Origin: Acidobacteriota bacterium
GTDB lineage: Bacteria; Acidobacteriota; Blastocatellia; Chloracidobacteriales; JADJPF01
Reading direction: 5' to 3'
Length of the DNA stretch: 64,000 nt
NCBI GenBank assembly: GCA_016213785.1
Contig: JACQZQ010000025.1
Coordinates: forward strand, 1-64,000
In this document: in pieces, positions 1 through 64,000 of the stretch
Layout of the letters: each line of letters begins with the position of its first letter
Position numbering within the stretch: position 1 is the first letter of the stretch
Made by a program: the position numbers and the translations under genes
The notes under the pieces: generated by a model
The model's input: the letters and a program-made list of their open reading frames with translations, nothing else
Told to the model about the DNA's origin: nothing
Databases searched by the model: none

Positions 1-90
1 AAAGGTGTTAGTAAGCGTTCCATTGCTAGGATTGTTGAGTGTTCTCCTTCCACTCTTTATGATTGGCTTAAACGTAGGAAAATTTCGTAA
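1..90 (+). CDS. C-terminal tail of a transposase or HTH protein, cut by the window edge
   Basis: Frame 1 is open from the first base to a TAA at 88-90 and encodes about 29 residues. They contain a helix-turn-helix pattern: RSIARIVECSPSTLYDWLKR. Such a 'repeat motif, Ser-x-Thr-hydrophobic-x-x-Trp-Leu' helix is common in transposase DNA-binding domains (IS1 InsA-like, IS630-like and resolvase-type HTH). No start is visible because the gene begins outside the window. It lies only about 100 bp before an FGE-sulfatase gene that lacks its normal N-terminus, so an insertion may have removed that end. Family assignment is weak because only the tail is visible. Confidence 0.45.
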   Translation, partial: KGVSKRSIARIVECSPSTLYDWLKRRKIS

Positions 91-188
91 GCCTTATTTG
101 AATCTCATGAGAGTTTTGGTACCTTTGTTGGAAAATACCCAGGAATCAACAATGGGTACAAATAGAACTACCACAACATAAAGTAAAA

Positions 189-803
189 GTGCCAGCATTT
201 TATATAGGAAAATACCAAGTAACCCAAGAACAGTGGGAAGAAATAATGGGGAATAATCCAAGTTACTTAAAAGGAGATAATAAACTGCCAGTAGAAAATG
301 TGAGTTGGGAAGATTCAACAGAGTTTTGTAAGAAACTATCAGAAAAAACAGGAAAAGAGTATAGATTACCAAGTGAGGCAGAATGGGAATATGCCTGTAG
401 AGCAGGAAGTGAAACGCCATTTGCATTTGGAGAAACAATAACACTTGAGATAGTAAACTATAAGGGTAAATATCCATATGGAGAAGCACCCAAAGGTAAA
501 TATAGAGGGAAGACAACGCCAGTAGGGAGTTTAGGAGTAGCTAACGAATTTGGGTTATATGACATGCATGGTAATGTATGGGAATGGTGTCAAGATCCCT
601 GGCATGACAACTACAGTAATGCGCCAACAGATGGCAGTGTCTGGGAACTTACACCTAGTAATAATATGCCCCGGGTCTTGCGAGGTGGTTCGCGCAAAGA
701 CCTTGCTTACAACTGTCGTAGTGCCTACCGCGACAGGAGCACGCCGGACCTACGTTACAACATCAGTGGGTTGCGTGTTGTTATGTTTTGCGCGGACTCT
801 TAA
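189..803 (+). CDS. FGE-sulfatase (SUMF1/C-type-lectin fold) protein, 5'-truncated, likely DGR target
   Basis: The 204 residues form most of a formylglycine-generating-enzyme-like (FGE-sulfatase) domain: [12 protein letters not shown] near residue 5, [14 protein letters not shown] near 60, [13 protein letters not shown] near 117, and RVLRGGS followed by a Cys-Arg-Ser-Ala stretch near 163. The GTG at 189 is only the first possible start. The same frame is open upstream to 111 and encodes residues resembling the usual lead-in (ELPQHKVKV), while a GTF-like piece lies in another frame near 118. The N-terminus is therefore probably truncated or frameshifted. The C-terminal 45 residues have the composition and layout of a diversity-generating retroelement variable region. 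In DGR targets this fold usually displays a hypervariable ligand-binding surface rather than making formylglycine. Confidence 0.75.
666..803 (+). repeat. Putative DGR variable region (VR) at the 3' end of the FGE-sulfatase gene
   Basis: This stretch is visibly richer in G and C than its surroundings. Many codons end in C (cgc, gac, tac, aac, tac, cgc, gac, agc, gac, tac, aac, atc) although neighbouring codons mostly end in A or T. DGR variable regions come from template repeats rich in AAC codons, whose adenines are replaced, giving NNC codons at surface positions of a C-type-lectin-fold domain. The encoded pattern (RGGS, variable block, NCRSAYRDR, variable block, GLRVV) matches that class. 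No template repeat or reverse transcriptase is present in the window, so the call rests on composition, position and fold. Confidence 0.6.
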
Positions 804-837
804 GTAAGATCTTGTACTCTTTTTCCCTATACACTTA

Positions 838-856
838 TAGCGAGCGTAGCGAGCGC
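838..856 (+). repeat. Tandem GCGAGCG direct repeat downstream of the VR
   Basis: GCGAGCG occurs twice, separated by TA, 35 bp after the stop of the FGE-sulfatase gene, and is followed by an A/T run. DGR targets often carry a short structured or repeated element just past the VR that helps define homing. This could be such an element, or a generic interspersed repeat. It does not form a good hairpin by itself. Confidence 0.3.
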
Positions 857-1091
857 ATGAAAATTTTTTTTGATTTTTGGGTTGATTTAAAACAAAGCGT
901 TTAATCAATGCAAAATAAGCTTATATTAGCCTAATTAAAGGGCATCTTATCGCAGCTACACCTACTTACCTATTTCTACACAAATAAAAATATAGACACA
1001 GCTAAACCAAAACGAACTTGGATTAAACTTGGATTGAGAGTAGAATCAGGCTGACATAAAATAATGGCTGAATATATGACAGGAGTAAATC

Positions 1092-1349
1092 ATGAGTACA
1101 TTGCGTAATTTTCATGTTCCGTTACCAGCAAATGTATATGGGCAGTTAAGAGAAGAGGCAGAGAAAAGAAAAGAACCAGCAACAGTAATAGCAAGACAAG
1201 CAATAGAATATTGGCTTAAAGAACAAAAAAAGGTAGCCAGAAGAGCAGCTATTTATGAATATGCCAAAGAGGTAGCGGGCAGTTCAGAAGATTTAGACGA
1301 AGAACTTGAAGCTGCTGGAATAGAATGTTTACTGGAGTCTGAAAGATGA
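1092..1349 (+). CDS. Ribbon-helix-helix-type antitoxin of a MazEF/PemIK pair
   Basis: The 85-residue protein begins with a short beta-strand pattern (TLRNFHVPLPANVYGQLREEA), followed by two helices (ATVIARQAIEYWLKE). This is the layout of a ribbon-helix-helix DNA-binding antitoxin. The C-terminal half is acidic (EDLDEELEAAG), as expected for the part that wraps the toxin. ATG 1092 has an AGGAG-type ribosome site seven to eight bases upstream. Its TGA overlaps the toxin ATG by four bases (ATGA), so the two are translationally coupled. The antitoxin probably represses its own promoter in the 804-1091 gap. The exact RHH subfamily cannot be told from sequence alone. Confidence 0.8.
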   Translation: MSTLRNFHVPLPANVYGQLREEAEKRKEPATVIARQAIEYWLKEQKKVARRAAIYEYAKEVAGSSEDLDEELEAAGIECLLESER

Positions 1350-1687
1350 AGAGAGGGGAAGTGTATTTGGCAGATCTAGCACCGCGTTCTGGCTCAGAAC
1401 AAACAGGAAAAAGGCCAGTAATTGTGGTTTCTAATGATGGTTTTAATAGTTTAGCTAATTGGCGTTCTATAATTGTTATTCCAGTTTCTACCAATCGTGC
1501 AAGAAAAGGAGAAACTTTGGTCAATATTGCAAAAGGTGTAGCTGGTTTGGCTGATGATAGCGTTGCTTTATGTCACCAAATTACTACTATTGACCGTTCC
1601 AAATTTATCAATTATCTAGGTGAGTTACCTCAAAATTTGATGATGGGTATTGAAACAGCTATCAAAGCAGCTTTGGATATGGATTAG
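1346..1687 (+). CDS. mazF: MazF/PemK/Kid-family mRNA interferase toxin
   Basis: The 113-residue protein has the MazF/PemK signature: MKRGEVYLADLAP at the N-terminus, then GSEQTGKRPVIVVSN, then the strand IIVIPVSTN, and the segment GLADDSVALCHQITTIDRSKF. In this family the conserved Arg of the GxEQxGxRP-type loop and the Ser/Thr of IPxSTN contribute to the RNase site, and the toxin cuts single-stranded mRNA at short motifs. The start overlaps the antitoxin stop. The pair sits between a DGR-like gene and a repeat cluster, a typical mobile neighbourhood. Length and motifs appear intact, so it should be active unless neutralised. Confidence 0.88.
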   Translation: MKRGEVYLADLAPRSGSEQTGKRPVIVVSNDGFNSLANWRSIIVIPVSTNRARKGETLVNIAKGVAGLADDSVALCHQITTIDRSKFINYLGELPQNLMMGIETAIKAALDMD

Positions 1688-1727
1688 TACTCTGTAAACT
1701 AAAAAAGCATAGATTCTTAATTTTTAA

Positions 1728-1920
1728 GCCCCAAGGGGGGGCGAAATAATTGTAGCCAAGGGTGTAAACCCTTGGAATAGAAAGAGTTCACATAAAAATA
1801 TCGCCCTACGGGGCAAACAATTATGGGCATCTGTCAATATGCCTATCGCAGTCCATGTTGAGAGTCCATTTAGCTGTCCCTCTGGTACTGCAATCCTCGC
1901 GCTTTAGCGCGGGGTAGTTG
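1728..1920. repeat. Cluster of three hairpin repeats
   Basis: Three good stem-loops lie between the toxin gene and the methylase. At 1728-1742, GCCCC pairs with GGGGC. At 1756-1775, CCAAGGGT and ACCCTTGG flank a GTAA loop. At 1895-1914, an 8-bp stem (CCTCGCGC with GCGCGGGG, one G-T pair) has a TTTA loop. The arms ATAATTGT (near 1746) and ACAATTAT (1817-1824) could close a larger foldback. The first two look like dispersed REP or MITE-like units. Confidence 0.55.
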
Positions 1921-1921
1921 A
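1880..1921 (+). mobile_element. Possible IS200/IS605-type right-end remnant
   Basis: A short unpaired lead (GGTACTGCAATC) precedes a GC-rich hairpin with TTTA loop, followed by GGGGTAGTTGAC. This resembles the terminal hairpin at the right end of IS200/IS605 elements, where TnpB-guide RNAs also end. No TnpA or TnpB reading frame is nearby, so at most a decayed end remains. The resemblance is from memory of the family layout, not an alignment. Confidence 0.3.
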
Positions 1922-1934
1922 CTAAACCTTGTTT

Positions 1935-3002
1935 TTATGTACCAATTAAAAGAATTTCCTGAGAACCAGCATTTGTAGAAAGAGCATACTTGTATTTACC
2001 ATAATATTCTAGCCTAACAAACCGTTTATACTTTTTCATAAGCCCTACTAACTGCAATTCTGAAGGAATGCCATCACTTCTATAAGATACTACTAAAATA
2101 CTATTCTGATAATGGCTAAAGAGTTTATCAAAGGCAAAGAGAATGTTGTTTTTATCTGACCATTCGTTAAATTGTGGAATAAAACGATGATGTTTAGATT
2201 GGTAGTCAATTTTATTTTTCCATTCTGGGTAATCAGCTAATCCTTCTAAAAAATGATAAAACCCAAGATAATCAACTGCTATGCCTTTATTAGAAATATA
2301 TGGAGGGTCGATATAAACTAAATTATGGTCTTTAGACAAGTTAAGCGCGTCTTGATTGTAAGCGATGTTTTCTTGTCCATTATCAAAAACGGCTTGGTTA
2401 GCTTCTTGAACAAAACCTCGAAACCATTTATCAAGCGGTTTATCCCAGGAAGCCTTATTTCCAAAAGAACGCTCAACATCTGCTAGGCGAATGTAAAGAT
2501 TTTTTCTATGAAAAAGATTATAAGGCCGCTTAATGATGCAAGCTTGACAGAGTGCAAAAAAAGCAATAGCAAACTTATATTTATTGTCTAGGTGTCGAAT
2601 GTTAGTAATTATTATATCAATTAAAGCATTCTCTTCATTTGTAAAGTATATATCTGAAAATTTCTCTTGGACAAAACTAGGATAAGTAATATTTGAATGT
2701 TTATTAAGCAGCCAATCTATTTCAGAAGAGTTTAACAAAATGTTTTTATTTTCTATTAAGGCTAGCCCAATATTATAGTTAAAGCATAGTAGGTCATTAT
2801 ATGTTACTTTTTTACCTTTAGTTTTGAGCAGATAAGACACTGACGCTGTTCCGCCAAAAGCGTCTAAGGCGCTTGTAAATTTCAGATCTGAGATTTGTTG
2901 CCAAATCCAATCTACTAATTTAAGTTTACTTCCTTGATAGCGTGTAGAAGGAAACGTACATTTTTCAAGCAAAGTTTTTGGGCAAAAAGCGTTCTTAGGC
3001 AT
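1935..3002 (-). CDS. D12-class DNA adenine-N6 methyltransferase (orphan)
   Basis: The 355 residues have the Dam/D12 order: RYQGSKLKL near residue 21, a SAM-binding DAFGGTASVSYLL loop near 47-59 (the FxGxxS-type motif), and the catalytic DPPY motif (YIDPPYIS) near residue 232. A target-recognition-like insert lies between them. The enzyme should transfer a methyl group from SAM to adenine N6 at a short site. No restriction endonuclease is adjacent, so it may be a solitary regulatory or anti-restriction methylase. It lies on the minus strand 50 bp after the kinase-STAND gene and next to mobile sequence. The ATG at 3002 is the first in frame and fits the expected N-terminus. Confidence 0.85.
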   Translation of the reverse strand: MPKNAFCPKTLLEKCTFPSTRYQGSKLKLVDWIWQQISDLKFTSALDAFGGTASVSYLLKTKGKKVTYNDLLCFNYNIGLALIENKNILLNSSEIDWLLNKHSNITYPSFVQEKFSDIYFTNEENALIDIIITNIRHLDNKYKFAIAFFALCQACIIKRPYNLFHRKNLYIRLADVERSFGNKASWDKPLDKWFRGFVQEANQAVFDNGQENIAYNQDALNLSKDHNLVYIDPPYISNKGIAVDYLGFYHFLEGLADYPEWKNKIDYQSKHHRFIPQFNEWSDKNNILFAFDKLFSHYQNSILVVSYRSDGIPSELQLVGLMKKYKRFVRLEYYGKYKYALSTNAGSQEILLIGT

Positions 3003-3052
3003 GAAAGTATTTTGTTAAAGCGCATAAAGATAACGGTATAATCTAGAGATAA

Positions 3053-6000
3053 CTATTTAATTTCTCTTATAATACGAAAACCTGCATACTCATGACGAGT
3101 TTCAGGAGTATTAGCAACACGAAAAGCAAGCCTACAAAGATTTTCAGGATAAAACCAACCGCCTCCTCGTGCAATACGATATATTCCAGAATTTAATACT
3201 TTTGGATCTATAGTTTTTTCGCTAGGGTAATCTGCATATGAATCCAAACACCATTCAAAGACATTCCCACACATATCATAAAGCCCCCATTTATTGGGGC
3301 TTTTTTTCCCTACAGGATGGGTAGTTTTATCAGAGTTATCTTGATACCAAGCTATATCATCTATTTTTTCTGAGTAGTAACTTCCTTTAGTCCCTGCTCG
3401 TGCAGCATATTCCCATTCTGCTTCAGTTGGTAATCTATATGTTTTCCCTGTTTGTTTTGATAATCTGGCACAAAATTCCACCACTTCATACCAATCTACA
3501 TTTTCTACAGGTAATTCATCGCCCTGAAAATAGGAAGGATTGATACTAAGAACTCTGTTTATTTTAGGTAGTGCAGCTACAGTTTTCCACTGTGCTTGCG
3601 TTACCTCATATTTACTCATATAAAATGGAGAAAGAGTCACTTGATGCAAAGTTTCATCGCCATTACGTAACTTATCAGTCGTAGGTGAACCCATTTCAAA
3701 ATCACCCCCTTCTATTTTTACCATTTCTATTTTTGTCTCATCAACTGATTCTATTTCATATATGGCATTAGTGTTTTTTTGATTTTTTTGATTTTTTTGA
3801 TAGTTTTCAGAAAGTTTTTCAGGTTGTTTATTTGTTAGTTGAGTCTTTACTTCTAGTCGGCCATCCTTTAAATAAACAGATGATTTAGTATTTACAATTT
3901 TTAGTACTTGTTCATAGGCTCTTTCCTCTGGCACTAATGACCATATTTTTGAGGTTTTATCTTCACTTGCTGTTAATATTTTTTCTCCATTACTAGAAAA
4001 TACACCACTATTTAAGCTATTTTGGTGTTCTGCCAAAACAACTAAAAATTTACCTGTGTCTCTTTCCCAAACCCTTGTAGTTTTATCATAAGAATTAGTA
4101 ATAATTAGCTTACTATCAGGGCTAAATCCGCCTGTTTGTATATCTGCCTTGTGAGTAGATAAGGTATAGACTAAGTTACCTATTGTGTCCCAAATACAAG
4201 CTGTTTTATCTCCACTAGTAGTTAAAATATTCTTTCCATCAGGGCTAAATTTTGTGTCTGTAATACTGGCTTTATGCCCAGTTAGTGTAGCAAGTAGTTT
4301 ACTTTCAGCTACTTCCCATATTTTGGCTGTAGTGTCTGTACTTCCAGTAACTATTAATTTGGAGTCAGGGCTAAACTCAACACTCACTATACTAGATTTA
4401 TGACCAGTTAGGGTTGTTTTTAATTCACCATTCTCAATATCCCAAATATTAACTACTTTATCTGCTCCAGCAGTTGCCAGCCATTTACCATTTTTACTAA
4501 AAGACAGTGCATAAATAATTCCTTGATGTCTTTTTAGAGTGTGTATTAACTTACCGTTACTACCATCCCAAATCTTAGCTGTTTTATCATAACTTATTGT
4601 TGCAATCTTTTTTCCATCAGGGCTAAACTTAGCACCTTGGAGCCAATCATTATGACCAGAAAGAGTTGTAACTAAACTACCGTCAATAACTTTCCATAGT
4701 TTAGCCGTTTTGTCTAAACTAGCAGTTACTAATAGTTTTCCATTAGCGCTAAAATCAATAGAGATAACCTCTCTATCATGTCTTAGTATAAAAAGCTCTT
4801 TACCATCAATAGCTTGCCAGATTCGAGCAGTTTTATCTCTACTAGAAGTTGCAACTAGAGTATCATCAGGGCTAAAAACAGCAAATGTTACTGCATCTCT
4901 ATGGTTATCAAGTGTAACAGAAGAATGTTTTTCTAAGGCTGCCAATGCAACTGAAAGCATATACCTTAATGCCAAACTATTAGCCCCTTTTGCGTAAGCC
5001 TCACTTAAATAAACAGCTGCACCTTCTACATTACCTTTAAGCATTTCTTGACGACCTTGTTCTTCATAAAGTTCTAAGGTTTGAAATAGCTGTTTTTTTG
5101 TTTGTTGTCTTTGATAGAACATCACTGCTGAACCTACTATTAGCACAATTATTGTAGTTAGGACTAAGGTTTTTTTTATACGCTGAGAACGGCTTGATTC
5201 CAATAGGCTCGTATTTATAAACTCTTCTTCTATATCTGTTAGTTTTCCTTTATAGCGTTCTTTCCAAACTTGGTATTCTATTAATATTTCATCTCTCCAT
5301 AATAATCCTTTAGTTTTACTATGCTCATTCCATTGACGTGTGGCAGCACGAAGTTGTTCTTTTAGTCTTGCTCCTTCTGTTATTTCTTGTCGCCATTTAG
5401 CTAAACGAGGCCAAGCTGAAAGTAGTGCTTCATGGACTACTTCTATTCTATCTATTCCTTTTTCTCCTTCAGTGCTAACTAGAAGTCTAGCAAGAATTAA
5501 TTTTTCTATCAGTGCTTCACTATCAGCAGTTTTCCCAAGTAACTGTGATAATTCTAGACGTGTTAAAATAGCTCTTGTGTTTTCACTTGTAACCAAGTGT
5601 TGAAAAGCTTCACGAACAAGGGTTTGTTCTTTTTGTGTCATTTGCTCCATAACTTCTTCAGCATGACGAGCTAAAGCGCCTCCAACACCACCCATAGCTT
5701 CATAGCTTCTTCGCCTAAGTTGCTTAAACTCTTTATCACGTTGTTCCCAAAGCTTTGCAGCAGTAAAAGCTAGTAGAGGTAAAGCGCTAGTTTGTTCTGT
5801 TAGTTTATTTACAATTTCTACAGGAAGTTCTTGATCTTCAAATTCATAACCTGTGCGTTTAGCTGGTTCAATAAGAATTCTAAGAAGTTGGCTTGAACCA
5901 GGAGTTGTAAGAAGTTCTAGACTTTGAGCAAGACGGTCTTTTAATCCTCTAAAGTCTTTAACTCTAAAAAGAAAATCATCTCTAACTGTTAATATTACTC

Positions 6001-8866
6001 TAAGTAAGTCTTCTTCTGATTGTGCAGATGAAATTATTGCTTCTACATAAAGATGTTGTTCTTCTTTATCTAAACAAAGTGTTAGGATTTCCTCAAATTG
6101 GTCTACTATTAAAAGTAGGGTTTTATTTTCTTTTCTAGTAAATTTTTGTAGGATTTTATATAAAAAGTTTATGTCTTTTTTTAAATTGTCTTTTAAGTCT
6201 GAAACTTCTATTCCTATGGTAGAGAGCTTTCTAGCAAGTGTAATAAGAGGAGAAAGCCCTGGTCGAAGAGTTATAACTTGCCAGTTTTCATCAAGCCTAG
6301 CAACAATACCTGCTTGGATAAAAGAGCTTTTACCTGCTCCTGATGGCCCTGCTACTATCAATAGAGATTGCACACGTAAGCGATTAAGAAAGCTTTCAGT
6401 CTCTTTTTCTCTACCTAAAAATAAAGCTGAATCTGCTGGCGAAAATGTAGCTAACCCTAAATATGGAGATTTTTCTAAAAATGTAGCTGTTTTTTCTTTT
6501 TCTTCTCCTATAACAAAATTTTCCTTAAACCATTGCCATGGACTTTCTGTTTCTATTTCAAAACCATCAGGAAATGATACTAGCTTTGCGCTACTACGAC
6601 CTTTTGATTCAAACAAAAAGACTTCTTGGTACGCACCTGGAGTTGGAGAAGATATTTCTATTAAAGGCCAAAGCGACAGTACAAAATAACCGTTAGGATC
6701 TACTAAAACAGCTTTACCATCAGATAAATTTTTATTTTTTAACATAATTGTACTAATCTCTTTTACTGCACCCATCCACTTAGTTGCTTGTTGGCCTTTA
6801 GGCAAAACTAAATAATAATCACTTAACCATGATGTTATATTTAACAACTTAGTAAGTTTAGCTAAGAAATTAGTGAGTAAGTTTGATAGCTCTTCTTCTT
6901 TTAGCAAGGCGCTGGAGTAAAGTTCCTGTTCAAGTTGTAGTAGTTTAGTAAATGTTTCTGTTGTAGAGCTAAGTTGTTCACTATCTGGAACAAAAAAAAG
7001 CGATACAAGTTCAGGAATAGGATAAATATCGCGATCTTTTGCAAAAAAGCGACAAAGCTCCCTAGATAATTCTATCCATTGCGAGTTACTTAATCCTTGT
7101 TGACGTAGTTTTACTATTGTCTTATTAATCAAGTCGTTATTTTGTTGACCAGTATTAGCACGCCCATAACTAGCAAGCGATAATATACCTATATAGTGTA
7201 CCAAAACACGAAATAAAAATAAGGCTCTATCTTTGAATTGGTAAACATTTCGTGCCGCTATAAGATTAGCAACCGTATTAGCTAAAGGCTTAGGCGCATT
7301 AGCTAAAATATTTTCTCTTAATAACTCATCTAGTTGAGGCATTGTTATTGCTTCGATAAGACCGGCTGCTTTGCGAAATTCTTTAGCAAATTCTAAAGCT
7401 GTTTGATAACGATCTTTTGGATCCTTTGCCATTGCTTTTGCAATTACACTATCCAATAGTGGTGTAAAACCTTTTCCCAAGCTTGGTACAAGTTCATTTA
7501 AGTGAGCAGCCATTAAAACAAAAGCTGAGCCTTTAAATGGAAGTTCTCCTGTAAGTAGCTGGTAAGCTAAAACACCTAAAGAATAAATATCGCTGCGAGC
7601 ATCAACTTTCGTACTATTTTCTATTTGTTCTGGCGACATATAAGCAGGAGAACCTATTATTCCTTCTGTTCTAACCACATATGTTTCCTGTTTTTTGGAA
7701 CTGGCTTCGCTACCAACTAATGACTTAGGCGTATTAACTGTACTTTCTTTTAATATCTCATCTAATTTAGGTAAAATTATTTCTTTACTAAAGCCTGCTG
7801 CTTTGCGAAATTCTTTAGCAAATTCTAAAGCTGTTTGATAGCGATCTTTTGGATCTTTTGCCATTGCTTTTGCAATTACATCTAGTAATAAAAGCTTACT
7901 TGAGTAAACAGGTATTAAACTAAGCTTAGAGTCTTTAAGAGGAAGTTCTCCTGTAAGTAGCTGGTAAGCTAAAACACCTAAAGAATAAATATCGCTGCAA
8001 ACATCAGCCTTTGTAGTATTTTCTATTTGTTCTGACGACATAGGAGAGCCTATTACTCTTTCTGTCTTAACTATCTCGCTCTCCTGCTTTTTAAGAAGTG
8101 TGGTTTTAGTTGGTTCTAAAAGGTCTTTTGTCTCTTTATCTTCTTGGTGTTTTTGAGTGTCAATAGTTTTAAGGGGGTCTTTTTCTGATTTAGTTTTTGT
8201 TATTACTTCTCCATCTTCTTGGTTAATAACAGCATCAGGTTTCTCTTTAGGAGCAAAGTTATTAAAGTTATTGTCTTGGCTATAAATTAAGCCATCATTT
8301 AGGGTAGAGTTCTTACCTGTAGGGATATTTATACTTTTATCAAGAGTAAGGTTTTGATTAAAGGCTTTAGCAATACCAAAATCTAGAAGTTTAGGGAGAA
8401 GACGGCCAGCACGAATAATCATCATAATATTAGCAGGTTTAATATCACGATGGACTATGCCTAGTTCGTGTGCAGTATGGACAACTTCGCAGATTTTATC
8501 TAATAAATCAACAAAACGTTCTAAAACGATTGGGCCTTGTATTTTTATAAGCTTATTTAGAGGAGTACCTTGGATTAACTCCATAGCAATCCACATTAAC
8601 CCATCACTTTCAACTCCAAAGGCATAAATATGGGCAGTATAGGGATGCTCAAGGCGTGAAGCCAGATGTGCTTCACGCCTAAACCTTTCTATTACTTCTA
8701 TATTTGCTCTATGATTTGCATGTAGGACTTTTATTACGGCTGGGCGGTCTAAAGTGATTTGTTGCGCCCTATACACAGCACCAAAACCACCTTCTCCTAG
8801 TTTTTCTTTAACTAAGAAATCTCCTAAAATACGTCCAATAATTGGGTCAGGTGTCTTAATAGCCAT
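3053..8866 (-). CDS. Giant Ser/Thr kinase - STAND NTPase - WD40 - FGE-sulfatase fusion protein
   Basis: This 1937-residue protein carries at least four modules. (1) Kinase N-lobe with LGEGGFGAVY (23-32), Lys46, HRDIKPAN (139-146) and DFG (162-164). (2) A low-complexity insert of about 100 residues, then two copies of the kinase C-lobe (about 270-380 and 400-505). (3) After an unassigned stretch, a P-loop NTPase of the novel-STAND type with AGPSGAGKSS near 838 and a Walker B LLLIVDQFEE. (4) A membrane-spanning segment near 1230-1252. (5) About seven WD40 repeats (about 1320-1650), then a C-terminal FGE-sulfatase domain (about 1715-1937; MVKIEGGDFEMGSP, RLPTEAEWEYAARAG, GLYDMCGNVFEWC). Such STAND/WD40/FGE architectures occur in bacterial signalling and conflict proteins. 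It lies 34 bp after rmlB. Confidence 0.9.
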   Translation of the reverse strand: MAIKTPDPIIGRILGDFLVKEKLGEGGFGAVYRAQQITLDRPAVIKVLHANHRANIEVIERFRREAHLASRLEHPYTAHIYAFGVESDGLMWIAMELIQGTPLNKLIKIQGPIVLERFVDLLDKICEVVHTAHELGIVHRDIKPANIMMIIRAGRLLPKLLDFGIAKAFNQNLTLDKSINIPTGKNSTLNDGLIYSQDNNFNNFAPKEKPDAVINQEDGEVITKTKSEKDPLKTIDTQKHQEDKETKDLLEPTKTTLLKKQESEIVKTERVIGSPMSSEQIENTTKADVCSDIYSLGVLAYQLLTGELPLKDSKLSLIPVYSSKLLLLDVIAKAMAKDPKDRYQTALEFAKEFRKAAGFSKEIILPKLDEILKESTVNTPKSLVGSEASSKKQETYVVRTEGIIGSPAYMSPEQIENSTKVDARSDIYSLGVLAYQLLTGELPFKGSAFVLMAAHLNELVPSLGKGFTPLLDSVIAKAMAKDPKDRYQTALEFAKEFRKAAGLIEAITMPQLDELLRENILANAPKPLANTVANLIAARNVYQFKDRALFLFRVLVHYIGILSLASYGRANTGQQNNDLINKTIVKLRQQGLSNSQWIELSRELCRFFAKDRDIYPIPELVSLFFVPDSEQLSSTTETFTKLLQLEQELYSSALLKEEELSNLLTNFLAKLTKLLNITSWLSDYYLVLPKGQQATKWMGAVKEISTIMLKNKNLSDGKAVLVDPNGYFVLSLWPLIEISSPTPGAYQEVFLFESKGRSSAKLVSFPDGFEIETESPWQWFKENFVIGEEKEKTATFLEKSPYLGLATFSPADSALFLGREKETESFLNRLRVQSLLIVAGPSGAGKSSFIQAGIVARLDENWQVITLRPGLSPLITLARKLSTIGIEVSDLKDNLKKDINFLYKILQKFTRKENKTLLLIVDQFEEILTLCLDKEEQHLYVEAIISSAQSEEDLLRVILTVRDDFLFRVKDFRGLKDRLAQSLELLTTPGSSQLLRILIEPAKRTGYEFEDQELPVEIVNKLTEQTSALPLLAFTAAKLWEQRDKEFKQLRRRSYEAMGGVGGALARHAEEVMEQMTQKEQTLVREAFQHLVTSENTRAILTRLELSQLLGKTADSEALIEKLILARLLVSTEGEKGIDRIEVVHEALLSAWPRLAKWRQEITEGARLKEQLRAATRQWNEHSKTKGLLWRDEILIEYQVWKERYKGKLTDIEEEFINTSLLESSRSQRIKKTLVLTTIIVLIVGSAVMFYQRQQTKKQLFQTLELYEEQGRQEMLKGNVEGAAVYLSEAYAKGANSLALRYMLSVALAALEKHSSVTLDNHRDAVTFAVFSPDDTLVATSSRDKTARIWQAIDGKELFILRHDREVISIDFSANGKLLVTASLDKTAKLWKVIDGSLVTTLSGHNDWLQGAKFSPDGKKIATISYDKTAKIWDGSNGKLIHTLKRHQGIIYALSFSKNGKWLATAGADKVVNIWDIENGELKTTLTGHKSSIVSVEFSPDSKLIVTGSTDTTAKIWEVAESKLLATLTGHKASITDTKFSPDGKNILTTSGDKTACIWDTIGNLVYTLSTHKADIQTGGFSPDSKLIITNSYDKTTRVWERDTGKFLVVLAEHQNSLNSGVFSSNGEKILTASEDKTSKIWSLVPEERAYEQVLKIVNTKSSVYLKDGRLEVKTQLTNKQPEKLSENYQKNQKNQKNTNAIYEIESVDETKIEMVKIEGGDFEMGSPTTDKLRNGDETLHQVTLSPFYMSKYEVTQAQWKTVAALPKINRVLSINPSYFQGDELPVENVDWYEVVEFCARLSKQTGKTYRLPTEAEWEYAARAGTKGSYYSEKIDDIAWYQDNSDKTTHPVGKKSPNKWGLYDMCGNVFEWCLDSYADYPSEKTIDPKVLNSGIYRIARGGGWFYPENLCRLAFRVANTPETRHEYAGFRIIREIK
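7310..7880 (-). repeat. In-frame tandem duplication of the kinase C-lobe, period about 432 bp
   Basis: Within the large kinase gene, GCTGCTTTGCGAAATTC and following bases occur at 7365 and again at 7797, almost identical for over 60 bp, giving a 432-bp (144-codon) period. Both copies encode SDIYSLGVLAYQLLTGELP and KDPKDRYQTALEFAKEF. The first protein copy has lost the canonical activation-loop end (GSPMSSEQ); the second keeps it (GSPAYMSPEQ). Confidence 0.85.
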
Positions 8867-8900
8867 GTTCTTAATATCTAAAGTGTTGTAGCTATTTTAG

Positions 8901-9917
8901 CTATTTTAGAAGTGCTCTTTCTCCATACATCTCTTGGTAATATTCTCGGTATACACCTGATCTAGTTCTTTCTAACCAGGTTTGATTATTTAAGTACCAA
9001 TCGATTGTTTTCTTAAGCCCTTGCTCAAAACTAACTTCAGGTTTCCAGCCTAATTCTTGTTCTATTTTACTAGGATTAATACCATAACGGCGATCATGTC
9101 CTGGCCTATCAGCAACAAAAGTAATTAGATCTTTAGAGCGATCTAAGAGCTTTAAGATGGTTTCAATAACTTCTAGGTTATTTTTTTCAGCACGAGAACC
9201 AATGTTATAAATTTCTCCTGATCTGCCATTAATTAGCACTTGGTAAAGTGCTTCACAATTATCTTCTACATAAATCCAGTCTCGAACTTGTAAGCCATCG
9301 CCATAAACAGGTAAAGGTTTATTTTCCAAAGCGTTAGCAATCATTAAGGGAATAAGTTTTTCAGGAAATTGATAAGGGCCGTAGTTATTACAAGTACGTG
9401 TCATAACTGTATCTAAACCATGAGTATGTCTTGCAGCATAAACAAAATGTTCGGCAGCAGCTTTACTTGCGGCATAAGGACTTGAGGGATAAAGCCTTGA
9501 GTTTTCATCTAAGTAATCTCCTGGCTCTAGACTTCCACCTACTTCATCAGTAGAAATATGTATAAAGCGAGAGACTCCTTTTTCACGAGCACAATCTAGT
9601 AAAACTTGAGTACCATAAACATTTGCAGAAACAAAAGGAGTAGCTGATTTTATACTACGATCAACATGAGATTCTGCTGCAAAGTTAACTATTGCATCTA
9701 CATCGCTTATAGCTTCCATTACATTTTCAGAGTCACAAATATCACCTTTAATAAAGCTATAGTTTGGCAAGTTAGCAAGATCTGCTAGATTTTCTAAATT
9801 TCCAGCATAAGTTAATTTATCAAAATTAATAATTTTATGTTCAGGATATTTTACTAAGAGTAAGCGAATAAAGTTTGATCCTATAAATCCTGCTCCACCT
9901 GTAACAAGTATTTTCAT
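8901..9917 (-). CDS. rfbB: dTDP-glucose 4,6-dehydratase
   Basis: This 338-residue extended short-chain dehydrogenase has the NAD-binding GGAGFIGSN motif at 7-15, STDE at 132-135 (the Asp-Glu pair used in dehydration) and the catalytic Tyr148-x3-Lys152 (SSPYAASKAAAE). These are the hallmarks of RmlB/RfbB, which converts dTDP-glucose to dTDP-4-keto-6-deoxyglucose on the way to rhamnose and related sugars. Length is typical. The usual STDEVYG reads STDEVGG here. No rmlA, rmlC or rmlD lies nearby. The gene is divergent from the glycosyltransferase cluster that starts near 10215 and is followed within 34 bp by the kinase-STAND gene. Confidence 0.93.
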   Translation of the reverse strand: MKILVTGGAGFIGSNFIRLLLVKYPEHKIINFDKLTYAGNLENLADLANLPNYSFIKGDICDSENVMEAISDVDAIVNFAAESHVDRSIKSATPFVSANVYGTQVLLDCAREKGVSRFIHISTDEVGGSLEPGDYLDENSRLYPSSPYAASKAAAEHFVYAARHTHGLDTVMTRTCNNYGPYQFPEKLIPLMIANALENKPLPVYGDGLQVRDWIYVEDNCEALYQVLINGRSGEIYNIGSRAEKNNLEVIETILKLLDRSKDLITFVADRPGHDRRYGINPSKIEQELGWKPEVSFEQGLKKTIDWYLNNQTWLERTRSGVYREYYQEMYGERALLK

Positions 9918-10214
9918 GATTTTTTAACCTTAGATTATAAATTTAACTTAACAATAGTTATTATAAGTTGCTTATTACTTAAGATGTTTAACTAGAGAGT
10001 AAACAGTAGTTGTAACAATAGAATATAACTATTAATAGACGTATTAGTGTTAATTATAGTACTATTTGAAAAGTTTATATCTAGAAAATTCTATTAAAAT
10101 CTAACTGCTTAAATATAAAGGAAATCCAATTAAAGCGTTTATGTTTGATTTGAGTCAAGATATTTCTACCAAATCAAACTTTAAAATTTGGGGTATATTT
10201 GGAGTATCAGAAGT
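9918..10214. other. AT-rich divergent intergenic region
   Basis: This gap separates divergent rfbB and the glycosyltransferase fusion, so both promoters should lie here. I see only AT-rich sequence with no convincing operator or hairpin. Confidence 0.5.
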
Positions 10215-11777
10215 ATGAATAGAAAAAGAGTTTTGATTTTTATTGTTGCCTATAATGCAGAAAAACATATTGAGTCTGTACTAAATAGAATACCTAGTGT
10301 ATTTTGGCAGGATGATATCTATGATTCAGAAGTACTTATTATTGATGATGCTTCAAAAGATAAGACAGTTGAAGTAGCTAACCGATATAAATTACTTACA
10401 GGTAGAAATATAAAAGTACTAAGAAACCCTGTAAATCAAAGATATGGTGGAAATCAAAAAATTGGTTATACCTATGCAATAGAACAAAATTTTGATGTAG
10501 TAGCACTTTTACACGGTGATGGTCAATATGCTCCTGAAATGCTTGATACTTTGATATCGCCTATTGCTAAGGGTGAGGCAGATGTAGTTTTTGGTTCTCG
10601 AATGATGGAAAAACAAAGTGCATTAAAAGGTGGGATGCCTTTTTATAAGTTCTTAGGTAATATAATACTTACCACAACTCAAAACCTTTTGCTTAAATCT
10701 AACTTAACAGAATTTCACACAGGTTATCGCATCTATAGTGTAGATGCTTTAAGAAAAATTCCTTTTCAATATAACTCCAATGATTTTGACTTTGATACAG
10801 ATATAATTATTCAAGTTCTAGAAAATAAGTTTCGTATTTTAGAAATCCCTATTCCAACTCATTATGGGGATGAGGTTTGTCATGTAAATGGAACAAAATA
10901 TGCGATGCAAATCTTGCGTACATCTTTACTCTCACAAGTACAAAAATTTAATATCTATTACCACCCAAAATTTGACTATCATTTACATGAAAGCCCTTAC
11001 CAATCTAAAACAGAGTTTGAGAGTAGCCATACATTTGCAATAGATCAAGTAAAAGATAAAACTACAGTTCTTGATTTTGGTTGTGCTAGTGGCTATATAG
11101 CAAAAAAACTAAAAGAAGATAAAGCTTGTCGTGTTTATGGATATGATCAGCATATAAACCCAGAATCAAAAGGCTATTTTGTAGAAACGGCACAAGTAGA
11201 TTTTGATAATTTTGATTTTAATCTACCTAAAAATGAAAGTACCATCGATACTGTATTATTACTAGACGTAGTAGAGCATTTAGCCGATCCTCAAGGCTTT
11301 CTCACAATGCTTAGAGAGCGTTTAGCGGCTCAGCGTCCAGAAATTATTATGACTACAGGAAACATAGCCTTTATTCTTACTCGTTTATCGCTTTTATTTG
11401 GACAATTTAATTATGGTAGGCGAGGAATTTTAGATCTAACACATAAAAGGCTCTTCACCTTTTCTTCAATTAAACAATTGCTTAGAGATTTTGGTTATGA
11501 AATAACCAAAATTGAAGGTATTCCTGTGCCTATTCCTTTTGTTATTCCTAACAAATCTTTGGCTAGCTTTTTACTGAAGATAAACAAATTACTAATTAAG
11601 CTAAATAAAGGAATGTTTTCTTTCCAAATAGCACTAGTAGCTAAACCACTGCCAACGCTAAACTTACTACTAGCAAATGCTAAGACTCGTGGACAAGAAG
11701 AATATCAAAAAGCTTTAACAAACGTAGGTCAAAATCAAAATTTATCTAGTCGAGATAAATATCAAACTACTAAGTAA
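10215..11777 (+). CDS. Family 2 glycosyltransferase fused to a SAM methyltransferase
   Basis: The N-terminal half (about 1-230) is a GT-A fold of the DPM1/GT2 type: VLIFIVAYNAEKHIE, an IIDDAS nucleotide-binding motif near 43, and HGDGQY near 98 as the metal-binding acidic motif. The C-terminal half is a class I methyltransferase with motif I VLDFGCASGYIAKKL near 285 and VLLLDVVEHLADP further on. The protein probably transfers a sugar to a lipid or polymer and methylates a related substrate. I choose ATG 10215 because GGAG lies 10 bases upstream (10201-10204). An in-frame TTG at 10188 has no comparable site. It heads a run of four same-strand genes. Confidence 0.85.
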   Translation: MNRKRVLIFIVAYNAEKHIESVLNRIPSVFWQDDIYDSEVLIIDDASKDKTVEVANRYKLLTGRNIKVLRNPVNQRYGGNQKIGYTYAIEQNFDVVALLHGDGQYAPEMLDTLISPIAKGEADVVFGSRMMEKQSALKGGMPFYKFLGNIILTTTQNLLLKSNLTEFHTGYRIYSVDALRKIPFQYNSNDFDFDTDIIIQVLENKFRILEIPIPTHYGDEVCHVNGTKYAMQILRTSLLSQVQKFNIYYHPKFDYHLHESPYQSKTEFESSHTFAIDQVKDKTTVLDFGCASGYIAKKLKEDKACRVYGYDQHINPESKGYFVETAQVDFDNFDFNLPKNESTIDTVLLLDVVEHLADPQGFLTMLRERLAAQRPEIIMTTGNIAFILTRLSLLFGQFNYGRRGILDLTHKRLFTFSSIKQLLRDFGYEITKIEGIPVPIPFVIPNKSLASFLLKINKLLIKLNKGMFSFQIALVAKPLPTLNLLLANAKTRGQEEYQKALTNVGQNQNLSSRDKYQTTK

Positions 11778-11817
11778 AATAAGTAAAACTTTAGATTTTT
11801 AGATTGGTTTAATTCCA

Positions 11818-12225
11818 TTGGCAATAGATCAAACAAAGCAGTTAGAGCTAGAAGCAAATTTATTTGGAAACTATTTAATAGGTAAAGCGCCTAGTCAGCT
11901 TGCTATTGATTTATATTGTCAAGCAATGAAAAAGCAAGCTATTAGCCTAAAAGAAGATGAAGAAAGACAGCTAGAGTTTATTCTAAATAACCCTTGGTCA
12001 ATAGGAATGGTTGAAGGAGCATTAGCGCTCTTAAAACCACAATCTACCATTCGTAGAAAATTATTAACAATGCTTGCTATTTTAGAAACTTGCCCAGAGT
12101 ATTGTTATTTATTTTTTCCCACTAATACTTCTATATTTTTTTTAGTTTATCTTTTTTATGTTGGCTCTCGTGCAGTAGTTAAATCTCTTTTAGGAGTAGT
12201 AATAGTTAAACTAGTATGTCGCTAA
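11818..12225 (+). CDS. Hypothetical protein, 135 aa, coupled to the GMC oxidoreductase
   Basis: I do not recognise this protein. It opens with a helical stretch (LELEANLFGNYLIGKAPSQLAIDLYCQAM), then EDEERQLEFILNNPW, and has a hydrophobic C-terminal segment (SIFFLVYLFYVGSRAVV) that may be a membrane or interface helix. The apparent start is TTG at 11818, with no clear ribosome site, so the N-terminus is uncertain. It overlaps the next gene by 10 bases. Small proteins next to GMC oxidoreductases sometimes act as accessory or export subunits (gluconate dehydrogenase subunit 3 type). That role is only a guess from the position. Confidence 0.6.
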   Translation: MAIDQTKQLELEANLFGNYLIGKAPSQLAIDLYCQAMKKQAISLKEDEERQLEFILNNPWSIGMVEGALALLKPQSTIRRKLLTMLAILETCPEYCYLFFPTNTSIFFLVYLFYVGSRAVVKSLLGVVIVKLVCR

Positions 12226-13829
12226 CAGCAGATTACATTGTAGTAGGATCAGGTTGTACAGGAGCAATTGCAGCACAAACCTTAGTCGAAGCAAAGGCTA
12301 ATGTCCTTATGCTAGATGTAGGTAGCCAAGATACTAAGTATAAAACTTTAATCCCAGATAAAGATTTTATTTCTATAAGAGAAAGTGAAAAAGAGCAATA
12401 CCGCTATTTTTTAGGTGATCAGTTTGAAGCAATTCCTTGGGGAGAAATAAAAACAGGAGAACATTTAACACCACCTAGAAAGTTTATCTTAAATTTAGTT
12501 GATCGCTATCTACCTATTGATTCTAAAAGCTTTTTCCCTTTAGAAAGTTTAGCTTATGGCGGGTTAGGAAATGGTTGGGGAGTTGGTTGTTATGTTTTTT
12601 CTAAAGCAGAATTAGAAAAAATTGGTCTTGATAATTCTAAAATGATGGGGGCTTATAAAATAGTAGCCTCTCGTATTGGTATATCAGGAGCAAAAGACGA
12701 TGCTAGCCCTTATACAATTGGAGAATTAGATAATTACCAAGAAGCTTTTGAAATCGACTCAAATGCAAAATCTATCTATAAATCCTACTTAAATAAAAAA
12801 TCTGTTTTAAATGGAAAGCAATTCTTTCTTGGAAAGCCTGCTTTAGCTCTTCTTACTAAAGATTTAGGGGAGAGAAAAAAAATAGCTTATAAAGATATGG
12901 AGTTTTATAGCGATGGTGATAAAAGTGCTTATCGGCCTTGGATTACTGTTGAAGAGCTAAAAAAATACCCAAATTTTACTTATATCTCTGATAATTTAGT
13001 AATAGAATTTAAGGAAGAAATTAACCAAATAAAAGTTACTGCTCTTAACACAAATACTAATGAGAAGGTTACTTATACTTGTAAAAAACTTTTGCTAGCT
13101 TCAGGAGTTTTAGGTACTGCAAGAATTGTCTTAAGATCTTTTAAGGATGAGAATAGACAATTACCTTTATTATGTAACCCTTATGGTTATATTCCCTGCC
13201 TTCAGCTTAGAATGTTAGGAAAAGAAATAGAACAACATAAAATGGGATTTGCTCAACTCTCACTCTTTCATGACCCTAAGAGGCAAAACTTTGATGTAGC
13301 AATGGCTTCAATTTATAGTTATCGTTCTTTAATGCTCTTTCGCTTAATTAAAGAATCCCCCCTAAATTTTGTAGATGGACGAATTTTTATGAGGTATTTT
13401 CTTTCAGGGCTTGTAGTTATGGGAATACATCACCCTGAAACAAGATCTAATTCTAAATACTTGCATTTAATACCAGATAATAGCTCTATAACAAACGATA
13501 AATTAAAAATAAATTATGCTTTATCAGACGAAGAAAAACAAACTGTTAATGAGAGAGAATCTGCTTATATTTGGGCAATGCGTCAATTAGGGTGTTTTGC
13601 ACTTAAGAGAGTTAATCCTGGGTTTGGCTCAAGTATTCATTATGCTGGGACACTTCCATTTGATGAAAATAATACGGCTTATACTTTAGCCCCAACAGGT
13701 AGATTAAATCAAACTAAGGCAATTTATATAGCAGATGGGTCTGGATTTAAGTATTTACCCGCAAAAGGTCTTACTTTTTCTTTAATGGCTAATGCTCATT
13801 TAGTAGCAGAAATGGCTTTAAGAGAATAG
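12216..13829 (+). CDS. GMC-family FAD-dependent oxidoreductase
   Basis: The 537-residue protein starts with the dinucleotide-binding motif DYIVVGSGCTGAIAAQ (6-21) and ends with the GMC C-terminal pattern: GSSIHYAGTLPF near 475, and an IYIADGSGFKYLPAKG stretch like the family's closing FAD motif. The His in SIHYAG corresponds to the active-site His region. GMC enzymes oxidise alcohols, sugars or sterols. The substrate cannot be inferred, but position between a glycosyltransferase and an epimerase suggests a sugar or lipid-linked sugar. It overlaps the preceding small gene and precedes the epimerase by 12 bases, so the cluster is probably one transcript. Confidence 0.85.
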   Translation: MSLTADYIVVGSGCTGAIAAQTLVEAKANVLMLDVGSQDTKYKTLIPDKDFISIRESEKEQYRYFLGDQFEAIPWGEIKTGEHLTPPRKFILNLVDRYLPIDSKSFFPLESLAYGGLGNGWGVGCYVFSKAELEKIGLDNSKMMGAYKIVASRIGISGAKDDASPYTIGELDNYQEAFEIDSNAKSIYKSYLNKKSVLNGKQFFLGKPALALLTKDLGERKKIAYKDMEFYSDGDKSAYRPWITVEELKKYPNFTYISDNLVIEFKEEINQIKVTALNTNTNEKVTYTCKKLLLASGVLGTARIVLRSFKDENRQLPLLCNPYGYIPCLQLRMLGKEIEQHKMGFAQLSLFHDPKRQNFDVAMASIYSYRSLMLFRLIKESPLNFVDGRIFMRYFLSGLVVMGIHHPETRSNSKYLHLIPDNSSITNDKLKINYALSDEEKQTVNERESAYIWAMRQLGCFALKRVNPGFGSSIHYAGTLPFDENNTAYTLAPTGRLNQTKAIYIADGSGFKYLPAKGLTFSLMANAHLVAEMALRE

Positions 13830-13841
13830 TTTTATAATTCT

Positions 13842-14708
13842 ATGGAAAAACCTACTGTGATAATTACAGGAGCTAATGGGTTTATTGGCTCTAGTCTGGT
13901 TAAACATTTTCAGGAAAAAAACTGGCAAGTACTGGCCTTAGTTCATAGTATGCCTTCTTTAAAATTACCAAATGTAGAATACTATCAATATGATTTAGCT
14001 AGCCTAGTAGATGAAACCCCTTTTACTAAAGCTAATTATTTAATCCATTGTGCTTATATTAAGTATGATGTTAATAGTAAAGTTAATACAAATCAGATAA
14101 ATATTGATGGGACAAAACAGCTTATTTCCTTAAGTAGAAAATATAGACTTAAATTTAATATTTTTCTTTCAAGTATGTCAGCACAAGTTGAAGCAGAGTC
14201 AAATTATGGCAAACAGAAATTTGCTTTAGAAAAGTTTTTTACCCAAGAAAATGATTTAGTGATTCGACCTGGGCTAGTGCTTGGTAGTGGTGGGCTTTTT
14301 GGTCAAATGAGTAGTTTTATTAGGAAAAACCCTTTTATCCCTTTAATTGATGGGGGTAAACAGCCCTTACAAACAATTTTTATAGATGATTTAGTGCTTG
14401 CTATTGATAGAGGAATAGAAAAGCAAATATCTGGTAATTATACCATAGCTGAACCTACGGCTATTAGTTATCAAGAATTTTATAAAGCGCTTTGTGAAAA
14501 ACTTGGTGTAGAGGCAAAATTTATTTCTGTACCATATTTTCTAGTAGATTTAGGGGTTACATTTTTTAGTTTATTTAAGATAAAACTTCCTATTACAAAA
14601 GAAAACTTACTTGGACTAAAAAACCTTAAATATATTGATGTAAAAAAAGATCTAAATATATTTGGTTTAAGTGTAAGAAATTATAAAGAGAGTCTAAAAA
14701 ATATTTAG
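13842..14708 (+). CDS. NAD(P)-dependent epimerase/dehydratase-like protein
   Basis: The 288 residues form an extended SDR protein: TVIITGANGFIGSSLV (5-20), an FLSSMSAQ strand near 122 and a YGKQKFALEKFF stretch near 135 that supplies the Tyr-x3-Lys pair (YGKQK). A C-terminal substrate-binding half follows (PLIDGGKQPLQTIFIDDLV). It should oxidise or epimerise a nucleotide sugar or lipid-linked sugar. It is the last gene of the plus-strand run that starts at 10215 and converges with the minus-strand GT-C gene only 9 bases away. Confidence 0.82.
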   Translation: MEKPTVIITGANGFIGSSLVKHFQEKNWQVLALVHSMPSLKLPNVEYYQYDLASLVDETPFTKANYLIHCAYIKYDVNSKVNTNQINIDGTKQLISLSRKYRLKFNIFLSSMSAQVEAESNYGKQKFALEKFFTQENDLVIRPGLVLGSGGLFGQMSSFIRKNPFIPLIDGGKQPLQTIFIDDLVLAIDRGIEKQISGNYTIAEPTAISYQEFYKALCEKLGVEAKFISVPYFLVDLGVTFFSLFKIKLPITKENLLGLKNLKYIDVKKDLNIFGLSVRNYKESLKNI

Positions 14709-14716
14709 AAATAATT

Positions 14717-16603
14717 TTACTTAGAGTCTGCATTTTTCTGGCTTACTGCCCAAGCAATATTATTTTTCACAAGCTGGAAATTAGGGTTAATTTCTAGTGC
14801 TTTATTACCTGCTTCAATAGCTTTATCCCATTCTTTTAAGTTAATATAGGCTACACATATATTGTTATAAGCATCTGCATTTGCTGGATTTACTTCTAAT
14901 GCTTTACTACAAGAATTGATACTTTCTTGATAAAATCCATTTTCAGAATAAATAGCACTCATGCCTACATAAGTTCTCTCTAATATTTTCTTTTGGCGTT
15001 CTAGAAGAGTTTTTCCTTGAACCGAATAAAGATGAGGGCCATAATTAAGAACTATATCGCTAAAAGCTTTAACACTTATAAGTATAATTAAAATAGAGGT
15101 TATAGCCCAAATATGGCTTTTTTGTTTTATTAAAAAACTTGGTTCTAGTTCAGAGTATTTTTCAAAGAAAATATGTAAAAAATATGCAAATAAAATAACA
15201 AGAAAAGCCCCCCAACAAAGTAATTCATAATTAATAATAATACCGCCCCAGTTACCAGTATCAGCACTAGCCAGATTCCAAGGTAGCCCTCCACTCCACC
15301 AATTATAAGTAAGAAATAAAAATAAACTTCCTGTTAAATAGCAAATTGCCATTGCTTCTAGCCCTAAAATTGTTACCCAGGGCGTTAACCAAGCTAAATA
15401 TTGCACACTAAAACCAGGGGATAAGACTATAAATAAGTAAAAAATAACCCCTACTTGATAAAAAATCTTAGTTTTTTTGCTAAATAAATTCATCCATAGA
15501 GAGACTAAAATAATCAAACCAAATACCAAAAATTTTCCATCAGTAGAGAAAAACTTATTAACCCAATGTTCATAAGGAAAATATGTTAAAAGCACTCTAG
15601 ATAATCCCCAATTACCATAAAAACTACTATAGCCAAAAGTACTCTTAAAAACTTGTAAAGGGTCTTGGAAAATATAAGGTAGCGAAGTAAAAACTACTGT
15701 ACTTAATGCACTTAATGCATATTCAAAACGGCGTTTATTATTTGGTAAGTAAAAGAAAATACAAGGAGCTAAAATAACAGGAACAATTTTAACATTTACG
15801 GCTAAACCCATAGCTATTCCAGCTAAATGATAATTGTTAATCTCATAAGTAAGAAAAAATTTATATATCGGCTCTGGTAATAACTTATCTAAACTCCTGC
15901 TATCTAAATCAATTAAGTAAACTGATAGGATAACAAAAAATATCATTATTGGGTCAGTATTACCGTGAAAGCCTGATATCATTATGGAAATAGGGCAAAA
16001 AGCTAATAACAATAGTTGTGCTAAGGAAAATTTATTATTTAATTCTAGTATTTTATAAACTACCCATAAACTACCAATATCAGCTAATGTAGGCAAAAGC
16101 CTAAGTAGAAAATTAAAACTTATTCCTACAGTCGATTCTATAAAGCCAATTAAATTAAGTAGATGAATCATCATCGGCGGATGATTCCACCAAGATAGTT
16201 TTTGATATAGGGCAATTCCTCCATATTCCCTAGCAATACTTAAAAACATCTTCCAATAAAAAATATCATTTGTTCCCATTGTATAAGCAGCTAGATATAG
16301 CTTAAATAAAGATGCTACTGCTATAGCTACCCACATAAGGCTTTTAGAACCTAAAACAAGAGGAAATAAAGATAGGGGTTGCTCTATTTTTTTGTCATTT
16401 CCTTTATCAGTCTCTCTATAAATTTTTTCTTCAACTTCTTTATTACTATCAGAATTATGTTCTTCAATATTATTTTCTTTTGAAAAAAGGTTTTCTGAAA
16501 CCTGGTTTGTGGAAGAATTAAAAGTTGTTTCGCTAGCAAGATTACTATTTAAATTAGTAATAGAATCTATCTCTTGTTTAGTTTTTTTAGTTTTTTTTCT
16601 CAT
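14717..16603 (-). CDS. GT-C membrane glycosyltransferase with C-terminal TPR repeats
   Basis: The 628-residue protein has a charged N-terminal leader (about 80 residues) and then about ten hydrophobic segments. The loop WNHPPMMIHLLNLIG and the membrane pattern HGNTDPIMIFF are typical of undecaprenyl-phosphate-sugar-dependent GT-C/mannosyltransferase-like enzymes. The C-terminus carries two TPR-like helices pairs (ADAYNNICVAYINLKEWDKA, about 560-628). Such enzymes use lipid-linked sugars on the outer face of the membrane. It is closely similar along its length to the adjacent gene at 16650, so the pair arose by tandem duplication. ATG 16603 follows from the reading frame; the basic leader makes an internal start possible. 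Confidence 0.8.
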   Translation of the reverse strand: MRKKTKKTKQEIDSITNLNSNLASETTFNSSTNQVSENLFSKENNIEEHNSDSNKEVEEKIYRETDKGNDKKIEQPLSLFPLVLGSKSLMWVAIAVASLFKLYLAAYTMGTNDIFYWKMFLSIAREYGGIALYQKLSWWNHPPMMIHLLNLIGFIESTVGISFNFLLRLLPTLADIGSLWVVYKILELNNKFSLAQLLLLAFCPISIMISGFHGNTDPIMIFFVILSVYLIDLDSRSLDKLLPEPIYKFFLTYEINNYHLAGIAMGLAVNVKIVPVILAPCIFFYLPNNKRRFEYALSALSTVVFTSLPYIFQDPLQVFKSTFGYSSFYGNWGLSRVLLTYFPYEHWVNKFFSTDGKFLVFGLIILVSLWMNLFSKKTKIFYQVGVIFYLFIVLSPGFSVQYLAWLTPWVTILGLEAMAICYLTGSLFLFLTYNWWSGGLPWNLASADTGNWGGIIINYELLCWGAFLVILFAYFLHIFFEKYSELEPSFLIKQKSHIWAITSILIILISVKAFSDIVLNYGPHLYSVQGKTLLERQKKILERTYVGMSAIYSENGFYQESINSCSKALEVNPANADAYNNICVAYINLKEWDKAIEAGNKALEINPNFQLVKNNIAWAVSQKNADSK

Positions 16604-16649
16604 AAGTGTTTGATTATAAATACTAAGGTTTAGAGACAGCTATAAAATT

Positions 16650-18434
16650 CTAAGGTTTTGCATTTTTTTGACTTGTCACCCAAGCAATATTATTTTTCAC
16701 AAGTTGAAAATCTGGTCTAATTTCTAGTGCTTTATTACCTGCTTCAATAGCTTTATCCCACTCTTTTAAGCTCATATAAGAAACACATAAATTATTATAA
16801 GCATCTGCATTTGTTGGGTTTAATGCTACTACTTTATTATAAGTTTCTATAGACTCTTTAAAAAAATTACTTCTTAAATAAAAAAAACCAATACTCATAT
16901 GAGTCATTTCTAGAAGCTTTTTTTGGCGTATTTCAAGAGTTTCACCTTGTACTGAGTAGAGATGTGGGCCATAGCCCCAAACTACGTCTTTAAATGCTTT
17001 TGCACCAGTGATTAAGAGAACAAATATAGCTAAAGCGGCAGGAAGTCTTTTTTGTTTTAATGGGATTAAATATTTTTCAAGGCTAACTTCTTTCTCTACA
17101 AGCATTTTTATAAGGTAAACAAAAAAAACTAAAATTACAGTTAACCAAGCTAAAATTTCATAATCAAGAATAATAGTGCTTTTCCAATCGCCGCCGCTAG
17201 GACTAGATAAATCCCAAGGTAGCCCAGCAGCCCACCAGTTATAAGCAAGAAATAAAAATAACCCTGTTTCTAAGTAATAGATAGTCTGTAGAGCTAAACC
17301 TAAAGCGATTACCCAAGGAGTTAGCCAAAATAAATAATGGACATTAAAACCTGGAGACAAAATAAGGAAAATAGAAAAAACCAGTCCTATTTGTTGAAAA
17401 ATTGGGACTTTCTTGCCATGCAAGTTCATCCAAACCGATGCTAAACCTATCAGCCCTAAGACTACATACTTTCCTAAAGCCATCCAAAAAGAGTTAGTCC
17501 AATGGTCATAAGGGAAATACTCAAGCAAAAGCCTAGAGACTCCCCAACCACCATAAAAACTATTATAACCAAGTACCGTTTTAAAAACTTCTATAGGACA
17601 TTGAAAAATATAGGGAAGAGAGCTAATAACCCAAAATGTAGCAGCAGTAAAAAAGAATTCTAAACGTCTTTTATTGTCTGGCAAGTAGAAGAATAAGCAA
17701 GGGACTAAAAGGATAGGAACAACTTTAACATTTGCAGCTAAGCCAAATGCTGCTCCAGCTAAATGATAATTATTAAGTTCATATGTTTGAAAAATATCAT
17801 TAATGGCTTTAGGTAATAAAGCTGATAATTCTTCTTGTTTTATATCAAGAAAATAAACTGTTAGTAGTAAAAAAAATATCATCATTGGGTCAGTATTGCC
17901 ATGAAAACCACTTAGCATAATAGCTGCGGGAGCAAAAGCGAACAAAACTAGCCCTAAAGCGGATTTTCTACATTTAGGTTTTAAGATTTTATAAGCTAAA
18001 AATAAACTACCAATATCAGCTATTATACTGACAAACCTAAAAGTAAACCTAAAGGCTATTCCAAAGTTTGATTCAATAAACCCTAGCAAATTCATTAAGT
18101 GAGCCATCATTGGGGGATGGTTCCACCAAGCCAACTGCTTAAAAAGTGATGCCCCTCCATATTGCTTAGCAACATTTGCAAACATTTCAAAACTTAGAAC
18201 ATCCCCATTACCAGTAGTACGACTTGCAAGTAGTAGCTTAAAAACAAAAGCTATAATACCTGCTGCAACAATAAAAATTAGATAGGGATTTACTTCATTA
18301 TTTAAAGCTTTTGGTGGATCTTCAACTCTATCAACTTTCTCCAAAGTTTTTGGCGAATCTTTTGGCGGATCTTCAGTTTTTTTTACAGATTTTGGAAAAT
18401 TTTTAGAAAATTGTTCAGGTAAAGGTTTTTTCAT
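16650..18434 (-). CDS. GT-C membrane glycosyltransferase with TPR tail, tandem paralogue
   Basis: This 594-residue paralogue of the neighbour has the same features: WWNHPPMMAHLMNLLG, HGNTDPMMIFF, about ten membrane segments, a conserved late motif (VHYLFWLTPWV) and the C-terminal TPR (ADAYNNLCVSYMSLKEWDKA). The leader is Pro- and Lys-rich (PKSVKKTEDPPKDSPKTLEK) and cytoplasmic. The two genes differ in loops and leaders, which suggests different acceptors or sugars. It is transcribed with the 14717 gene on the minus strand with a 46-bp gap, and is upstream of it. Confidence 0.8.
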   Translation of the reverse strand: MKKPLPEQFSKNFPKSVKKTEDPPKDSPKTLEKVDRVEDPPKALNNEVNPYLIFIVAAGIIAFVFKLLLASRTTGNGDVLSFEMFANVAKQYGGASLFKQLAWWNHPPMMAHLMNLLGFIESNFGIAFRFTFRFVSIIADIGSLFLAYKILKPKCRKSALGLVLFAFAPAAIMLSGFHGNTDPMMIFFLLLTVYFLDIKQEELSALLPKAINDIFQTYELNNYHLAGAAFGLAANVKVVPILLVPCLFFYLPDNKRRLEFFFTAATFWVISSLPYIFQCPIEVFKTVLGYNSFYGGWGVSRLLLEYFPYDHWTNSFWMALGKYVVLGLIGLASVWMNLHGKKVPIFQQIGLVFSIFLILSPGFNVHYLFWLTPWVIALGLALQTIYYLETGLFLFLAYNWWAAGLPWDLSSPSGGDWKSTIILDYEILAWLTVILVFFVYLIKMLVEKEVSLEKYLIPLKQKRLPAALAIFVLLITGAKAFKDVVWGYGPHLYSVQGETLEIRQKKLLEMTHMSIGFFYLRSNFFKESIETYNKVVALNPTNADAYNNLCVSYMSLKEWDKAIEAGNKALEIRPDFQLVKNNIAWVTSQKNAKP

Positions 18435-18733
18435 AACTTAAAATACTTAACTAAGATTTTTATCCCTAAAATAATTTTAAGGGATCTTTAAAAATACAAT
18501 TAAAAATTATAGCTAAAAATGTTGAGAGGATAGGCATTTTACTATCTATTGGTGTTTATTCTCAAGAAGTAGCTGTATTAGCTACAAAGTAAGCGCTTTT
18601 TACAAAGCTGCTTAAATAACTTAAGTAACTTGGTATTGCTTTTGAAAAGGATATATTGTTTATATAAGTAGCTTTTGTTATATTCGAGCCTATCCAAAAA
18701 CAAATCAGATGATAAGGATTATACATAAGAGTT
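18435..18733. other. Divergent intergenic region between two GT-C genes
   Basis: The region must hold promoters for both flanking genes. An imperfect palindrome lies at 18462-18485 (ATCCCT with AGGGAT, and AAAAT with ATTTT inside), in the 5' leader of the minus-strand gene. Nothing else stands out. Confidence 0.4.
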
Positions 18734-20944
18734 ATGGTTGATAATACCACAGTAGACCAACAGCTACACAAAAAAATTTTCTTTGTTCTCCTAGCTTTTA
18801 TGCTAGTAGTTATGCTTTTTCAAAGTAGAAATTATGGTATGAATTGGGATGAATATTGGTTTAGGGACTATGGAGAAAAAGTTTTTAATTTCTATTCCAG
18901 CTTTGGTCAAGATCAAAGCTTTATAAACCAGCAAAGAAGTACTACTTATGAAATAGTTCCTTATTATGGTGGAATGAGCGAATTTTTTGGAGCGTTGCTT
19001 AGTAAAATTTTTTCTAGTAGAGATCCTTATGATAATAGACATTTAGTAACAGCAGTTTTTGGTTTTATTGCAATAGTTTTTTGTGGTTTAACAGCCCAAG
19101 TTCTATCAGGTTGGCGCTCTGCAATTCTTGCCTCTAGTTTTTTATTTGTTACACCCGTCTTTTTTGCTAATTCCATGCATAACTCTAAAGATGTGCCTTT
19201 TGCCGCAGGCTATATAGTTGCTATTTATTTTATGATGGCACTAATTAAAGAATGGCCTAAATTTGATATAAAAAATGCTATAGGTTTAGCTATAGGAATG
19301 TCTATGGCTATAGGCGTGCGTGTAGGAGGAGTGCTTTTAATTGGCTATTTAGGGCTATTTTTTATAGCAAAAAACTTATATTTTTTTAAAGAAGGTCAGT
19401 ATAAATCTAAAGAAGAATTATTAACTCAAATCAAAAAAGGGATTCTTCCCCTAACTTTAATTGTTATAGCTGGTTATATTGGCAGTTTACTTTTTTGGCC
19501 TTATGCTTTATTAAATCCTATTTCTGTGCCAATGAAAGCCTTAAAAATATTCTCAGAAATTAACTTTTTTGACTCAAATGGTTTATTTGAAGGTAGGTGG
19601 GTTCACCGCTGGGAAATTCCTTGGTATTATATACCTAAGTGGATTTTTATTACTACTCCTTTATTTATTTCATTAACACCGCTTGTTTTAGTAGTACTGC
19701 TTTTAGCAAAAAGGGGCAAACTTGATAAAAACCAAGTTCTTTATCAAGCAATGTTACTTTTTACTTCAGTATTTCCAGTAGCTTATATAATTTTTAAGCA
19801 ATCCAATATATTTGATGGATGGAGACATACTTATTTTGTTTATCCTCCTATAGTAGTAGTTTGTGCAATGCTTTGGAATGAGCTATTTTCTTTTAGTAAA
19901 AAGCAAGTGAGCCTTATTTTGGGGATTTGGCTATTAATTTTTACACTAGAACCATTCTTTTTTATGATAAGAAATCATCCTAATGAGCAGTTTTATTTTT
20001 CTCCAATCATTGGAGGCATTAGTGGAGCTTTTAAGAAATATGAAATCGATTATTATGGAACATCTCTTAGAGGGGCAATAGAATGGCTTGCAAAGACTAA
20101 AGAAGTTATAGAGTCTAAAAATAAACTTAGAGTAAATTCCTTATATGGAGAGCCTAATAGCGCTAAACATTACATTGATAAGTACCCACAATTAGTCTTT
20201 GTAGGTCATCAAGAACCTTCAGATTATTCGCTAGTTTTGCCTTCTATAGCTAAACATAACAATGAGTTATTACTTAATTGGCCGCCTCCAAACACCATTC
20301 ATCAAATAAAAGCCGATGGTGTGCCATTAATAGCAATAGTTAAAAATGACTCTGCTCTACCATCACAAGCCAAAGAAGATTTAATAGCAAAATTAAAATC
20401 TGATAGTAAAGATCTAAATTTCTTTCTTGACTTAAGCCTACAGTTTTTTCTAGCAAAAGATTACCTTAATGCTATTGTTGCAGCAGAAAAAGCTATTGCT
20501 TTAGATAAAAATAGCGCAGTTGCTTATAACAACATCTGTTCATCATTAAATAACCTTTTTCTATTTGCTGATGGGGCAGAAGCAGGAAAAAAAGCTATGG
20601 AAATTGCTCCAGATTTTCAACTAGCTAAAAATAACTATAACTATTCCTTATCTAGAAAAGATGAACAAATCGACCCTAATGTAAAAACACAAAACTATCT
20701 TAATTTAAGTTTTGCTTTTTATAATATTGGTAATCAAGAAAAGACTATTGAATTTGCTGAAAAGGTCTTAACAGTTGATCCTAATAACGTTGTGGCTTAT
20801 AACAATTTATGTGTAGCCTATATACAGCTAAAACAATTAGATAAAGCTATAAATGCAGCAGAAAAAGCGCTTAAAATTTCTCCAGACTTTCAGCTTGCAA
20901 AAAATAATTTAGCCTGGGCAAAAAGTGAAAAAGAAAAACCTTAA
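18734..20944 (+). CDS. PMT/ArnT-like GT-C glycosyltransferase with C-terminal TPR domain
   Basis: The 736 residues begin with a membrane anchor (IFFVLLAFMLVVMLFQS) and an early loop NWDEYWFRDYGE carrying acidic residues as in the first periplasmic loop of GT39/GT83-type GT-C enzymes. About ten membrane segments follow, then a soluble C-terminal region from about 545. That tail has four TPR-like units, of which two (ALDKNSAVAYNNICSSLNNL and VDPNNVVAYNNLCVAYIQLK) closely resemble the tails of the 14717 and 16650 proteins. The three proteins therefore share a tail although their catalytic parts differ. It probably glycosylates exported proteins or glycans. The long hairpin after 20951 may end the transcript. 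Confidence 0.78.
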   Translation: MVDNTTVDQQLHKKIFFVLLAFMLVVMLFQSRNYGMNWDEYWFRDYGEKVFNFYSSFGQDQSFINQQRSTTYEIVPYYGGMSEFFGALLSKIFSSRDPYDNRHLVTAVFGFIAIVFCGLTAQVLSGWRSAILASSFLFVTPVFFANSMHNSKDVPFAAGYIVAIYFMMALIKEWPKFDIKNAIGLAIGMSMAIGVRVGGVLLIGYLGLFFIAKNLYFFKEGQYKSKEELLTQIKKGILPLTLIVIAGYIGSLLFWPYALLNPISVPMKALKIFSEINFFDSNGLFEGRWVHRWEIPWYYIPKWIFITTPLFISLTPLVLVVLLLAKRGKLDKNQVLYQAMLLFTSVFPVAYIIFKQSNIFDGWRHTYFVYPPIVVVCAMLWNELFSFSKKQVSLILGIWLLIFTLEPFFFMIRNHPNEQFYFSPIIGGISGAFKKYEIDYYGTSLRGAIEWLAKTKEVIESKNKLRVNSLYGEPNSAKHYIDKYPQLVFVGHQEPSDYSLVLPSIAKHNNELLLNWPPPNTIHQIKADGVPLIAIVKNDSALPSQAKEDLIAKLKSDSKDLNFFLDLSLQFFLAKDYLNAIVAAEKAIALDKNSAVAYNNICSSLNNLFLFADGAEAGKKAMEIAPDFQLAKNNYNYSLSRKDEQIDPNVKTQNYLNLSFAFYNIGNQEKTIEFAEKVLTVDPNNVVAYNNLCVAYIQLKQLDKAINAAEKALKISPDFQLAKNNLAWAKSEKEKP

Positions 20945-20950
20945 AATAAC

Positions 20951-21032
20951 AAAAAATAGCCAAACACTGCCCTCGATAAAAACTATCGTTTATCCTACGA
21001 CTAAAATATTAGGCTTTTTTCTGGCTTTTTTA
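20951..21032 (+). terminator. Weak terminator after the GT-C gene
   Basis: AAAAAATAGCCA (20951-20962) can pair with TGGCTTTTTT (21022-21031) around a large loop that itself contains CGATA/TATCG (20974-20988). The T run suggests an intrinsic terminator, but the long loop lowers confidence. Confidence 0.4.
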
Positions 21033-21166
21033 TAAATATACTTAACGTCTAAATTTTTTCTTAGGAAATTTTTCTTAGGAAATTTTAAGAAATGTAACAC
21101 AAAACTGATTTTTGTAACACGGTCACTTAAGAAAATATTTTTAAGGCATATATTTAGTATTTCTAA

Positions 21167-21619
21167 CTAATATTTATGATCATGGTAATGAGATTTACCA
21201 GTAATTTCCCCAGCAGGAAAAGTAGTAAATAACTTACCATGTTTTACACCTTTAAGACTTAAAAGAGTATCAGCTAAAAGCTTTACTCTACTAGCTTCTC
21301 CTCGAAGCATTAACATTTCCATACAATCATCATGGCTAATATGAGCATGTACTACAGAAACAATTAATTCATGATAATCGTGTTGGACATTGGTTAAGCG
21401 CTCGGTTAAGTCTCTAGTGTGATGATCATATACTAAAGTTAAACTTCCTAAAATTTCTGTACCATCATTTTTTCCTAATTGTGCTTGTACTAAAGTGTCG
21501 CGGATTAAATCTCTTAGGGCTTCAGAGCGATTTTTATAACCACGATCATTTATCAAGCCATCAAAACGTATTAGTAAATCATCTTCAATACTAACACCAA
21601 ATCTAATGAGGTTAGACAT
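21167..21619 (-). CDS. nikR: Nickel-responsive ribbon-helix-helix regulator NikR
   Basis: The 150-residue protein has an N-terminal ribbon-helix-helix (RFGVSIEDDLLIRFD, then KNRSEALRDLIR) and a C-terminal ACT-like metal domain. The nickel ligands of E. coli NikR (His76, His87, His89, Cys95) map exactly, each shifted by four, to His80, His91, His93 and Cys99 (VVHAHISHDDC). The extra His-rich tail (GKSHYHDHKY) may bind further metal. NikR represses nickel uptake when nickel is plentiful. No nickel transporter, urease or hydrogenase gene lies in this window, so its targets are elsewhere. It is divergent from the peroxiredoxin gene. Confidence 0.92.
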   Translation of the reverse strand: MSNLIRFGVSIEDDLLIRFDGLINDRGYKNRSEALRDLIRDTLVQAQLGKNDGTEILGSLTLVYDHHTRDLTERLTNVQHDYHELIVSVVHAHISHDDCMEMLMLRGEASRVKLLADTLLSLKGVKHGKLFTTFPAGEITGKSHYHDHKY

Positions 21620-21644
21620 AAATACTTTCCAAATTAAAAATCTA

Positions 21645-21665
21645 GTTAAAACAATTTAGTTTAAC
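21645..21665. promoter_or_regulatory. Inverted repeat upstream of nikR, candidate operator
   Basis: GTTAAA and TTTAAC flank a 9-base spacer, 26 bp before the nikR start, in the divergent nikR-peroxiredoxin promoter region. It could be a binding site for NikR or another regulator. It differs from the E. coli NikR operator, and such a sequence can arise by chance in AT-rich DNA. Confidence 0.25.
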
Positions 21666-21838
21666 TTTAAAAGCAATAAAGCCCAACGTTTTTATTAACT
21701 TTAAGATCTAAGTAATTTTCCTAGTACCTTTTAAGACCTTTCTAGTAGCCAGAAGAGACTAGTAAAATGGCTTCTCAAGAAGTCTAGTTTCTGTTACTCT
21801 AGACCTCAAATCCACATTTTAAGAGGTAATCTAATTTC

Positions 21839-22372
21839 ATGAAAAAATTATTGACCAAAATATTTTTGGCAATGAGTCTATGTGGTTTTCTTATGGGTAC
21901 TACAGTAAGTTTTAGTGCTACTACTCAACAAGCAGAGTTAGTAGGCCAAGCTGCTGTGGCTTTTAAGCTACCTTCTCACTTAGGTACAGATATTAGCTTA
22001 GAGCAATACTTAGGAAAGAAAAACGTAGTTCTTGCCTTTTATCCAAAAAATTTTACAGGTGGCTGAGAATTTGAATTAAAAAGCTTCCAAGCGGCTCTTA
22101 AACGTTATGAGGAAGCAAATGTCCAGGTTCTGGCCATTAGTAAAGATACTCTAGATTCCCACAAAGATTTTGCTAAACATTGCGGTGCAACCTATCCATT
22201 ATTAAGCGATACAGAAGGAAAAATGGCTGAAGCTTATGGTGCTTTTAAGTCAGGCGGTAGCTTTTTTTCTCGTCGAACAATTATTATCGATAAACAAGGC
22301 AAAGTCCGTTATGCCCAAAATGGTATGCCTAATCACGATGATTTATTAAAAGTAATTTCAGAATTTAAATAA
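21839..22372 (+). CDS. Exported peroxiredoxin with selenocysteine (TGA) at the peroxidatic position
   Basis: The frame from ATG 21839 reads through an in-frame TGA at 22064-22066 to a TAA at 22370-22372, giving 177 residues. Residues before and after the TGA belong to one AhpC/BCP-type peroxiredoxin: NVVLAFYPKNFTGG, then the TGA, then EFELKSFQAALKRYEE, LAISKDTLDSHKDFAKHCG, YPLLSD and RRTIIIDKQGKVRY. The TGA falls exactly where the family has its peroxidatic Cys (FYPKxxTxxC). Sec at this place is known in some bacterial peroxiredoxins. Sec would be residue 76, and Cys115 (KHCG) could be a resolving Cys. A signal peptide (MKKLLTKIFLAMSLCGFLMG) suggests export. A nonsense mutation at just this codon with no other damage is less likely. 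Confidence 0.85.
22067..22105 (+). promoter_or_regulatory. Candidate bacterial SECIS hairpin after the TGA
   Basis: AGCT at 22082-22085 can pair with GGCT at 22093-22096 (one G-T pair) around a seven-base loop, about 15 bases after the TGA. Interrupted A-T pairs (AA with TT, TT with AA) extend the stem outward. Bacterial SECIS elements sit within about 40 bases of the UGA, with the loop at this distance. The stem is weak and was found by eye. Confidence 0.4.
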
Positions 22373-22387
22373 CTATTAACTTATTTC

Positions 22388-22422
22388 CTAGCTAGCAGTT
22401 AATAGTTTTTGCTGCTAGCTAG
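22388..22422. terminator. Stem-loop between peroxiredoxin and ferredoxin genes
   Basis: CTAGCTAGCAG (22388-22398) pairs perfectly with CTGCTAGCTAG (22412-22422) around a 13-base loop. It lies between the two convergent genes and probably ends transcription from both sides, though neither side has a long T run. Confidence 0.6.
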
Positions 22423-22471
22423 ATTTATAGTGAAAGAGCATCCCCCCTTAACCTAAACCTCTTAAAAACTA

Positions 22472-22846
22472 CTAATCATTATCCTTAGGTTTAAGTGGTT
22501 GAGAAATAATTAAAAAGTCCTCTACAGGTTTACCACCTATTAAGTGCTCTTGAATAATACGTTCTACTACTTCCTTAGTACAAGAATGATACCAAGTACC
22601 TTCTGGATAAACTACGGCAATAGGGCCTTGGTCACAAAGCTGTAAACAATTAGCCTTAGTGCGACAAACCCCACCCTCTCGGCTTAAATTTAGCTCTTTT
22701 AAGCGGTGTTTTAAGTATTCCCAAGCTTCTATCCCTACCTCCTTATCACAACATTTAGGTTTAGTCTGATCAGCACAAATAAAAATATGTCGTTTAGTTT
22801 TATCTATAGCTAGACTTTCTAGTTTTTTCTGTAGTTTTTCGCTCAT
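22472..22846 (-). CDS. Thioredoxin-like [2Fe-2S] ferredoxin (Shethna type)
   Basis: The 124-residue protein reads as a (2Fe-2S) thioredoxin-like ferredoxin: [15 protein letters not shown] gives Cys24, Cys32 and Cys33, and [23 protein letters not shown] gives Cys61, Cys67 and Cys71, followed by the typical TWYHSCT segment. Four of these would hold a [2Fe-2S] cluster. Such ferredoxins are electron carriers of broadly unknown partner. It converges with the selenoprotein peroxiredoxin and could take part in redox defence, but no direct link is visible. ATG 22846 begins a typical helical lead and has plausible length for the family. Confidence 0.88.
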
Positions 22847-22925
22847 TTATTTCCCCAATTATATAAAAATCTTTATAATAACAAGCTGTTATTTTAAGAA
22901 GTTAAAAATATTAAAACATAATACT

Positions 22926-25900
22926 ATGGCTAAAAACCCTTCAGAACCCAGCAAAGCGAAAATGTTACCTAGCCACGAAATTTATAATCGTGTTATTTGG
23001 GATAAACGCTTAAACCCAAATGCCTTTGTATTTGGGTACACAGATCGTTTATCTAGTACAGGAATAAAGCAAAAACCCCTTGTTGATTGGGATACTAACG
23101 GAGATATTCCTTGGCATCGTATTCGCTATATTCTTTGCAAAAATACTATTGTTTGGGATCGTGACCAACATATTGATAAATTCTCTTCTGGTGAACTGCC
23201 TAATGAAGCTTGGCAGTTAGAACAAAATTTAGTAACATTATCAGAATCAGAATCAGTAATTGCAATTTTTTCATCACAATCTATTTATCATCAGGATTTA
23301 ATGGGGTGGCAAGTCTATCATCAGGGAAAAGAAAATATCCTAATAGACAGTTTAAGTATAGTTACTTTTAATGTCTTATCTGATATGTATGAAGCAGATA
23401 AAATTTATACAAATGAAAGAATTCCTATAATTGTTGAGCATCTTAAAAATTCTTTAGCAGACATTATTATTTTACAAGAAGTTACAAAACCTTTATTTAA
23501 TCAGTTACTTAAAGAAGATTGGATAAAAGATTATTTTACTTCTGAAGCACCTGAAGCACCTTCACTAGCGCCTCAAAACCTAGTTATTTTCTCTAAATTC
23601 CCTTTTACATTGGTTGAGCATTGGCATTCGCCTCATAAGCGTAGTTTTGTAGCAAGTTGGCAAATTAATGATAATGCTCTACATTTAGCAGCAGTACATT
23701 TAATTAGTAATCGTGCTAATAAAGCTGAAGAAGTACGTGCTACACAAATAGCTACATTACTAAAATATTTAGCTACCCTAACAGGAGATTGTATAATTGC
23801 AGGAGATTTTAACGTAGCAGGTAATGAACATGATAGAGATTTTCTTGATAATGGGTTTGAAGATATTTGGAAAATACTAAAAGCTAAAGAAATAGGTTAC
23901 ACTTTTGACCCTGAACTTAACCCATTAGCTAAATTAATGAGCTTACAAGGAAAACAAGCTAGATTTGATAGGGTTTTACTTAGATCTAAAACTCATAATT
24001 GGCAAGCTAAAGAAATTGCTATATTTGCCTGTAAGCCTTTTAATAAAGAAAAAAATTTGTTTGCATCTGATCATTTTGCTCTTAAAACAGTTTTAAGAAA
24101 TACAAAAACAAATATGTTAGAAACAATTTCACCTATTTATCAAAGCGCTATTGTAATTATTCCACCTAAAGAACTTTGGCCTAATATTCAAGCGATTCGT
24201 AAGCTTTATGATAAAAAAATTGATCGCTGGATGCCTCATATTACTTTAATTTATGGATTTATCCCTGAAGAATATTTTCAACAAGCCTCTGAACTTATTT
24301 TACAGGCTTTAAGTAAGGTCAAACCCTTTACGATTACCTTAAATGGTTTTAAGACTTTTAGCCACCGCAAGAGTTCTACTGCTTGGCTTGAACCTCTTTC
24401 AAATCCTGAAAAAGCATTAGTAGAGCTACAAGCTACACTACAAAGCCTATTTCCTAAGTGTAATGAACAGAGTAATAAACCAAGCGGGTTTACACCACAT
24501 TTGAGCGTAGGTCAGTTTGAAAATCCTGCTTTAGCTCAAAAACTACTTCCTAGTTGGGAAAAAATAGAGTTTCAAGTAAATACAGTGGCTTTAATTAGTC
24601 GTCGTGGAGATCAACCTTTTGAAGTATGCTATAAAGTAGCACTAGGAAAAAATCTTAAGGTAGATAAAGCTATTGCTATTTCTAGCAATGGAAGAGAAAC
24701 TTTAGCCAACACTTTAGATAGGCTTTCACCTGCTATAACTAAAGAGCAAAAATCTAAACAAGAAGCTGTAATTTCAATAATTAAGCAAGCTTGTAAAGAA
24801 TCTTTAGGGCAAGAGGCTTCGCTGCACTTAATTGGCTCAACGCGCCTAGGAGTACAAAATCAAACTAGCGATTTAGATATAATATGTATTATTCCTGAGA
24901 CTTTAACAGGCCAAGAATTTCTTTCTAAAATAAAGGATCAATTATCGGGTTTTTACCAACAAGCACGAATTATTACTAATGCTCAAGTACCAATATTAAA
25001 GCTAAAAATCGATGATATCCTTATAGATTTACTCTATGTCCGTAGCAGCTTATTTCCTTTTTCAATTCCGTTAAACGCTTTATCACAAAGATATTTTGAC
25101 CAAACGAGTTGGCAAACTTTAGTAGGATGTTTAGAGGCAGATATTTTACTTGAAATAGTTAGCCTTTATGTTGAGCTTGAGGTATTTAGAATATTTTTAC
25201 GAGCTATTAGACTTTGGGCTAGGTCACGAGCTATTTTAGGAAATGCTTGGGGTTTTCCTGGGAGTTTTTCTTGGACAATTTTAGCTGCTTGGAGTTGTAA
25301 TAATTTAACTAACCCTAAGACCACTCCCGAAGAATTATTAGCTAACTTTTTTAATCGCGCTTCACAACACAATTGGAGTGAACCTATTGCATTAACTGAA
25401 TCTGCAAAAAAATACCATGTTAATTTGCCTAAAGATCGATTGCCAATTATTACATCTATTAAGCCTAATCAAAATAGTGCTAGAAATATTTCTCGCTCAA
25501 CTGCGGAAATAGTAAAACAGGAACTAGTTTTAGGGGCTAAGATTCTAGCTCAAATTCAAAAAGGGGAATTAGGCTGGGATAAGCTATTTGAAATACCTAA
25601 GCTAAATAGAAAGTCTCAGAAATTATTATTTATAAATATCATAGCTAAAAATACTAATGATCTAGAAAATAGTATTGGTTGGTTAGAAGGTCATATATTT
25701 GGCTTAATTATTAATTTAGAACAGCTTAATATAACTTTAAGACCTTGGCCTAAAGTCATAAAACAACAGACTTCAGGCCAAATAGCTTTAGAATTAAGTA
25801 CTAGTTTAGAAAAATCTGACCCTAAATTAAATGAAATTTTAGAATCATTTTCAAAAACTTTTTATACAGACCCAAGCTACTTAAAAGGAGTTAAGATTGA

Positions 25901-25937
25901 AATAGAGGTTTGTCTGGCAGAAGAAAAACCTCTCTAG
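22926..25937 (+). CDS. Four-domain RNA end-processing protein: MJ1316 - EEP - 2H phosphoesterase - poly(A) polymerase
   Basis: The 1003 residues hold four recognisable modules. (1) An MJ1316/DUF504 RNA-end domain, about 17-85 (NRVIWDKRLNPNAFVFGYTD, IPWHRIRYIL, VVWDR-like IVWDRD). (2) An endonuclease/exonuclease/phosphatase domain, about 145-390, with TFNVLSD, the catalytic Glu in IIILQEV, GDFNVAG and SDHFAL. (3) A 2H phosphoesterase (ligT/AKAP7-like), about 410-575, with paired PHITLIYG and PHLSVGQF. (4) A nucleotidyltransferase of the eukaryotic poly(A) polymerase kind, from about 610, with LIGSTRLG and SDLDI acidic motif, ILIDLLYV supplying a third acidic residue, and a C-terminal RNA-binding part (NSIGWLEGHIFGLI, ITLRPWPK). 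The set suggests trimming or healing of damaged or cyclic-phosphate RNA ends followed by nucleotide addition. An internal Met13 is a possible start; no clear ribosome site is seen. Confidence 0.88.
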   Translation: MAKNPSEPSKAKMLPSHEIYNRVIWDKRLNPNAFVFGYTDRLSSTGIKQKPLVDWDTNGDIPWHRIRYILCKNTIVWDRDQHIDKFSSGELPNEAWQLEQNLVTLSESESVIAIFSSQSIYHQDLMGWQVYHQGKENILIDSLSIVTFNVLSDMYEADKIYTNERIPIIVEHLKNSLADIIILQEVTKPLFNQLLKEDWIKDYFTSEAPEAPSLAPQNLVIFSKFPFTLVEHWHSPHKRSFVASWQINDNALHLAAVHLISNRANKAEEVRATQIATLLKYLATLTGDCIIAGDFNVAGNEHDRDFLDNGFEDIWKILKAKEIGYTFDPELNPLAKLMSLQGKQARFDRVLLRSKTHNWQAKEIAIFACKPFNKEKNLFASDHFALKTVLRNTKTNMLETISPIYQSAIVIIPPKELWPNIQAIRKLYDKKIDRWMPHITLIYGFIPEEYFQQASELILQALSKVKPFTITLNGFKTFSHRKSSTAWLEPLSNPEKALVELQATLQSLFPKCNEQSNKPSGFTPHLSVGQFENPALAQKLLPSWEKIEFQVNTVALISRRGDQPFEVCYKVALGKNLKVDKAIAISSNGRETLANTLDRLSPAITKEQKSKQEAVISIIKQACKESLGQEASLHLIGSTRLGVQNQTSDLDIICIIPETLTGQEFLSKIKDQLSGFYQQARIITNAQVPILKLKIDDILIDLLYVRSSLFPFSIPLNALSQRYFDQTSWQTLVGCLEADILLEIVSLYVELEVFRIFLRAIRLWARSRAILGNAWGFPGSFSWTILAAWSCNNLTNPKTTPEELLANFFNRASQHNWSEPIALTESAKKYHVNLPKDRLPIITSIKPNQNSARNISRSTAEIVKQELVLGAKILAQIQKGELGWDKLFEIPKLNRKSQKLLFINIIAKNTNDLENSIGWLEGHIFGLIINLEQLNITLRPWPKVIKQQTSGQIALELSTSLEKSDPKLNEILESFSKTFYTDPSYLKGVKIEIEVCLAEEKPL

Positions 25938-26316
25938 CAAGATCTGATTCTAATGTAGATTGATTGTAGTATTTATTAAGAACATTATTTTCTTTATCAA
26001 GTAAATCTTGGTTAGCATCTGCAAACTCTTCCCAAGATAATAGTTTACCGCTCTTATATAACCTTTCATTAATTAATAATATGTAAGCTAAAGTAATAGT
26101 TTCGTGGTAGAGGTTTTCTTTTCCAAGGCTACTAGCAAAATTTCTTAAGGCTTGGCTAAACTTTGCTATTGATTCTACTAAAGAATAATGCTGTAAGTAC
26201 CACCAAGCTACTTTTACATGCTCTTGATGATGAAAGGTTTCTGGTGACAAAATAGCTAGTTCAAAGTCTTTAACTAATTTATCAATACTAGATTTTGGGT
26301 TAAATTCTGGTTGCAT
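25891..26316 (-). CDS. Conserved hypothetical protein, 141 aa, with His-rich FHHQEHVKVAWW motif
   Basis: The protein has the segment SPETFHHQEHVKVAWWYLQHYS near residue 24-45, a pattern shared by a small uncharacterised bacterial family (His-x2-His-x3-Ala-Trp). It is helical after that. I do not know its function; the paired His residues could bind a metal. ATG 26316 is preferred because GGAGGA lies five bases upstream; a TTG 30 bases earlier lies in a terminator hairpin. The gene's 3' end overlaps the end of the RNA-processing gene by 47 bp in the opposite direction. A strong hairpin lies only 23 bases before the start codon, so expression may depend on readthrough. Confidence 0.72.
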   Translation of the reverse strand: MQPEFNPKSSIDKLVKDFELAILSPETFHHQEHVKVAWWYLQHYSLVESIAKFSQALRNFASSLGKENLYHETITLAYILLINERLYKSGKLLSWEEFADANQDLLDKENNVLNKYYNQSTLESDLAREVFLLPDKPLFQS

Positions 26317-26338
26317 AAAAATTCCTCCAAAAAGAAAA

Positions 26339-26367
26339 CCGCCCAAGTAAAAAATTTACTTGGGCGG
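26339..26367 (-). terminator. Strong 13-bp hairpin with T tract just upstream of the 141-aa gene
   Basis: CCGCCCAAGTAAA pairs perfectly with TTTACTTGGGCGG around an AAA loop. On the minus strand it is followed by TTTTCTTTTT, so it is an intrinsic terminator for the GAF gene at 26462. It ends 23 bp before the next start codon, so it also lies in the leader of that gene. Confidence 0.85.
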
Positions 26368-26461
26368 CGTTTGTGTTATGTTGTAGGAGTTATAATAGCT
26401 TTAATGGCTAAAATTAGCAATAGCCAAAATTTTTAGATATTTCTGCAAAAGCTCAAAATTA

Positions 26462-27694
26462 TTAAGACTCTCCCATTTGCTCCATTATAGTAATTAAGTT
26501 AATTAAGAACTGGGCACTTTTTAATACTTTACCAACTTGCGTTGCAAAAGCCCCTATTAAACGCTCATCTTTTTCATCAAAAATTCCCTCTTTTTTATTT
26601 AAGACTTGCATTACACCTATAATTTTTCCTACATCATTTCTAATAGGAGCACAAAGAATGGTTCGGGTATAGTAGCCTGTTTTAATATCTATTTCTTTAT
26701 TAAACCTAGGATCTTGATAAGCATCAGGTATATTTACTAGTTCGCCTTTAGTAGCAACATAGCCTGCTATACCTAGTTCCATAGGAAAGCGAATTTCATT
26801 AATTCCTGTACCTTCAGCAACTTTTGACCAAAGTTCTCTAGTACTAAAATCAATAAGGAAAAGTGTGCTACGATCTGCATTCATTACTAAAGAGGTTTTC
26901 TTCATTAACGACTGTAGTAAATTATCTGTATCTAAACCACTTGCTAAAGCTTTCATAATTAGCAACATAGTTTTACTAACTATTAATTCTGAGCTTTCGC
27001 TAGTATCTTTATTTACTACCATAGAAGCCTGAGCAGCAAAGGCTTGTAATAAATATTCATCTTCTGAAGTAAAACTACCATTATTTTTATTAAAAATTTC
27101 TAGTACTGCAATAATATTTCCTTCTTCATTACGTAAGGGTGTAGAAAGCATATTTTTTACTCGGTAAACAGGTTTTTCATCTATTTCTGAATAAAAATGT
27201 TGGTTTTTACTTGGATCTGAAACATTTAAGGTTCTACCGCTACTAGCAACATAACCTGCTACACCTACATTAGGTGGAAAATCATCTATTTCTAATTTTT
27301 CTGCATCTTTAACTTTTACTTTTAAGTGGCTAGTATTTGCATCTACTAAGTAGAGTGCACTTTTATCTGCATCAACAAGTTCTGTGGCTTTTTCTAAAAT
27401 TAAATTCTGCCTTTGTGTAGGGTTGGTTTCCGCTGAGAGACTTCGTATGGTATCAATTAGAAAGTAAAGCACTTGAATTTTTTTATTAAGCGTAGAGAGT
27501 TGATCAAATTCTTTATCCAACATTACGGCGCTAAGTTCGCCTGTTTGTTGAAGCTTTCTATTCCTATCTGATGTGCCTAAAGAAGATAACACTTCTGAGA
27601 GTTTAGAAACACGTGCTAGTTCTGCTTCTAAACGTGTTTTTTCTACCAATGTTTCTTCATACCAGCTTTGAAAATTGAAACCCTTTTTGCTCAT
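26462..27694 (-). CDS. Two-GAF-domain sensory protein
   Basis: The 410 residues start with a coiled-coil-like stretch (WYEETLVEKTRLEAELARVSKL, about 10-85), followed by two GAF domains (about 88-232 and 246-400). Typical GAF pieces appear twice: VGVAGYVASSGRTLNVSD and LGIAGYVATKGELVNIPDA, each followed by a basic STPLRNEEGNIIAVLEIFNK or APIRNDVGKIIGVMQVLNK stretch. No output domain follows, so it probably signals through protein contacts, possibly with a kinase or cyclase elsewhere. GAF domains bind small ligands or haem. It is followed by a clear intrinsic terminator at 26339-26367. Confidence 0.85.
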   Translation of the reverse strand: MSKKGFNFQSWYEETLVEKTRLEAELARVSKLSEVLSSLGTSDRNRKLQQTGELSAVMLDKEFDQLSTLNKKIQVLYFLIDTIRSLSAETNPTQRQNLILEKATELVDADKSALYLVDANTSHLKVKVKDAEKLEIDDFPPNVGVAGYVASSGRTLNVSDPSKNQHFYSEIDEKPVYRVKNMLSTPLRNEEGNIIAVLEIFNKNNGSFTSEDEYLLQAFAAQASMVVNKDTSESSELIVSKTMLLIMKALASGLDTDNLLQSLMKKTSLVMNADRSTLFLIDFSTRELWSKVAEGTGINEIRFPMELGIAGYVATKGELVNIPDAYQDPRFNKEIDIKTGYYTRTILCAPIRNDVGKIIGVMQVLNKKEGIFDEKDERLIGAFATQVGKVLKSAQFLINLITIMEQMGES

Positions 27695-27904
27695 TGCTGC
27701 CTCTCCCTAAAATTAAAGTTTGATTTTTGTAGAAAAATTGAAGAGTGTAGAGTGTAATGTTATATCAAATTACTTTAAACCATATCAAATCTACATTCCA
27801 TTTCTTTGGTAAGTCTCATTATAATACTCGAAAAAAACTTTTATTCTATTAAAACTTTATATGCTTAATGTATGTATCATTAAGCATATTTACAGGTGTT
27901 TACT

Positions 27905-28888
27905 ATGAAATTACTATATATTTTTTCTATTTTAATAGTTTTTTTCTTTTCTACTCTAACAACTAACTCAGAAACAATGTCAAACAATAAAAAAACTGAC
28001 TATAGGGTTAAATCATTAAGTATTAAGATTTTATCAACTATGGTTGCTGATTCTGGCATTGGTGAATGGGGATTTGCAGCTTTAGTAGAGGCTGATGGCT
28101 ATAGCGTTCTTTTTGATACAGGAGCACTAACAGATACCGTTCTTAAAAATGCTCGCGAATTAAATGTTAACTTAGCTCAAACCAAAGATGTAATCTTAAG
28201 TCATAATCATTCTGATCACACAGGAGGATTACTTAGATTACGCAGAGAATATAAAAAACAAAACCCTACAGCCTTAAGCCAAGCGCATGTTGGAAGAGGA
28301 ATTTTCTGGAGCCGTCCATTAAAATCTGGTGCTGAAGGCAATGATATGTTTGATCTTGAAAAAAAATATAAAATTCTTGGTGGAAAATTTATTGAGCATA
28401 CCCAAGTCCAAGAACTAGCACCTGGAGTTTGGTTAACTGGAGCAATCCCTAGAATACACCCAGAAAAAAATGTTAGCGGTTCAAGAAAAGTTAAGACCCC
28501 TGAAGGTGTTGTAATAGATAATATTCCTGAAGAACTCTCATTAGTTATTAACACAGAGTCAGGTCTAGTAGTAATTTCAGGCTGTGGTCATGCAGGTATT
28601 ATTAATACTCTAGAACATGCTCGTTCAACCATTCGCAATGCTCCAATTCTTGCAGCAATAGGAGGGTTTCATTTATTTGAAGCAACGGATGAACACCTTG
28701 ATTGGACAGCAAAAAAATTAAAAGAATTTGGGACTAAAAACTTTATAGGAGCACATTGTACAGGGTTAGAAGCAGTCTATAGAATTCGCCAAAAAACAGG
28801 TCTAGAACGTAAATCTTGCGTAGTTGGTGCTGTTGGTGCCTCTTTTACTTTAGATAAAGGGATTGACCCTCTTGATCTAGCTAAGTAA
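27905..28888 (+). CDS. Exported metallo-beta-lactamase-fold hydrolase
   Basis: The protein begins with a signal-like segment (MKLLYIFSILIVFFFSTLTTNS) and contains the MBL motif SHNHSDHTGG (HxHxDH, near residue 100), then GCGHAGIINT and GAHCTGLEA further on. This matches the subfamily annotated as 7,8-dihydropterin-6-yl-methyl-4-aminobenzene-phosphate synthase-like, although an exported member may do something else. The exported location and unknown substrate leave the reaction open. I choose ATG 27905: AGGTG lies six bases before it, while the GTG at 27896 sits in that site. It is convergent with the downstream kinase gene. Confidence 0.85.
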   Translation: MKLLYIFSILIVFFFSTLTTNSETMSNNKKTDYRVKSLSIKILSTMVADSGIGEWGFAALVEADGYSVLFDTGALTDTVLKNARELNVNLAQTKDVILSHNHSDHTGGLLRLRREYKKQNPTALSQAHVGRGIFWSRPLKSGAEGNDMFDLEKKYKILGGKFIEHTQVQELAPGVWLTGAIPRIHPEKNVSGSRKVKTPEGVVIDNIPEELSLVINTESGLVVISGCGHAGIINTLEHARSTIRNAPILAAIGGFHLFEATDEHLDWTAKKLKEFGTKNFIGAHCTGLEAVYRIRQKTGLERKSCVVGAVGASFTLDKGIDPLDLAK

Positions 28889-28939
28889 ATTAATTGTACA
28901 TTAAATAGCCTAGGCAAATTAATTAGGCAATATAAACTT

Positions 28940-30925
28940 TTATTGCTTAATTAATCTGCTTTGAGAACCATATCCATCATGTGACCTACAGGTTTTTAGG
29001 GCTTCTTTATCAGAAATAAATTCTATTTCTACTTTATATTCTCTGCGACCATCAAAAGTCTTAAAACCAATACCTCTAGGAGTTTTTATCCATTCCTTTA
29101 CTGGCGAACCATCACTAAGTGATGGCTGTCCATTTTGACCAAAAGTTATTATTCTACCATTATAATTACCACCTTCTTCTCTCCAACTACCTTGAGCAAT
29201 AGTACTAATATCATTTTGTCTATTTTGCCAATCAGGTTTTTTAAAGCCATATGGATTATCTTTAAGTGGCTTATTATAGGGAATATTATTTAATATATTA
29301 TTATCTTGAGAATACCCGCTTTGACCTCTAGCATCACTACTTAAAGCCTCTACTTCAACTAATTGTCCACTGCTAGTTTTCATATACATACCAGAGGTTT
29401 TAGATGAACTAGTAGATTGCGTTGGTATTTGATTTGATATTTGATTTGGTAAAGAAATATTTTTGTCATTTAGTTGACTAACTTGGGCAGTAGGGTCAGC
29501 TACACTAACATTTTGAGGAGCAAAACGCTTTTCTATTTCCTTAAGTAATACCTTTGCTTCAATAGCATGTGCTCCTGTAGGAAAATCATTAAGATAGGCT
29601 TTAACATCACCAGGTTGAAGTTCTTCTAATTTCCTACCTTTGACCTTTTGCCAAGCTTTTTGTTCTGGGTCTTGTTCTGTTAAGTCTGTGGTTCTAAGAG
29701 TTAAACCCGACGTGCTTGGTAATTTATCACTAACAATAAGTTCCCCTGTTTTCTCATTAGTAGCTACTTTTTTTGCTTGCAAAGTAGTAGTATTTTCAGC
29801 AGTAGAACTAGAGTAAGTAAATACTGCTAAAGGAATAGCTAAAAGCATAATGCCTAACCCTACATAGGGTTTCCATTTACTGGGCGCTGCTTTTATAACT
29901 TCTGTAGGGGGTATAGATTGAAAAGATTTTTTTAAAACTTTTTCTGTTGGTTGTAATGTCTGGTTAGGAGTATTAAGAAATTCACCCTGTGGTAATGTAT
30001 TAGTATTTAATCTATTACTAAAAGTATTGCTTTTTTCTTTATTTACTTTACTTATGTGTTTACTAGTGTTAGCAGCCAACCCTGACAATCGTGCTGTAAT
30101 GGCTTCTGTATCTAAGGTTGGTAAATCCACTTCAGCTATAATTTTTTGTAAAGCAAGTTTCATTTCTGTGGCAGATTCAAAACGTTTACTAGGATCTTTT
30201 TCTAGGGCTTTTTGGACTATTGCTTGTATAGAATCAGGTATATTACCTGGTAAAGGCTCTGGTTTACGGTTAATGATAGCTCCTACTAAAGCTGTCATAT
30301 CAATTTGAGGAAAAGGCAGGCGGTTTGATAATAATTGGTAAAAAATTACACCTACTGACCAAATATCTGAAACTACAACACGTTTCCCATCAAAAGCTTC
30401 TGGTGCCATATAGGAAGGCGTTCCAGCAACACTTCCAGAATTACTAGATGATTTCATTACTCTTGCTAGCCCAAAATCTGCAAGCCTAGGAACACCTTTA
30501 TTTAAGAGTATATTTGCTGGTTTTAGGTCACGATGAAGAATTTTACGAGAGTGTAGATGTTCTAGTCCTGCTAAAATCCCAAAAGTCAAATTTAATGAAT
30601 CGGTTAAAGAAACAGTTTTATTTTGTTTTAAGAAATCTTGTAATGAACCATCTGAAACATACTCGCTAACAATTGCTACTTGATTGTCATAAACATTAGC
30701 TTCGATTATAGAAAGAACATTTGGATGTCCTCCAGCTTGAACCCATACTTGAGATTCCTTAGCAATTGCATCTATATCAGGTTCATCATCTAGAATAAGC
30801 TTGATTGCTACTTGTGTAGTAGCCAGTCTACTACGACGTTCAGCCAACCAAACAACACCAAAACCACCTTTTCCTAGTTGACGAATTAATGTATAAGGGC
30901 CTATTTGGTCGTTAGGTTTTATCAT
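28940..30925 (-). CDS. Membrane-anchored Ser/Thr protein kinase
   Basis: The 661-residue protein has an N-terminal kinase domain (about 10-270): LGKGGFGVVWLAE, VAIKLIL, HRDLKPANILL, LADFGLARV and GTPSYMAPEAFDG. A Ser/Pro-rich linker follows, then one membrane segment (YVGLGIMLLAIPLAVFTY, about 350-370). The exported C-terminal half includes a stretch resembling tail regions with repeated Ser, Gln and Asn, ending in a small beta-rich part (ISTIAQGSWREEGGNYNGRIITFGQNG). The architecture resembles PknB-type receptors with an unrecognised sensor. The gene is alone on its transcript and converges with the MBL gene. Confidence 0.92.
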   Translation of the reverse strand: MIKPNDQIGPYTLIRQLGKGGFGVVWLAERRSRLATTQVAIKLILDDEPDIDAIAKESQVWVQAGGHPNVLSIIEANVYDNQVAIVSEYVSDGSLQDFLKQNKTVSLTDSLNLTFGILAGLEHLHSRKILHRDLKPANILLNKGVPRLADFGLARVMKSSSNSGSVAGTPSYMAPEAFDGKRVVVSDIWSVGVIFYQLLSNRLPFPQIDMTALVGAIINRKPEPLPGNIPDSIQAIVQKALEKDPSKRFESATEMKLALQKIIAEVDLPTLDTEAITARLSGLAANTSKHISKVNKEKSNTFSNRLNTNTLPQGEFLNTPNQTLQPTEKVLKKSFQSIPPTEVIKAAPSKWKPYVGLGIMLLAIPLAVFTYSSSTAENTTTLQAKKVATNEKTGELIVSDKLPSTSGLTLRTTDLTEQDPEQKAWQKVKGRKLEELQPGDVKAYLNDFPTGAHAIEAKVLLKEIEKRFAPQNVSVADPTAQVSQLNDKNISLPNQISNQIPTQSTSSSKTSGMYMKTSSGQLVEVEALSSDARGQSGYSQDNNILNNIPYNKPLKDNPYGFKKPDWQNRQNDISTIAQGSWREEGGNYNGRIITFGQNGQPSLSDGSPVKEWIKTPRGIGFKTFDGRREYKVEIEFISDKEALKTCRSHDGYGSQSRLIKQ

Positions 30926-31487
30926 ATCTAACCCTCACATATAGTTGCACTAAAAGATGTTTATTTTACGTTTGATTATTAACTTTTTGCTCTTAAATTT
31001 CAACAATTACAATAGTCTTAATTAAAGATTTTTTCTAGTGACAGTTTTTGTTAGTCTTATAGTGCCAGCTTTTGTCAGCTTTTTACCCAACTTATTTTAG
31101 AGTTTATATAACACTTTATTTTAGAATAGGTTAAAAAATAATTTTTAATATTATTCTTTGGAACAATATTTGCTATATCAAAATTATATATTAACAAAAA
31201 TTGATAAATTCTTTAATAAATATAAATATTTTATAAACGTATTAATTAGATTTCTACACCCCTCAATAAGTAAGTCCTTTGCTTAATTACAAAGCTAAAA
31301 TCGGCTTTGCGGTTAAGCAAATTTTTTTGTCTAAAATCTATTTTCTACATAAAATTCCTTTAAGTTAAAAGATTGATTTTTTAATAAAATCCGTTTAAGC
31401 TTGAGCTACAAGCTATAATTCTTGTAAAAATTTTATTAAATCATTTCTAATATTAAAATTAGAAATGTAGGTGTAAACATAAAACTC
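30926..31487. other. Long AT-rich gap with an orphan plus-strand terminator
   Basis: No credible reading frame lies in this 562-bp gap between the minus-strand kinase and the plus-strand small gene. It contains the hairpin at 31278-31328. Promoters for both flanking genes are expected, and the hairpin suggests a transcript starting somewhere upstream of it. Confidence 0.6.
31278..31328 (+). terminator. Orphan intrinsic terminator, possible end of an unannotated RNA
   Basis: TTTGCTTAA (31278-31286) pairs with TTAAGCAAA (31313-31321), an inner AAAGC pairs with GCTTT (31291-31308), and seven T follow (31322-31328). No plus-strand gene ends upstream within 2 kb. It would therefore end a small RNA, or attenuate transcription into the 31488 gene. 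Confidence 0.65.
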
Positions 31488-31769
31488 ATGCCACTAGATC
31501 AAAATCAAGCTATAAACTTAGCAGTAAAAGACTTAAGCAGTCGCTTAAATGTCGCTGAGAATACAATAACTCTTTCCTCAAACGAATCGGCAGAATTTTC
31601 TAATGCCTGTTTAGATTCAGCAAAAGCTGATGAAATGTGTGCTCAGATGATGTTAAGAGGATGGCGCTTAAAACTAAGCTGTCAAGGAAATACTTATGAA
31701 TATAGGGCAGCTAAAAATCAAGTTAGACTATTCAATTTTAATGGTCAAAATTATAAAATCTATCCATAG
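31488..31769 (+). CDS. Small protein upstream of the S8 protease
   Basis: The 93-residue protein has the pattern INLAVKDLSSRLNVAENTIT, then ACLDSAKADEMCAQMMLRGWRLKLSCQGNTYEYRAAKN split over short beta strands. It resembles a small uncharacterised family that shows a similar helix, then a Cys-containing CxDS/C-x-Q-motif region and a Y-E-Y strand. The two or three Cys could form disulfides. There is no signal peptide. It is followed 44 bp later by an exported subtilisin-like protease, so it might act on the protease (for example as an inhibitor or chaperone), but this is inferred from position only. ATG 31488 has no clear ribosome site. Confidence 0.6.
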   Translation: MPLDQNQAINLAVKDLSSRLNVAENTITLSSNESAEFSNACLDSAKADEMCAQMMLRGWRLKLSCQGNTYEYRAAKNQVRLFNFNGQNYKIYP

Positions 31770-31813
31770 CATTCTGCTTAAAGCTTCTTAGCAAAGCAAG
31801 GAGAATTTAATTT

Positions 31814-33328
31814 ATGAAGCAGCGTTCCCCCCTACTACATCTAGCCTTAGGAACATTAGTAATTATTTATGCTTATATTACTGGTGTTCTTAACCAAGAA
31901 CTTAAATATCAAGAATCTATAATTGAGTCAGAATGGCAACAAACTTCGCAAATAACCCCCTCAACCCCTTGTTGGCAATCCTGGAACCCTATGCCACAAA
32001 ACCATGACTTAATTATTAAATTTAAGGATGGTACTCCTCAATCTATCATTAGCCAGCTTGTTAGCAAATTTAGTATAAATACATTGCGCAATTATAGTGA
32101 GTTACCTAATTTCTCTTTTGTCTCTGTAACTACTTCAGAAAACTTAACCCTAAGTGAAATAATCGCTCGCTATAAAGCTGATCCTAATGTTGAATACGTA
32201 GAACCTAATTTCCGCTACACAATCCCAGATAATGAATTTGCACAAGCTAAGGCTTCAACTAATATTAATAAAACTAAAAAATCTCCATTAATACCTAATG
32301 ACCCTTACTTTGAATCATTATGGGGCTTATCTAACGTAGGACAAAAGATTAATGATAAGCCTGGTGGAGTTGTTGGAGCAGATATTAATGTTTTAGATGC
32401 TTGGGAGTTATCAACAGGTGATGATCAAATGGTTATCGGTGTTATAGATACAGGTATTGATTACACCCACCCTGATATTAATCCTAATATTTGGGTAAAT
32501 GAAAATGAGATTCCTAATAATGGTATTGATGATGATAATAATGGGGTAATTGATGATATTCATGGTTATAATGCTATTGATGATAGCGGCGATCCAATGG
32601 ATGATAATGACCATGGAACCCATTGTGCAGGCACAATAGGTGCAGCAGGTGATAACGGCGAAGGAATTGTAGGCGTTAATTGGAAAGTTAAATTAATGGG
32701 ACTTAAATTCTTGTCCTCTGATGGTAGCGGCTCACTTAATGATGCTTTAGAAGCCATTAACTATGTTTTAGAAATGAAGAAACGTGGTGTTAATATACGT
32801 ATACTTTCTAATAGCTGGGGCGGTGGCGGTTATTCCCAAGCTCTACACGATGCAATTAAAACCCTAAATAAAGAAGGTATCTTATTTGTTGCTGCTGCTG
32901 GTAATAGTGCGACAAATATTGATAATGACCCACATTATCCTTCTTCTTACCAAGCTGACAATGTTTTAGCAGTCGCAGCCATAGATAATCAAGATAATAT
33001 AGCTCGTTTTTCTAACTATGGTGTCAAGTCTGTTCATATTGGCGCACCTGGTGTTGATATTTATTCAACTATTCCTGGAAATGAGTATGCTTTCTTTAGT
33101 GGTACTTCTATGGCAACTCCTCATGTTTCAGGTGTTACAAGTTTAATGCTAGTTAATAACCCTAGCTTAACTCCTAAGGAGATTATTGACCGTATAGTTT
33201 CTAGCTCTACAAAAACTACGGCTTTAGCGGGTAAAACCATTTCTGGTGGTCGCATAAATACTCATGCAGCCATAACAGGTTATTCAGAATCAAAATCAAC
33301 TTTTCGTGCAACAATAACAACAAGATAA
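31814..33328 (+). CDS. Exported S8 (subtilisin-like) serine protease with N-terminal propeptide
   Basis: The 504 residues begin with a membrane or signal segment (LALGTLVIIYAYITGV). A fervidolysin/I9-like propeptide follows (LIIKFKDGTPQSIISQL, VEYVEPNFRY). The subtilisin domain carries the full triad: Asp in VIGVIDTGIDYTHP near 213, His in DHGTHCAGTIG near 269 and Ser in FFSGTSMATPHVSG near 431, with the oxyanion Asn in the AAAGNSATN region. An Asp-Asn-rich stretch (DDDNNGVIDDIHG) resembles calcium-binding loops. It should be secreted as an inactive proenzyme. A gene for a small partner lies just upstream. A perfect terminator stem follows at 33341-33366. Confidence 0.93.
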   Translation: MKQRSPLLHLALGTLVIIYAYITGVLNQELKYQESIIESEWQQTSQITPSTPCWQSWNPMPQNHDLIIKFKDGTPQSIISQLVSKFSINTLRNYSELPNFSFVSVTTSENLTLSEIIARYKADPNVEYVEPNFRYTIPDNEFAQAKASTNINKTKKSPLIPNDPYFESLWGLSNVGQKINDKPGGVVGADINVLDAWELSTGDDQMVIGVIDTGIDYTHPDINPNIWVNENEIPNNGIDDDNNGVIDDIHGYNAIDDSGDPMDDNDHGTHCAGTIGAAGDNGEGIVGVNWKVKLMGLKFLSSDGSGSLNDALEAINYVLEMKKRGVNIRILSNSWGGGGYSQALHDAIKTLNKEGILFVAAAGNSATNIDNDPHYPSSYQADNVLAVAAIDNQDNIARFSNYGVKSVHIGAPGVDIYSTIPGNEYAFFSGTSMATPHVSGVTSLMLVNNPSLTPKEIIDRIVSSSTKTTALAGKTISGGRINTHAAITGYSESKSTFRATITTR

Positions 33329-33340
33329 CTCCTTTTCAAA

Positions 33341-33366
33341 AGAGTACAAGCAAATGCTTGTACTCT
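33341..33366 (+). terminator. Terminator stem after the S8 protease
   Basis: AGAGTACAAGC (33341-33351) pairs perfectly with GCTTGTACTCT (33356-33366) around an AAAT loop. It also contains the TTG at 33358 that would otherwise be the earliest tlyA start, which argues for the later GTG start. Confidence 0.7.
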
Positions 33367-33381
33367 CTATTCTTAAAATTT

Positions 33382-34125
33382 GTGCCTAAAGAGCGTATTG
33401 ATAAACTTTTAGTAGAACTTGGCCTAGTTGAAAGTAGACAAAAAGCCCAAGCTCTAATTCTTGCTGGTCAAATCCTTGCAAATAATCAGTTAATAGATAA
33501 AGTCGGACATAAGGTTGATACTCAAGCCCAACTTCGTATTAAAGGCGAGCAACTGCGCTATGTTTCCCGTGCAGGCTTAAAACTAGAAGCAGCATTAAAT
33601 CACTTCTCATTAAATATTGAAAATAAACTTTGTTTAGATATAGGAGCTTCTACTGGTGGGTTTACTGATTGTTTACTACAAAATGGTGCTCAAGAAGTAA
33701 TAGCCCTAGATGTTGGGCATAACCAATTAGACTGGCGTATTAGACAAAACCCTAAAGTAAAAGTAATAGAAGGAGTTAATGCACGCTACTTAAAAAAAGG
33801 AGATTTTCCACACCTCTTTGATATAGTTACAGTTGATGTTTCCTTTATCTCTTTAACTAAAATCCTTCCTGTGATCCCTAATTTAGTGACAAATACAGCT
33901 AGTATAATTACCTTGATTAAACCCCAATTTGAAGTTGGCCCACAAGAAGTGGGTAAAGGCGGAATAGTATCTGACCCTAGTAAACATTCTAGAGTTATAA
34001 CAGAAGTTCTTGAGGCTGCAACTAGTCTTAATTTTAGCTGTTTAGCAGTTATAGACTCGCCCATTACTGGCGCTGATGGTAATAAAGAGTTTCTTTCACA
34101 TTTTATTATTAATACCAATCACTAG
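33382..34125 (+). CDS. tlyA: TlyA-family rRNA ribose 2'-O-methyltransferase
   Basis: The protein has an N-terminal S4 RNA-binding domain (ERIDKLLVELGLVESRQKAQALILAGQI) and a FtsJ-like SAM methyltransferase domain (CLDIGASTGGFTDCLLQNGA, then VIALDVGHNQLDW). The known enzyme modifies cytidines of 16S and 23S rRNA, which affects capreomycin sensitivity; it is often misnamed haemolysin. The GTG at 33382 is chosen because the open frame starts in the terminator hairpin, and S4-TlyA proteins normally begin two or three residues before this Arg-Ile-Asp motif. The gene stands alone between the protease and tdk. Confidence 0.88.
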   Translation: MPKERIDKLLVELGLVESRQKAQALILAGQILANNQLIDKVGHKVDTQAQLRIKGEQLRYVSRAGLKLEAALNHFSLNIENKLCLDIGASTGGFTDCLLQNGAQEVIALDVGHNQLDWRIRQNPKVKVIEGVNARYLKKGDFPHLFDIVTVDVSFISLTKILPVIPNLVTNTASIITLIKPQFEVGPQEVGKGGIVSDPSKHSRVITEVLEAATSLNFSCLAVIDSPITGADGNKEFLSHFIINTNH

Positions 34126-34238
34126 TAGTTTAACCTTTTCATATTGTCGAAAATCGCTTTTATTTTGGTAGCCAAATCAGTACTATTTTGTCAATACATA
34201 AAGAGAAACTTAAGAACCAAAAAATTAGAGGAGTAAGC

Positions 34239-34811
34239 ATGGATTTTTTTCGTAGCAATGGTGGTTGGATTGAGGTAATTTGCGGTAGTATGTTTAGTGG
34301 TAAGAGTGAAGAACTTATTAGACGACTACGACGTGCTCAATTAGCCAAACAGTCTGTACAAATATTTAAACCAGAATTTGATACTCGTTATTCTATTAAT
34401 CATATAATCTCACATAGTGAAATGAAAATAGACGCTGTAGCAGTAAAAACAGCCTCAGAAATCTTTGAAAAAACCCTTCTCTCAACAAATGTTTTAGGCA
34501 TTGATGAAGCGCAATTTTTTGATAGTGACCTAGTAGATGTATGTAATATTCTTGCTAATAGAGGTAAGCGAGTTATTATTGCTGGCTTAGATCAAGATTA
34601 CTTAGGTAAACCCTTTGATCCTATGCCCCAGCTACTTGCAATAGCTGAACATATCACTAAAGCTCATGCTATATGTATGAAATGTGGCGGATTAGCTAAT
34701 TATTCTCAGCGCCTTTCCGCTAGTAAAGAGCGGGTAGTATTAGGAGCAACTGATTTATATGAAGCCCGTTGTCGTAGTTGTTTTGAGCCAAATTTAGAAA
34801 ATACTCGATAA
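34239..34811 (+). CDS. tdk: Thymidine kinase
   Basis: The 190-residue enzyme starts at ATG 34239, which has GAGGAG seven to eight bases upstream, rather than at the earlier in-frame TTG 34188. It has the P-loop [16 protein letters not shown], the conserved GIDEAQFF motif, and two zinc-binding pairs: CMKCGG and CRSCFE. It phosphorylates thymidine with ATP in nucleotide salvage. Length and zinc motifs fit the bacterial type II TK family. It has no visible functional link to the neighbours. Confidence 0.93.
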
Positions 34812-34853
34812 TTAAAAACCTTTTCCTCACAAGCAATTTTTTAAGGCAAAACT

Positions 34854-37800
34854 ATGGACGGACAAATCAAAAGTACTCTACAAAAACACCTTAAGGGTAT
34901 AACAAATGCAACCTTAGATAACATTATGGTTAAATTGCATTTAATTCCTGCTGATCGTATTTTATTAGTCCTAGATCTTACTACATCTTTAGCTGCAATT
35001 TCCTTACGTTCTTCAGTTGAATTTTTAATGGTTGTCCCTGAAATAGCACGAACTATTGAACAAAGCGAATTGCGTGCTTGGGGTGAAATAGGCAAAAGAC
35101 TTGCGTCAACTAACCCAGATTCAGCAATAGAATTTTTCCATAGCAGTTTGCCTATATTAAATTCTATTGCTAAAGGATTTCTACTTCGTTGTTTAACTCT
35201 TGTGTCACGCCAAGCAGCACTCTCTACCAGCCTAGCCTTAGATTGTTTTAAGTCTTTTCCAGAAACTCTAGCTAAATTTGATGATCCTACAACAACAGCA
35301 CGTGTACTAAATTTATGTTATGAGGTATCTCAACATTCGGTTAAACATAGCTGTGATTTACTAAGTTCTGGCCCAGTAGTAATTAATCACTTACAAGAGC
35401 TTGCAAAAGAAAATACCCGTTTAATTAGCCAAATGCTTGATTTAACAACTGCTTTTGTACATCGTTCTGGAGGCACAGCAGCAGAGTTTTTTACATCTAT
35501 TCCAGAAGTTTTAACCCCTCATACTCAAAGCGCTTGGTCAAGACTCTTTGAACACACTTACACATTCTTAGATAAAAGTGGAGGCGTTGCACTACAATAT
35601 TTCCGAGCAGCGGGTAAAATTCTATTCCTAGCAGACGCTCAAGCTTTTGAGCGTTGGACACAACTAAGCTTACTAGTTGTTGCTCAAGGTAATGCTACTG
35701 GGTATCATTTCTTAAAAATTAGCCCTAAAATTTTTACTTCCTTAGCACGCTATGGAGATAAGAACCGTAATGCATATGCTGTCAATCAAGTTTTAGATAT
35801 AGTAATACAAATTAGTCATACTAGCGCTAACTCTGCTGTAGAATGTTTTAAGGCAAGCCCAGTAGCACTTAGACAAGCATCGCTTGATCAATTTAAAGAA
35901 TGGGCCTTGCATGGTTTGGAGCTTTATGGAAAAGATAATCGCCGTGCTCAAGCCTACTATGGGCTAGAGTCTAATCGTAGCCGTCAAGCCCTTTATAACC
36001 GTGAGGGTGGTCTATCTTTAGAATCAATTTCTCAGACTCTTAGACTTTATATTGAAGCTTTAACAGGTAAAGAAATGTTGATTAAACCTATGTCTGAAAC
36101 CTCACATGAGTTTAAGATAGGCGATGGTCGAACAATTTTACTCCCATCTGCAATTACTGAGTTCGAAGACGAATCTAGTAACTTTAAGCTTTATAAAGCT
36201 TTAGCTGCACATGCAGCAGGCCAAGTAGAATTTGATACTTATACAAATGATTGTACAACTCTTCAAGCGGCTAATTTAGAAATTAAGACTCATTTTCAAA
36301 ACTACCCCAAAAAACAACCTTCTAATAAAGTTAACTTAAGCAATAACTTTCTAGCTACTCTAGATTATTTTCCTGATACAAATCTTGCTCGTAGGATTTT
36401 TACTAGCTTAGAAAATGGCCGTATTGACCGTAAGTTAAGACAAACATACAGAGGGTTACGTAGGGATTTAGATTTTGTCAAAGAGCGTTTAATTACTACA
36501 CGCCCTGATTTTAGAGAACTTCCCCGCGAAATAATTGCATTTGAGATGCTTTTCCAAGAAGCAATTTTAGGTGGAATTTCAGAAGTGGCTAAGGAATTTT
36601 ACCCTAATTTAGCTTATGAAATTGAGACTACATTTGATGCTTATATCACCCTTAACTCTAAAGTAGGTGATACTTTGATGGGTACTCTAAAAATCTATAA
36701 ATTTTTAGAAAGAATTAATGAGCCTGAACAAATAGAAAAACAGTCTGAAAAAGATGCAGATAATAAATCTGAACAAGATGAAAATGATGCAGGAGGCCAA
36801 CAAGTAGAATCAGATAATCAGCCAAATCAACGAGCTACCGCTAAAAGCCTTAGTGAGCCTTTTAGCTACTGGTCGCCTTCCTTAGAGCCTATTGTTAATC
36901 CAGCAGACGAGATTTTAACTAGCTTAAATCCTGAAGCTGATGTGCCTGAACAAGGTTTAGAGCCAGGAGATAGAGCATTTTTCTATGACGAGTGGGATCG
37001 TGACCTAGGTGATTACCGAACTAATTGGTGTAGAGTAATTGAGCGTCGTAATGCTTTTGGTAATCGTAGTTTTGTTGACGGTGTAAGGGGGCGTTTTTCT
37101 GGAGTAATTTCTTCTGTACGCCATCAATTTCAACTACTTCGACCTGAAAACTTACGTAAGATAATGGGAGAGCTTGATGGCGAAGACTATGACTTACAAG
37201 CTTTGATTGATTATGCTATTGATAGACGCTCATCAGGCCGAGTTTCAGAAAGAATTTATATTCGTAAATTGCGCCGTCAGCGTGATGTAATGGTGTCTTT
37301 TTTACTTGATATGTCTAGCTCAACAGCTAGAACTATTAGCCGTTATCCTAATCAACCTTACTCTAAGCCTGGTCAAAGAATTATAGATATAGAAAAAGAA
37401 GGCTTAGTACTTATGAGTGAAGCACTAGAGGCTGTTGGAGATAATTATTCAATTCAAGGTTTTACTAGCGAGGGTCGGCGTAATGTTAAATTCTATATAA
37501 TCAAAGATTTTAATGAACTTTATTCAGAAGAAGTTGCTAAACGTATTGGAGGAATTACTTATCAAAATAATACACGTTTAGGAGCAGCCATTCGCCATGC
37601 TTCGGCTAGGCTGGAAAAACAAGATGCTAGAACTAAGTTGCTAATTATTCTAAGCGATGGCCGCCCTTATGATCATGACTATGGTGATTCTCGTTATGCT
37701 CGCGAGGATACAAAAATTGCTTTACGCCAAGCCAAAATAAACAATATCACTCCCTTCTGCATCACAATTGATAGAGAGTCTGAAGAACAGTTACGCGATC

Positions 37801-37889
37801 TATATGGCGAGGTAGGTTATACAATCATTGATAATATTCTTAGCCTACCTGAACGCTTGCCCGGTATTTATAGGCGTTTAACAACCTAA
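34854..37889 (+). CDS. NorD/CbbO-like protein with C-terminal VWA domain
   Basis: The 1011-residue protein has a long helical N-terminal half, a segment [15 protein letters not shown] near 530, a linker with acidic residues ([17 protein letters not shown]) and a C-terminal von Willebrand factor A domain from about 805. The MIDAS appears as LLDMSSS near 818, with TNxxGxxI-like [11 protein letters not shown] and LIILSDGRP further on, so metal binding is intact. NorD and CbbO proteins work with MoxR-type AAA+ ATPases to remodel or metallate target enzymes. No MoxR gene is adjacent. Its partner must lie elsewhere, or this member has another role. ATG 34854 follows an AAGG site. Confidence 0.78.
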
Positions 37890-37933
37890 TTTTCGTAGTT
37901 ATTTTAAGATTAATAAACTTTATGGAGGGAGAA

Positions 37934-38884
37934 ATGATTAAAAGATTTTTACCACACATTTTTTGTTCTCTAGCAGTAATTTGTTTAATTTTAGAGACTT
38001 TAGCTTTCCCTGTAACAATACAAAGAAATCGAGGCCGTTATGATCGAGAACGCTATGATGATAGTCAGATCTATCTTGCTTATCGAGGAGAATATAGCGA
38101 AAACATTTTGGTTAAATCCTGGAATGGTTCTCGCTGGAGCGCTCCAATTCCTGTAAGAGACGCTTTAAGCGATATAGCCCCTGCTCTTTGTCGTCTAGGA
38201 GATGTAACTTATCTTGCTTACAAAGGACGCAGCAGCAATAAAATCTTTATTCGTGAGTTTCGTGGGGATCGCTGGTCGCCTGAAGCCCAACTTGGTAGTT
38301 CTCAAACCAGTGACAGCCCTAGTTTAACAATCCATCAAGGCCGCCTTTATATTGCTTATAAAGGTGTTACTAGTAGTAATATTTATGTTCGTGAGTTTAA
38401 TGGCTCAACTTGGTCATCTGAAGTAAAAATACCAAACTCAGAATCTAGTACTAACCCAGTAATTACTTCTGGCAGAGGTGAATTATTTGTAGCTTATAGA
38501 GGTGAAAATTCTTCTCGTATATACTTGCGTAGTTTTGATGGTCGTACTTGGTCATCAGAGAGCCGTTTACCTGATGCTCGCTCTATTACTTCTCCGGCTA
38601 TATGTTTTTATAAAAAGGAACTTTATGTTCTCTATCGCGGAGAGAGTAAAAAAGATATTTTCTGGCGTAAATGGGATGGGTCACGATGGACAGATGAGCG
38701 CACAGTAGGAGATGCTGAGACTTCAGCCCCACCAAGTCTTTTCCGTCTCCAAGGCCGTCTTTACTTAGCCTATAAGGGTGGTTCATCAGATAAAGTCTAT
38801 GTTCGGGTCTTTGATGGTAATAACTGGACAGGTGAACAGCAAATCCCAGAAGTACGCTCAATAGACACTCCTGCAATTGGCTAA
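37934..38884 (+). CDS. Exported beta-propeller-like repeat protein
   Basis: After a signal peptide (MIKRFLPHIFCSLAVICLIL, about 25 residues), the protein consists of about six repeats of roughly 47 residues. Each has a strand pattern of LYxAYKG or LFVAYRG, followed by a SSxxIYVREFxGxxWSxE unit and a SPAI-type spacer. The regular spacing suggests a six-bladed propeller of the kind seen in lectins or sialidase-like folds; no catalytic Asp-box set is evident. I choose ATG 37934, because the upstream ATGGAGGGAG at 37922 contains the ribosome site for it. It follows the VWA gene by 44 bp and may be cotranscribed. Function unknown; ligand binding at the cell surface is plausible. Confidence 0.75.
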   Translation: MIKRFLPHIFCSLAVICLILETLAFPVTIQRNRGRYDRERYDDSQIYLAYRGEYSENILVKSWNGSRWSAPIPVRDALSDIAPALCRLGDVTYLAYKGRSSNKIFIREFRGDRWSPEAQLGSSQTSDSPSLTIHQGRLYIAYKGVTSSNIYVREFNGSTWSSEVKIPNSESSTNPVITSGRGELFVAYRGENSSRIYLRSFDGRTWSSESRLPDARSITSPAICFYKKELYVLYRGESKKDIFWRKWDGSRWTDERTVGDAETSAPPSLFRLQGRLYLAYKGGSSDKVYVRVFDGNNWTGEQQIPEVRSIDTPAIG

Positions 38885-38892
38885 ATCATTAG

Positions 38893-38919
38893 AAAGACAA
38901 CCCGTTATGGGTTGTCTTT
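38893..38919. terminator. Bidirectional terminator overlapping the EamA stop codon
   Basis: AAAGACAACCC (38893-38903) pairs with GGGTTGTCTTT (38909-38919) around GTTAT. T-rich sequence follows on the plus strand. The last codons and stop of the minus-strand EamA gene form one arm, so one element ends both converging units. Confidence 0.85.
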
Positions 38920-39855
38920 TTCTACTTCTTTTCGCCTTGTTTGCAATAACATATAAGCCATTATTGAAAGAATTACAAGTACCGCTCCTAAAATTTGCCA
39001 CCAAGATTTAAGAGGTTCATTTAAGAGTAAAGCGCTTAACACTAGTGCAGCAACAAGCCTTGCCCCCATTAAGCTAGTAAAAAGGGCTGCACCAAGAGAG
39101 GCTAAACTATTAATTTGTAGTAAATTACCTGCTATCAAGTTTACTAAAATTAAACACCCAAAAAGCATCCACATTTCCCTTGACATCATAAACCAACTAC
39201 CCCAATTTTCTCTTAAGCAAATACTAGCAAGAATTCCTGTTAGCATTAAAACTACAGATTGTTGAGAAAATAAGACTATAGAATTAATACCACGTGTAGA
39301 TTGTTCATGACGAGTTAGCAAAACATAAAAAGCCAAAAACACATTAGAAAACATAGCCAAGCTTATTCCAATAGTGTCTTTCATCTGCCATTCACCTTGA
39401 AAAATAGTAAATGAAGGCTCACGAATAATTACAAGTACTGAGCCAATGCTTGAAATGGCTAAAGCAGAAAAGGTATAAGGAGGAATTGCTTCTCTAAAAA
39501 ATGCTCTACCAAGTAAAGCTACCACAAATGGAGTTAGTAAATTAATTAATTGTACATAAGCAGCACGAGTAGATTGGATAGAAAGAATGTTTGTTACCAT
39601 TCTTATTGCACCAACTAACATTAATAACCAAGCAGTACGATTATTTAGAGATTCTTTCCAGGAATGTTTTAGAATGACTGGGAGCATTAATAAAAGTACC
39701 CCAGCATAACCAACTGCAACTAAAGCAAATGGAGGAAGAGCTAAAAGCAATTTTTTTGCAATTACTGGATAACTACCCCAAGAAAGGTGTGCTGAGATGC
39801 CTAAGACTAAGGCAAAAACTAAAGGTCTTTTGCTTAATTGTTCAACTTTACTCAA
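38905..39855 (-). CDS. EamA/DMT-family transporter
   Basis: The 316-residue protein has about ten hydrophobic segments arranged as two halves, with the early HLSWGSYPVIAKKLL motif and the conserved Gly/Pro pattern of the drug/metabolite transporter superfamily (VAALVLSALLLNEPLKSWW near the end). It should export or import a small metabolite; the substrate cannot be told. It is the last gene of the long minus-strand operon and overlaps the preceding gene by 8 bases, with a TTG start. Whether it belongs functionally to the signalling set or is just cotranscribed is open. Confidence 0.82.
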   Translation of the reverse strand: MSKVEQLSKRPLVFALVLGISAHLSWGSYPVIAKKLLLALPPFALVAVGYAGVLLLMLPVILKHSWKESLNNRTAWLLMLVGAIRMVTNILSIQSTRAAYVQLINLLTPFVVALLGRAFFREAIPPYTFSALAISSIGSVLVIIREPSFTIFQGEWQMKDTIGISLAMFSNVFLAFYVLLTRHEQSTRGINSIVLFSQQSVVLMLTGILASICLRENWGSWFMMSREMWMLFGCLILVNLIAGNLLQINSLASLGAALFTSLMGARLVAALVLSALLLNEPLKSWWQILGAVLVILSIMAYMLLQTRRKEVEKDNP

Positions 39856-40702
39856 ACTTTATATCCGTAGAGAATTTTTTATAATCGCTATATTCTTGAA
39901 AAACACGATTAATAACTTTTTTCTCTTGAATCTCACTTGTAGCTTGTATAGGAAGTAAAAACGTATCTTCCCCTAATAAAACTGTACTATAATCAACAGA
40001 ATAAGTTATAGATTCAATATTTTTAGCTAGGTTTATTTCTTTATACTCAATACGTAAAGGGGCTAGAGTCTCTTTATCAATCCAAGCTTGACCTTCTTGT
40101 CTAGAAATAAGCCTTTTCCCTTCAAAAAAATAATATTGGCGCTCGCTTACTTTAGGGCGACTAACAAATTTAATTAAATAACTAGGTCGGTTTCGTAAGT
40201 TATGTATTTGACTATCTAGGCTAAAATTAAAATCATTTTGATCTAGCGAAGCAAAATGTGAGAGCAAAATAGAGCTAAAAACTCCGTCTACTTGTGGGCC
40301 ACGAGACTTAAATCTATCTACTTTAACGGTTTTTCCATTAATAGATTGTACTTGTCTAATTTCTTGAAAATCTAGCTGAGTACTACCTTTTTTAGTAATT
40401 TGGAGTTGTCTACCTGTAAGACGAGAAACCGTAATATTACGATCTAATAGTTTATTATCTTTTTTCTCTAGAGATTCTTGGGTTAAGGTTTCCGTAGTAA
40501 TAAAATCAGGTAGCGAGCGTTCAAAGTTATCAGCACGTGTAGCTAAAGAAACTAGAAGTGTTTCTAGCGTATCAGAATTTATAATAGGCTCTTGGGATAA
40601 AGAAAAAGAGCTTATTAGTAAAGAAATAATTAAAAAATAGAATATTTTTCTAAAAATTATTTTTAATTGGACTCTATAAAAACTCTTGGTAAGCGAAACC
40701 AA
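39848..40702 (-). CDS. Exported protein of unknown function
   Basis: The 284 residues begin with a basic stretch and a hydrophobic signal segment (IFYFLIISLLISSFSLSQEP). The rest is beta-rich and reads as an outer-membrane or periplasmic protein: LPDFITTETLTQESL, SSILLSHFASLDQNDF, RQYYFFEGKRLISRQEGQAWIDKETLAPLRIEYKE. The WIDKETLxPLRIEY segment resembles lipoprotein-carrier-like folds (LolA/LppX-type) but is not diagnostic. It overlaps the histidine kinase gene by about 40 bp and EamA by 8 bp, so it is part of one transcript. The start is a TTG by frame only; no better ATG precedes the signal segment. Confidence 0.65.
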   Translation of the reverse strand: MVSLTKSFYRVQLKIIFRKIFYFLIISLLISSFSLSQEPIINSDTLETLLVSLATRADNFERSLPDFITTETLTQESLEKKDNKLLDRNITVSRLTGRQLQITKKGSTQLDFQEIRQVQSINGKTVKVDRFKSRGPQVDGVFSSILLSHFASLDQNDFNFSLDSQIHNLRNRPSYLIKFVSRPKVSERQYYFFEGKRLISRQEGQAWIDKETLAPLRIEYKEINLAKNIESITYSVDYSTVLLGEDTFLLPIQATSEIQEKKVINRVFQEYSDYKKFSTDIKFE

Positions 40703-41775
40703 AATCTCGTCCCTCCTTCATTTCTAGGAGAATACCCTATTGTTCCTCCCCATTGTTCAACCATCATTCGACAAAAATAAAGCCCTAAGCCTGCTTTCCC
40801 TTTATATTTACCAGTTTGATAAAACTTTTGAAATAAGTTAGAAGCCATATCTTCAGTAATTCCTATTCCTTGATCATCAATAGTAATTAAGACATAAGCA
40901 TCTTCTATAGACAAGCTTATTGTTACAGTAGTGTTTCTAGGGCTATAACGCAAAGCATTTTCTAGCAAATTAGATAAGACTCTTTCTAAATGAGATGGTT
41001 CGCCTATAACTAACCAATTTTCTTGTAAGTTAATATTTGGGTTTAGCTCTATATGAACTTGTTTAAGCAAAAAAGCTGGAAGTAGGCTTTCCATAACTTT
41101 TTGAGCAGAAACTAATATACTAGGAGCATTACTAGGGCTGTTATTAGTATTTTTTAAGGCTGTAACCTCAGCAGCAAAAACATCTAAAATATCTCTTATT
41201 AATTTTTCTTGGCGTTCTACTTGAGTTAGACCTATTTCTACTAATTCTCTAGAATCTTCTGAAAGTTCTTCCAAACTAATTAATGATAATGCACCTTTAA
41301 TGCTTGTTAAAGGCGCATTTAAGTCATGAACAATACAATGAAGGAGTATTTCTTTTTTTTGAATTTCTTTAGAAAGTTGATAATACTTTAAGTTAATATC
41401 TCTTCCAGTTTGAATTAAATGGTGTTTTTCTTCATAAGAAATCCGTGAAAATTCTATTAAAAGTACTTTCTTTTTTTCTTTTTCTAAAAAAATTGCAATG
41501 GCTTCTAAATGATACTCTTTACCATTAGAGCTAGATTCAATCCAAAGCCCAGATTTTAAGTGACCTGTAGAAAATTTCTGCCAAAATTCTTCTGCATCAA
41601 TTAGAAAATTATCTAAAAAAGGTGAACACCCTATTAAACTTATAGATTCTTTATTAGAAAGAATATTAGGATAAATCTCTGGAAACCAACTAGGAGCAGC
41701 CCCTAATAACCTAAACTGCCCAACATCTAAGCGCTCTAAAGCTATTACATTTAGAGCTATTAGTATTTCTTCCAT
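40663..41775 (-). CDS. Sensor histidine kinase (soluble)
   Basis: The protein has an N-terminal PAS-like region and a HisKA-HATPase core: phosphoacceptor helix IVHDLNAPLTSIKGALSLI, N-box NLLENALRYSPRN, G1 DQGIGI and G2 GKAGLGLYFCR. No membrane segment is seen, so it senses an internal cue or a partner. No response regulator is adjacent. I choose ATG 41775, which lies just after the cyclase stop and has AAGGA upstream; an in-frame ATG at 41814 would overlap the cyclase. It may work with the cyclase and GTPase immediately upstream. Confidence 0.9.
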   Translation of the reverse strand: MEEILIALNVIALERLDVGQFRLLGAAPSWFPEIYPNILSNKESISLIGCSPFLDNFLIDAEEFWQKFSTGHLKSGLWIESSSNGKEYHLEAIAIFLEKEKKKVLLIEFSRISYEEKHHLIQTGRDINLKYYQLSKEIQKKEILLHCIVHDLNAPLTSIKGALSLISLEELSEDSRELVEIGLTQVERQEKLIRDILDVFAAEVTALKNTNNSPSNAPSILVSAQKVMESLLPAFLLKQVHIELNPNINLQENWLVIGEPSHLERVLSNLLENALRYSPRNTTVTISLSIEDAYVLITIDDQGIGITEDMASNLFQKFYQTGKYKGKAGLGLYFCRMMVEQWGGTIGYSPRNEGGTRFWFRLPRVFIESN

Positions 41776-41782
41776 AGTTTTT

Positions 41783-42826
41783 TCATCCTTGCCATAACCA
41801 ACGTTTATCTTCATATAGACTAGATAAGTAAGAAAAAGCTGTAATAGATTGATTATCTATTGTTAAAGTTTGTAAAGAGAATAATTCTTGCATTTCTGCT
41901 AGTTTATGAAAAGTGGTTTCATCTATTAAAATTTCCCGTGCTTGAGCTTGTTTCTCAAGTTGGGCAGCTAATTTTACCCCATCACCTAAAGCACCTAAAA
42001 ATTTCTGTTCTCTCCCATTAAGTAAACCAAGAGATATTGTTCCTGATGCAATACCAACAGCAAAATCAAAAATTAATAAATTATCAGACTGTCGCAAATT
42101 ATTTAATTCATCTACAGCATTAATAGCTCTTAAGACTGCCCTTAAAGCCATTTTTTGTGGAATTCCTGTAGAAGGAAGGATGCCAAAAATTGCCATAACA
42201 CCATCACCAATGATTTTATCTAGTAGTCCAGCCTCATCAATAATTGGGTCAATAATAGCTCGTAAGTATATATTAAGAAGGCTAAAGGTTTCTTCAGGAG
42301 AAGAGATTTTGCTATAGCTAGTAAATCCACGTAAGTCAATAAAAAGGATAACAACTTCACGTTGAGGGTCTAATTGGTTAAATATTTTTAATTCTTGAAT
42401 AGAAGAATCTGCTTCGCTACCTAGCATCATTCCAAGCATTCTTGCTTGTTTATCACGTAGAAGGCTTAGGTCATTTATTTTCTGTTGTATTATTTGCTGG
42501 TTTCGCTCCTGCTCAGCTACACTAAGCAGTATTACCCAAGTTTCTTTATTAGCAAAAGAAAAAATATGTAGATCAGCAGAAACATCAGTATCTAATTTTA
42601 ATTGAGGGAGTATTATTTTTTCTTCTGATAGGGGTAAAAGCCCAGAAAGAAAAGGCAATTTATCTTCAGCAAGTTCACCTACTTCTATTTCAGTAATTCC
42701 ATAAATTGACCAATCTCCACCAAGTAAAGAAATTATGCCTTGATCATCGATTCTTAAATAAGCTAAAGATCTTTCCTGTTCTACTAACTGGCTAATATAA
42801 TTTACAACCGTTTGGGGAAGCGCCAT
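41783..42826 (-). CDS. Class III adenylate/guanylate cyclase
   Basis: The 347-residue protein has an N-terminal sensor-like region (about 1-140) and a C-terminal class III nucleotide cyclase domain: VVILFIDLRGFTSYS (metal Asp), KIIGDGVMAIFG (second Asp of the GDG motif), and VGIASGTISLGLLNG (catalytic strand). It should form cAMP or cGMP; the substrate-specifying residues are not resolved here. There is no membrane segment. It follows the Ras-like GTPase by three bases and precedes the histidine kinase, so the three signalling genes are coexpressed. A GTPase next to a cyclase suggests that nucleotide state may regulate cyclic nucleotide production, but that is inference. Confidence 0.9.
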   Translation of the reverse strand: MALPQTVVNYISQLVEQERSLAYLRIDDQGIISLLGGDWSIYGITEIEVGELAEDKLPFLSGLLPLSEEKIILPQLKLDTDVSADLHIFSFANKETWVILLSVAEQERNQQIIQQKINDLSLLRDKQARMLGMMLGSEADSSIQELKIFNQLDPQREVVILFIDLRGFTSYSKISSPEETFSLLNIYLRAIIDPIIDEAGLLDKIIGDGVMAIFGILPSTGIPQKMALRAVLRAINAVDELNNLRQSDNLLIFDFAVGIASGTISLGLLNGREQKFLGALGDGVKLAAQLEKQAQAREILIDETTFHKLAEMQELFSLQTLTIDNQSITAFSYLSSLYEDKRWLWQG

Positions 42827-42829
42827 TAC

Positions 42830-43327
42830 CTAAGCTCCCATTATTTTTTGTGTTAAAGAAAGAAATAGCTCTTCTACTCCCTCACCTGTTTTAGCACTTC
42901 CTTTTATAATGCTCAAACCTTTATTAACAAGCTCTTCTACTGTATTACTATCTATTTCCCAATCATCTAAAAGATCTGATTTATTTAAGACTAATACACA
43001 AGGAATTTTTCCTATAGTTTCTTCAACATTTTTTTGTAGAGAAAAAGCTTTATCTAAAGTAGAACGCCTAGTGCCATCTACTACAAGAATATAACCTGCT
43101 GAGCCGCGTAAATAAGACATTTGGACTTTATTAAATTCATCTTCTCCTGCAAGATCCCAAAGCATTAACATCACATCTTGCTCATTAAATTTAAGAACTT
43201 TTTTATCTATTTTTACACCAACAGTAGTATGGTATTTATCTGAAAAGATGCTTTTAACAAAGCGAGCAACTAAGCTAGTTTTTCCTGTTGCAAAAGCGCC
43301 TAACATACATACTTTTTTTTGAATCAT
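42830..43327 (-). CDS. Ras-like small GTPase
   Basis: The 165-residue protein has the full set of Ras-superfamily motifs: G1 GAFATGKTSL near residue 10, G2 Thr in YHTTVGVKI, G3 WDLAGEDEF, G4 NKSD and G5 GSAKTGEG. The DxAGE form at G3 carries Glu where Ras has Gln, which may affect intrinsic hydrolysis. No lipidation or membrane segment is seen. Bacterial members of this group act as polarity or signalling switches with GAP-like partners. No GAP or roadblock (MglB-like) gene is evident here. It is in an operon with a coiled-coil protein, an OmpA-domain protein, a cyclase and a histidine kinase. Confidence 0.92.
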   Translation of the reverse strand: MIQKKVCMLGAFATGKTSLVARFVKSIFSDKYHTTVGVKIDKKVLKFNEQDVMLMLWDLAGEDEFNKVQMSYLRGSAGYILVVDGTRRSTLDKAFSLQKNVEETIGKIPCVLVLNKSDLLDDWEIDSNTVEELVNKGLSIIKGSAKTGEGVEELFLSLTQKIMGA

Positions 43328-43362
43328 TTATTTAAAACCTTTTTCGTTATTTCTTTCTTTAT

Positions 43363-45207
43363 TTATTTATTTTTAGTATCAGAATCTATCAAAGATATTC
43401 TAAAAGTAACTCGGCGACTAGTCTCATTATTTTGCGGTGAATTAATTTGATTTGTCAAAGCATTCCCGGTGCCAATACCCTTAGAAGTAAAGTATTTAGC
43501 GTTTAATCCCCTATCGATTAATATGGCTACTATCTTGTCGGCTCTTTCTTGACTTAAAATAGAATTTCTTTCTGTTGTTCCGCTAGAATCTGTTTGACCA
43601 AAAATTTCTATTTGGACTTTTTTATTTAATAAATCTGCTGTTTGTGTAAATTTCTGTAAAGCTTCAAATATTTTGTTCAAATTCTTTTCCTGACCAGCAA
43701 CAAAATCTGTTTTATCATTAATAAATAGTAATGTTTCTTTTTCTATTAATTTTTTATTTTCTTCTAATTCTTTAAGATCTAAATTAACTAATTTTTCTTC
43801 TTTAAACGAATTAATTCCTAAAATTAAACGCGAGTATTTTTTAGCATCTTTAATCCATCCATTAGAAGCCGAACCACTAGCAAAAAGCGTATCTCCTTCT
43901 AATCTTAGAATTACTGTTTCTGGTGGTTGAAGGAAAGTTTTTGCTCTAGCCAAAACAAATTTAGGTTTAATTGCTTGATAAGGTTCCCAGCGGCTAATTA
44001 CTTTATTTTCATTTAGCCCTGCTTCTTTACGCAATTCTTCAGGATCTTTTGCCAATGGGTCATGCAGCCCTGAAACAAAATATTTTCCACCTTCTTTATC
44101 TATTCTAGTAATAGCTATTCCAGGTTCATTATTAAGAAGGGTTAAATAGTTTTGCCAATGCCAATAATGCCATAAAGAGTAGCTAAGCCAAGATAAAAGC
44201 AAAAAACCTAAAATACCAGTAGCCAATAAAAGAGCAGGTGCTGTTTTTTGTTCTTGATTTTTAATCTCATATTGAGATTGCAAACAGACTTCTAGTAAAG
44301 GTCTAATATTTTCAAATACACTAGCATCACCTTGAAAAGTTGTTAGTTCTTTTTTAGTTTCTAGATGTATTTTTTCTAGAGTTTCTTGAAAAATAGGTCT
44401 TAGCTCTTTTGGTGCAGTGCCTCGTAAAACACCAGCTAAAAAAGCTTGTGGGCCTTGTTCTATCCAAACAGTTAATTCTCCTACTTGTAATTCTTCTAAA
44501 GATTCATTTTTTACTCCAAAAGAATCTCTAACAAAATCTTGTATAGCAGTAAACATACCTGAAACCATATCAGCATCTTGTATTTCATTGCCTTTACCAA
44601 GTAAAGCAGGGGAAATTAAATGTTGAAGTAAAAGCCCTGTTTCTTTATGTACTAAAAAAATCTGTTCAACGCGATAAAGTAAGGTATTTAGCATTACTAT
44701 TTCAGCAAAAGAGCGTCCTGTACGAATAGACTCTAGTCGCCATTTTAGCCCCTGAATTGAAAGACTATTTTCCATTGTTTGATTAAGGGTTTGCACCATT
44801 GAACTAAGAGCTTGGGCAATTGCTCTACGAATTGCAGGCCCCATTACAGGAAAAAGTGCTTCAACCAAAGTACTTGGGTCTTTTTTAACAGATATTTTTA
44901 TTGCTTTTTCTACAGTAGGTTGTAAGACTTCGGTTAAACCATTATCTTGCTCTAAGCTTAAGTTAATAGCTCTAGGCAAAATTTTGCTAGTTTCTTGTGC
45001 ATAAATCTCTGGATTATCTAATCTTTCTTTTAGGTTAGAGAGGTCTTTTTGTTCAGGGGCTAAAATTAAAGACCGAAGTTCTTTCATCAACTCTTGTTGA
45101 TCTTCGCTGCTACCTTCAGTAGTTTCATTAGTTTTTTTTATAGTATTCATACTTTTAGGGCTGACCATTTCTTTAGTCAGCCCTTTTGAGTCTATTGGTA
45201 AAGACAT
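43363..45207 (-). CDS. Membrane protein with C-terminal OmpA/peptidoglycan-binding domain
   Basis: The 614 residues have a long helical N-terminal half (about 35-330), one membrane segment (LLLATGILGFLLLSWLSYSLW, about 325-345), a middle periplasmic beta-rich part with BON-like repeats (VILRLEGDTLFASGSASNGWI), and a C-terminal OmpA domain (about 510-605) containing EIFGQTDSSGTTERNSILSQ and RADKIVAILI. OmpA domains bind peptidoglycan. The protein should tie a cytoplasmic signalling assembly to the cell wall. It lies between the coiled-coil gene (33 bp) and the small GTPase (35 bp). The cytoplasmic half contains a conserved LxxLLQxLIxPALLGK-type region that could bind the GTPase. Confidence 0.85.
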   Translation of the reverse strand: MSLPIDSKGLTKEMVSPKSMNTIKKTNETTEGSSEDQQELMKELRSLILAPEQKDLSNLKERLDNPEIYAQETSKILPRAINLSLEQDNGLTEVLQPTVEKAIKISVKKDPSTLVEALFPVMGPAIRRAIAQALSSMVQTLNQTMENSLSIQGLKWRLESIRTGRSFAEIVMLNTLLYRVEQIFLVHKETGLLLQHLISPALLGKGNEIQDADMVSGMFTAIQDFVRDSFGVKNESLEELQVGELTVWIEQGPQAFLAGVLRGTAPKELRPIFQETLEKIHLETKKELTTFQGDASVFENIRPLLEVCLQSQYEIKNQEQKTAPALLLATGILGFLLLSWLSYSLWHYWHWQNYLTLLNNEPGIAITRIDKEGGKYFVSGLHDPLAKDPEELRKEAGLNENKVISRWEPYQAIKPKFVLARAKTFLQPPETVILRLEGDTLFASGSASNGWIKDAKKYSRLILGINSFKEEKLVNLDLKELEENKKLIEKETLLFINDKTDFVAGQEKNLNKIFEALQKFTQTADLLNKKVQIEIFGQTDSSGTTERNSILSQERADKIVAILIDRGLNAKYFTSKGIGTGNALTNQINSPQNNETSRRVTFRISLIDSDTKNK

Positions 45208-45240
45208 TGCTGTTTTAGACTACCCAAAATTATATTAAGT

Positions 45241-45867
45241 TTATTCATCTCCAGGAATCTTAAACTCGTTATTTAAGCGCATTGCAACTTCGGTAAATAA
45301 TGCTGCTAATGTTGTGCGATCGGTTTTATCAACTCTTAATTCTTCGGTTTCTCTACTAATTAAGCTAAGTAATTCATCGTATTTTTGGCGAATTTCATCA
45401 GCTAATTGTCTAGACTTATCTGAAAGTTGTTGATTAAGATCTCGTTGAGTTTTTATTAAATTATCATCTAGATGAGTAAGCTTTTTTTCTAGCAAACGAG
45501 AAGTATCTTTTAACTCTCGTGACATCTCTCTATCTGCATCAGCACGTTCTCTTTCCTCAGTCTTAGCTCTATCAGCTAAAGCTTCTAACTCTTTCTTAAT
45601 ATAAGTTTCTAGCATATCAAAACGTTTTCTTAAATCTTCTTTAATTTCAGAAGTTTCTTTTACAAGCCGTTCTTCTAGTCTAGTTAGTCGTTTTTCATAG
45701 CTACGAATTTGTGAACCAAAAAGAATTTCTCTTACTTTATCAAGATTACCTCCAGATAAATCACTACCAGAAAAAGCCTGTTTATTGCTATCTTCTACTG
45801 CCACAAGCTTAGTACTAGTATCTGTTAAAGCAGGCATAATCTTTTTTTTCTCTTCTGGCATACCCAT
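45241..45867 (-). CDS. Coiled-coil protein, first gene of the GTPase operon
   Basis: The 208-residue protein is almost entirely helical with heptad-like leucines and many Glu, Arg and Asp residues (KLTHLDDNLIKTQRDLNQQL, then SRQLADEIRQKYDELLSLI). The N-terminus contains IREILFGSQI-like segment VREILFGSQIRSYEKRLTRL, after which the coiled coil begins. No enzymatic motif is present. It likely oligomerises and acts as a scaffold for the operon products. The ATG at 45867 starts a short leader before the coiled coil. A promoter should lie in the 45868-46070 gap, which is shared with the divergent alaX-type gene. Confidence 0.78.
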   Translation of the reverse strand: MGMPEEKKKIMPALTDTSTKLVAVEDSNKQAFSGSDLSGGNLDKVREILFGSQIRSYEKRLTRLEERLVKETSEIKEDLRKRFDMLETYIKKELEALADRAKTEERERADADREMSRELKDTSRLLEKKLTHLDDNLIKTQRDLNQQLSDKSRQLADEIRQKYDELLSLISRETEELRVDKTDRTTLAALFTEVAMRLNNEFKIPGDE

Positions 45868-46070
45868 AATAGCTCCCTAATTTTTATTTTTGAGGTGATT
45901 AACAATAGTTCAGGAGAAAATCCTAAAACTAATAGGAGTAGATACTTTAACCTGACTAGCCTTAACCAGACAATTAAAAATTACTTTCTTAAAGCAAAAA
46001 TTTTTCCCTAGTACCTCAATATATTAATTTTGCTTTATGATTTCAGTGTAAACCAGATGCATAATTAATA

Positions 46071-47285
46071 ATGCTCATGGTAAATTCTTTTGCTATGAAT
46101 AATAATTTCCCTAATACCAAAAGACTCTACTATGAAAACTCACATCTTCTTGAGTTTTCTGCTCAAATACTTGATTGTCAACCAAATAAAGATAACTGGG
46201 CTGTGATACTTGATCAAACAGCCTTCTACCCAACAGGAGGTGGACAGCCTTTTGACACAGGGTTTTTAGGCAAGGCTCAAGTGCTTGATTGTATTGATAA
46301 TGATCAATATATTTTACATATTGTCGATCAAGCCATTAGTGGCAAGGTAGAAGGAAACATTAATTTAATTCGTCGTCGTGATCACCTTCAACAACATACA
46401 GGCCAACATATTCTATCACAAGCATTTATACAAATTGCTAATGCTGAAACTCGTGGTTTTCATTTAGGAGTAGATAGTTCAACTATAGATATAGAAACTA
46501 GCGAGCTTACTCCTGAGATCCTCTTAAAAACCGAAGACTTAGCTAATAACATAATTTTTGAAAACCGCTCCGTTAAAGTTCACTTAACTAATGAAAAAGA
46601 TAAATTCCCACTTCGTAAAGACACAGAGAGAGATAACTGTATTCGTATCATTGAAATAGAAGGTTTTGATTTTTCCCCTTGTGGTGGAACTCATGCCCAT
46701 TATACAGGGGAAGTAGGCTTAATAGTTATACGTAGTATAGAGCGAATTAAAAAGCTTTGGAGAGTTGAGTTTCTTTGTGGCAATCGTGCATTAATAGACT
46801 ATCGTTCTGCCCATCAAACAGCAGTAGAGACAGCAAAGCTTTTTTCTGCTGCTCGAGATAAATCCCCTGAGTTAGTTATAAAACTTCAACAAGAACTTAA
46901 AGAACTGCAAAAATCTAACCGTGAATTACTTAACCAAGCCCTTAGTAAAGAAGCACTTAACCTTTATAACAGCACTACTCCAAACCCTAATAATTTAAGA
47001 GTAGTAACTTTTATTTCTAGCCGTAATATAGATGAGCTAAAAACTCTAGCTCAATTTCTTACAGAGAATCTATCTGTAATAGCATTACTAGCTACAACAT
47101 TAGAATCACCTAAAATAGTTTTTGCTTGTAGTAGTGATGTAAAAATTGACTGTGGTAAATTGCTTAGCCAATTTTGCAAGGATTTTGGCGGTCGTGGTGG
47201 TGGTAGACCTCAAATGGCTCAAGGCGGCTTACCACAAAACACAGAATTTGAAACAGCATTAAAAACCCTAGCTTTAACCTTATAA
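46071..47285 (+). CDS. alaX: Alanyl-tRNA editing protein (AlaX, long form with DHHA1)
   Basis: The protein shows the editing-domain zinc motifs of alanyl-tRNA synthetase: HTGQH near 109-113 and CGGTH near 203, and a C-terminal DHHA1 domain (GGRGGGRPQMAQGG). It lacks the aminoacylation domain, so it should hydrolyse mischarged Ser- or Gly-tRNA(Ala) in trans. Several in-frame ATGs (46071, 46077, 46095) precede the conserved start YYENSHLLEF. The last fits the family best, but no clear ribosome site decides it. It is 8 bases before the asparaginase gene and probably cotranscribed. Confidence 0.87.
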   Translation: MLMVNSFAMNNNFPNTKRLYYENSHLLEFSAQILDCQPNKDNWAVILDQTAFYPTGGGQPFDTGFLGKAQVLDCIDNDQYILHIVDQAISGKVEGNINLIRRRDHLQQHTGQHILSQAFIQIANAETRGFHLGVDSSTIDIETSELTPEILLKTEDLANNIIFENRSVKVHLTNEKDKFPLRKDTERDNCIRIIEIEGFDFSPCGGTHAHYTGEVGLIVIRSIERIKKLWRVEFLCGNRALIDYRSAHQTAVETAKLFSAARDKSPELVIKLQQELKELQKSNRELLNQALSKEALNLYNSTTPNPNNLRVVTFISSRNIDELKTLAQFLTENLSVIALLATTLESPKIVFACSSDVKIDCGKLLSQFCKDFGGRGGGRPQMAQGGLPQNTEFETALKTLALTL

Positions 47286-47292
47286 AAATTTT

Positions 47293-48282
47293 ATGAATAA
47301 ACTTAAAGTCTTACTAGTTTTTACTGGTGGTACTATTTCTATGCAAATAGATCCTGTAGTAGGAGCCGCAATTCCCGTTCTTTCAGGGGAGCAAATTCTT
47401 ACTAATGTTCCTGGGCTAGATGCTTATGCAGATTTTGAGATATTTAATTTTTCTAAACTACCTGGCCCACATATGACTCCAGGTTTAATGTTAGAACTTG
47501 CACAAGAAGTTAAAGAAATCCTTGAAACTTCTGATATTTGCGGAGCAGTGATTACACATGGAACTGATACATTAGAAGAAACTGCTTATTGCTTAGATTT
47601 GCTTATTTCTAGTGAAAAGCCTGTAGCAATAGTAGGAGCAATGCGTAATAGTTCAGAACTGGGTTGGGATGGGCCACCTAATTTAATTTCTGCGATTCGT
47701 ACAGTTACTTGCGAAGCAGCACGTGGTTTAGGAGTTTTAGTTGTTTTTAATGATCAAATTCATGCAGCAAGTGAAGTTACTAAAACCCATACTGAGGCAC
47801 TAGATACATTTCAAAGCCCTGATTTTGGATCACTCGGTATTGTTGATAAAGATAGAGTGTTAATACTTCGTCGCCCTGTTTTACATGAACATATTGAGAC
47901 AAATAATGTTGATACACATGTTGATATTATAAAAATGGCTGCTGGGGTCGATGATCGTTTAATTCGCTATGCTGTTGAAAGTGGTGCACATGGGCTTATT
48001 ATAGAGGCTTTAGGTAGAGGTAATATTCCTACCTATGCACTTCCTGGAATTGAGTTTGCAATTGAAAGAAATTTACCAGTAGTAATAGTCTCACGCTGTT
48101 TAAGAGGTAGGGTCTTAGATACTTATGGATATAAAGGTGGAGGGCATGAGTTACGCCAAATGGGAGCTATTTTAGGAGGCTCTCTTTCAGGCCAAAAAGC
48201 GCGTATTAAATTAATGTTAGCGCTTGGTTATACAAATAATGTTGAGGAAATAAGGGCTATATTTGAAAAGAATTTTTACTGA
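47293..48282 (+). CDS. ansA: L-asparaginase (type I-like)
   Basis: The 329-residue enzyme has both catalytic Thr motifs of the bacterial asparaginase family: VFTGGTISM near 8-16 and ITHGTDTLEETAY near 85-97, with the Lys in the later IVGAMRNSSELG region. It splits asparagine into aspartate and ammonia. There is no signal peptide, so it acts in the cytoplasm. The C-terminal part (RGRVLDTYGYKGGGHELRQMG) matches the family's lid region. It follows the AlaX gene immediately and converges with the Rrf2-type regulator. Confidence 0.9.
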   Translation: MNKLKVLLVFTGGTISMQIDPVVGAAIPVLSGEQILTNVPGLDAYADFEIFNFSKLPGPHMTPGLMLELAQEVKEILETSDICGAVITHGTDTLEETAYCLDLLISSEKPVAIVGAMRNSSELGWDGPPNLISAIRTVTCEAARGLGVLVVFNDQIHAASEVTKTHTEALDTFQSPDFGSLGIVDKDRVLILRRPVLHEHIETNNVDTHVDIIKMAAGVDDRLIRYAVESGAHGLIIEALGRGNIPTYALPGIEFAIERNLPVVIVSRCLRGRVLDTYGYKGGGHELRQMGAILGGSLSGQKARIKLMLALGYTNNVEEIRAIFEKNFY

Positions 48283-48297
48283 AAAACTGTAATTTGC

Positions 48298-48774
48298 CTA
48301 ATTTAAGTTATCTAGTTTTGCTTTTGAGGAAGTAGATAAATTTAGAAAATACAAGGGGAGTTTCTTTTCTGCCGAAGGCGTAATTACATCAGCCAACGTA
48401 TATTGACTAAGCACATCTAAAAAAGCTTCTACAGCTTTATATAATATTGATTTCAAGCCACATACAGGAACAATCGAACAAGTATTATTTTCTCTATCAA
48501 AACACTCTACTAAATGAAAATTTGGCTCTGTACAGCGTACTACATCGCCTATTACTATATCCTCTGGAACACGAGCTAGTTTTATCCCCCCACTACGACC
48601 TGGATATAAATTAACAAACCCATTTTTATGAAGAGTTTGAGCTACTCTTACTAAATGATTTTTAGAGATATTATAAGCTTTGCTAACTTCTTCAGTTGAC
48701 ACTAGGCGATTAGGATAAATCGAAAGATAAATTAATAGCCTTAAGGAATAATCAGAGTGATAAGTAATTTGCAT
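48298..48774 (-). CDS. nsrR: Rrf2-family regulator of NsrR type
   Basis: The 158-residue protein begins with the Rrf2 winged helix (HSDYSLRLLIYLSIYPNRLVSTEEVSKAYNISKNHLVRV) and has three Cys in the FDRENNTCSIVPVCGLK region, with the first at CFDRE. Three Cys at this position hold an Fe-S cluster in NsrR, which senses nitric oxide. Its neighbours are a reductase and a truncated haemoglobin, which fit NO detoxification. The typical targets would be these genes, and palindromic sites lie upstream of the haemoglobin gene. A rival reading is the related IscR or RirA, but the spacing and context favour NsrR. Confidence 0.85.
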   Translation of the reverse strand: MQITYHSDYSLRLLIYLSIYPNRLVSTEEVSKAYNISKNHLVRVAQTLHKNGFVNLYPGRSGGIKLARVPEDIVIGDVVRCTEPNFHLVECFDRENNTCSIVPVCGLKSILYKAVEAFLDVLSQYTLADVITPSAEKKLPLYFLNLSTSSKAKLDNLN

Positions 48775-48910
48775 AAACTACTCCAAAAAATTTTTGCTTT
48801 CTTACAAGTGATTTTTACTGGTTAATTGGTCATTTATCAAGTTCTTTTAACAACCTAGAGGTAACTAGAGGTCATTAGCAAAAATCTTTTGGAGTTAAAA
48901 ATTAAACTAA

Positions 48911-49900
48911 TTACTTAGCACTAGGCAAAAAAGCATCAGCATAAATTTCTTTGAGTGAAACCCCTGCAAGAAAAAGCTGTTTTTTTAGAGAGTAAACCAA
49001 CTCTGGATTTCCACATAAAAAAGCTCTCCAACCCTTCATTTTTTTGATAGTCTGAAAAACTAATTTATCTATTGCTCCTACTTTAACCTCTTGATTTAGT
49101 TGATTTAGCTGATTTACTTCTTCTATTTCATTTTTTAACACTGAAGGATAGTAATAAAAATTACTATATTTTTCAGCTAGTAGAAATAGCTCTTTGATCA
49201 AGTAAAGGCCACTAAAGTTCAATGCTCCATGAAATAAATGTATTTCTCCTTGATGATTTTGTCCTAAGGCATCGCATAGTATTCCATATAAAGGAGCTAG
49301 CCCTGTGCCAGTACCTACCATTAAAAGGGGTTGTTCTTTTTTATCTCCTGAGTAAAAGCAATCCCCTATGGGGCCTTCAATATATAGCTTTTCCCCCAAA
49401 CTAGCGTTAGAACTTAACCAGTTGCTCATCTGCCCGCTAGGAAGAATACGAATATGTAGATCTATAGATTTTTCTGAAGGCAAACTTGCAATAGAGTAGG
49501 ATCGGGTTAAACCATCATTTCTAATCAAGTTAATAAATTGCCCAGCATAAAAACTAAAATCCTTTTCATACTTTAGTTTTATATACAAGACATCTGAATT
49601 AAGCATCTTTTTATCTATAATGGTTACAGGGATTTGTAATTCTGTGCTAGAAACAATTTCTAAGTCATTTTCTGGGTAAGACATACAAGAGAGAAAATAG
49701 CCTTGAGTTTTTAGAGTATCTTTTAACCCTTGTTGTGATTTTTCTGTTAAAGAACCTTTTTCTGCTTTTAATACACAGGATTGACATACCCCTGAGCGAC
49801 AAGAATTTTTTACAGCTATACCATTATTTAGCAGAGTATCTAGAACAGTCTCATTAACTTTAACAGAAAAGACTTCCCCTTTATATTTGATTGTAGCCAT
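48911..49900 (-). CDS. NADH:ferredoxin-type reductase (2Fe-2S, FAD, NAD domains)
   Basis: The 329-residue protein has a plant-type [2Fe-2S] ferredoxin domain at the N-terminus (CRSGVCQSC, then a later SCMSYP Cys), an FAD-binding domain with RSYSIASLP (the RxYS motif), and an NAD-binding domain with GTGTGLAPLYG and CGNP near the end. This layout is that of MmoC/BenC-type reductases. Placed directly downstream (54 bp) of a truncated haemoglobin, it should reduce the haem protein, so the pair does what fused flavohaemoglobin Hmp does. The ATG at 49900 begins a normal ferredoxin domain. Confidence 0.9.
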   Translation of the reverse strand: MATIKYKGEVFSVKVNETVLDTLLNNGIAVKNSCRSGVCQSCVLKAEKGSLTEKSQQGLKDTLKTQGYFLSCMSYPENDLEIVSSTELQIPVTIIDKKMLNSDVLYIKLKYEKDFSFYAGQFINLIRNDGLTRSYSIASLPSEKSIDLHIRILPSGQMSNWLSSNASLGEKLYIEGPIGDCFYSGDKKEQPLLMVGTGTGLAPLYGILCDALGQNHQGEIHLFHGALNFSGLYLIKELFLLAEKYSNFYYYPSVLKNEIEEVNQLNQLNQEVKVGAIDKLVFQTIKKMKGWRAFLCGNPELVYSLKKQLFLAGVSLKEIYADAFLPSAK

Positions 49901-49954
49901 ATATTATTTTCCTTCTATTATTTTAATTAGAAAAAGTAGAAAAATAAGAAGACC

Positions 49955-50320
49955 TTATCTAGAAAGAACATCATTTCTAGTGCTTTCTGCAACATTAGCT
50001 ATTTGTTGAACTACTTCTTGGGGGATATTTAATTCTCTAAGGGTTTGGGCTAAAAGCTCAATAACAGCATCAACATGGCTATCATTTAGCCCTTTAGATA
50101 AAAGATGTTGATGCCCTTGGCGCATATCTTTTCCACTATAACTATTAGGCCCACCTAAAACCATAGTAAGAAAACCTGCTTGTTTTGCCATTTGTTTTTC
50201 CATATCAATATCATCAAAAAAATGACAAATACGCTCATCTGTTAAAACTTTACGATAAAAATTTTCTACTGCCATATCTACTGCTGGCTTTCCACCTATT
50301 TGTTCATAAATACTAGACAT
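49955..50320 (-). CDS. glbN: Truncated haemoglobin, group I
   Basis: The 121-residue protein matches group I truncated haemoglobins: SIYEQIGGKPAVDMAVENFYRKVL (with the B10-type Tyr), the AGFLTMVLGGPNSYSGKDM stretch (E-F region) and the proximal His in MRQGHQHLL. It binds O2 and NO and can act as an NO dioxygenase when reduced. It is the first gene of the minus-strand NO set, with a reductase 54 bp downstream and an NsrR-type regulator beyond. Two palindromes upstream probably bind the regulator. Confidence 0.92.
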   Translation of the reverse strand: MSSIYEQIGGKPAVDMAVENFYRKVLTDERICHFFDDIDMEKQMAKQAGFLTMVLGGPNSYSGKDMRQGHQHLLSKGLNDSHVDAVIELLAQTLRELNIPQEVVQQIANVAESTRNDVLSR

Positions 50321-50365
50321 TAAACTTTTCTCCTTATGATTTTTTTGTGATTTTCACTATTAATG

Positions 50366-50390
50366 AAAGCTGTATATAAAATACATATTT
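50366..50390. promoter_or_regulatory. Putative NsrR operator 1 upstream of glbN
   Basis: AAAGCTGTATATAAAATACATATTT is an imperfect palindrome of the form TGTAT...ATACA. It lies 46-70 bp upstream of the glbN start and shares a core (ATGTATTTTATATACA on the minus strand) with the second site. Confidence 0.6.
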
Positions 50391-50409
50391 TTATTTTAAG
50401 CGTCAATAT

Positions 50410-50436
50410 AAATTATGCATTTTATATACATAATTT
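50410..50436. promoter_or_regulatory. Putative NsrR operator 2 upstream of glbN
   Basis: AAATTATG and CATAATTT flank a core ATTTTATATA-type spacer in a 27-bp near-perfect palindrome. The halves (ATGCAT / ATACAT) fit the known E. coli NsrR half-site AAnATGCATTT. Two sites of the same kind, 44 bp apart, before an NO-detoxification gene, support the reading. Confidence 0.65.
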
Positions 50437-50707
50437 ACTAAAAAACTATGTAAAAGCTTTTAATATATTGATTATAAAAATGTTAGCTAAATATATTCAG
50501 ATCCAAGTATAAAAACAGGGCACTTAAAAGTAGAAATACATTCTTGCATATGCAGACAAAGGAATAACTATTAGCCCGAGTAAATAAGCTAGTAAATAAG
50601 CTTAAGCTTAATTAAAAAAAATTTACTTTTTCTAAAAATTTTGAGCTATTAAAGCTTGCCAGATAGGACTTGGATCATTAAACTGCCTATGGAGGTAAGA
50701 AAGTCTA

Positions 50708-50878
50708 ATGGCAACTTTATCAACTACTGATATTTGCCCCACCTGTGGGGAGACTTACTATTATTGTGAAGATTGCGGTGGTATTCTTGAAGCCTGTTCC
50801 AATGGTTGTTGCTATGGGCCAGAAGGCCCAACCTATTTAGCCGACTGTGTTTGCGACTACTCTATCCAACCTAAGTAA
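50708..50878 (+). CDS. Small Cys-rich protein, 56 aa
   Basis: ATG 50708 is preceded by a good ribosome site (GGAGGT at 50692-50697, 10 bases from the ATG), and the frame ends at TAA 50876-50878. The 56-residue product is rich in Cys: CPTC near 10, CEDC near 20, then single and paired Cys (ACSNGCCYG), and a final CVCDYS. Paired Cys would hold zinc or iron ions, giving a rubredoxin- or zinc-ribbon-like small protein. I do not recognise the family. It lies beside the NO-response genes and before a terminator hairpin, but no direct link is visible. Confidence 0.75.
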   Translation: MATLSTTDICPTCGETYYYCEDCGGILEACSNGCCYGPEGPTYLADCVCDYSIQPK

Positions 50879-50901
50879 TTTTTCTTTAGCCTAAAAGAAA
50901 G

Positions 50902-50922
50902 CCCAGTGCTTGAGGCACTGGG
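50902..50922. terminator. Bidirectional terminator stem
   Basis: CCCAGTGC (50902-50909) pairs perfectly with GCACTGGG (50915-50922) around TTGAG. On the minus strand it is followed by a T-rich stretch (TTTCTTTTAG), so it ends the acyl-CoA dehydrogenase transcript; it also lies just after the small plus-strand gene. Confidence 0.75.
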
Positions 50923-50965
50923 ATAAGGTTAGATGTCTTTTAAGACATTTAAATTTATAAACCAA

Positions 50966-52144
50966 TTATTCAAAAGCTTGGTGTCCTGTAATTTCTGCTC
51001 CTAAAATTAGGGTGTGGATGTCGTGTGTTCCTTCATAAGTATAAACTGACTCTAAATTATTCATATGTCTCATAATAGGATAATCCCCACTAATTCCATT
51101 TCCACCTAAAATAGTTCTGGCTTTTCTAGCCACTTCCATAGCCATAGAAACATTATTTCTCTTAGCCATAGAAATTTGTGATGGAGTAATTTTACCTTGT
51201 TCTTTTAGTCTTCCTAATTGAAATGAAAGGAGTTGAGCTTTAGTAATTTCTGTTAACATATCAGCAAATTTAGCTTGTTGTAATTGGAAAGCTGAAATAG
51301 GTTTACCAAACTGAACCCGACCTTGAGCATAATCTAGGGCAGTTTGATAGCAAGCCATTGCAGAACCAATTGCTCCCCAAGAAATACCATAGCGTGCTTG
51401 TGAAAGACACATTAATGGAGATTTTAATCCTTTTGAAAGGGGTAAAATATTTTCTTCTGGAATTTCACAATCAGAAAATACTAGCTCTGAAGTAACACTA
51501 GCTCTTAAGGAATGCTTACGGTGTATTTCTGGAGCAGTAAAACCTGGAGTTCCCTTTTCTACTAAAAAGCCTCGAATAGTATCATTACCATCATCAGTTT
51601 TTGCCCAAACTACAGCAATATCAGCAATTGTGCCGTTTGTAATCCAAGCTTTTGTACCATTAAGGAGCCATCCTTTTTCTGTTCGTTTAGCCCTTGTTAC
51701 CATTCCAGCAGGGTTTGAACCAAAATCTGGTTCTGTAAGTCCAAAACAGCCAATTTTATCACCCTTAGCCATTGCTGGAAGCCATTTACGCTTTTGTTCT
51801 TCCGAGCCAAAAGCATAAATTGGATACATTGCAAGAGAACCTTGAACACTAGAAAAACTACGGATACCGCTATCACCCCTTTCTATTTCTTGTATTACTA
51901 GACCGTAAGCAACAGCACCTAAGCCAGCACATCCATATTCAGTAGGAAGACTAGCGCCTAACACCCCTAAGTCTCCTAAAGGCTTAACTATTTCCATAGG
52001 AAATCTTGCTTTTTCATAACAATCTTCAATAATGGGAATAAGCTTTTCTTCAATAAATTCCCTAACTGAATCTCTGGTCAATCTCTCTTCATCTGTAAGT
52101 AGTGAATCAATATTATAAAAGTCCACACCTTTAAATTTTGCCAT
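50966..52144 (-). CDS. gcdH: Acyl-CoA dehydrogenase, glutaryl-CoA dehydrogenase-like
   Basis: The 392-residue protein has the acyl-CoA dehydrogenase fold with CFGLTEPDFGSNPAGM, GTKAWITNG, the RGFLVEKGTPGF loop and the catalytic Glu in TYEGTHDIHTLILG. The GDSGIRSFSSVQGSL segment keeps the Arg and Ser used to bind the second carboxylate in glutaryl-CoA dehydrogenase, which makes crotonyl-CoA from glutaryl-CoA in lysine and tryptophan breakdown. The gene is alone on its transcript; a hairpin at 50902-50922 lies downstream. Other acyl-CoA dehydrogenases of similar length cannot be excluded without alignment. Confidence 0.88.
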   Translation of the reverse strand: MAKFKGVDFYNIDSLLTDEERLTRDSVREFIEEKLIPIIEDCYEKARFPMEIVKPLGDLGVLGASLPTEYGCAGLGAVAYGLVIQEIERGDSGIRSFSSVQGSLAMYPIYAFGSEEQKRKWLPAMAKGDKIGCFGLTEPDFGSNPAGMVTRAKRTEKGWLLNGTKAWITNGTIADIAVVWAKTDDGNDTIRGFLVEKGTPGFTAPEIHRKHSLRASVTSELVFSDCEIPEENILPLSKGLKSPLMCLSQARYGISWGAIGSAMACYQTALDYAQGRVQFGKPISAFQLQQAKFADMLTEITKAQLLSFQLGRLKEQGKITPSQISMAKRNNVSMAMEVARKARTILGGNGISGDYPIMRHMNNLESVYTYEGTHDIHTLILGAEITGHQAFE

Positions 52145-52359
52145 ATAAACTCCAAGATAATTTATTTTTGCTAAATGCTTTTTAACTTTGTAGAAATAAT
52201 TCTAAGCAGATGTATAACTGGTAAGGATAACATCAAATTAATCTAACCTGCTACTCAAAATCGGCTTGACCAGACCATTACCAGGAGATTACTCTATTAA
52301 TTTGCTAATCTATTTCCTTTTTTTCTATTTTGTTTCAATCAAAATCTGGAGAATATACT

Positions 52360-52689
52360 ATGAAAGTTTCTTTACGCAAACTAGCACATGCTCGTTCTGG
52401 TGATAAAGGTGATACAGCCAATGTAGGTTTAATAGCTTTAGATCCAAAATACTATCCATTACTAGTAAAAGAAGTTACTAGCGAGCGTGTAAAAAAGCAT
52501 TTTGCACTTATTTGTAAAGGTAAAGTTGAGCGTTTTGAGCTACCTAATCTTGGTGCGCTTAATTTTTTGCTTTATGAATCATTAGGAGGAGGGGGAACAC
52601 TTTCGCTTAAGACAGATGCTCAAGGTAAAACGTATAGTTCAGCACTTCTTAGAATGGAAATAGATATACCTGATGACTTTAAATTATAA
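52360..52689 (+). CDS. AtuA-related small ferredoxin-fold-like protein
   Basis: The 109-residue protein starts LRKLAHARSGDKGDTANVGLIAL and ends with an aromatic-poor beta region, the pattern of the small domain found at the C-terminus of AtuA-type proteins (acyclic terpene utilisation) and as a separate protein next to acyl-CoA metabolism genes. ATG 52360 has GGAG nine bases upstream; the earlier in-frame TTG 52330 has no ribosome site. It lies just after the divergent glutaryl-CoA dehydrogenase and 12 bp before the next gene. The large AtuA partner is not adjacent. Confidence 0.7.
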   Translation: MKVSLRKLAHARSGDKGDTANVGLIALDPKYYPLLVKEVTSERVKKHFALICKGKVERFELPNLGALNFLLYESLGGGGTLSLKTDAQGKTYSSALLRMEIDIPDDFKL

Positions 52690-52701
52690 AAGCTAAAGGC
52701 T

Positions 52702-54234
52702 ATGGGCAAAATAAAAAAAATAGATGAATTTATTGTATCTATTGAAGATAGCACAACATTACTTAAGCTTTACCTTCAACGAGTAGCAAGATCTCCTGGT
52801 AATGCTACTTATTGTCGTGCTCTAGCAACACATGCTGGAGAAATTCGTTATGCAGCAGAAACCCTTTATATAAACCTTACACATGAGCTAGCATCCTTAA
52901 CTAAACCTCTTGCAATAGCAACGGTGAACTATGTTGAATACTTAATGGAGTTAGCTAATTTAATCGATCAACTAGCTTTAGATATGGCAAGCGGGCAAGC
53001 TTTTGATCTAGTTTCTGCTATTGACCTTTTAAGAGATGGTGTTGATAAATTAGAGCAATTAATTCAAATTATTAGTCAAGGCCAAATTGTTAATGCCAAA
53101 GCAATTGCACAAACAATTAAAACCTTTCAGGAAATTTTAGAGGGTGAGGTTTCTTTTGTTGATGATGTAATTTCAAGAACTGCCGAACATCCTGTGCCTG
53201 AAGCATCAACAGAAGATAATGAGTTAAATTTTGAAGAAGAAGATCCGTTTGATGAGCTAGAAATAGATAATGAGTTACTAGATGAGATCGTCAATGGCCT
53301 AGATGATTCTGTTGATTCCGTGATAGAAGAACAAGCAACTCTAAAAACAGCTATTTCTGGCGAAGCTGATTACCTTCTAGAAATTAATACTAAACAACTA
53401 AAAGAATTATTTGCAAATTTAATCTCAAGTTATGCTCAACCAATAAAAGGGTTTATTAAAGAATTAAGGGATGGCTTTGCATCTAAAGAATGGATTACGA
53501 TATGTAGCCAAGCCCTTGAATTAATAGATAATGCTGCTTTTTCAATGGATTACGAGGATCTAAGCCTAGCAGTTAGTAATTTTTCTAGTCTATTAAAAAG
53601 CGTTAAAGAAAGTCCTGAACGTTTAATTAGTGGAGAGAATAAAAAAGAAATCCTAACAAGTTATACTTACTTAGTTCTTTGTCTTCCTCAAGCTTTTTCT
53701 CTAGAGGATGATATTATTAATATAATTTCTTCTCGTGAAGGGCTTATTATTCAATCTCTTCTAAAACAAGTTAAACAAGTAGGTACAACAACAGTAAGAA
53801 AGCTTTTTGCTGCTGGTCTAACAACACTAGAACAATATTACCAAGCAAAACCATCTGAGTTAGTATTACTTGCTAATATACGACCTTGGCTAGCAGAACG
53901 CATCTGTCAGCAGTTTCAACAACACCTTAGAGATAATAAAGATAATAAAGAGCCTAACAAAGTAACTTACAAGAAAAAACTTAAACTTTTAGTAGAAGAA
54001 CTTAAACGTCAACAATTTCTCTTTAAGAAAGCTACTCTAGAAGATTGGTATTCACAACAAGATTCTGAGCAAAAGAAACAACGTCGTAGAAATAGACAAA
54101 AGGTTATGTGGCAGATTAATGCGGTTTTAGCTGAAGAAGGAACTGCTGTTTCTATGGCTCTTTTAAAAGAATTAAAGAAATTAGTTTTTGAGCGTAGGAT
54201 TGAGCGCTTAGAAGCTTACCTAGTAAATATGTAA
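52702..54234 (+). CDS. Unknown 510-aa protein with HPt-like N-terminus and helix-hairpin-helix-like segment
   Basis: The protein begins with helices that look like a bundle (EIRYAAETLYINLTHELASL, LIDQLALDMASG), followed by an acidic linker (LNFEEEDPFDELEIDNELLD) and a C-terminal part containing VGTTTVRKLFAAGLTTLEQYYQ, a helix-hairpin-helix-like motif as in DNA/RNA-binding or structural proteins, then a charged helical tail (KKKLKLLVEELKRQQFLFKK). I do not recognise the family. No enzymatic residues are clear. It follows the AtuA-like gene by 12 bp, so the two may be cotranscribed, and ends before a terminator at 54365. Confidence 0.6.
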   Translation: MGKIKKIDEFIVSIEDSTTLLKLYLQRVARSPGNATYCRALATHAGEIRYAAETLYINLTHELASLTKPLAIATVNYVEYLMELANLIDQLALDMASGQAFDLVSAIDLLRDGVDKLEQLIQIISQGQIVNAKAIAQTIKTFQEILEGEVSFVDDVISRTAEHPVPEASTEDNELNFEEEDPFDELEIDNELLDEIVNGLDDSVDSVIEEQATLKTAISGEADYLLEINTKQLKELFANLISSYAQPIKGFIKELRDGFASKEWITICSQALELIDNAAFSMDYEDLSLAVSNFSSLLKSVKESPERLISGENKKEILTSYTYLVLCLPQAFSLEDDIINIISSREGLIIQSLLKQVKQVGTTTVRKLFAAGLTTLEQYYQAKPSELVLLANIRPWLAERICQQFQQHLRDNKDNKEPNKVTYKKKLKLLVEELKRQQFLFKKATLEDWYSQQDSEQKKQRRRNRQKVMWQINAVLAEEGTAVSMALLKELKKLVFERRIERLEAYLVNM

Positions 54235-54364
54235 GTAAAAGTCTTATTTTTAGAATTATTCTAGACTAGAAATCCCATTTTTGAGATAAATACTTTGCAG
54301 GCTTTTAAGAATTTATATATACTTCTTCCTATTCAGTTCTAGAGTTCTAGATAAAAGCACTCGT

Positions 54365-54396
54365 AGCCAGCAGCTATTTAGGCTAGCTGGCTTTTT
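54365..54396 (+). terminator. Terminator after the 510-aa gene
   Basis: AGCCAGC (54365-54371) pairs with GCTGGCT (54386-54392); an inner AGC pairs with GCT. A run of T follows (TTTTTCC). It ends the 52360-54234 transcript. Confidence 0.8.
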
Positions 54397-54427
54397 CCTT
54401 TTCTAAAGCCAAACTCCCCTAAAACAA

Positions 54428-54460
54428 AAGGGGAGACAAGAATTTAACTTATCTCCCCTT
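54428..54460 (-). terminator. Terminator after the M23 peptidase gene
   Basis: AAGGGGAGA (54428-54436) and TCTCCCCTT (54452-54460) pair around a 15-base loop. On the minus strand TTTTGTTTT follows. An alternative pairing with CTCCCCT (54414-54420) is possible. Confidence 0.8.
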
Positions 54461-54486
54461 AAGTTATGCTATTTAATATAATTAGC

Positions 54487-55287
54487 TTAATTATCTATTT
54501 CTTCTAAGCCATTAGAAGCTAGAGTTTCTGTAGTAGAATCTTCTAAAGCTTCAAGATTTGGAAAATCTCTTTTATAAAGGATTTGTAATGGATTAAGTTG
54601 ACGGCCTTCATTATCCATTAATTCAAAATGTAGATGTGGGCCAGTTGATCTACCTGTAGAGCCAATTTTAGCAATAGGACTATTAAGTTCTACTCTATCA
54701 CCACAGGCCACTATTAATGTTTGTGCATGAGCATAACGGCTTAGGCTTCCATCATCATGAGAAATAATAAGAGTGTTACCATAACCGCTTTGCCAACCAG
54801 CAAAAACTACTTTTCCTGGTGCAGCAGGATAAAAGAGTGTTCCTTTAGGAGCAGCAATATCAATTCCTTTATGACGATGGGTACGGCGTTTTTCACCATA
54901 AGAAGAACTGATTAAACCTTTTAATGGAAAATAAAACCTGCTATCAATTTTACTTTCCAAGTTAGAACCATTAGTAGCAACTCTTGGATTAACAAACCTT
55001 GGTCTAGTTACTACTTCAGGTTTGCTTTCTTCTGGATGTGATTCGGTTTTAGGATTTTCTATAGTTGTAGAAATTAAAGCTACAGGCATTTCCATATGTT
55101 TATAGCTTTGGGCTGAAACATTTTGTTCAAAAGAAAATACTATAAAAAGAAGAGAGAAAATTAAAAGATTATTGTTGTATTTAGACATTACAGTGTTACT
55201 AATATTTACACCGCTAGTAGAACTCCCATAAATCCCTTTTTGAGAAAAGACCTCTACACTCCTAGACATTAGCTTACCAAAGTACAT
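54487..55287 (-). CDS. M23 metallopeptidase (LytM-type cell-wall hydrolase)
   Basis: The 266-residue protein has an N-terminal hydrophobic segment (NNLLIFSLLFIVFSFEQNVSAQS) and a C-terminal M23 domain. Zinc ligands appear in THRHKGIDIAAPKGT (HxxxD), and GRSTGPHLHFELM (HxH), with the GKVVFAGWQSGYGNTLIISH core between. It cuts peptidoglycan cross-bridges or acts as an activator of amidases. The gene is preceded by a c-di-AMP riboswitch, which in other bacteria controls wall-hydrolase and potassium-related genes. ATG 55287 begins a basic leader and fits the transcript order; an internal Met after the leader is possible. Confidence 0.92.
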   Translation of the reverse strand: MYFGKLMSRSVEVFSQKGIYGSSTSGVNISNTVMSKYNNNLLIFSLLFIVFSFEQNVSAQSYKHMEMPVALISTTIENPKTESHPEESKPEVVTRPRFVNPRVATNGSNLESKIDSRFYFPLKGLISSSYGEKRRTHRHKGIDIAAPKGTLFYPAAPGKVVFAGWQSGYGNTLIISHDDGSLSRYAHAQTLIVACGDRVELNSPIAKIGSTGRSTGPHLHFELMDNEGRQLNPLQILYKRDFPNLEALEDSTTETLASNGLEEIDN

Positions 55288-55735
55288 GAAAATTCCTTTC
55301 TTAGGTTAAGTCTAAAGACTTGTATTAAATTTTTTGGGAAGGGTAACAGAGTCCAAGCTAGAAAAGCGGACACTAGTCCTTCCAATTATGCCTACGAGGT
55401 TAGCTGACGGGCTTGAGTTTGGAAGTGCTCTATCAAGCTAGTAAAACAGGTAAAAACTTGAATTCGCCCCTGCTAGAAAGTGCTTACTTTCTAGTGAATT
55501 TTGGTTCCCCCGTTCTTTTGCTAGGCAAAAGATTAGGCCGACGAAACTGAAAACTTACTTGAGAATATATTGAAAACTTACACTTAATTATTTTTATTTT
55601 TAGGGAGTAATAATAGAAATTACTCCCGTCTTGAGAGAAGCCGATTATAGCCAGCATTTTTCGTTTTGACTAGCCTTAATTCCGAGTTTGCTAATAAAAG
55701 TTTAGAAAAAGGTATGTGCTAAGCTCTAAGGTATT
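55288..55735. other. Gap containing the riboswitch leader
   Basis: The 448-bp gap has no reading frame. It holds the riboswitch (minus strand) and the segment between riboswitch and start codon. Bases 55560-55735 show nothing notable; the promoter of the M23 transcript should lie here, behind the end of the SCO1 gene. Confidence 0.6.
55385..55540 (-). ncRNA. ydaO/yuaA-type c-di-AMP riboswitch
   Basis: Read on the minus strand, the region shows the motifs of the ydaO/yuaA element in order: an initial P1 arm (GCCTA), AACGGGGGAACC, later GGGGCGAATTC, then AAGCCCGTCAGCTAACCTCG with the closing arm TAGGC. The consensus pieces GGGGGAACC and CCGUCAGCUAACCUCGUA are hallmarks of this riboswitch class, which binds cyclic di-AMP and usually turns genes off. 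It lies in the leader of the M23 peptidase gene. The downstream arms that could make the expression platform (GGAAGG with CCTTCC, AGTGTCC with GGACTCT) lie between it and the gene. Confidence 0.88.
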
Positions 55736-56416
55736 TTATTTACTAACACTTAATAGTTGTGCAGCATTTTCTTCTAAAAGCTTCATTTCATTCTCCCGTT
55801 CAATATGATAATAGCCTCGAATATGAGCATTGCGATCAACTAGTACTAGTCTTTGGCTATGGCTAGTCGGGTCTTCATCTGCACTTAGGCGAAAACCTTT
55901 TACAGAAAGCTCTATAATTTTTGATTTTTCTCCAGTAACAAAAAGCCAATCATCCTTTGCATCAAATTGCTTAGCATAATCAGCTAGTTTTTCTACTGTA
56001 TCAACAGCAGGATCAACGCTAATAGAAAGTAGATGTAAACCTTTAGTACCTAAACTTCTTTTTAGCTTAGCCATTTGCCCAGTCATTATTGGGCAAGCCC
56101 CTTGACAACTAGTAAAAAAGAAATCTGCTACCCAAACTTTCCCTTTTAAGCTTGCTAAAGTTATTGTTCGCCCTTGTTGATCTGTAAGAGAAAAATCCAT
56201 TAATTCGCCAAGATCTGATAGAGAGGTAATTTCAGAGTTTCCTGCAATATCATTATCTGACTTAGAACTATTTGTATTAATTCCATTAGTTCCGTTAGTT
56301 CCATTAGTTATAACTTGCCCTGTACCAGGGCTTGTTTGGCAATTAAGAAATAATTGCAACAGAGAGAAAAATAATACAAAAGAAAAACATTTCTTTATTT
56401 TAGATACTTTTAACAT
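55736..56416 (-). CDS. SCO1/SenC-family copper-binding thioredoxin-fold lipoprotein
   Basis: The protein has an N-terminal signal with lipobox-like Cys (FFSLLQLFLNCQTSPG) and a SCO1 domain: the copper CxxxC motif in FFFTSCQGACPIMTG and the conserved His in the later DEDPTSHSQRLV segment. These bind copper and help assemble cytochrome oxidase or resist copper. ATG 56416 has GGAGT upstream; a Met 48 bases earlier lacks one. It is the last gene of the kinase/metal-export operon. It is separated from the cupredoxin gene by about 110 bp. Confidence 0.9.
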   Translation of the reverse strand: MLKVSKIKKCFSFVLFFSLLQLFLNCQTSPGTGQVITNGTNGTNGINTNSSKSDNDIAGNSEITSLSDLGELMDFSLTDQQGRTITLASLKGKVWVADFFFTSCQGACPIMTGQMAKLKRSLGTKGLHLLSISVDPAVDTVEKLADYAKQFDAKDDWLFVTGEKSKIIELSVKGFRLSADEDPTSHSQRLVLVDRNAHIRGYYHIERENEMKLLEENAAQLLSVSK

Positions 56417-56529
56417 AAAAATTACTCCAAAACTGTCTATAAAAATTAGAAGCAAGGTTAGCATATTTTATTTTTAAAAATAGTTGCTATTGCTGATGTT
56501 TAACGGTTTTGGAGGACATAGACAAAAAT

Positions 56530-57675
56530 TTATTTAACTAAAACATTACCCTTTAACATCCCCATACCACAAGTAAACTCATAGCCTGAAGTTTTATCAG
56601 GTGTAAATTCAACCAAGATTTCTTTCCCTAAGGGAAGCTCTTTACGAATACCAAGCTCAGTAAATAACACTTCTTCGCCACAATTTTTTTCATCTGCACG
56701 GATAAAAGTAATTTGAGCAGGAACGCCTGGTTTTAGTTGAAAATTAGTAGGTGTAAAGCCATCCTTATCTACAGTGACTTTTAGTTTTTGAACTCCTGAA
56801 TCATTTTTAGCAAGAATGGCTTCAGATTGCGCCTTACCTTCAGCTACATTGATTATAAAAGGAGCAACAATAACTTTGCCTTTGCGTTGAAACTGAGTCC
56901 AAATCTTATAAAGTCCTGGTTTTGGGAAAATTGTACGAGTACCAATTTCTGGCCCACCTCGTTCGTCTTTGCTTTTGGCTTCTACTAAAGGGTGAGCATG
57001 TAAGGTTTCGCTGTGGTCTTGCTTAATAATATTAAAGTGAGCAAATGCTCCTAAATAAGGTTCTATATCTGTGATAGGTTTTCCTGTTTTAGCATCTTCA
57101 ACTAAAAATGCTAGTGTTAAAGCTTCATTGGCCTGAAAAGCCTTTTCAGGTTTTATAGTAACTTTTAGGTCTTCTATTATTTGAAAATCTGTTTTATCCT
57201 CCACAAGTTCAATAGCGGCTGGAACAGTTCCAATAACATTTATATCTAGTCTTGCTAGCCTATGTCCAACGCTTTTAGGGCTGTAATCTAGATAAAATCT
57301 ATATTTCCCTGCATTTGGAAACTCTGTTTCGACTTCAAAAATGCTTCCATCGCTAGTAGGCATTGGATGAATATGATTAAAAAAAGATAAGTCCTCACTT
57401 ACAACTATTAAGTGCATAGGCTTTTCATGCACAATTTCTAAATCATTAATGCTAATATCTTTTGTAGAGGCATCTTGCATAGAAAAAATTAGTTTAGCTT
57501 TCTCTTTAGGTTTTACCTCGCTAGGTTCAGTAGATAAACTAACATTAAAATATACAGCTTTTTTTGTTACAGGCTTTTGCTCTGTGGTTTCAGTTGTTTT
57601 TTCTCCACCACAAGCCCATAAAAGCAAGGCGACTGAAAATAATATTAGCAAAAATAACAACTGCTTTTTCTGCAT
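56530..57675 (-). CDS. Lipoprotein with C-terminal cupredoxin-like domain
   Basis: The protein starts with a lipoprotein signal (LLILFSVALLLWACGGEKT, Cys at the lipobox). A central region has a repeated pair of beta domains with His-rich stretches (MHLIVVSEDLSFFNHIHPMP; HFNIIKQDHSETLHAHP) that resemble copper-handling modules. The C-terminal cupredoxin-like domain (about 290-381) ends EFTCGMGMLKGNVLVK, with His, Cys and Met ligand candidates. It should bind copper at the outer face. The ATG at 57675 has GGAGGG upstream, while an earlier in-frame start lacks one. It sits between TolC and SCO1 genes. Confidence 0.85.
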   Translation of the reverse strand: MQKKQLLFLLILFSVALLLWACGGEKTTETTEQKPVTKKAVYFNVSLSTEPSEVKPKEKAKLIFSMQDASTKDISINDLEIVHEKPMHLIVVSEDLSFFNHIHPMPTSDGSIFEVETEFPNAGKYRFYLDYSPKSVGHRLARLDINVIGTVPAAIELVEDKTDFQIIEDLKVTIKPEKAFQANEALTLAFLVEDAKTGKPITDIEPYLGAFAHFNIIKQDHSETLHAHPLVEAKSKDERGGPEIGTRTIFPKPGLYKIWTQFQRKGKVIVAPFIINVAEGKAQSEAILAKNDSGVQKLKVTVDKDGFTPTNFQLKPGVPAQITFIRADEKNCGEEVLFTELGIRKELPLGKEILVEFTPDKTSGYEFTCGMGMLKGNVLVK

Positions 57676-57709
57676 TAAAAACTTCCCTCCAATCACAATA
57701 AAAATGTGA

Positions 57710-59128
57710 TTAATTTACTTTTATACCAACAGCTTTTTCTAAAGCAATTAGTGATAAATAATAGTCTTTTTGTACAGTTAAATAGTCTTTTTGAGACTCC
57801 ATAAGTCTACGTTGTTCAGTAATTACATCTATAAGGTTTTGATCACCTAATTGATAAGCAACTTGTAGAATTTTTAGATTATCTTGTGCTTTTGGTAAGA
57901 TATTTGTTTCAAATAGCTTAACGGCTTGTTCACTATTTGTAAATTGAGCAAAAGCTAATGTTACTTCTTGTTTTATTTTTTGCTCTAATTGTTCTCGTAA
58001 ATAAGTAGCTTGTGTTTTATTTGCAGTTGCCTCAAGTATATCGCCTTGATTGCGGTTATAAAGGGGTAGAGAAAAAGAAATTCCTCCTCCAATTTTTCTT
58101 TCTATACTAGAAAATCTTAATATATTATCCTCTGTTTTTCTTTCTTCCTTATATTTAGCAAAAAGGTCAATATTAGTCTTTGCTTGAGATTCTGCTAGAT
58201 TAATACGGGCTTGAGCAATATCTTCGCCTATACGCACAGCTTGCAAATCAGCACGATTTTCTAAAGCTAAATTTTGAAGTTCTAAAAGTTCTAATGATAA
58301 AATTTTTGAAACAGGAAAAGTTGGTTTAAGTTTAAGAACAAACCCAACCTCTAGATTAGCAAGAAGTTTTATTTGAGTAAAACTAGCTTTAACTTGCAAT
58401 TCAGCTTGAAGTTGTTGTATTTTCCAACGATTTAATTCTACTTCACTTAGCTGTAAATCTAATTTAGCTACATCTCCTTCTTTAAATTTTACTTCTACAA
58501 TTTTGAAATTCTCCTCGTTTAATTTCACTAATTTTTCTAGAAACTCTAAATATTGGCAATTTGCTAAAGCATTGATATATTGGGTAGTTATTTCTAAACG
58601 TAGGTTTTGTTCTTGAAACAAAACCTCTTTTTCTAATTGTGCCAATTCTAAATCAACTACCTTAATGCGTTTTTCTCGTTTTTTACCCCTCTCAATAGGT
58701 TGTGAATAAGTAGCACTTAAATCATATTCACCATTACGGTTACTTAGCTCATCTGTAAGAAATTCTATGTCAATTTTAGGATTAGGTCTTAAAGCTGCCT
58801 GAATGCGCCTAGCTTGCAAAACATCTTTTTTTTGCCTAATAGAAATTAACCCTTTATTGTTTTGCATTGCTTGGTTAATAAGCCAATCTATCGATCTAGC
58901 GCTATCATCATCAGCAACATACTGTAAATAAAATGGTGTTGAATATTTAGATAAGTCTATTTTTTTTAGCAACTCTTCGGCTCTAGAAGTTTCTTGATTA
59001 TTATTCTTATCACTATTTTGAGCATTATCTTTAACATTATCTTTAATATTATCTTGAGCATTACTTGAAGAATAAAAACTTATTAGAAAAATAATGCTAA
59101 AGATAGTTATAAAAATTTTTTCTTTCAT
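57710..59128 (-). CDS. TolC-family outer membrane efflux protein (CusC-like)
   Basis: After a signal peptide (KIFITIFSIIFLISFYSSSNAQ), the protein has the paired alpha-hairpin pattern of TolC/OEP proteins: NNKGLISIRQKKDVLQARRIQAALRPNPKIDIEF, then TQYINALANCQYLEFLEKLVKLNEENFKIVEVKFKEGDVAKLDLQLSEVELN, the second repeat (QKEVTL-like) and LGDQNLIDVITEQRRLMESQKDYL. It forms the outer-membrane channel of an RND-type pump. The matching inner membrane pump and adaptor are not in this window. ATG 59128 starts the signal peptide. It overlaps neither neighbour. Confidence 0.9.
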   Translation of the reverse strand: MKEKIFITIFSIIFLISFYSSSNAQDNIKDNVKDNAQNSDKNNNQETSRAEELLKKIDLSKYSTPFYLQYVADDDSARSIDWLINQAMQNNKGLISIRQKKDVLQARRIQAALRPNPKIDIEFLTDELSNRNGEYDLSATYSQPIERGKKREKRIKVVDLELAQLEKEVLFQEQNLRLEITTQYINALANCQYLEFLEKLVKLNEENFKIVEVKFKEGDVAKLDLQLSEVELNRWKIQQLQAELQVKASFTQIKLLANLEVGFVLKLKPTFPVSKILSLELLELQNLALENRADLQAVRIGEDIAQARINLAESQAKTNIDLFAKYKEERKTEDNILRFSSIERKIGGGISFSLPLYNRNQGDILEATANKTQATYLREQLEQKIKQEVTLAFAQFTNSEQAVKLFETNILPKAQDNLKILQVAYQLGDQNLIDVITEQRRLMESQKDYLTVQKDYYLSLIALEKAVGIKVN

Positions 59129-59132
59129 AAAA

Positions 59133-59804
59133 TTAAATATTTCTACCCCAACGATGATAAACCAAACCACTTATTGCAACTATAACAAATAATGTTGCTA
59201 CAGCTAAAAATATCCAGTAGTTTATTTTAGTATTCTCTATAGGCGTATTAACAAGATCGCTAACAATAATCCCTGAAATTGCTAGACTTGCATCTAAATT
59301 GCTACCAGCAATTTTTAGTTTTAATTGGTAACTGCCTGCGTTAGGAAAAGTTACAGGAACTTGATAAAGTCCTAGAACATTACTATTAGGTTCTGCATCT
59401 ACTTGAATTTCATTAGAATTTGCACCTGCATAAACAACGCCTAAGTTTTTAGAGTCTATTTGTTCTGAAGTCTCATTTATCAAGCTAAAAACTAGGCTTA
59501 ATTTAACATTTTCAATAGGAGCATTAGTGTTAATATCTGTAATAAAAGCTCTTATTTGAGTTGGTAAGTTAGGGTTTGGAGTTGGGTATTTTACTAGAAC
59601 TTCTACGTGGCTTGTTTTAGCAAGTTTAGAATTAAGTTTTCCACCTTGTGCAATTGGAATAGCGTCTTCTATATCATCATGATCTTCGCCACCATGCGCT
59701 AGTGCTAAAGATGGAATAAACAAGAAAACAAATGTTATTAGAAATAAACCAACATAGTTTATTTCTAATAATGGAGTAGGTTTATTTAGAGTTTTTATAA
59801 ACAT
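59133..59804 (-). CDS. Periplasmic metal-associated protein with His/Asp-rich N-terminus and C-terminal anchor
   Basis: The 223 residues start with a signal segment (FLITFVFLFIPSLALAHGG). The mature N-terminus is HGGEDHDDIEDA, a possible metal-binding stretch. A central beta-sandwich-like region follows (VEVLVKYPTPNPNLPTQIRAFI, YQVPVTFPNAGSYQLKLKIAG), then a membrane segment (YWIFLAVATLFVIVAISGLVYH). It reads as part of a copper or silver efflux system, perhaps a stand-alone N-terminal piece of a CusB-like adaptor, but I do not recognise a named family. It lies five bases after the kinase-TPR gene and four before the TolC gene. Confidence 0.7.
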   Translation of the reverse strand: MFIKTLNKPTPLLEINYVGLFLITFVFLFIPSLALAHGGEDHDDIEDAIPIAQGGKLNSKLAKTSHVEVLVKYPTPNPNLPTQIRAFITDINTNAPIENVKLSLVFSLINETSEQIDSKNLGVVYAGANSNEIQVDAEPNSNVLGLYQVPVTFPNAGSYQLKLKIAGSNLDASLAISGIIVSDLVNTPIENTKINYWIFLAVATLFVIVAISGLVYHRWGRNI

Positions 59805-59809
59805 ATTTC

Positions 59810-62800
59810 TTAATTCTGAGCTTTATCTATTAATGTTTGGTATTCATTAATTAATAGTCTATTTAGAGAAAGTGCTTTTTCAAAAGATTGTTTAGATTCT
59901 CTTAAAAGCTCTTTCTTTACACTATCTTGTTGATTTTGAGAAGAAAGTAAATAAATAGCACCTTTTACCGCATAAACATCAGCATTGTTTGCATTATTTG
60001 ATAAAGATTTTTCTACCATATTTAGACCTTTTTCTACAAATTCATTAATAGGTTTATTTTGTTTTAATGACCATTCTATTTTCCAACGATATAGATTTGC
60101 TAGTAACATATAAGTTTCACTATTACTAGGATTTAACCCTATAGCCTGAGTTAAAGATTGGTATGCTTTATCTAGAACTTCATCAAGTGACCCGCTTTGA
60201 GAAATTAACCACTCAGTTTCTAACAAGTAAAGACGGCCTTCTAGGATATAAACAAAATCACTACCTGGAGAAAATTCCTTTATTTTTTCAAGTGTGCTTA
60301 AAGCTTGAGAGATATTTTTTGTAGGATCTTGTTTGTCATTGATTTGTGCTAGAGCTTCTGTCCAATAAATTTCAGCTAAGTTAATTAAAGTTATTTGGTC
60401 GCCATTATTGATTTCATAGGCTTTATTGCCCATTTCTATAGCTTGTTTAAGTAAGTCATTTGCAGATTTTTTTTGCTTAATTAAGTATAAAGCCTTTAGT
60501 CTAAAAACTCTACTTTTAAGAGCATAAGATAGTGTAGCTCTATTATTATAACTTAAAGCTTTTTCACAGTACTCAAAGGCTTTTTCAAGCAATTCATCTG
60601 GAGGCCGACCAAAAGACAAACCATAAAAAGCTTGGGTTATATAGGCTGAAGCAATGCTATTATAATTAGCTGGTGCAACTGTAGCATTTGATAGTTTTTG
60701 CTGAAATTTTTCTATTACTTTTTGATAAATATCTTTAGGATCTTTACCTGTACGTAGTAAATGCTCACCTATATTGCTATAAATAGTTCCCAAATAATTA
60801 TAGCTAGATGGATTGTTTTGGTTTAATTCCATTACTTTATTGAAGTTAAGCAAAGCTTCTTCTAAGACTTTAGAAGGATCTTCGCCCTTACTAAGTAAAT
60901 ACTGGGATTTAATAGCATAAACAAAAAGCAGCTTGTTATAGAAAACAAAGATTTTAGGTCTATTTTTTATAGCTTGTTGGCAATAATTAATGGCTTTTTG
61001 TAGAGTTTGTGTAGGATCTTGCCCTTGTCTAATTTGATATTGAGCTTGAGCACAAGAAACTACGCTAATGTTAATATAAGTGGGTAAATAACCTTTATCT
61101 ATTTCCAGAGCTTTATTATATGTATTAATACTGTTTTCAAAATCTTGGCTAGGGTCTTTTCCTGTAGATAATAAATATTCTCCTTTAAGCTTAAAAATAA
61201 GTCCAATAGTGTCATAAAATTTTGGAATAACAACACTATTTTTTATTCCTGCTTGTATTTCAGCTATTGCGCTTAGATATTCTGAACTAGGGTCTTGTTG
61301 AAGTTGTCTTGCTTGGTATAGCCCTAAGTAAAGATATGCATTTGCTCTTTTAATATAATTATCTGTTAGTAATGGATTTACCTTTAAGCTAAGTTCTGTC
61401 ACTTTTAATAATTCATCACTTGCTTCTTTTACATCCCTACCTTGACTATATTCCGTCATTAAAATTTTATTCCAAAGTCCTGTAAGTTTAGCGTAGGTTT
61501 CTGGGTCGCTAGCAGCTATTTTAAGCGCTTCTTCATAAGCAAGTTGTGCTTGCCTATAGTTTTCCCTTGCTCCTTTATAGTCTTGGTTTTTCTTACTATC
61601 TGCTATTTTAACATAAATATCTCCTACTAAGCGTTTTGCCTCATAAAGCCAAGGGGTTTTCTCTATCGACTCTTGAGATTTACTTAAGGCTAGTTCTAGG
61701 TTTCCTTCATAAAAAGCAATTAGAGCCTCTGCATATTCTGATTGTGATAAAGGTTGTTTACTAAAAGTCAGGTACTTAGAAGCTCGTACTCCTAGCTCCT
61801 CTTGTACTTTTTGTCTTTCTAATTCACTAGATTCACGATCAAGTAGTCTTTCAATTTCATCTAATCTTTGTAAGTAAATTTTATTTAAGACAATCCCTAA
61901 AGCATAGGCTACTTTTGTATCTTTATAGCCGCCCTCCCACGCCCTTTCTAAAAAAATATTTGCTTGCTCATAATTACCTACTTCTTGATATGCTCTACCT
62001 AAGGCATAAAACCCAATAACATTATTTTTATCACCTGACTGTTCTATTTTTTCTCTAAGCTCAGCTATTTGAGTCTCAATTAAAGGAATTTCTCTATTAA
62101 TATTATGTAGGGGAAGCATATGACTATGACGCATCATATGTTCTATTTCTTCAACTTTAGCTCCTAATTCTTGACTTAACCTCTTTTCATTTTCAGCTTT
62201 TGCATTTACTAGATATACATTAATACTTGCTACTAGCAAAACAATAAAAGCAATTGTTGAAGAAGCAACAATTACCTTATGTTTTACTACTGTACGGTAT
62301 AAATAATAAGTCAAACTAATTTGTTTTGCTTCTATAGGTTCACCAGCTAAGTAATGTCTTAAATCTTTAGCTAAAGCATTTGCAGAATCATAGCGGCGTT
62401 GAAGTTCTTTTTCTAAAGACTTCATTACAATGGTATCTAAGTCTAAGGGTATTTCTGGGTTTACTTTGCGTAATGGAGTTACTTCTTCTGTAGCAATTTG
62501 TTTTAGAAGATCAACTACGTCTACACCTTCTTGAGGGGGTTTTCCTGAAAGTAGTTCATATAGAGTAGCTCCAAGGCTATAAACATCGCTACGCCGGTCT
62601 AGAAGTGCCGTTTTACCTCTAGCTTGTTCTGGAGACATATAATAAGGAGTACCTAATATTTCTCCAGTCATTGTCATACCTTTTTGTGAGACTTCACGAA
62701 CTAAACCAAAGTCCATTACATAAGGCTTCCATTCTCCATCATCTGTTTTTTCAAGAATAATATTTTGTGGTTTAACATCTCGATGAATTAAACCTAGCTT

Positions 62801-63520
62801 ATGTGCAGCATTTAGACCTTCCGCCACATCTGCCATTATTTTTACTTTTTGCTCTAAAGTAAGCTGTTTAGTAATTTTAGGTAAGATTTCTCCATCAATA
62901 TATTGCATAGCAATATAAATACGCCCATTAAATTTACCAACCTCATAAACTTTACAAACATTTGGATGTTCAATTTTTGCTTGAGCACGACCCTCTTGTA
63001 GTAATCTTTGAGTAGCTTCTTTATCACCGCTATGTAAAAATTTTAATGCTACATATCTTTGTAAATCTGGGTCGTAAGCAAGAAAAACGCTTCCCATCCC
63101 TCCTTCCCCTAGAAGCTTAATTAAATCATACCTACCAGCTTTTATTAGGTCACTTGGGTTAAGGTTAATTTCTCTAGAAATAGTAGAGCTACTCTTTACA
63201 GTTCTTGATAAAGAGTCTGTACCAATTTGGTCAGTTTCCACTTTACGCGTCTGGGAGCTAGTAAAAGCAAGAACATCTTTTTCTAAGGTAAAAGGGACTT
63301 GAAAAGCAGGGCTTTTTGTACGTGCCTCAACTTCTTGTTCTAGGGCACGCCACATAGCCTTACTTAAAAGCCCTGCTTCAATTAGCCCCTCTAGCTGGTT
63401 TTGAGAAGTAATCCTTTTAGGAGCATTGTTATCATCACTTAATAATTCTAAATCCTGCTCGCTAACTAAGCCTTTAGCTAAAGCTAATCGAATGATTTGT
63501 TGTTGCTTATCATCTTCCAT
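59810..63520 (-). CDS. Ser/Thr protein kinase with large C-terminal TPR domain
   Basis: This 1236-residue protein has an N-terminal helical part (about 1-130), a kinase domain (about 130-400; LLGEGGMGSVFLAY, VALKFL, HRDVKPQNIILE, VMDFGLVRE, GTPYYMSPEQARG), one membrane segment (IVASSTIAFIVLLVASINVYLVNAK, about 410-440), and a long tail with about fifteen TPR-like helix pairs (for example NPSSYNYLGTIYSNIGEHLL, YINISVVSCAQAQYQI). The TPR tail is outside the cytoplasm if the membrane segment is single-pass. The kinase lobe is intact, and the tail probably senses or binds exported proteins. It is the first gene of the metal/export operon, and transcription of the others starts with it. Confidence 0.92.
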   Translation of the reverse strand: MEDDKQQQIIRLALAKGLVSEQDLELLSDDNNAPKRITSQNQLEGLIEAGLLSKAMWRALEQEVEARTKSPAFQVPFTLEKDVLAFTSSQTRKVETDQIGTDSLSRTVKSSSTISREINLNPSDLIKAGRYDLIKLLGEGGMGSVFLAYDPDLQRYVALKFLHSGDKEATQRLLQEGRAQAKIEHPNVCKVYEVGKFNGRIYIAMQYIDGEILPKITKQLTLEQKVKIMADVAEGLNAAHKLGLIHRDVKPQNIILEKTDDGEWKPYVMDFGLVREVSQKGMTMTGEILGTPYYMSPEQARGKTALLDRRSDVYSLGATLYELLSGKPPQEGVDVVDLLKQIATEEVTPLRKVNPEIPLDLDTIVMKSLEKELQRRYDSANALAKDLRHYLAGEPIEAKQISLTYYLYRTVVKHKVIVASSTIAFIVLLVASINVYLVNAKAENEKRLSQELGAKVEEIEHMMRHSHMLPLHNINREIPLIETQIAELREKIEQSGDKNNVIGFYALGRAYQEVGNYEQANIFLERAWEGGYKDTKVAYALGIVLNKIYLQRLDEIERLLDRESSELERQKVQEELGVRASKYLTFSKQPLSQSEYAEALIAFYEGNLELALSKSQESIEKTPWLYEAKRLVGDIYVKIADSKKNQDYKGARENYRQAQLAYEEALKIAASDPETYAKLTGLWNKILMTEYSQGRDVKEASDELLKVTELSLKVNPLLTDNYIKRANAYLYLGLYQARQLQQDPSSEYLSAIAEIQAGIKNSVVIPKFYDTIGLIFKLKGEYLLSTGKDPSQDFENSINTYNKALEIDKGYLPTYINISVVSCAQAQYQIRQGQDPTQTLQKAINYCQQAIKNRPKIFVFYNKLLFVYAIKSQYLLSKGEDPSKVLEEALLNFNKVMELNQNNPSSYNYLGTIYSNIGEHLLRTGKDPKDIYQKVIEKFQQKLSNATVAPANYNSIASAYITQAFYGLSFGRPPDELLEKAFEYCEKALSYNNRATLSYALKSRVFRLKALYLIKQKKSANDLLKQAIEMGNKAYEINNGDQITLINLAEIYWTEALAQINDKQDPTKNISQALSTLEKIKEFSPGSDFVYILEGRLYLLETEWLISQSGSLDEVLDKAYQSLTQAIGLNPSNSETYMLLANLYRWKIEWSLKQNKPINEFVEKGLNMVEKSLSNNANNADVYAVKGAIYLLSSQNQQDSVKKELLRESKQSFEKALSLNRLLINEYQTLIDKAQN

Positions 63521-63908
63521 AAAACTTTTTCCTAAAACCCTATCCTTATCTCTATGTCTAAAAGCTTGTTATCTAGTTTTTATAAATATAGCAAAATATT
63601 TTTTCTAAACTAAAACTAAGTATCCTAAGATTTATCTTTCTTGTAGCAAAACTGATAGTTCAAAAATGTGACCATAACATAACCAACCATAAGCTATGAT
63701 GCATAAATCTTATACTTTTTGTGCAATAAAGCTAATAAACTTATTTTTTTACTATTTTGTAATTCTTAATCAATTTAAAACCCAGGGCATAAAAACCCTG
63801 GGTTATTTTTTAATTCTAAGTCTAAAAGAATTATTTGGCTCTAACAAAAACATCTAAAACCCAAATTTGATTAAAGAATCATTACCATAAGAAGAACAGG
63901 AAATTAAA
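63521..63908. other. AT-rich gap upstream of the kinase-TPR gene
   Basis: The gap must contain the promoter of the minus-strand operon and the end of the partial gene. Apart from the hairpin at 63779-63804 I see only AT-rich sequence. Confidence 0.5.
63779..63804. terminator. Bidirectional terminator stem
   Basis: AACCCAGGG (63779-63787) pairs with CCCTGGGTT (63796-63804) around an eight-base loop. T-rich runs follow in both directions. It should end the transcript of the partial minus-strand gene. Confidence 0.8.
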
Positions 63909-64000
63909 TTACTCCTCTTTCATTTGTTCCAAACGTTCAAAATAATCATAAGCGCTTTGTTTAACAACACGAGGTTTGCTGCCATCAGCAGTGCCTACAT
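63909..64000 (-). CDS. C-terminal end of an unidentified protein, cut by the window edge
   Basis: On the minus strand the frame is open from the window edge to a TAA at 63909-63911, encoding about 29 residues: GSKPRVVKQSAYDYFERLEQ and a short MKEE tail. The composition is basic then acidic, as at the end of a small regulator or enzyme. A bidirectional terminator at 63779-63804 lies about 105 bp downstream. I cannot assign a family from such a short piece. Confidence 0.55.
   Translation of the reverse strand, partial: VGTADGSKPRVVKQSAYDYFERLEQMKEE

What the first reader, a model, noticed from the sequence alone, without database searches (positions are those of the whole stretch)
666..803. 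Probable DGR-diversified FGE-sulfatase end without reverse transcriptase in the window
The 3' end of the FGE-sulfatase gene has C-ending codons at variable positions, locally high GC and a C-type-lectin-fold frame (RGGS ... NCRSAYRDR ... GLRVV). These are marks of a diversity-generating retroelement variable region. The template repeat and reverse transcriptase are not in the window, so the element would act from a distance or lie just upstream. The gene is also 5'-truncated.
Basis: partly seen in the sequence, partly recalled or inferred. Interest (0 to 1): 0.7.

Follow-up and report, generated by a model that had tools for sequence, protein, structure and literature searches.

The report
Stranded retroelement-diversified protein tip
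The end of this gene was rewritten in the past by a bacterial mutation machine (a diversity-generating retroelement); the template and enzyme are missing from this assembled genome but are present in a sister species.

Summary
Window 671-793 is a genuine diversity-generating retroelement (DGR) variable region (VR). It is the only patch of its size at 58% GC in 64 kb of 33.5% GC DNA. The genome has a second such VR (contig C124). The two differ at 22 of 31 template-adenine positions but only 9 of 90 others (p 2e-10); the gene body upstream shows no such bias.

The template was found in the only same-genus genome held, a Blastocatellia (Acidobacteriota) MAG, nzgw73. It has a full DGR (bAvd, reverse transcriptase, template TR1, structured spacer RNA, several VRs) and a second template, TR2, cognate to the window VR. 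TR2's reverse transcriptase gene is broken off at an ISL3 transposase.

The window's own 6.4-Mb assembly (96% complete) shows no DGR reverse transcriptase, bAvd, template or spacer RNA. Downstream of the C124 VR only the first codons of bAvd remain. The window gene lacks its 5' end beside a transposase-like fragment, and has private non-adenine changes plus an inserted T in its homing site. Its downstream target element is intact.

Best reading: a stranded target left by past DGR activity in this lineage. Homing in trans from an unassembled DGR remains possible. New member of a known kind.

The parts
1..151 (+). End of a helix-turn-helix, probably transposase, reading frame (1-87) and sequence without homology to the FGE paralogues; contig edge. 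Marks the 5' truncation of the target gene.
   Evidence: HTH_28/HTH_23 matches; homology to C124 begins at 152; single place in the assembly
152..803 (+). 5'-truncated FGE-sulfatase / C-type-lectin-fold target gene; the first start codon reported in frame is GTG 189, inside the domain
   Evidence: PF03781 E 2.7e-49, model 21-254 of 255; PDB match to a DGR variable protein
671..793 (+). DGR variable region, cognate to template TR2 of sister genome contig C216
   Evidence: 13/31 TR2 adenines changed versus 11/90 other bases (p 8e-4); differs from the C124 VR at 22/31 versus 9/90 (p 2e-10); body control without bias
771..795 (+). Initiation-of-mutagenic-homing-like 3' end of the VR, with an inserted T (ATGTTTTGCGC instead of ATGTCTGCGC) that shifts the frame of the last residues
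   Evidence: alignments with TR2, C124 and G001 C496
804..880 (+). Conserved downstream target element: pyrimidine-rich stretch and imperfect hairpin GCGAGCGTAGCGAGCGC (840-856)
   Evidence: shared by eight VRs, absent from both templates; profile hits behind cyanobacterial VRs; hairpins in relatives

Best explanation
Window 671-793 is the variable region of a DGR target gene whose C-type-lectin tip was rewritten in this lineage by mutagenic homing: error-prone reverse transcription of a TR2-like template randomised its adenines, and the cDNA replaced the 3' end of the gene up to the homing site, helped by the downstream element at 804-880. The copy is now stranded. It has lost its N-terminal part beside a transposase-like fragment, its homing site carries an inserted base, and the core machinery (bAvd, reverse transcriptase, template, spacer RNA) is absent from the assembly, most likely lost with the cassette that once followed the C124 paralogue. 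Shown: adenine-biased differences, the cognate template in the sister genome, absence from the assembly, truncation, conserved target element. Inferred: that homing wrote it, and that the machinery was really lost and not merely unassembled.
For: Adenine-specific differences against a template found independently with a clean body control. Complete DGR in the same-genus genome: bAvd PF22296, reverse transcriptase with GNLTSQ and YVDD, TR1, VRs. No DGR reverse transcriptase, bAvd, template or spacer RNA in this assembly. C124 keeps the VR, the flank and only the first codons of bAvd, then a 32-bp repeat array, where G001 C349 has the whole bAvd gene. 5' truncation beside a transposase-like fragment. 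Four non-adenine differences from TR2 shared by both VRs of this genome fit one drifted local template.
Against: The assembly is in 132 contigs and contig edges lie close to all three related copies, so a cassette could be unassembled. The target element is not decayed. The body shows purifying selection against C124 (dN/dS 0.19), though this may be history. The AGT serine codon hints at a different template codon.
Confidence: 0.68

Rival explanations
1. The VR is a live remote target, diversified in trans by a DGR of the same cell that the assembly or bin missed (for example on a plasmid or in a collapsed repeat), possibly with a third template whose homing site reads ATGTTTTGC.
For: Remote targets and trans activity are described for cyanobacteria (PMC7517822) and Thiohalocapsa (PMC10907252). 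G001 C216, which carries TR2, also has a ParA-like and a weakly phage-replication-like protein, and cyanobacterial plasmids carry 65-69% identical DGR reverse transcriptases. The homing-site insertion is shared with G001 C496. The target element is intact.
Against: Four separate searches of a 96%-complete assembly find no DGR part. The gene is 5'-truncated. Seven private non-adenine changes do not fit rewriting from the template that served C124.
Confidence: 0.27
2. Not a DGR product: the tip differs because FGE paralogues diverge or are under positive selection at the ligand-binding face.
For: This genome has 42 FGE-domain matches, most with a similar C-terminal layout and no VR character.
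Against: Adenine-specific bias against an independently found template, opposite to the body control. GC peak unique in the window. A DGR target element follows the VR.
Confidence: 0.03

Closest known systems
DGR loci of multicellular bacteria, Thiohalocapsa PB-PSB1 (PMC10907252)
   Same: C-type-lectin targets fused to signalling or conflict domains, several loci per genome, degenerate loci with transposons and repeat arrays in place of core parts, targets without their own reverse transcriptase.
   Different: Blastocatellia host; the machinery is absent from the whole assembly rather than from one locus; no population data here.
Cyanobacterial DGRs with remote variable proteins (PMC7517822)
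   Same: Reverse transcriptase 65-72% identical, homologous spacer RNA and 3' target element, VRs at 3' ends of C-type-lectin genes next to kinase and caspase domains.
   Different: That paper reports this reverse transcriptase subgroup as not shared with other bacteria; here it is found in Blastocatellia.
Bordetella phage BPP-1 DGR target site (PMC3240598)
   Same: VR at a gene's 3' end, with a hairpin-bearing element just downstream, beyond template homology.
   Different: The element here is longer (about 75 bp) with a pyrimidine-rich stretch, and the window's own hairpin is imperfect. In the sister genome the template follows the reverse transcriptase gene.

Membership tests
DGR variable region (target) | Differences from a near-identical template confined largely to template adenines | tested here: met
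   Against sister-genome TR2: 13/31 A versus 11/90 non-A (p 8e-4); window versus C124 22/31 versus 9/90 (p 2e-10); body control p 0.975-0.998. Weaker than the sister's own VRs (0-4 of 90-95 non-A).
DGR variable region (target) | Lies at the 3' end of a C-type-lectin-fold gene | tested here: met
   PF03781; PDB sequence match to T. denticola DGR variable protein 2y3c
DGR variable region (target) | Homing site (IMH) matching the template's end, and a downstream hairpin element | tested here: inconclusive
   IMH present but with an inserted T and C-to-T change; element conserved but hairpin no better than shuffles in the window
DGR variable region (target) | Adenine-specific variation among cells of the population | not testable with these tools
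   No reads or second strain of this species available
Complete DGR in this genome | DGR-type reverse transcriptase | tested here: not met
   RVT_1 matches in three genes, none with GxxxSQ; sister enzyme finds nothing at E 1e-30
Complete DGR in this genome | Template repeat and spacer RNA | tested here: not met
   Only the VRs and one short weak match; spacer covariance model negative here, E 4e-41 in the sister
Complete DGR in this genome | Accessory protein Avd | tested here: not met
   No match here, two in the sister genome; first codons only beside C124

The most novel reading that the evidence does not exclude
A third, unseen template family, recognised by the ATGTTTTGC homing site shared by the window VR and G001 contig C496, lies on a mobile replicon and still diversifies such stranded lectin tips in trans, so that cells carry target genes without the machinery and are rewritten only when the replicon is present.
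Probability: 0.1. Interest if true: 0.65.

Novelty: new member of a known kind. Interest (0 to 1): 0.42.

Why it matters
It shows past DGR activity in a Blastocatellia genus, with a pair of sister genomes that catch the system whole in one and apparently stripped in the other. It also yields two markers useful in fragmented assemblies: a covarying spacer-RNA model that detects DGRs of this lineage in Blastocatellia, Cyanobacteria and Thiomargarita, and a 3' target element that marks target genes when no template is assembled.

Tried and rejected
Template search within about 1.5 kb of the reverse transcriptase genes of this genome: none. Stable hairpin in the window's own 3' element: not better than shuffles, so the hairpin rests on position and on hairpins in relatives. 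Rfam on the spacer: nothing above gathering score. IMG/VR scan for a template-like 30-mer: none. Window 1-151 as a multi-copy element: only one place in the assembly, so the transposon reading is not proven. Reverse transcriptase tree for direction of transfer: mostly unresolved. Ordinary FGE divergence: rejected by the body control. C94 as a third VR: not significant against TR1 (p 0.15), weak against TR2 (p 0.04); treated as a relative without clear diversification. Structure prediction not run, because the fold follows from Pfam and PDB sequence matches.

Full report
WHERE IT IS. The window is the first 64 kb of contig C129 of a 6.4-Mb, 132-contig genome, 96% complete. The only same-genus genome held (G001) is the MAG Blastocatellia bacterium nzgw73, JAHFUF01, so the host is a Blastocatellia bacterium (Acidobacteriota).

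THE OBSERVATION. The frame ending at 803 is an FGE-sulfatase-family domain (PF03781, positions 21-254 of 255), a C-type-lectin fold; PDB sequence matches include the Treponema denticola DGR variable protein 2y3c. Window 666-775 is the only place in 64 kb where 103 bases reach 58% GC (mean 33.5%), and its C- versus T-ending codons (16:14) differ from the body of the same frame (15:45; p 0.008). Of about 30 FGE ends read in this genome, only this one and contig C124 have the GC peak.

THE TEMPLATE. Searching the sister genome with the C124 VR gave nine places, one cluster of them flanking a reverse transcriptase gene. G001 contig C105 (L072) carries, in order: a caspase-like (PF00656)-FGE target with VR (11050-11181), bAvd (PF22296, 11283-11636), a 360-aa reverse transcriptase with GNLTSQ and YVDD (11633-12715), template TR1 (12765-12890), and a second caspase-FGE target with VR (14943-15072). 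A third TR1-type VR lies further along (L073 9218-9350). Against TR1 these VRs change 15/26, 16/26 and 9/26 adenines and 0, 0 and 1 of 95 other bases: a textbook DGR. G001 contig C216 holds a second template, TR2 (AAC/AAT codons at the variable places), followed by the same spacer and preceded by the 3' end of the reverse transcriptase gene, which breaks off at an ISL3-family transposase gene.

THE WINDOW VR BELONGS WITH TR2. The window VR changes 13/31 TR2 adenines versus 11/90 other bases (p 8e-4), the C124 VR 22/31 versus 6/90 (p 6e-12), and the two VRs of this genome differ from each other at 22/31 versus 9/90 (p 2e-10). The same test on the roughly 515 bases upstream of the VR gives no adenine excess (p 0.975-0.998); differences there sit mainly at third codon positions (22/20/39), unlike the VR (13/12/5). 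Both VRs of this genome share four non-adenine differences from TR2, which fits a template that had drifted in this lineage before it wrote both copies. So the DGR probably acted here after the two species parted (inference).

THE MACHINERY IS NOT IN THIS ASSEMBLY. The RVT_1 matches of this genome lie in three genes (C39, C131, C40) without the DGR-type GxxxSQ motif. The sister's enzyme finds no match at E 1e-30, bAvd none, and the template region only the two VRs and one short weak match. A covariance model of the spacer RNA, built from eight sequences with both-sided changes in 23 of 39 pairs, finds G001 (E 4e-41) and eleven other class members strongly, but not this genome; it also finds Thiomargarita, which was not in the training set (E 3e-29). 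In G001 contig C349 a TR2-type VR is followed directly by bAvd. In C124 of this genome the same flank runs into AAATATGCAAGAATT, the first codons of bAvd, then into unrelated sequence and a 32-bp repeat array of nine copies. I read this as a deleted cassette (inference); PMC10907252 describes repeat arrays and transposons replacing DGR parts in Thiohalocapsa.

STATE OF THE WINDOW COPY. Homology to C124 begins at 152; before it lies the end of a helix-turn-helix protein, probably a transposase, at the very start of the contig. The first start codon the ORF tool reports for the frame is GTG 189, inside the domain. The copy has seven private non-adenine changes and one inserted T in the homing site, turning the end VVMSARTLK into VVMFCADS. 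The same insertion, with a GCG-to-ACG/ACA change, is in G001 contig C496, whose VR has 15/90 non-adenine mismatches. So this may be an older branch that no longer homes, or one served by a template not seen. The serine codon AGT (TCT in TR2 and C124) needs two changes from TCT but one from an AAT template codon, a hint of the latter (inference).

THE 3' ELEMENT. The flank from the stop codon to about 888 is identical to C124, although the coding body is only 84% identical. Eight VRs of both genomes have the element and neither template does. A profile of it hits the same place behind VRs of Fischerella and Elainella (E 1.6e-8 to 1e-4). Tolypothrix, Pseudanabaena and another Blastocatellia (G146) have good hairpins at that place; in the window the hairpin is imperfect. 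In BPP-1 a hairpin downstream of VR is required for efficient homing (PMC3240598). I call it a DGR target element by position and conservation, not by test.

KNOWN OR NEW. C-type-lectin targets, remote VRs and degenerate loci are all known (PMC10907252, PMC7517822). No paper in the held library names Blastocatellia and DGRs together. PMC7517822 states that the cyanobacterial reverse transcriptase subgroup does not appear shared with other bacteria; the 65-72% identity of cyanobacterial enzymes to the nzgw73 enzyme and matches on cyanobacterial plasmids say otherwise, but the tree does not give the direction of transfer. Verdict: a real DGR variable region, most likely stranded; new member of a known kind.

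Noticed in passing
L072:12881-13048 and homologues (L077, L080, L083-L087): Spacer RNA downstream of the template is conserved from Blastocatellia to Cyanobacteria and Thiomargarita, with 23 of 39 pairs showing both-sided changes; Rfam gives no match above gathering score.
   Followed up: partly
window 1092-1687 (+): Small reading frame followed by a PemK/MazF-like toxin gene (PF02452): probable type II toxin-antitoxin pair just downstream of the VR gene.
   Followed up: no
window 3053-8866 (-): 1937-aa protein with kinase, nSTAND1 NTPase, WD40 and FGE domains; its FGE end has no VR character (1 C-ending to 28 T-ending codons in the last 45).
   Followed up: partly
L053:1688-1973 (own contig C124): Array of about nine 32-bp repeats some 300 bp after the point where the bAvd start breaks off.
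   Followed up: partly
L050:373-1800 (own contig C40): Reverse transcriptase gene whose RVT_1 domain is matched in two pieces, next to genes that look like type III CRISPR RAMP proteins.
   Followed up: no
L074:1127-5431 (sister contig C349): AAA ATPase, VWA protein and VR-bearing FGE protein in a row, then bAvd: resembles the ternary conflict systems of PMC7159879.
   Followed up: no
G080, G098 and G153: Three Blastocatellia genomes give strong spacer-RNA matches but no DGR reverse transcriptase at E 1e-30: possible further stripped or divergent DGRs.
   Followed up: no

Follow-up and report, generated by a model that had tools for sequence, protein, structure and literature searches.

A predicted exported peroxiredoxin with an in-frame TGA codon at its peroxidatic position in an Acidobacteriota genome

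Results

The peroxiredoxin gene and its TGA codon

The DNA analyzed here is a stretch of 64,000 nucleotides (the window) from an Acidobacteriota bacterium of the Blastocatellia (assembly GCA_016213785.1, contig JACQZQ010000025.1, positions 1 to 64,000 of the forward strand). Frame reading and Pfam searches placed a peroxiredoxin gene of 177 aa at 21839..22372 on the plus strand, in which an ATG at 21839 opens a run of 75 codons, followed by a single in-frame TGA at 22064-22066 (codon 76), a further 101 codons and a TAA stop at 22370-22372; a Shine-Dalgarno-like AAGAGG was found by reading 12 nt before the ATG (21821..21826, + strand). The Pfam AhpC-TSA domain matched across the TGA over residues 35-158 (9.1e-36; 123 bits against a curated cut-off of 26), and a Redoxin match (2.1e-21) also spanned the codon. 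The initial annotation had read both flanks as one peroxiredoxin with a signal peptide and the TGA as replacing the peroxidatic Cys codon, and both readings hold: the domain runs through the TGA, the N-terminus is signal-peptide-like, and in the alignment with Mycobacterium tuberculosis AhpE codon 76 matches the peroxidatic Cys. The protein conforms to the peroxiredoxin pattern P-x3-T-x2-C/U plus Arg, with Pro69 (22043..22045), Thr73 (22055..22057), residue 76 and, aligned with Arg116 of AhpE, Arg145 (22271..22273), all on the plus strand. These four residues align with the active-site residues of AhpE, and we take their catalytic role, including that of the Arg, to be the one established for peroxiredoxins. 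The sole other Cys of the mature part, Cys115 (22181..22183, + strand), is a candidate resolving residue by its place in the sequence and in a modeled helix. Together, the frame, the homologous loci described below and the AhpE alignment show that the in-frame TGA at the peroxidatic position is real.

It had also been stated that other genes of the window use TGA as a stop, which is true only in a weak sense, since the 36 ORFs of at least 200 aa end in TAA (27), TAG (7) and TGA (2). The idea that TGA is a general sense codon here was dropped, as it ends those two ORFs. The gene is flanked by NikR, a 124-aa ORF without a Pfam match and an RNA-ligase/polymerase fusion, with no redox partner beside it. 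The fusion, which adjoins the gene at 22926-25937 (+ strand), is a 1003-aa protein combining MJ1316, endo/exonuclease-phosphatase, 2'-5' RNA ligase and poly(A)-polymerase-like domains.

Predicted export and fold

The first 27 or so residues (21839..21919, + strand) are signal-peptide-like (MKKLLTKIFLAMSLCGFLMGTTVSFSA), without a lipobox and with a cleavage site that is not sharp. Our own heuristic and inspection by eye, used in place of SignalP, found a hydrophobic segment after a Lys-rich start both here and in the same-genus copy described below, and export of the protein is thus supported at the level of sequence. A structure model, built on an alignment of 11 rows that included 9 distant matches from viral contigs, reached a moderate pLDDT of 73.6. 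In Foldseek it matched peroxiredoxins with a TM of about 0.65, among them Xanthomonas campestris PrxQ (5ima), and it placed Cys115 at the end of a helix spanning residues 105-115.

Given the poor cleavage site, the protein may instead stay anchored in the membrane, and the Foldseek search also returned ResA. We therefore considered that the selenoprotein is real but that its N-terminus is a membrane anchor, or that its main activity is that of a thiol oxidoreductase and not of a peroxidase. The imperfect cleavage site (by reading) and the ResA match favor this; however, the TxxU motif of the protein is accompanied by Pro69 and Arg145, UxxC is absent, and the best sequence matches are peroxiredoxins, so that we regard this alternative as rather unlikely. 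The preferred reading, that the gene product is an extracytoplasmic selenocysteine peroxiredoxin, is very probably correct on the sequence evidence.

Decoding of the TGA codon

A candidate SECIS hairpin was predicted by folding at 22084..22112 (+ strand), +21 to +49 from the T of the TGA, and is weak. Folding after the UGA was compared with synonymous shuffles, which gave z -1.28 (P 0.11) for the window copy and z -0.24 (P 0.37) for locus L026. Among the homologous loci sorted below, the mean z was -1.68 in clade A, against -0.06 to -0.26 at four control offsets, and -1.12 in clade B, with controls from -0.61 to +0.58; in clade A the positions +21/+36 alternate between GC, AT, CG and TA pairs. 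An Rfam search of 21800-22420 returned no SECIS and only chance matches far below the gathering scores. A SECIS in the window gene is weakly supported at best. A UCCAAG-like loop common to selD and the window gene was considered and set aside as too little to claim.

A recoded UGA yields, as a general property, a short product when selenium is scarce and the full product when it is present. The gene might accordingly be a regulated dual-product gene that releases a 75-residue fragment at scarce selenium and the full enzyme otherwise; nothing in the present data points to a function for the fragment, and we hold this reading to be improbable. The efficiency of recoding is the subject of PMC4513850, as far as the available part of that paper goes.

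The machinery that selenocysteine requires was found in the same genome. It encodes selA (568.5 bits), selB (392.8 bits), a tRNA-Sec (score 63.6) with the anticodon TCA and, by reading, G73 and CCA, and selD (375.7 bits), which carries an in-frame TGA of its own within a KCGGU motif. A selD with TGA was also found in three other genomes (G001, G002 and G003), of which G001, from the same genus, has selB and a partial selA as well. The initial annotation had named a genome devoid of Sec-insertion genes as the finding that would speak against it, and this objection falls away since selA, selB, tRNA-Sec and selD are all present. One further tRNA-Sec match (L011, 48.1 bits, just above the gathering score) was rejected, as ARAGORN identified it as tRNA-Ser.

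Among the matches listed for the related genomes, a TGA-containing peroxiredoxin occurred in 78 of the 134 that have selA above its cut-off, compared with 1 of the 13 that lack it (Fisher P 6e-4, a value that ignores kinship and is confounded by assembly gaps). The lone exception, G043, has selB at 330.7 bits, and G002, which was counted as lacking selA, has a TGA-containing selD and part of selB, so that some of the absences of selA are assembly gaps. Together, these data strongly support selenocysteine insertion in the window gene, judged from sequence. We also considered that the UGA is read as Cys, or as another residue, by a different tRNA. Homologs do carry Cys at residue 76, and selC*-type tRNA-Cys with a UCA anticodon is known in other phyla (PMC7609411, available part). 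Against this, the sole UCA tRNA found here carries G73 as its discriminator base and is scored as a tRNA-Sec, and SelA and SelD are both present, which makes such decoding very unlikely.

The genome holds 22 AhpC-TSA places, and three of them contain one TGA, namely the window gene and two SelL-related sisters. The first of these (L069, G000:C70:88737-89048) scored 143.8 bits against a cut-off of 120 and has a signal-peptide-like start; the second is L154 (G000:C125:87597-87869). Both have an in-frame TGA and share the motif IRHFGULLC.

Constraint on the gene in the same genus

A contig scan for the window gene returned two loci, one of them close. The close one, L023 (contig JAHFUF010000652.1 of Blastocatellia bacterium nzgw73, whose coordinates coincide with G001:C744), shares 88% identity with the window gene and likewise carries TGA at the corresponding codon, so that the Cys codon in close kin which the initial annotation had set out as contrary evidence was not seen in the sole same-genus genome searched. 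Upstream of the TGA the two copies differ by 10 nonsynonymous and 17 synonymous codon changes, and downstream of it by 10 and 23, corresponding to a dN/dS (NG86) of 0.08/0.59 and 0.04/0.55 and to binomial P values against the neutral expectation of 6e-6 and 2e-9, respectively. These ratios indicate purifying selection on both sides of the TGA, as estimated by this method from the two sequences. That the gene is broken, with the TGA arising by nonsense mutation or through faulty assembly and the part behind it decaying, is scarcely credible: a gene caller would stop at 22066 and close relatives are limited to the two genus copies, but the TGA is common to an independently assembled genome, changes after it are 10 nonsynonymous against 23 synonymous, and 101 loci have TGA at this codon.

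DNA similarity between the window and L023 extends over about 21753..22413 (+ strand), with the flanks beyond unmatched, so that the two have only the gene and short flanks in common. Since the neighbors differ, the gene has moved or the region has been rearranged. A tblastn search of plasmids gave 241 records, all below 60% identity and none close.

Homologous loci and tree placement

Homologs were sought in 147 related genomes, of which 146 contained a match, and 150 loci were analyzed, comprising 30 returned directly, 119 further listed places and one stretch of the genome itself; by our count, G106:C7 is the one listed place not included. In these loci the codon aligned with residue 76 was TGA in 101, TGC in 38 and TGT in 11, with no TAA, TAG or other amino acid. 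Two of the 49 Cys rows are false alignments, namely L154 and L158, the latter having its TGA elsewhere. A single apparent TAG, in G013:C83, was rejected since it lies outside the gene, and the residue there is Cys.

Sorted by motif, the 101 TGA loci fell into clade A (65, in Blastocatellia), clade B (34) and clade C (2), the last consisting only of the window gene and its genus mate. Our own heuristic, together with inspection by eye, identified a signal peptide or lipobox in 64 of the 65 clade A loci, the remaining one (L129) being cut by a contig end, and neither feature in clade B. The initial annotation had called the protein exported and unusual for such a bacterium; export is upheld, and the claim that it is unusual is not, as such proteins are common among the relatives searched. 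The position of the motif Pro is occupied in clade A by V (60), I (3), F (1) and P (1) and in clades B and C by Pro, which is also kept in 47 of the 48 rows labeled Cys, the 48th being L158. All 63 clade A rows that reach the position have a C-terminal Cys, in place of which clade C has Cys115. The clade A loci lie among L027-L157 and L208-L224, and blastp clustering of their neighbors, judged by reading, gave no recurrent redox partner. The motif of clade B (34 loci: L031, L044, L053 and others among L076-L156) is mostly WTPVU, and clades A and B occur together in 21 genomes.

A phylum-wide search with a clade A query against 297 genomes gave a match at 1e-20 in 146, Cys forms included. We analyzed 17 of the 30 returned loci (L208-L224), 16 of them from outside Blastocatellia. 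All 17 have Sec at the site and a C-terminal Cys and lack the motif Pro, and by eye most have hydrophobic N-termini.

For the tree, L129, L158, L126 and L154 were dropped and four Cys proteins of the genome itself were added, giving 150 rows. A branch with support 99/82 separates clades A, B and C, two Cys rows and the genome's own AhpC from the PrxQ-type Cys rows. Clade A forms one group (88/95), and clade C (100/100, branch length 1.72) lies outside it; we had considered whether the window gene belongs within clade A, which the tree does not support. The exact place of clade C is unsure because of long branches. Its place across the 99/82 branch from the PrxQ-type Cys rows argues against clade C having arisen just by a recent exchange of Cys for Sec in the exported PrxQ-type proteins found in these bacteria.

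Discussion

The closest solved relative of the window protein is AhpE, the 1-Cys peroxiredoxin of M. tuberculosis (1xvw, 1xxu; 2.3e-19), with which it has an FTG-x-C/U-x-x-EL block and the aligned Arg in common. It differs from AhpE in having Sec for Cys, in its predicted export and in Cys115, where AhpE has Ser; a family-model search of the protein, in which Cys115 is present, gave no AhpE model among its matches. Alignment with PrxU-type proteins, proposed in the initial annotation, bore out a relationship and not membership of that family: PrxU of Eubacterium acidaminophilum (NF040737) likewise has the AhpC/TSA fold, a peroxidatic Sec and TxxU (PMC13188914, available part), whereas the window protein has a signal peptide and scores 55.4 bits against a cut-off of 270. 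Exported Cys proteins of the PrxQ/BCP type exist in relatives, but the window protein lies on the other side of the 99/82 branch from these and reaches 59.8 and 57.5 bits against cut-offs of 140 (NF006960) and 260 (NF053650). With clade A it has in common the signal peptide, the TGG-U motif and the side of the tree; it differs in keeping the motif Pro, which is missing in 64 of 65 clade A loci, and in being without the C-terminal Cys found in 63 of 63.

The protein is likely to function as an extracytoplasmic peroxide reductase recharged via a DsbD-type thiol relay, as far as its sequence allows this to be judged. In the mechanism we propose, SelB with Sec-tRNA would read UGA 76 as Sec, and the chain would leave the cell via the general secretory translocase. 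The Sec76 selenolate would then attack H2O2 or organic peroxides, polarized by Arg145 and Thr73, to give a selenenic acid that may be resolved either by Cys115, as a selenenylsulfide, or directly by a thiol partner. Reducing power could cross the membrane via DsbD and TlpA-like thioredoxins. The genome encodes a single DsbD_TM protein of 748 aa that ends in a thioredoxin-like domain, and TlpA-like proteins were recognized by reading among its AhpC-TSA matches.

That selenocysteine peroxiredoxins are already known, as the initial annotation acknowledged, is confirmed by a 2026 review (PMC13188914), whose available part lists the Sec-peroxiredoxin (PF00578, TxxU) as an experimentally verified family and calls PxxxTxxU highly conserved. 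A table there includes envelope-type selenoproteins, e.g., a TonB receptor and multiheme cytochromes, so that export of selenoproteins is not new; the same available part has no mention of acidobacteri, signal peptide or periplasm. Earlier work, likewise available in part, recorded 43 Sec-peroxiredoxins from the Sargasso Sea (PMC1088965), where the terms 'secret' and 'periplasm' are absent from the part available, three families with four selenoproteins in Acidobacteria in 2006 (PMC1794560) and one acidobacterium with three selenoprotein genes in 2025 (PMC12013277). A literature search that covered few subscription journals gave, among the titles listed, none on exported Sec-peroxiredoxins, Acidobacteriota included. 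What appears to be new here, as not found in print, is therefore the exported Sec-peroxiredoxins of Acidobacteriota and not the family itself, and the larger point is an exported clade of them in the phylum.

We consider it probable that Acidobacteriota have a phylum-wide and so far undescribed extracytoplasmic selenium defense, formed by exported Sec-peroxiredoxins of at least two lineages. One of these, clade A, would do without the 'universal' motif Pro and use Sec with a C-terminal Cys, and the genus of the window would have its own line with Sec and Cys115. If this is true, peroxide defense in the envelope relies on selenium across much of a large bacterial phylum. Selenocysteine is costly and easily oxidized, and Sec peroxidases outside the cytoplasm pose the problem of how their reduced form is maintained. 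Clade A, moreover, puts to the test the view that the Pro of PxxxTxxC/U is indispensable. The window protein, its genus mate and the tested clade A, clade B and Cys representatives all fell below the NCBIfam cut-offs and were left unnamed; since the curated models name no tested representative, routine annotation probably cuts these genes at the UGA, and if the phylum-wide reading is true, genes for exported Sec-peroxiredoxins are likely mis-cut in public annotation.

Elsewhere in the window, on the minus strand at 3053-8866, lies a gene for a 1937-aa protein with protein kinase, nSTAND1 NTPase, WD40 propeller and FGE-sulfatase domains.

Follow-up and report, generated by a model that had tools for sequence, protein, structure and literature searches.

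Which step of RNA metabolism could be served by a single bacterial protein that carries a predicted RNA-end domain, a nuclease, a phosphoesterase and a eukaryote-like poly(A) polymerase (PAP)? The question is raised by a gene in a 64,000-nucleotide stretch of an Acidobacteriota genome (contig JACQZQ010000025.1; this whole stretch is referred to here as the window, and the genome as G000). The open reading frame (22926..25937, forward strand) runs from ATG to stop and encodes 1003 amino acids in the order MJ1316 - EEP - 2H - poly(A) polymerase. The domains that follow all lie on the same strand, and every Pfam match exceeded its curated cut-off. An MJ1316/DUF504 domain (22962..23162, aa 13-79; PF04457, 5.2e-18, 65.9 bits against a cut-off of 26.3) is followed by a TDP2-like endonuclease/exonuclease/phosphatase (EEP) domain (23352..24098, about aa 143-391; PF03372, 4.2e-10, with the Exo_endo_phos match spanning aa 146-358), a 2H phosphoesterase domain (24162..24611, aa 413-562; PF13563, 9.9e-38), a poly(A) polymerase nucleotidyltransferase domain (24738..25052, about aa 605-709; PF22600, 6.8e-9, and PF20750, 1.6e-7) and a PAP central domain (25182..25592, aa 753-889; PF04928, 1.1e-27, 97.1 bits against a cut-off of 27.1). 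The four-domain composition given in the preliminary description was thus borne out by Pfam. Its RNA-binding tail was upheld for the beginning of the C-terminal part only (25593..25934, aa 890-1003): the start of this part corresponds to the PAP RNA-binding domain in an alignment to solved PAPs that reaches about aa 934, and in the C-terminus nothing matched the Pfam family for that domain.

The gene appears to be a genuine bacterial one. Stops occur throughout the reverse strand over the open reading frame, and its GC3 of 0.183 is the same as that of the adjoining genes. Eukaryotic contamination was ruled out by these bacterial neighbors with matching GC3, and is also countered by homologs that occur elsewhere among bacteria, in genomes as well as on plasmids of differing GC. 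The MJ1316 match is the only one in the 6.4 Mb genome. A single-sequence AlphaFold model of the whole 1003-aa protein had a pLDDT of 35, and no reading given here is based on it. A divergent small gene about 80 nt upstream (22472-22846, reverse strand) was called ferredoxin-like (2Fe-2S) by eye and had no Pfam match at 0.001. A 151-aa open reading frame (25891-26346, reverse strand), which had no Pfam match, converges tail to tail with the four-domain gene and shares 47 nt with its 3' end. Further along the window, a Ras/Rab-like small GTPase with the P-loop GAFATGKTSLVARF was recognized by eye from the translation (42830-43327, reverse strand), inside a block of same-strand genes at 40663-45867.

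To assess whether the three catalytic domains are intact, the motif residues were compared across 7 full-length homologs. In the EEP domain the motifs read N / QE / GDxN / SDH (N149, Q184-E185, G293-D294-F295-N296 and S381-D382-H383), and N149, E185, D294, N296, S381, D382 and H383 were invariant in all 7. Both histidines of the two HxT/S motifs of the 2H domain (H438-I-T440 and H525-L-S527) were likewise invariant, with variation confined to the T/S position: the third residue of the first motif is T in the three Acidobacteriota and N in the other 4 of the 7, and that of the second is S or T. The PAP residues G637-S638, D649, D651 and D701, which align to bovine PAP, were conserved in every homolog. 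An earlier claim that all key residues are present therefore stands, apart from the 2H T/S position.

Strong sequence matches of the PAP part were to canonical eukaryotic PAPs only (4lt6, 1f5a, 1fa0), at 1e-35 to 1e-29 when the window protein alone was the query and 2e-58 with a family profile. Judged by its GS and DxD motifs, third Asp and PAP_central domain, the poly(A) polymerase half is of the canonical eukaryote type. For the EEP domain the nearest PDB entry was TDP2 (1.7e-16, family profile); an assignment as a CCR4-type deadenylase was rejected, with CCR4 at 2.4e-4 and nocturnin at 2.3e-3. The proposal that the protein trims RNA ends is consequently an inference, as the nuclease resembles TDP2 and not the deadenylases. 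The function of MJ1316 is a prediction: going by the family name, the domain would bind RNA ends carrying a 2',3'-cyclic phosphate (PMC6514570).

Full-length homologs with the same domain order, which the preliminary description had proposed to look for, were recovered from two genomes of the same order as the window genome (G004, 43% identity, and G005, 36%), from Calothrix brevissima NIES-22, where the gene is on a conjugative plasmid (45%), and from three actinomycetes, namely Nonomuraea gerenzanensis and two strains of Embleya (26-29%); in the comparison of full-length homologs, identity to the window protein ranged over 27-46%. The order in question would be Chloracidobacteriales: G006-G008, which are close relatives, encode the FMO protein, as expected of Chloracidobacterium, and NCBI assigns this genus to Acidobacteriota, Blastocatellia, Chloracidobacteriales. 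For plasmid records, the search covered the plasmid only. Of the 396 genomes sampled from the phylum, 3 had PAP_central, and all three are four-domain carriers; it was in 0 of 14 control genomes, in agreement with the earlier remark that PAPs of the eukaryotic type are rare in bacteria. By these searches the four-domain family is rare and spread over three phyla. The Calothrix protein is as near to the window protein as are the window protein's own acidobacterial relatives, and the tree leaves the branching order of acidobacterial, Calothrix and actinomycete proteins unsettled; gene transfer between the carrier groups is therefore likely. A phage origin was ruled out, as the phages and viral contigs searched contained no four-domain homolog. 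The single-sequence search of genome contigs yielded a stand-alone archaeal 2H gene and nothing else.

Two further observations were made on plasmids. Streptomyces plasmids encode a short MJ1316 + 2H protein lacking EEP and PAP (L017, 4298-5161, and L018, 5992-6900), and these open reading frames have no entry in the plasmid gene tables. Two genes that resemble defense genes, one for a dynamin-like GTPase and one for a DEDDh exonuclease-AAA protein, lie beside the Calothrix homolog (L014, 10964-18216).

The gene neighborhoods in actinomycetes point to a pathway. In N. gerenzanensis and both Embleya strains the four-domain gene directly follows, with an overlap of 1-4 nt, a gene in which an ATP-dependent RNA ligase (PF09414, KLDG motif) and a P-loop kinase (AAA_33) are fused. 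With this ligase-kinase protein as query, a cassette was located in the window genome on a different contig (G000:C92), in which genes for a methyltransferase (51 bits, Methyltransf), a 267-aa RNA ligase with a KLDG motif (115 bits, RNA_ligase) and a 374-aa HD-Pnk, which joins an HD-like domain to a P-loop kinase (83 bits, AAA_33), overlap in an operon-like arrangement. The same three genes adjoin in G004 (at C107), and in G005 the ligase and HD-Pnk are on different contigs. Among the same 396 genomes, 4 had a close HD-Pnk homolog, and 3 of these 4 are the four-domain carriers. The four-domain gene itself is not part of a ligase/kinase operon in G000, G004 or G005, adjacency being confined to Nonomuraea and Embleya, and no conserved neighborhood was seen among the acidobacterial four-domain loci (window, G004 and G005). 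A second, distant RNA ligase-like open reading frame (258 aa, E 2.8e-6) was also noted in the window genome (G000:C112:5626-6012, L043).

The partner kinase offers a second clue. The HD-Pnks of the three acidobacterial carriers were aligned with 23 homologs from Acidobacteriota, Cyanobacteriota, Pseudomonadota, Actinomycetota and Deinococcota. The motif residues H, HD and H and two distal positions (D and R), taken here as essential on the basis of the family motif, were invariant in all 23 of these homologs, and the P-loop lysine of the kinase was kept in every aligned protein. In the carriers, EN replaces HD (G000), the first H is changed to Q, the second H to R and the distal R to C (G004), or the third H is changed to Q (G005). 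By alignment, the HD phosphoesterase half of the kinase has lost metal-site residues in all three acidobacterial carriers. The HD motif is likewise gone from the actinomycete fusion kinases encoded beside the four-domain gene.

HD residues were altered in 3 of 3 acidobacterial carriers and in 0 of the 9 Acidobacteriota among the 23 homologs that were searched and lacked the four-domain protein, for an exact p of 1/220 that assumes independent genomes (they are not fully so, and it carries no phylogenetic correction) and that comes from a comparison set up after the pattern had appeared in the first few genomes. Because different residues were lost in each carrier, the changes argue for separate inactivations of the HD site. 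In the kinase tree the three carriers did not form one supported clade, and a single clade was not rejected (AU p 0.21); all three belong to one order, and a common background may underlie the HD losses. Another His position was already changed across a wider clade to which G002, G012 and a Sphaerospermopsis plasmid belong, and none of these is a known carrier; the G002 and G012 assemblies are fragmented (83% and 90% complete), which makes the absence of the four-domain gene there uncertain. The HD-Pnk of the Sphaerospermopsis plasmid (L091, 4016-5137) is 54% identical to that of G002 and is another link between Nostocales plasmids and genes of the Chloracidobacteriales type.

On the strength of these features we favor, with moderate confidence, a role for the four-domain protein as a 3'-end healing and re-extension factor in a pathway for the repair of cut RNA. 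The intact motifs of all three catalytic domains across the 7 homologs speak for a healing role, and the actinomycete ligase-kinase operon together with the HD-site loss in carriers lend real support to a function in RNA repair. Because the HD half, which would be the 3' healer in relatives, has lost metal-site residues in the carriers, the four-domain protein probably replaces the HD phosphoesterase of HD-Pnk in the 3' healing of ends with a 2',3'-cyclic phosphate. Against such a replacement, the window genome also encodes a distant 447-aa HD + P-loop kinase paralog with an intact HD motif that could heal 3' ends (G000:C41, about 23229-24416, L034), with relatives in G001 and G002. Also against this reading, the four-domain gene stands alone in the window genome and not by a ligase.

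A further-reaching scheme can be put forward tentatively, namely a split bacterial pathway in which the four-domain protein has taken the place of the HD phosphoesterase and heals cyclic ends, its PAP domain rebuilds lost 3' nucleotides, and a separate kinase and ligase seal the break; we regard this full sequence of events as possible rather than likely. In the favored reading, the starting substrate would be the 2',3'-cyclic phosphate and 5'-OH ends that metal-independent RNases leave. The MJ1316 domain, going by its family name, might dock the cyclic end; the 2H domain, by comparison with LigT-type enzymes, could open the ring to a 2'-phosphate; the TDP2-like EEP domain may then remove the terminal phosphate or a phosphorylated nucleotide to leave a 3'-OH, an end that the PAP domain would re-extend by one or more AMP residues. 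Sealing would be the task of two other proteins, an ATP-dependent RNA ligase and a 5'-kinase of the PNK type, whose genes were seen in the sequence. The order of these steps, and the action of EEP on the 3' rather than the 5' end, are guesses. The preliminary description had seen a full repair or tailing route in this one chain; its repair role is retained here, whereas the complete route is not, as the chain has neither ligase nor 5'-kinase and both are encoded elsewhere.

In bacteria, polyadenylation promotes the decay of RNA. The same domains could accordingly serve RNA quality control, with 3' ends healed so that a tail added by the PAP domain feeds the RNA to exonucleases, and the pathway would end in decay and not in sealing. 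The retained DxD and third Asp of the PAP domain suit this reading, as does the lack of a ligase on the chain or adjoining the gene in the window genome, G004 and G005. It is harder to reconcile with the actinomycete operon that includes a ligase-kinase gene, with the presence of ligase and HD-Pnk in 3 of 3 acidobacterial carriers though these are rare in the phylum, and with the loss of the HD site from the carriers' HD-Pnks, and we consider it unlikely. Less likely again is a role at the other end of the molecule, where the EEP domain would strip a 5' adduct or cap-like group while the other domains act on the same molecule, possibly DNA too. This proposal draws on the proximity of the EEP domain to TDP2 and its distance from CCR4 and nocturnin (2e-4 to 2e-3); however, likeness to TDP2 is at the level of the superfamily and says little on substrate, and MJ1316, 2H and PAP are all modules of RNA 3' ends.

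Oligonucleotide signaling, in which the nucleotidyltransferase would make and 2H or EEP would degrade 2'-5' or cyclic oligoadenylates, seems very improbable. Enzymes of the 2H and EEP families include oligoadenylate phosphodiesterases, and matches to CBASS cyclases were obtained (NF041116, 19.6 bits; PADLOC cyclase, 18.4 bits). These are weak, however, given a CBASS cut-off of 200 bits, on which an identification as a CBASS oligonucleotide cyclase was rejected, and given 97 bits for PAP_central; no effector gene was recognized next to the homologs examined, and the partner in actinomycetes is a ligase.

If healing and re-extension is the correct reading, a eukaryote-type poly(A) polymerase would here have one of its rare uses in bacteria, the healing of RNA ends would be linked to the re-addition of nucleotides, and repair could restore the length of an RNA as well as its continuity. 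The occurrence of MJ1316 with three intact catalytic domains, in some hosts in an operon with a ligase/kinase gene, makes the prediction for MJ1316 testable, and the HD-site residues missing from the HD-Pnk of all three acidobacterial carriers hint specifically at which step the four-domain protein performs. Each of the domains, and the partner cassette, are of known kinds. In a survey of MJ1316 fusions, Burroughs and Aravind (2016, NAR 44:8525) reportedly may list a similar architecture, perhaps this one. No report of the bacterial four-domain family or of HD-site decay in its partner was found in the literature searched, which did not extend to that 2016 survey.

Comparison with known systems places the window protein among several partial counterparts. 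Diverse fusions of MJ1316 to RNA-repair domains are described in eukaryotic lineages (PMC6514570). The family of the window protein is alike in joining MJ1316 to such domains and differs in being bacterial and in having EEP, 2H and PAP on one chain. With the canonical eukaryotic PAPs (PAPOLA/PAPOLG and yeast Pap1) it shares the nucleotidyltransferase and central domains and the catalytic Asp triad, but here these are placed behind MJ1316-EEP-2H and no usual RNA-binding domain is recognized at the C-terminus. One known RNA repair system consists of a ligase, a PNK and a methyltransferase as separate proteins that repair ribotoxin-cleaved RNA (PMC4411300), and the G000:C92 cassette has the same kinds of part, its methyltransferase being a candidate Hen1 only. 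In that system the Pnkp1 phosphatase heals the 3' end, whereas in the window genome the HD site is degenerate and the four-domain PAP protein is present.

An HD-PNK/ligase repair operon is also known from Deinococcus (PMC1997131). The ligase half of the Embleya fusion is 59% identical to the RNA ligase family protein of D. radiodurans plasmid MP1, whose gene is two genes upstream of an HD-kinase, and this pair fits the published DRB0098-DRB0100 operon. Its HD + P-loop kinase architecture is that of the kinase in the window genome. The Deinococcus kinase, however, retains its HD motif, and the plasmids concerned lack a four-domain gene. In Nonomuraea and Embleya, by contrast, one gene encodes both ligase and kinase, no HD motif is left, and the four-domain gene comes directly after it.
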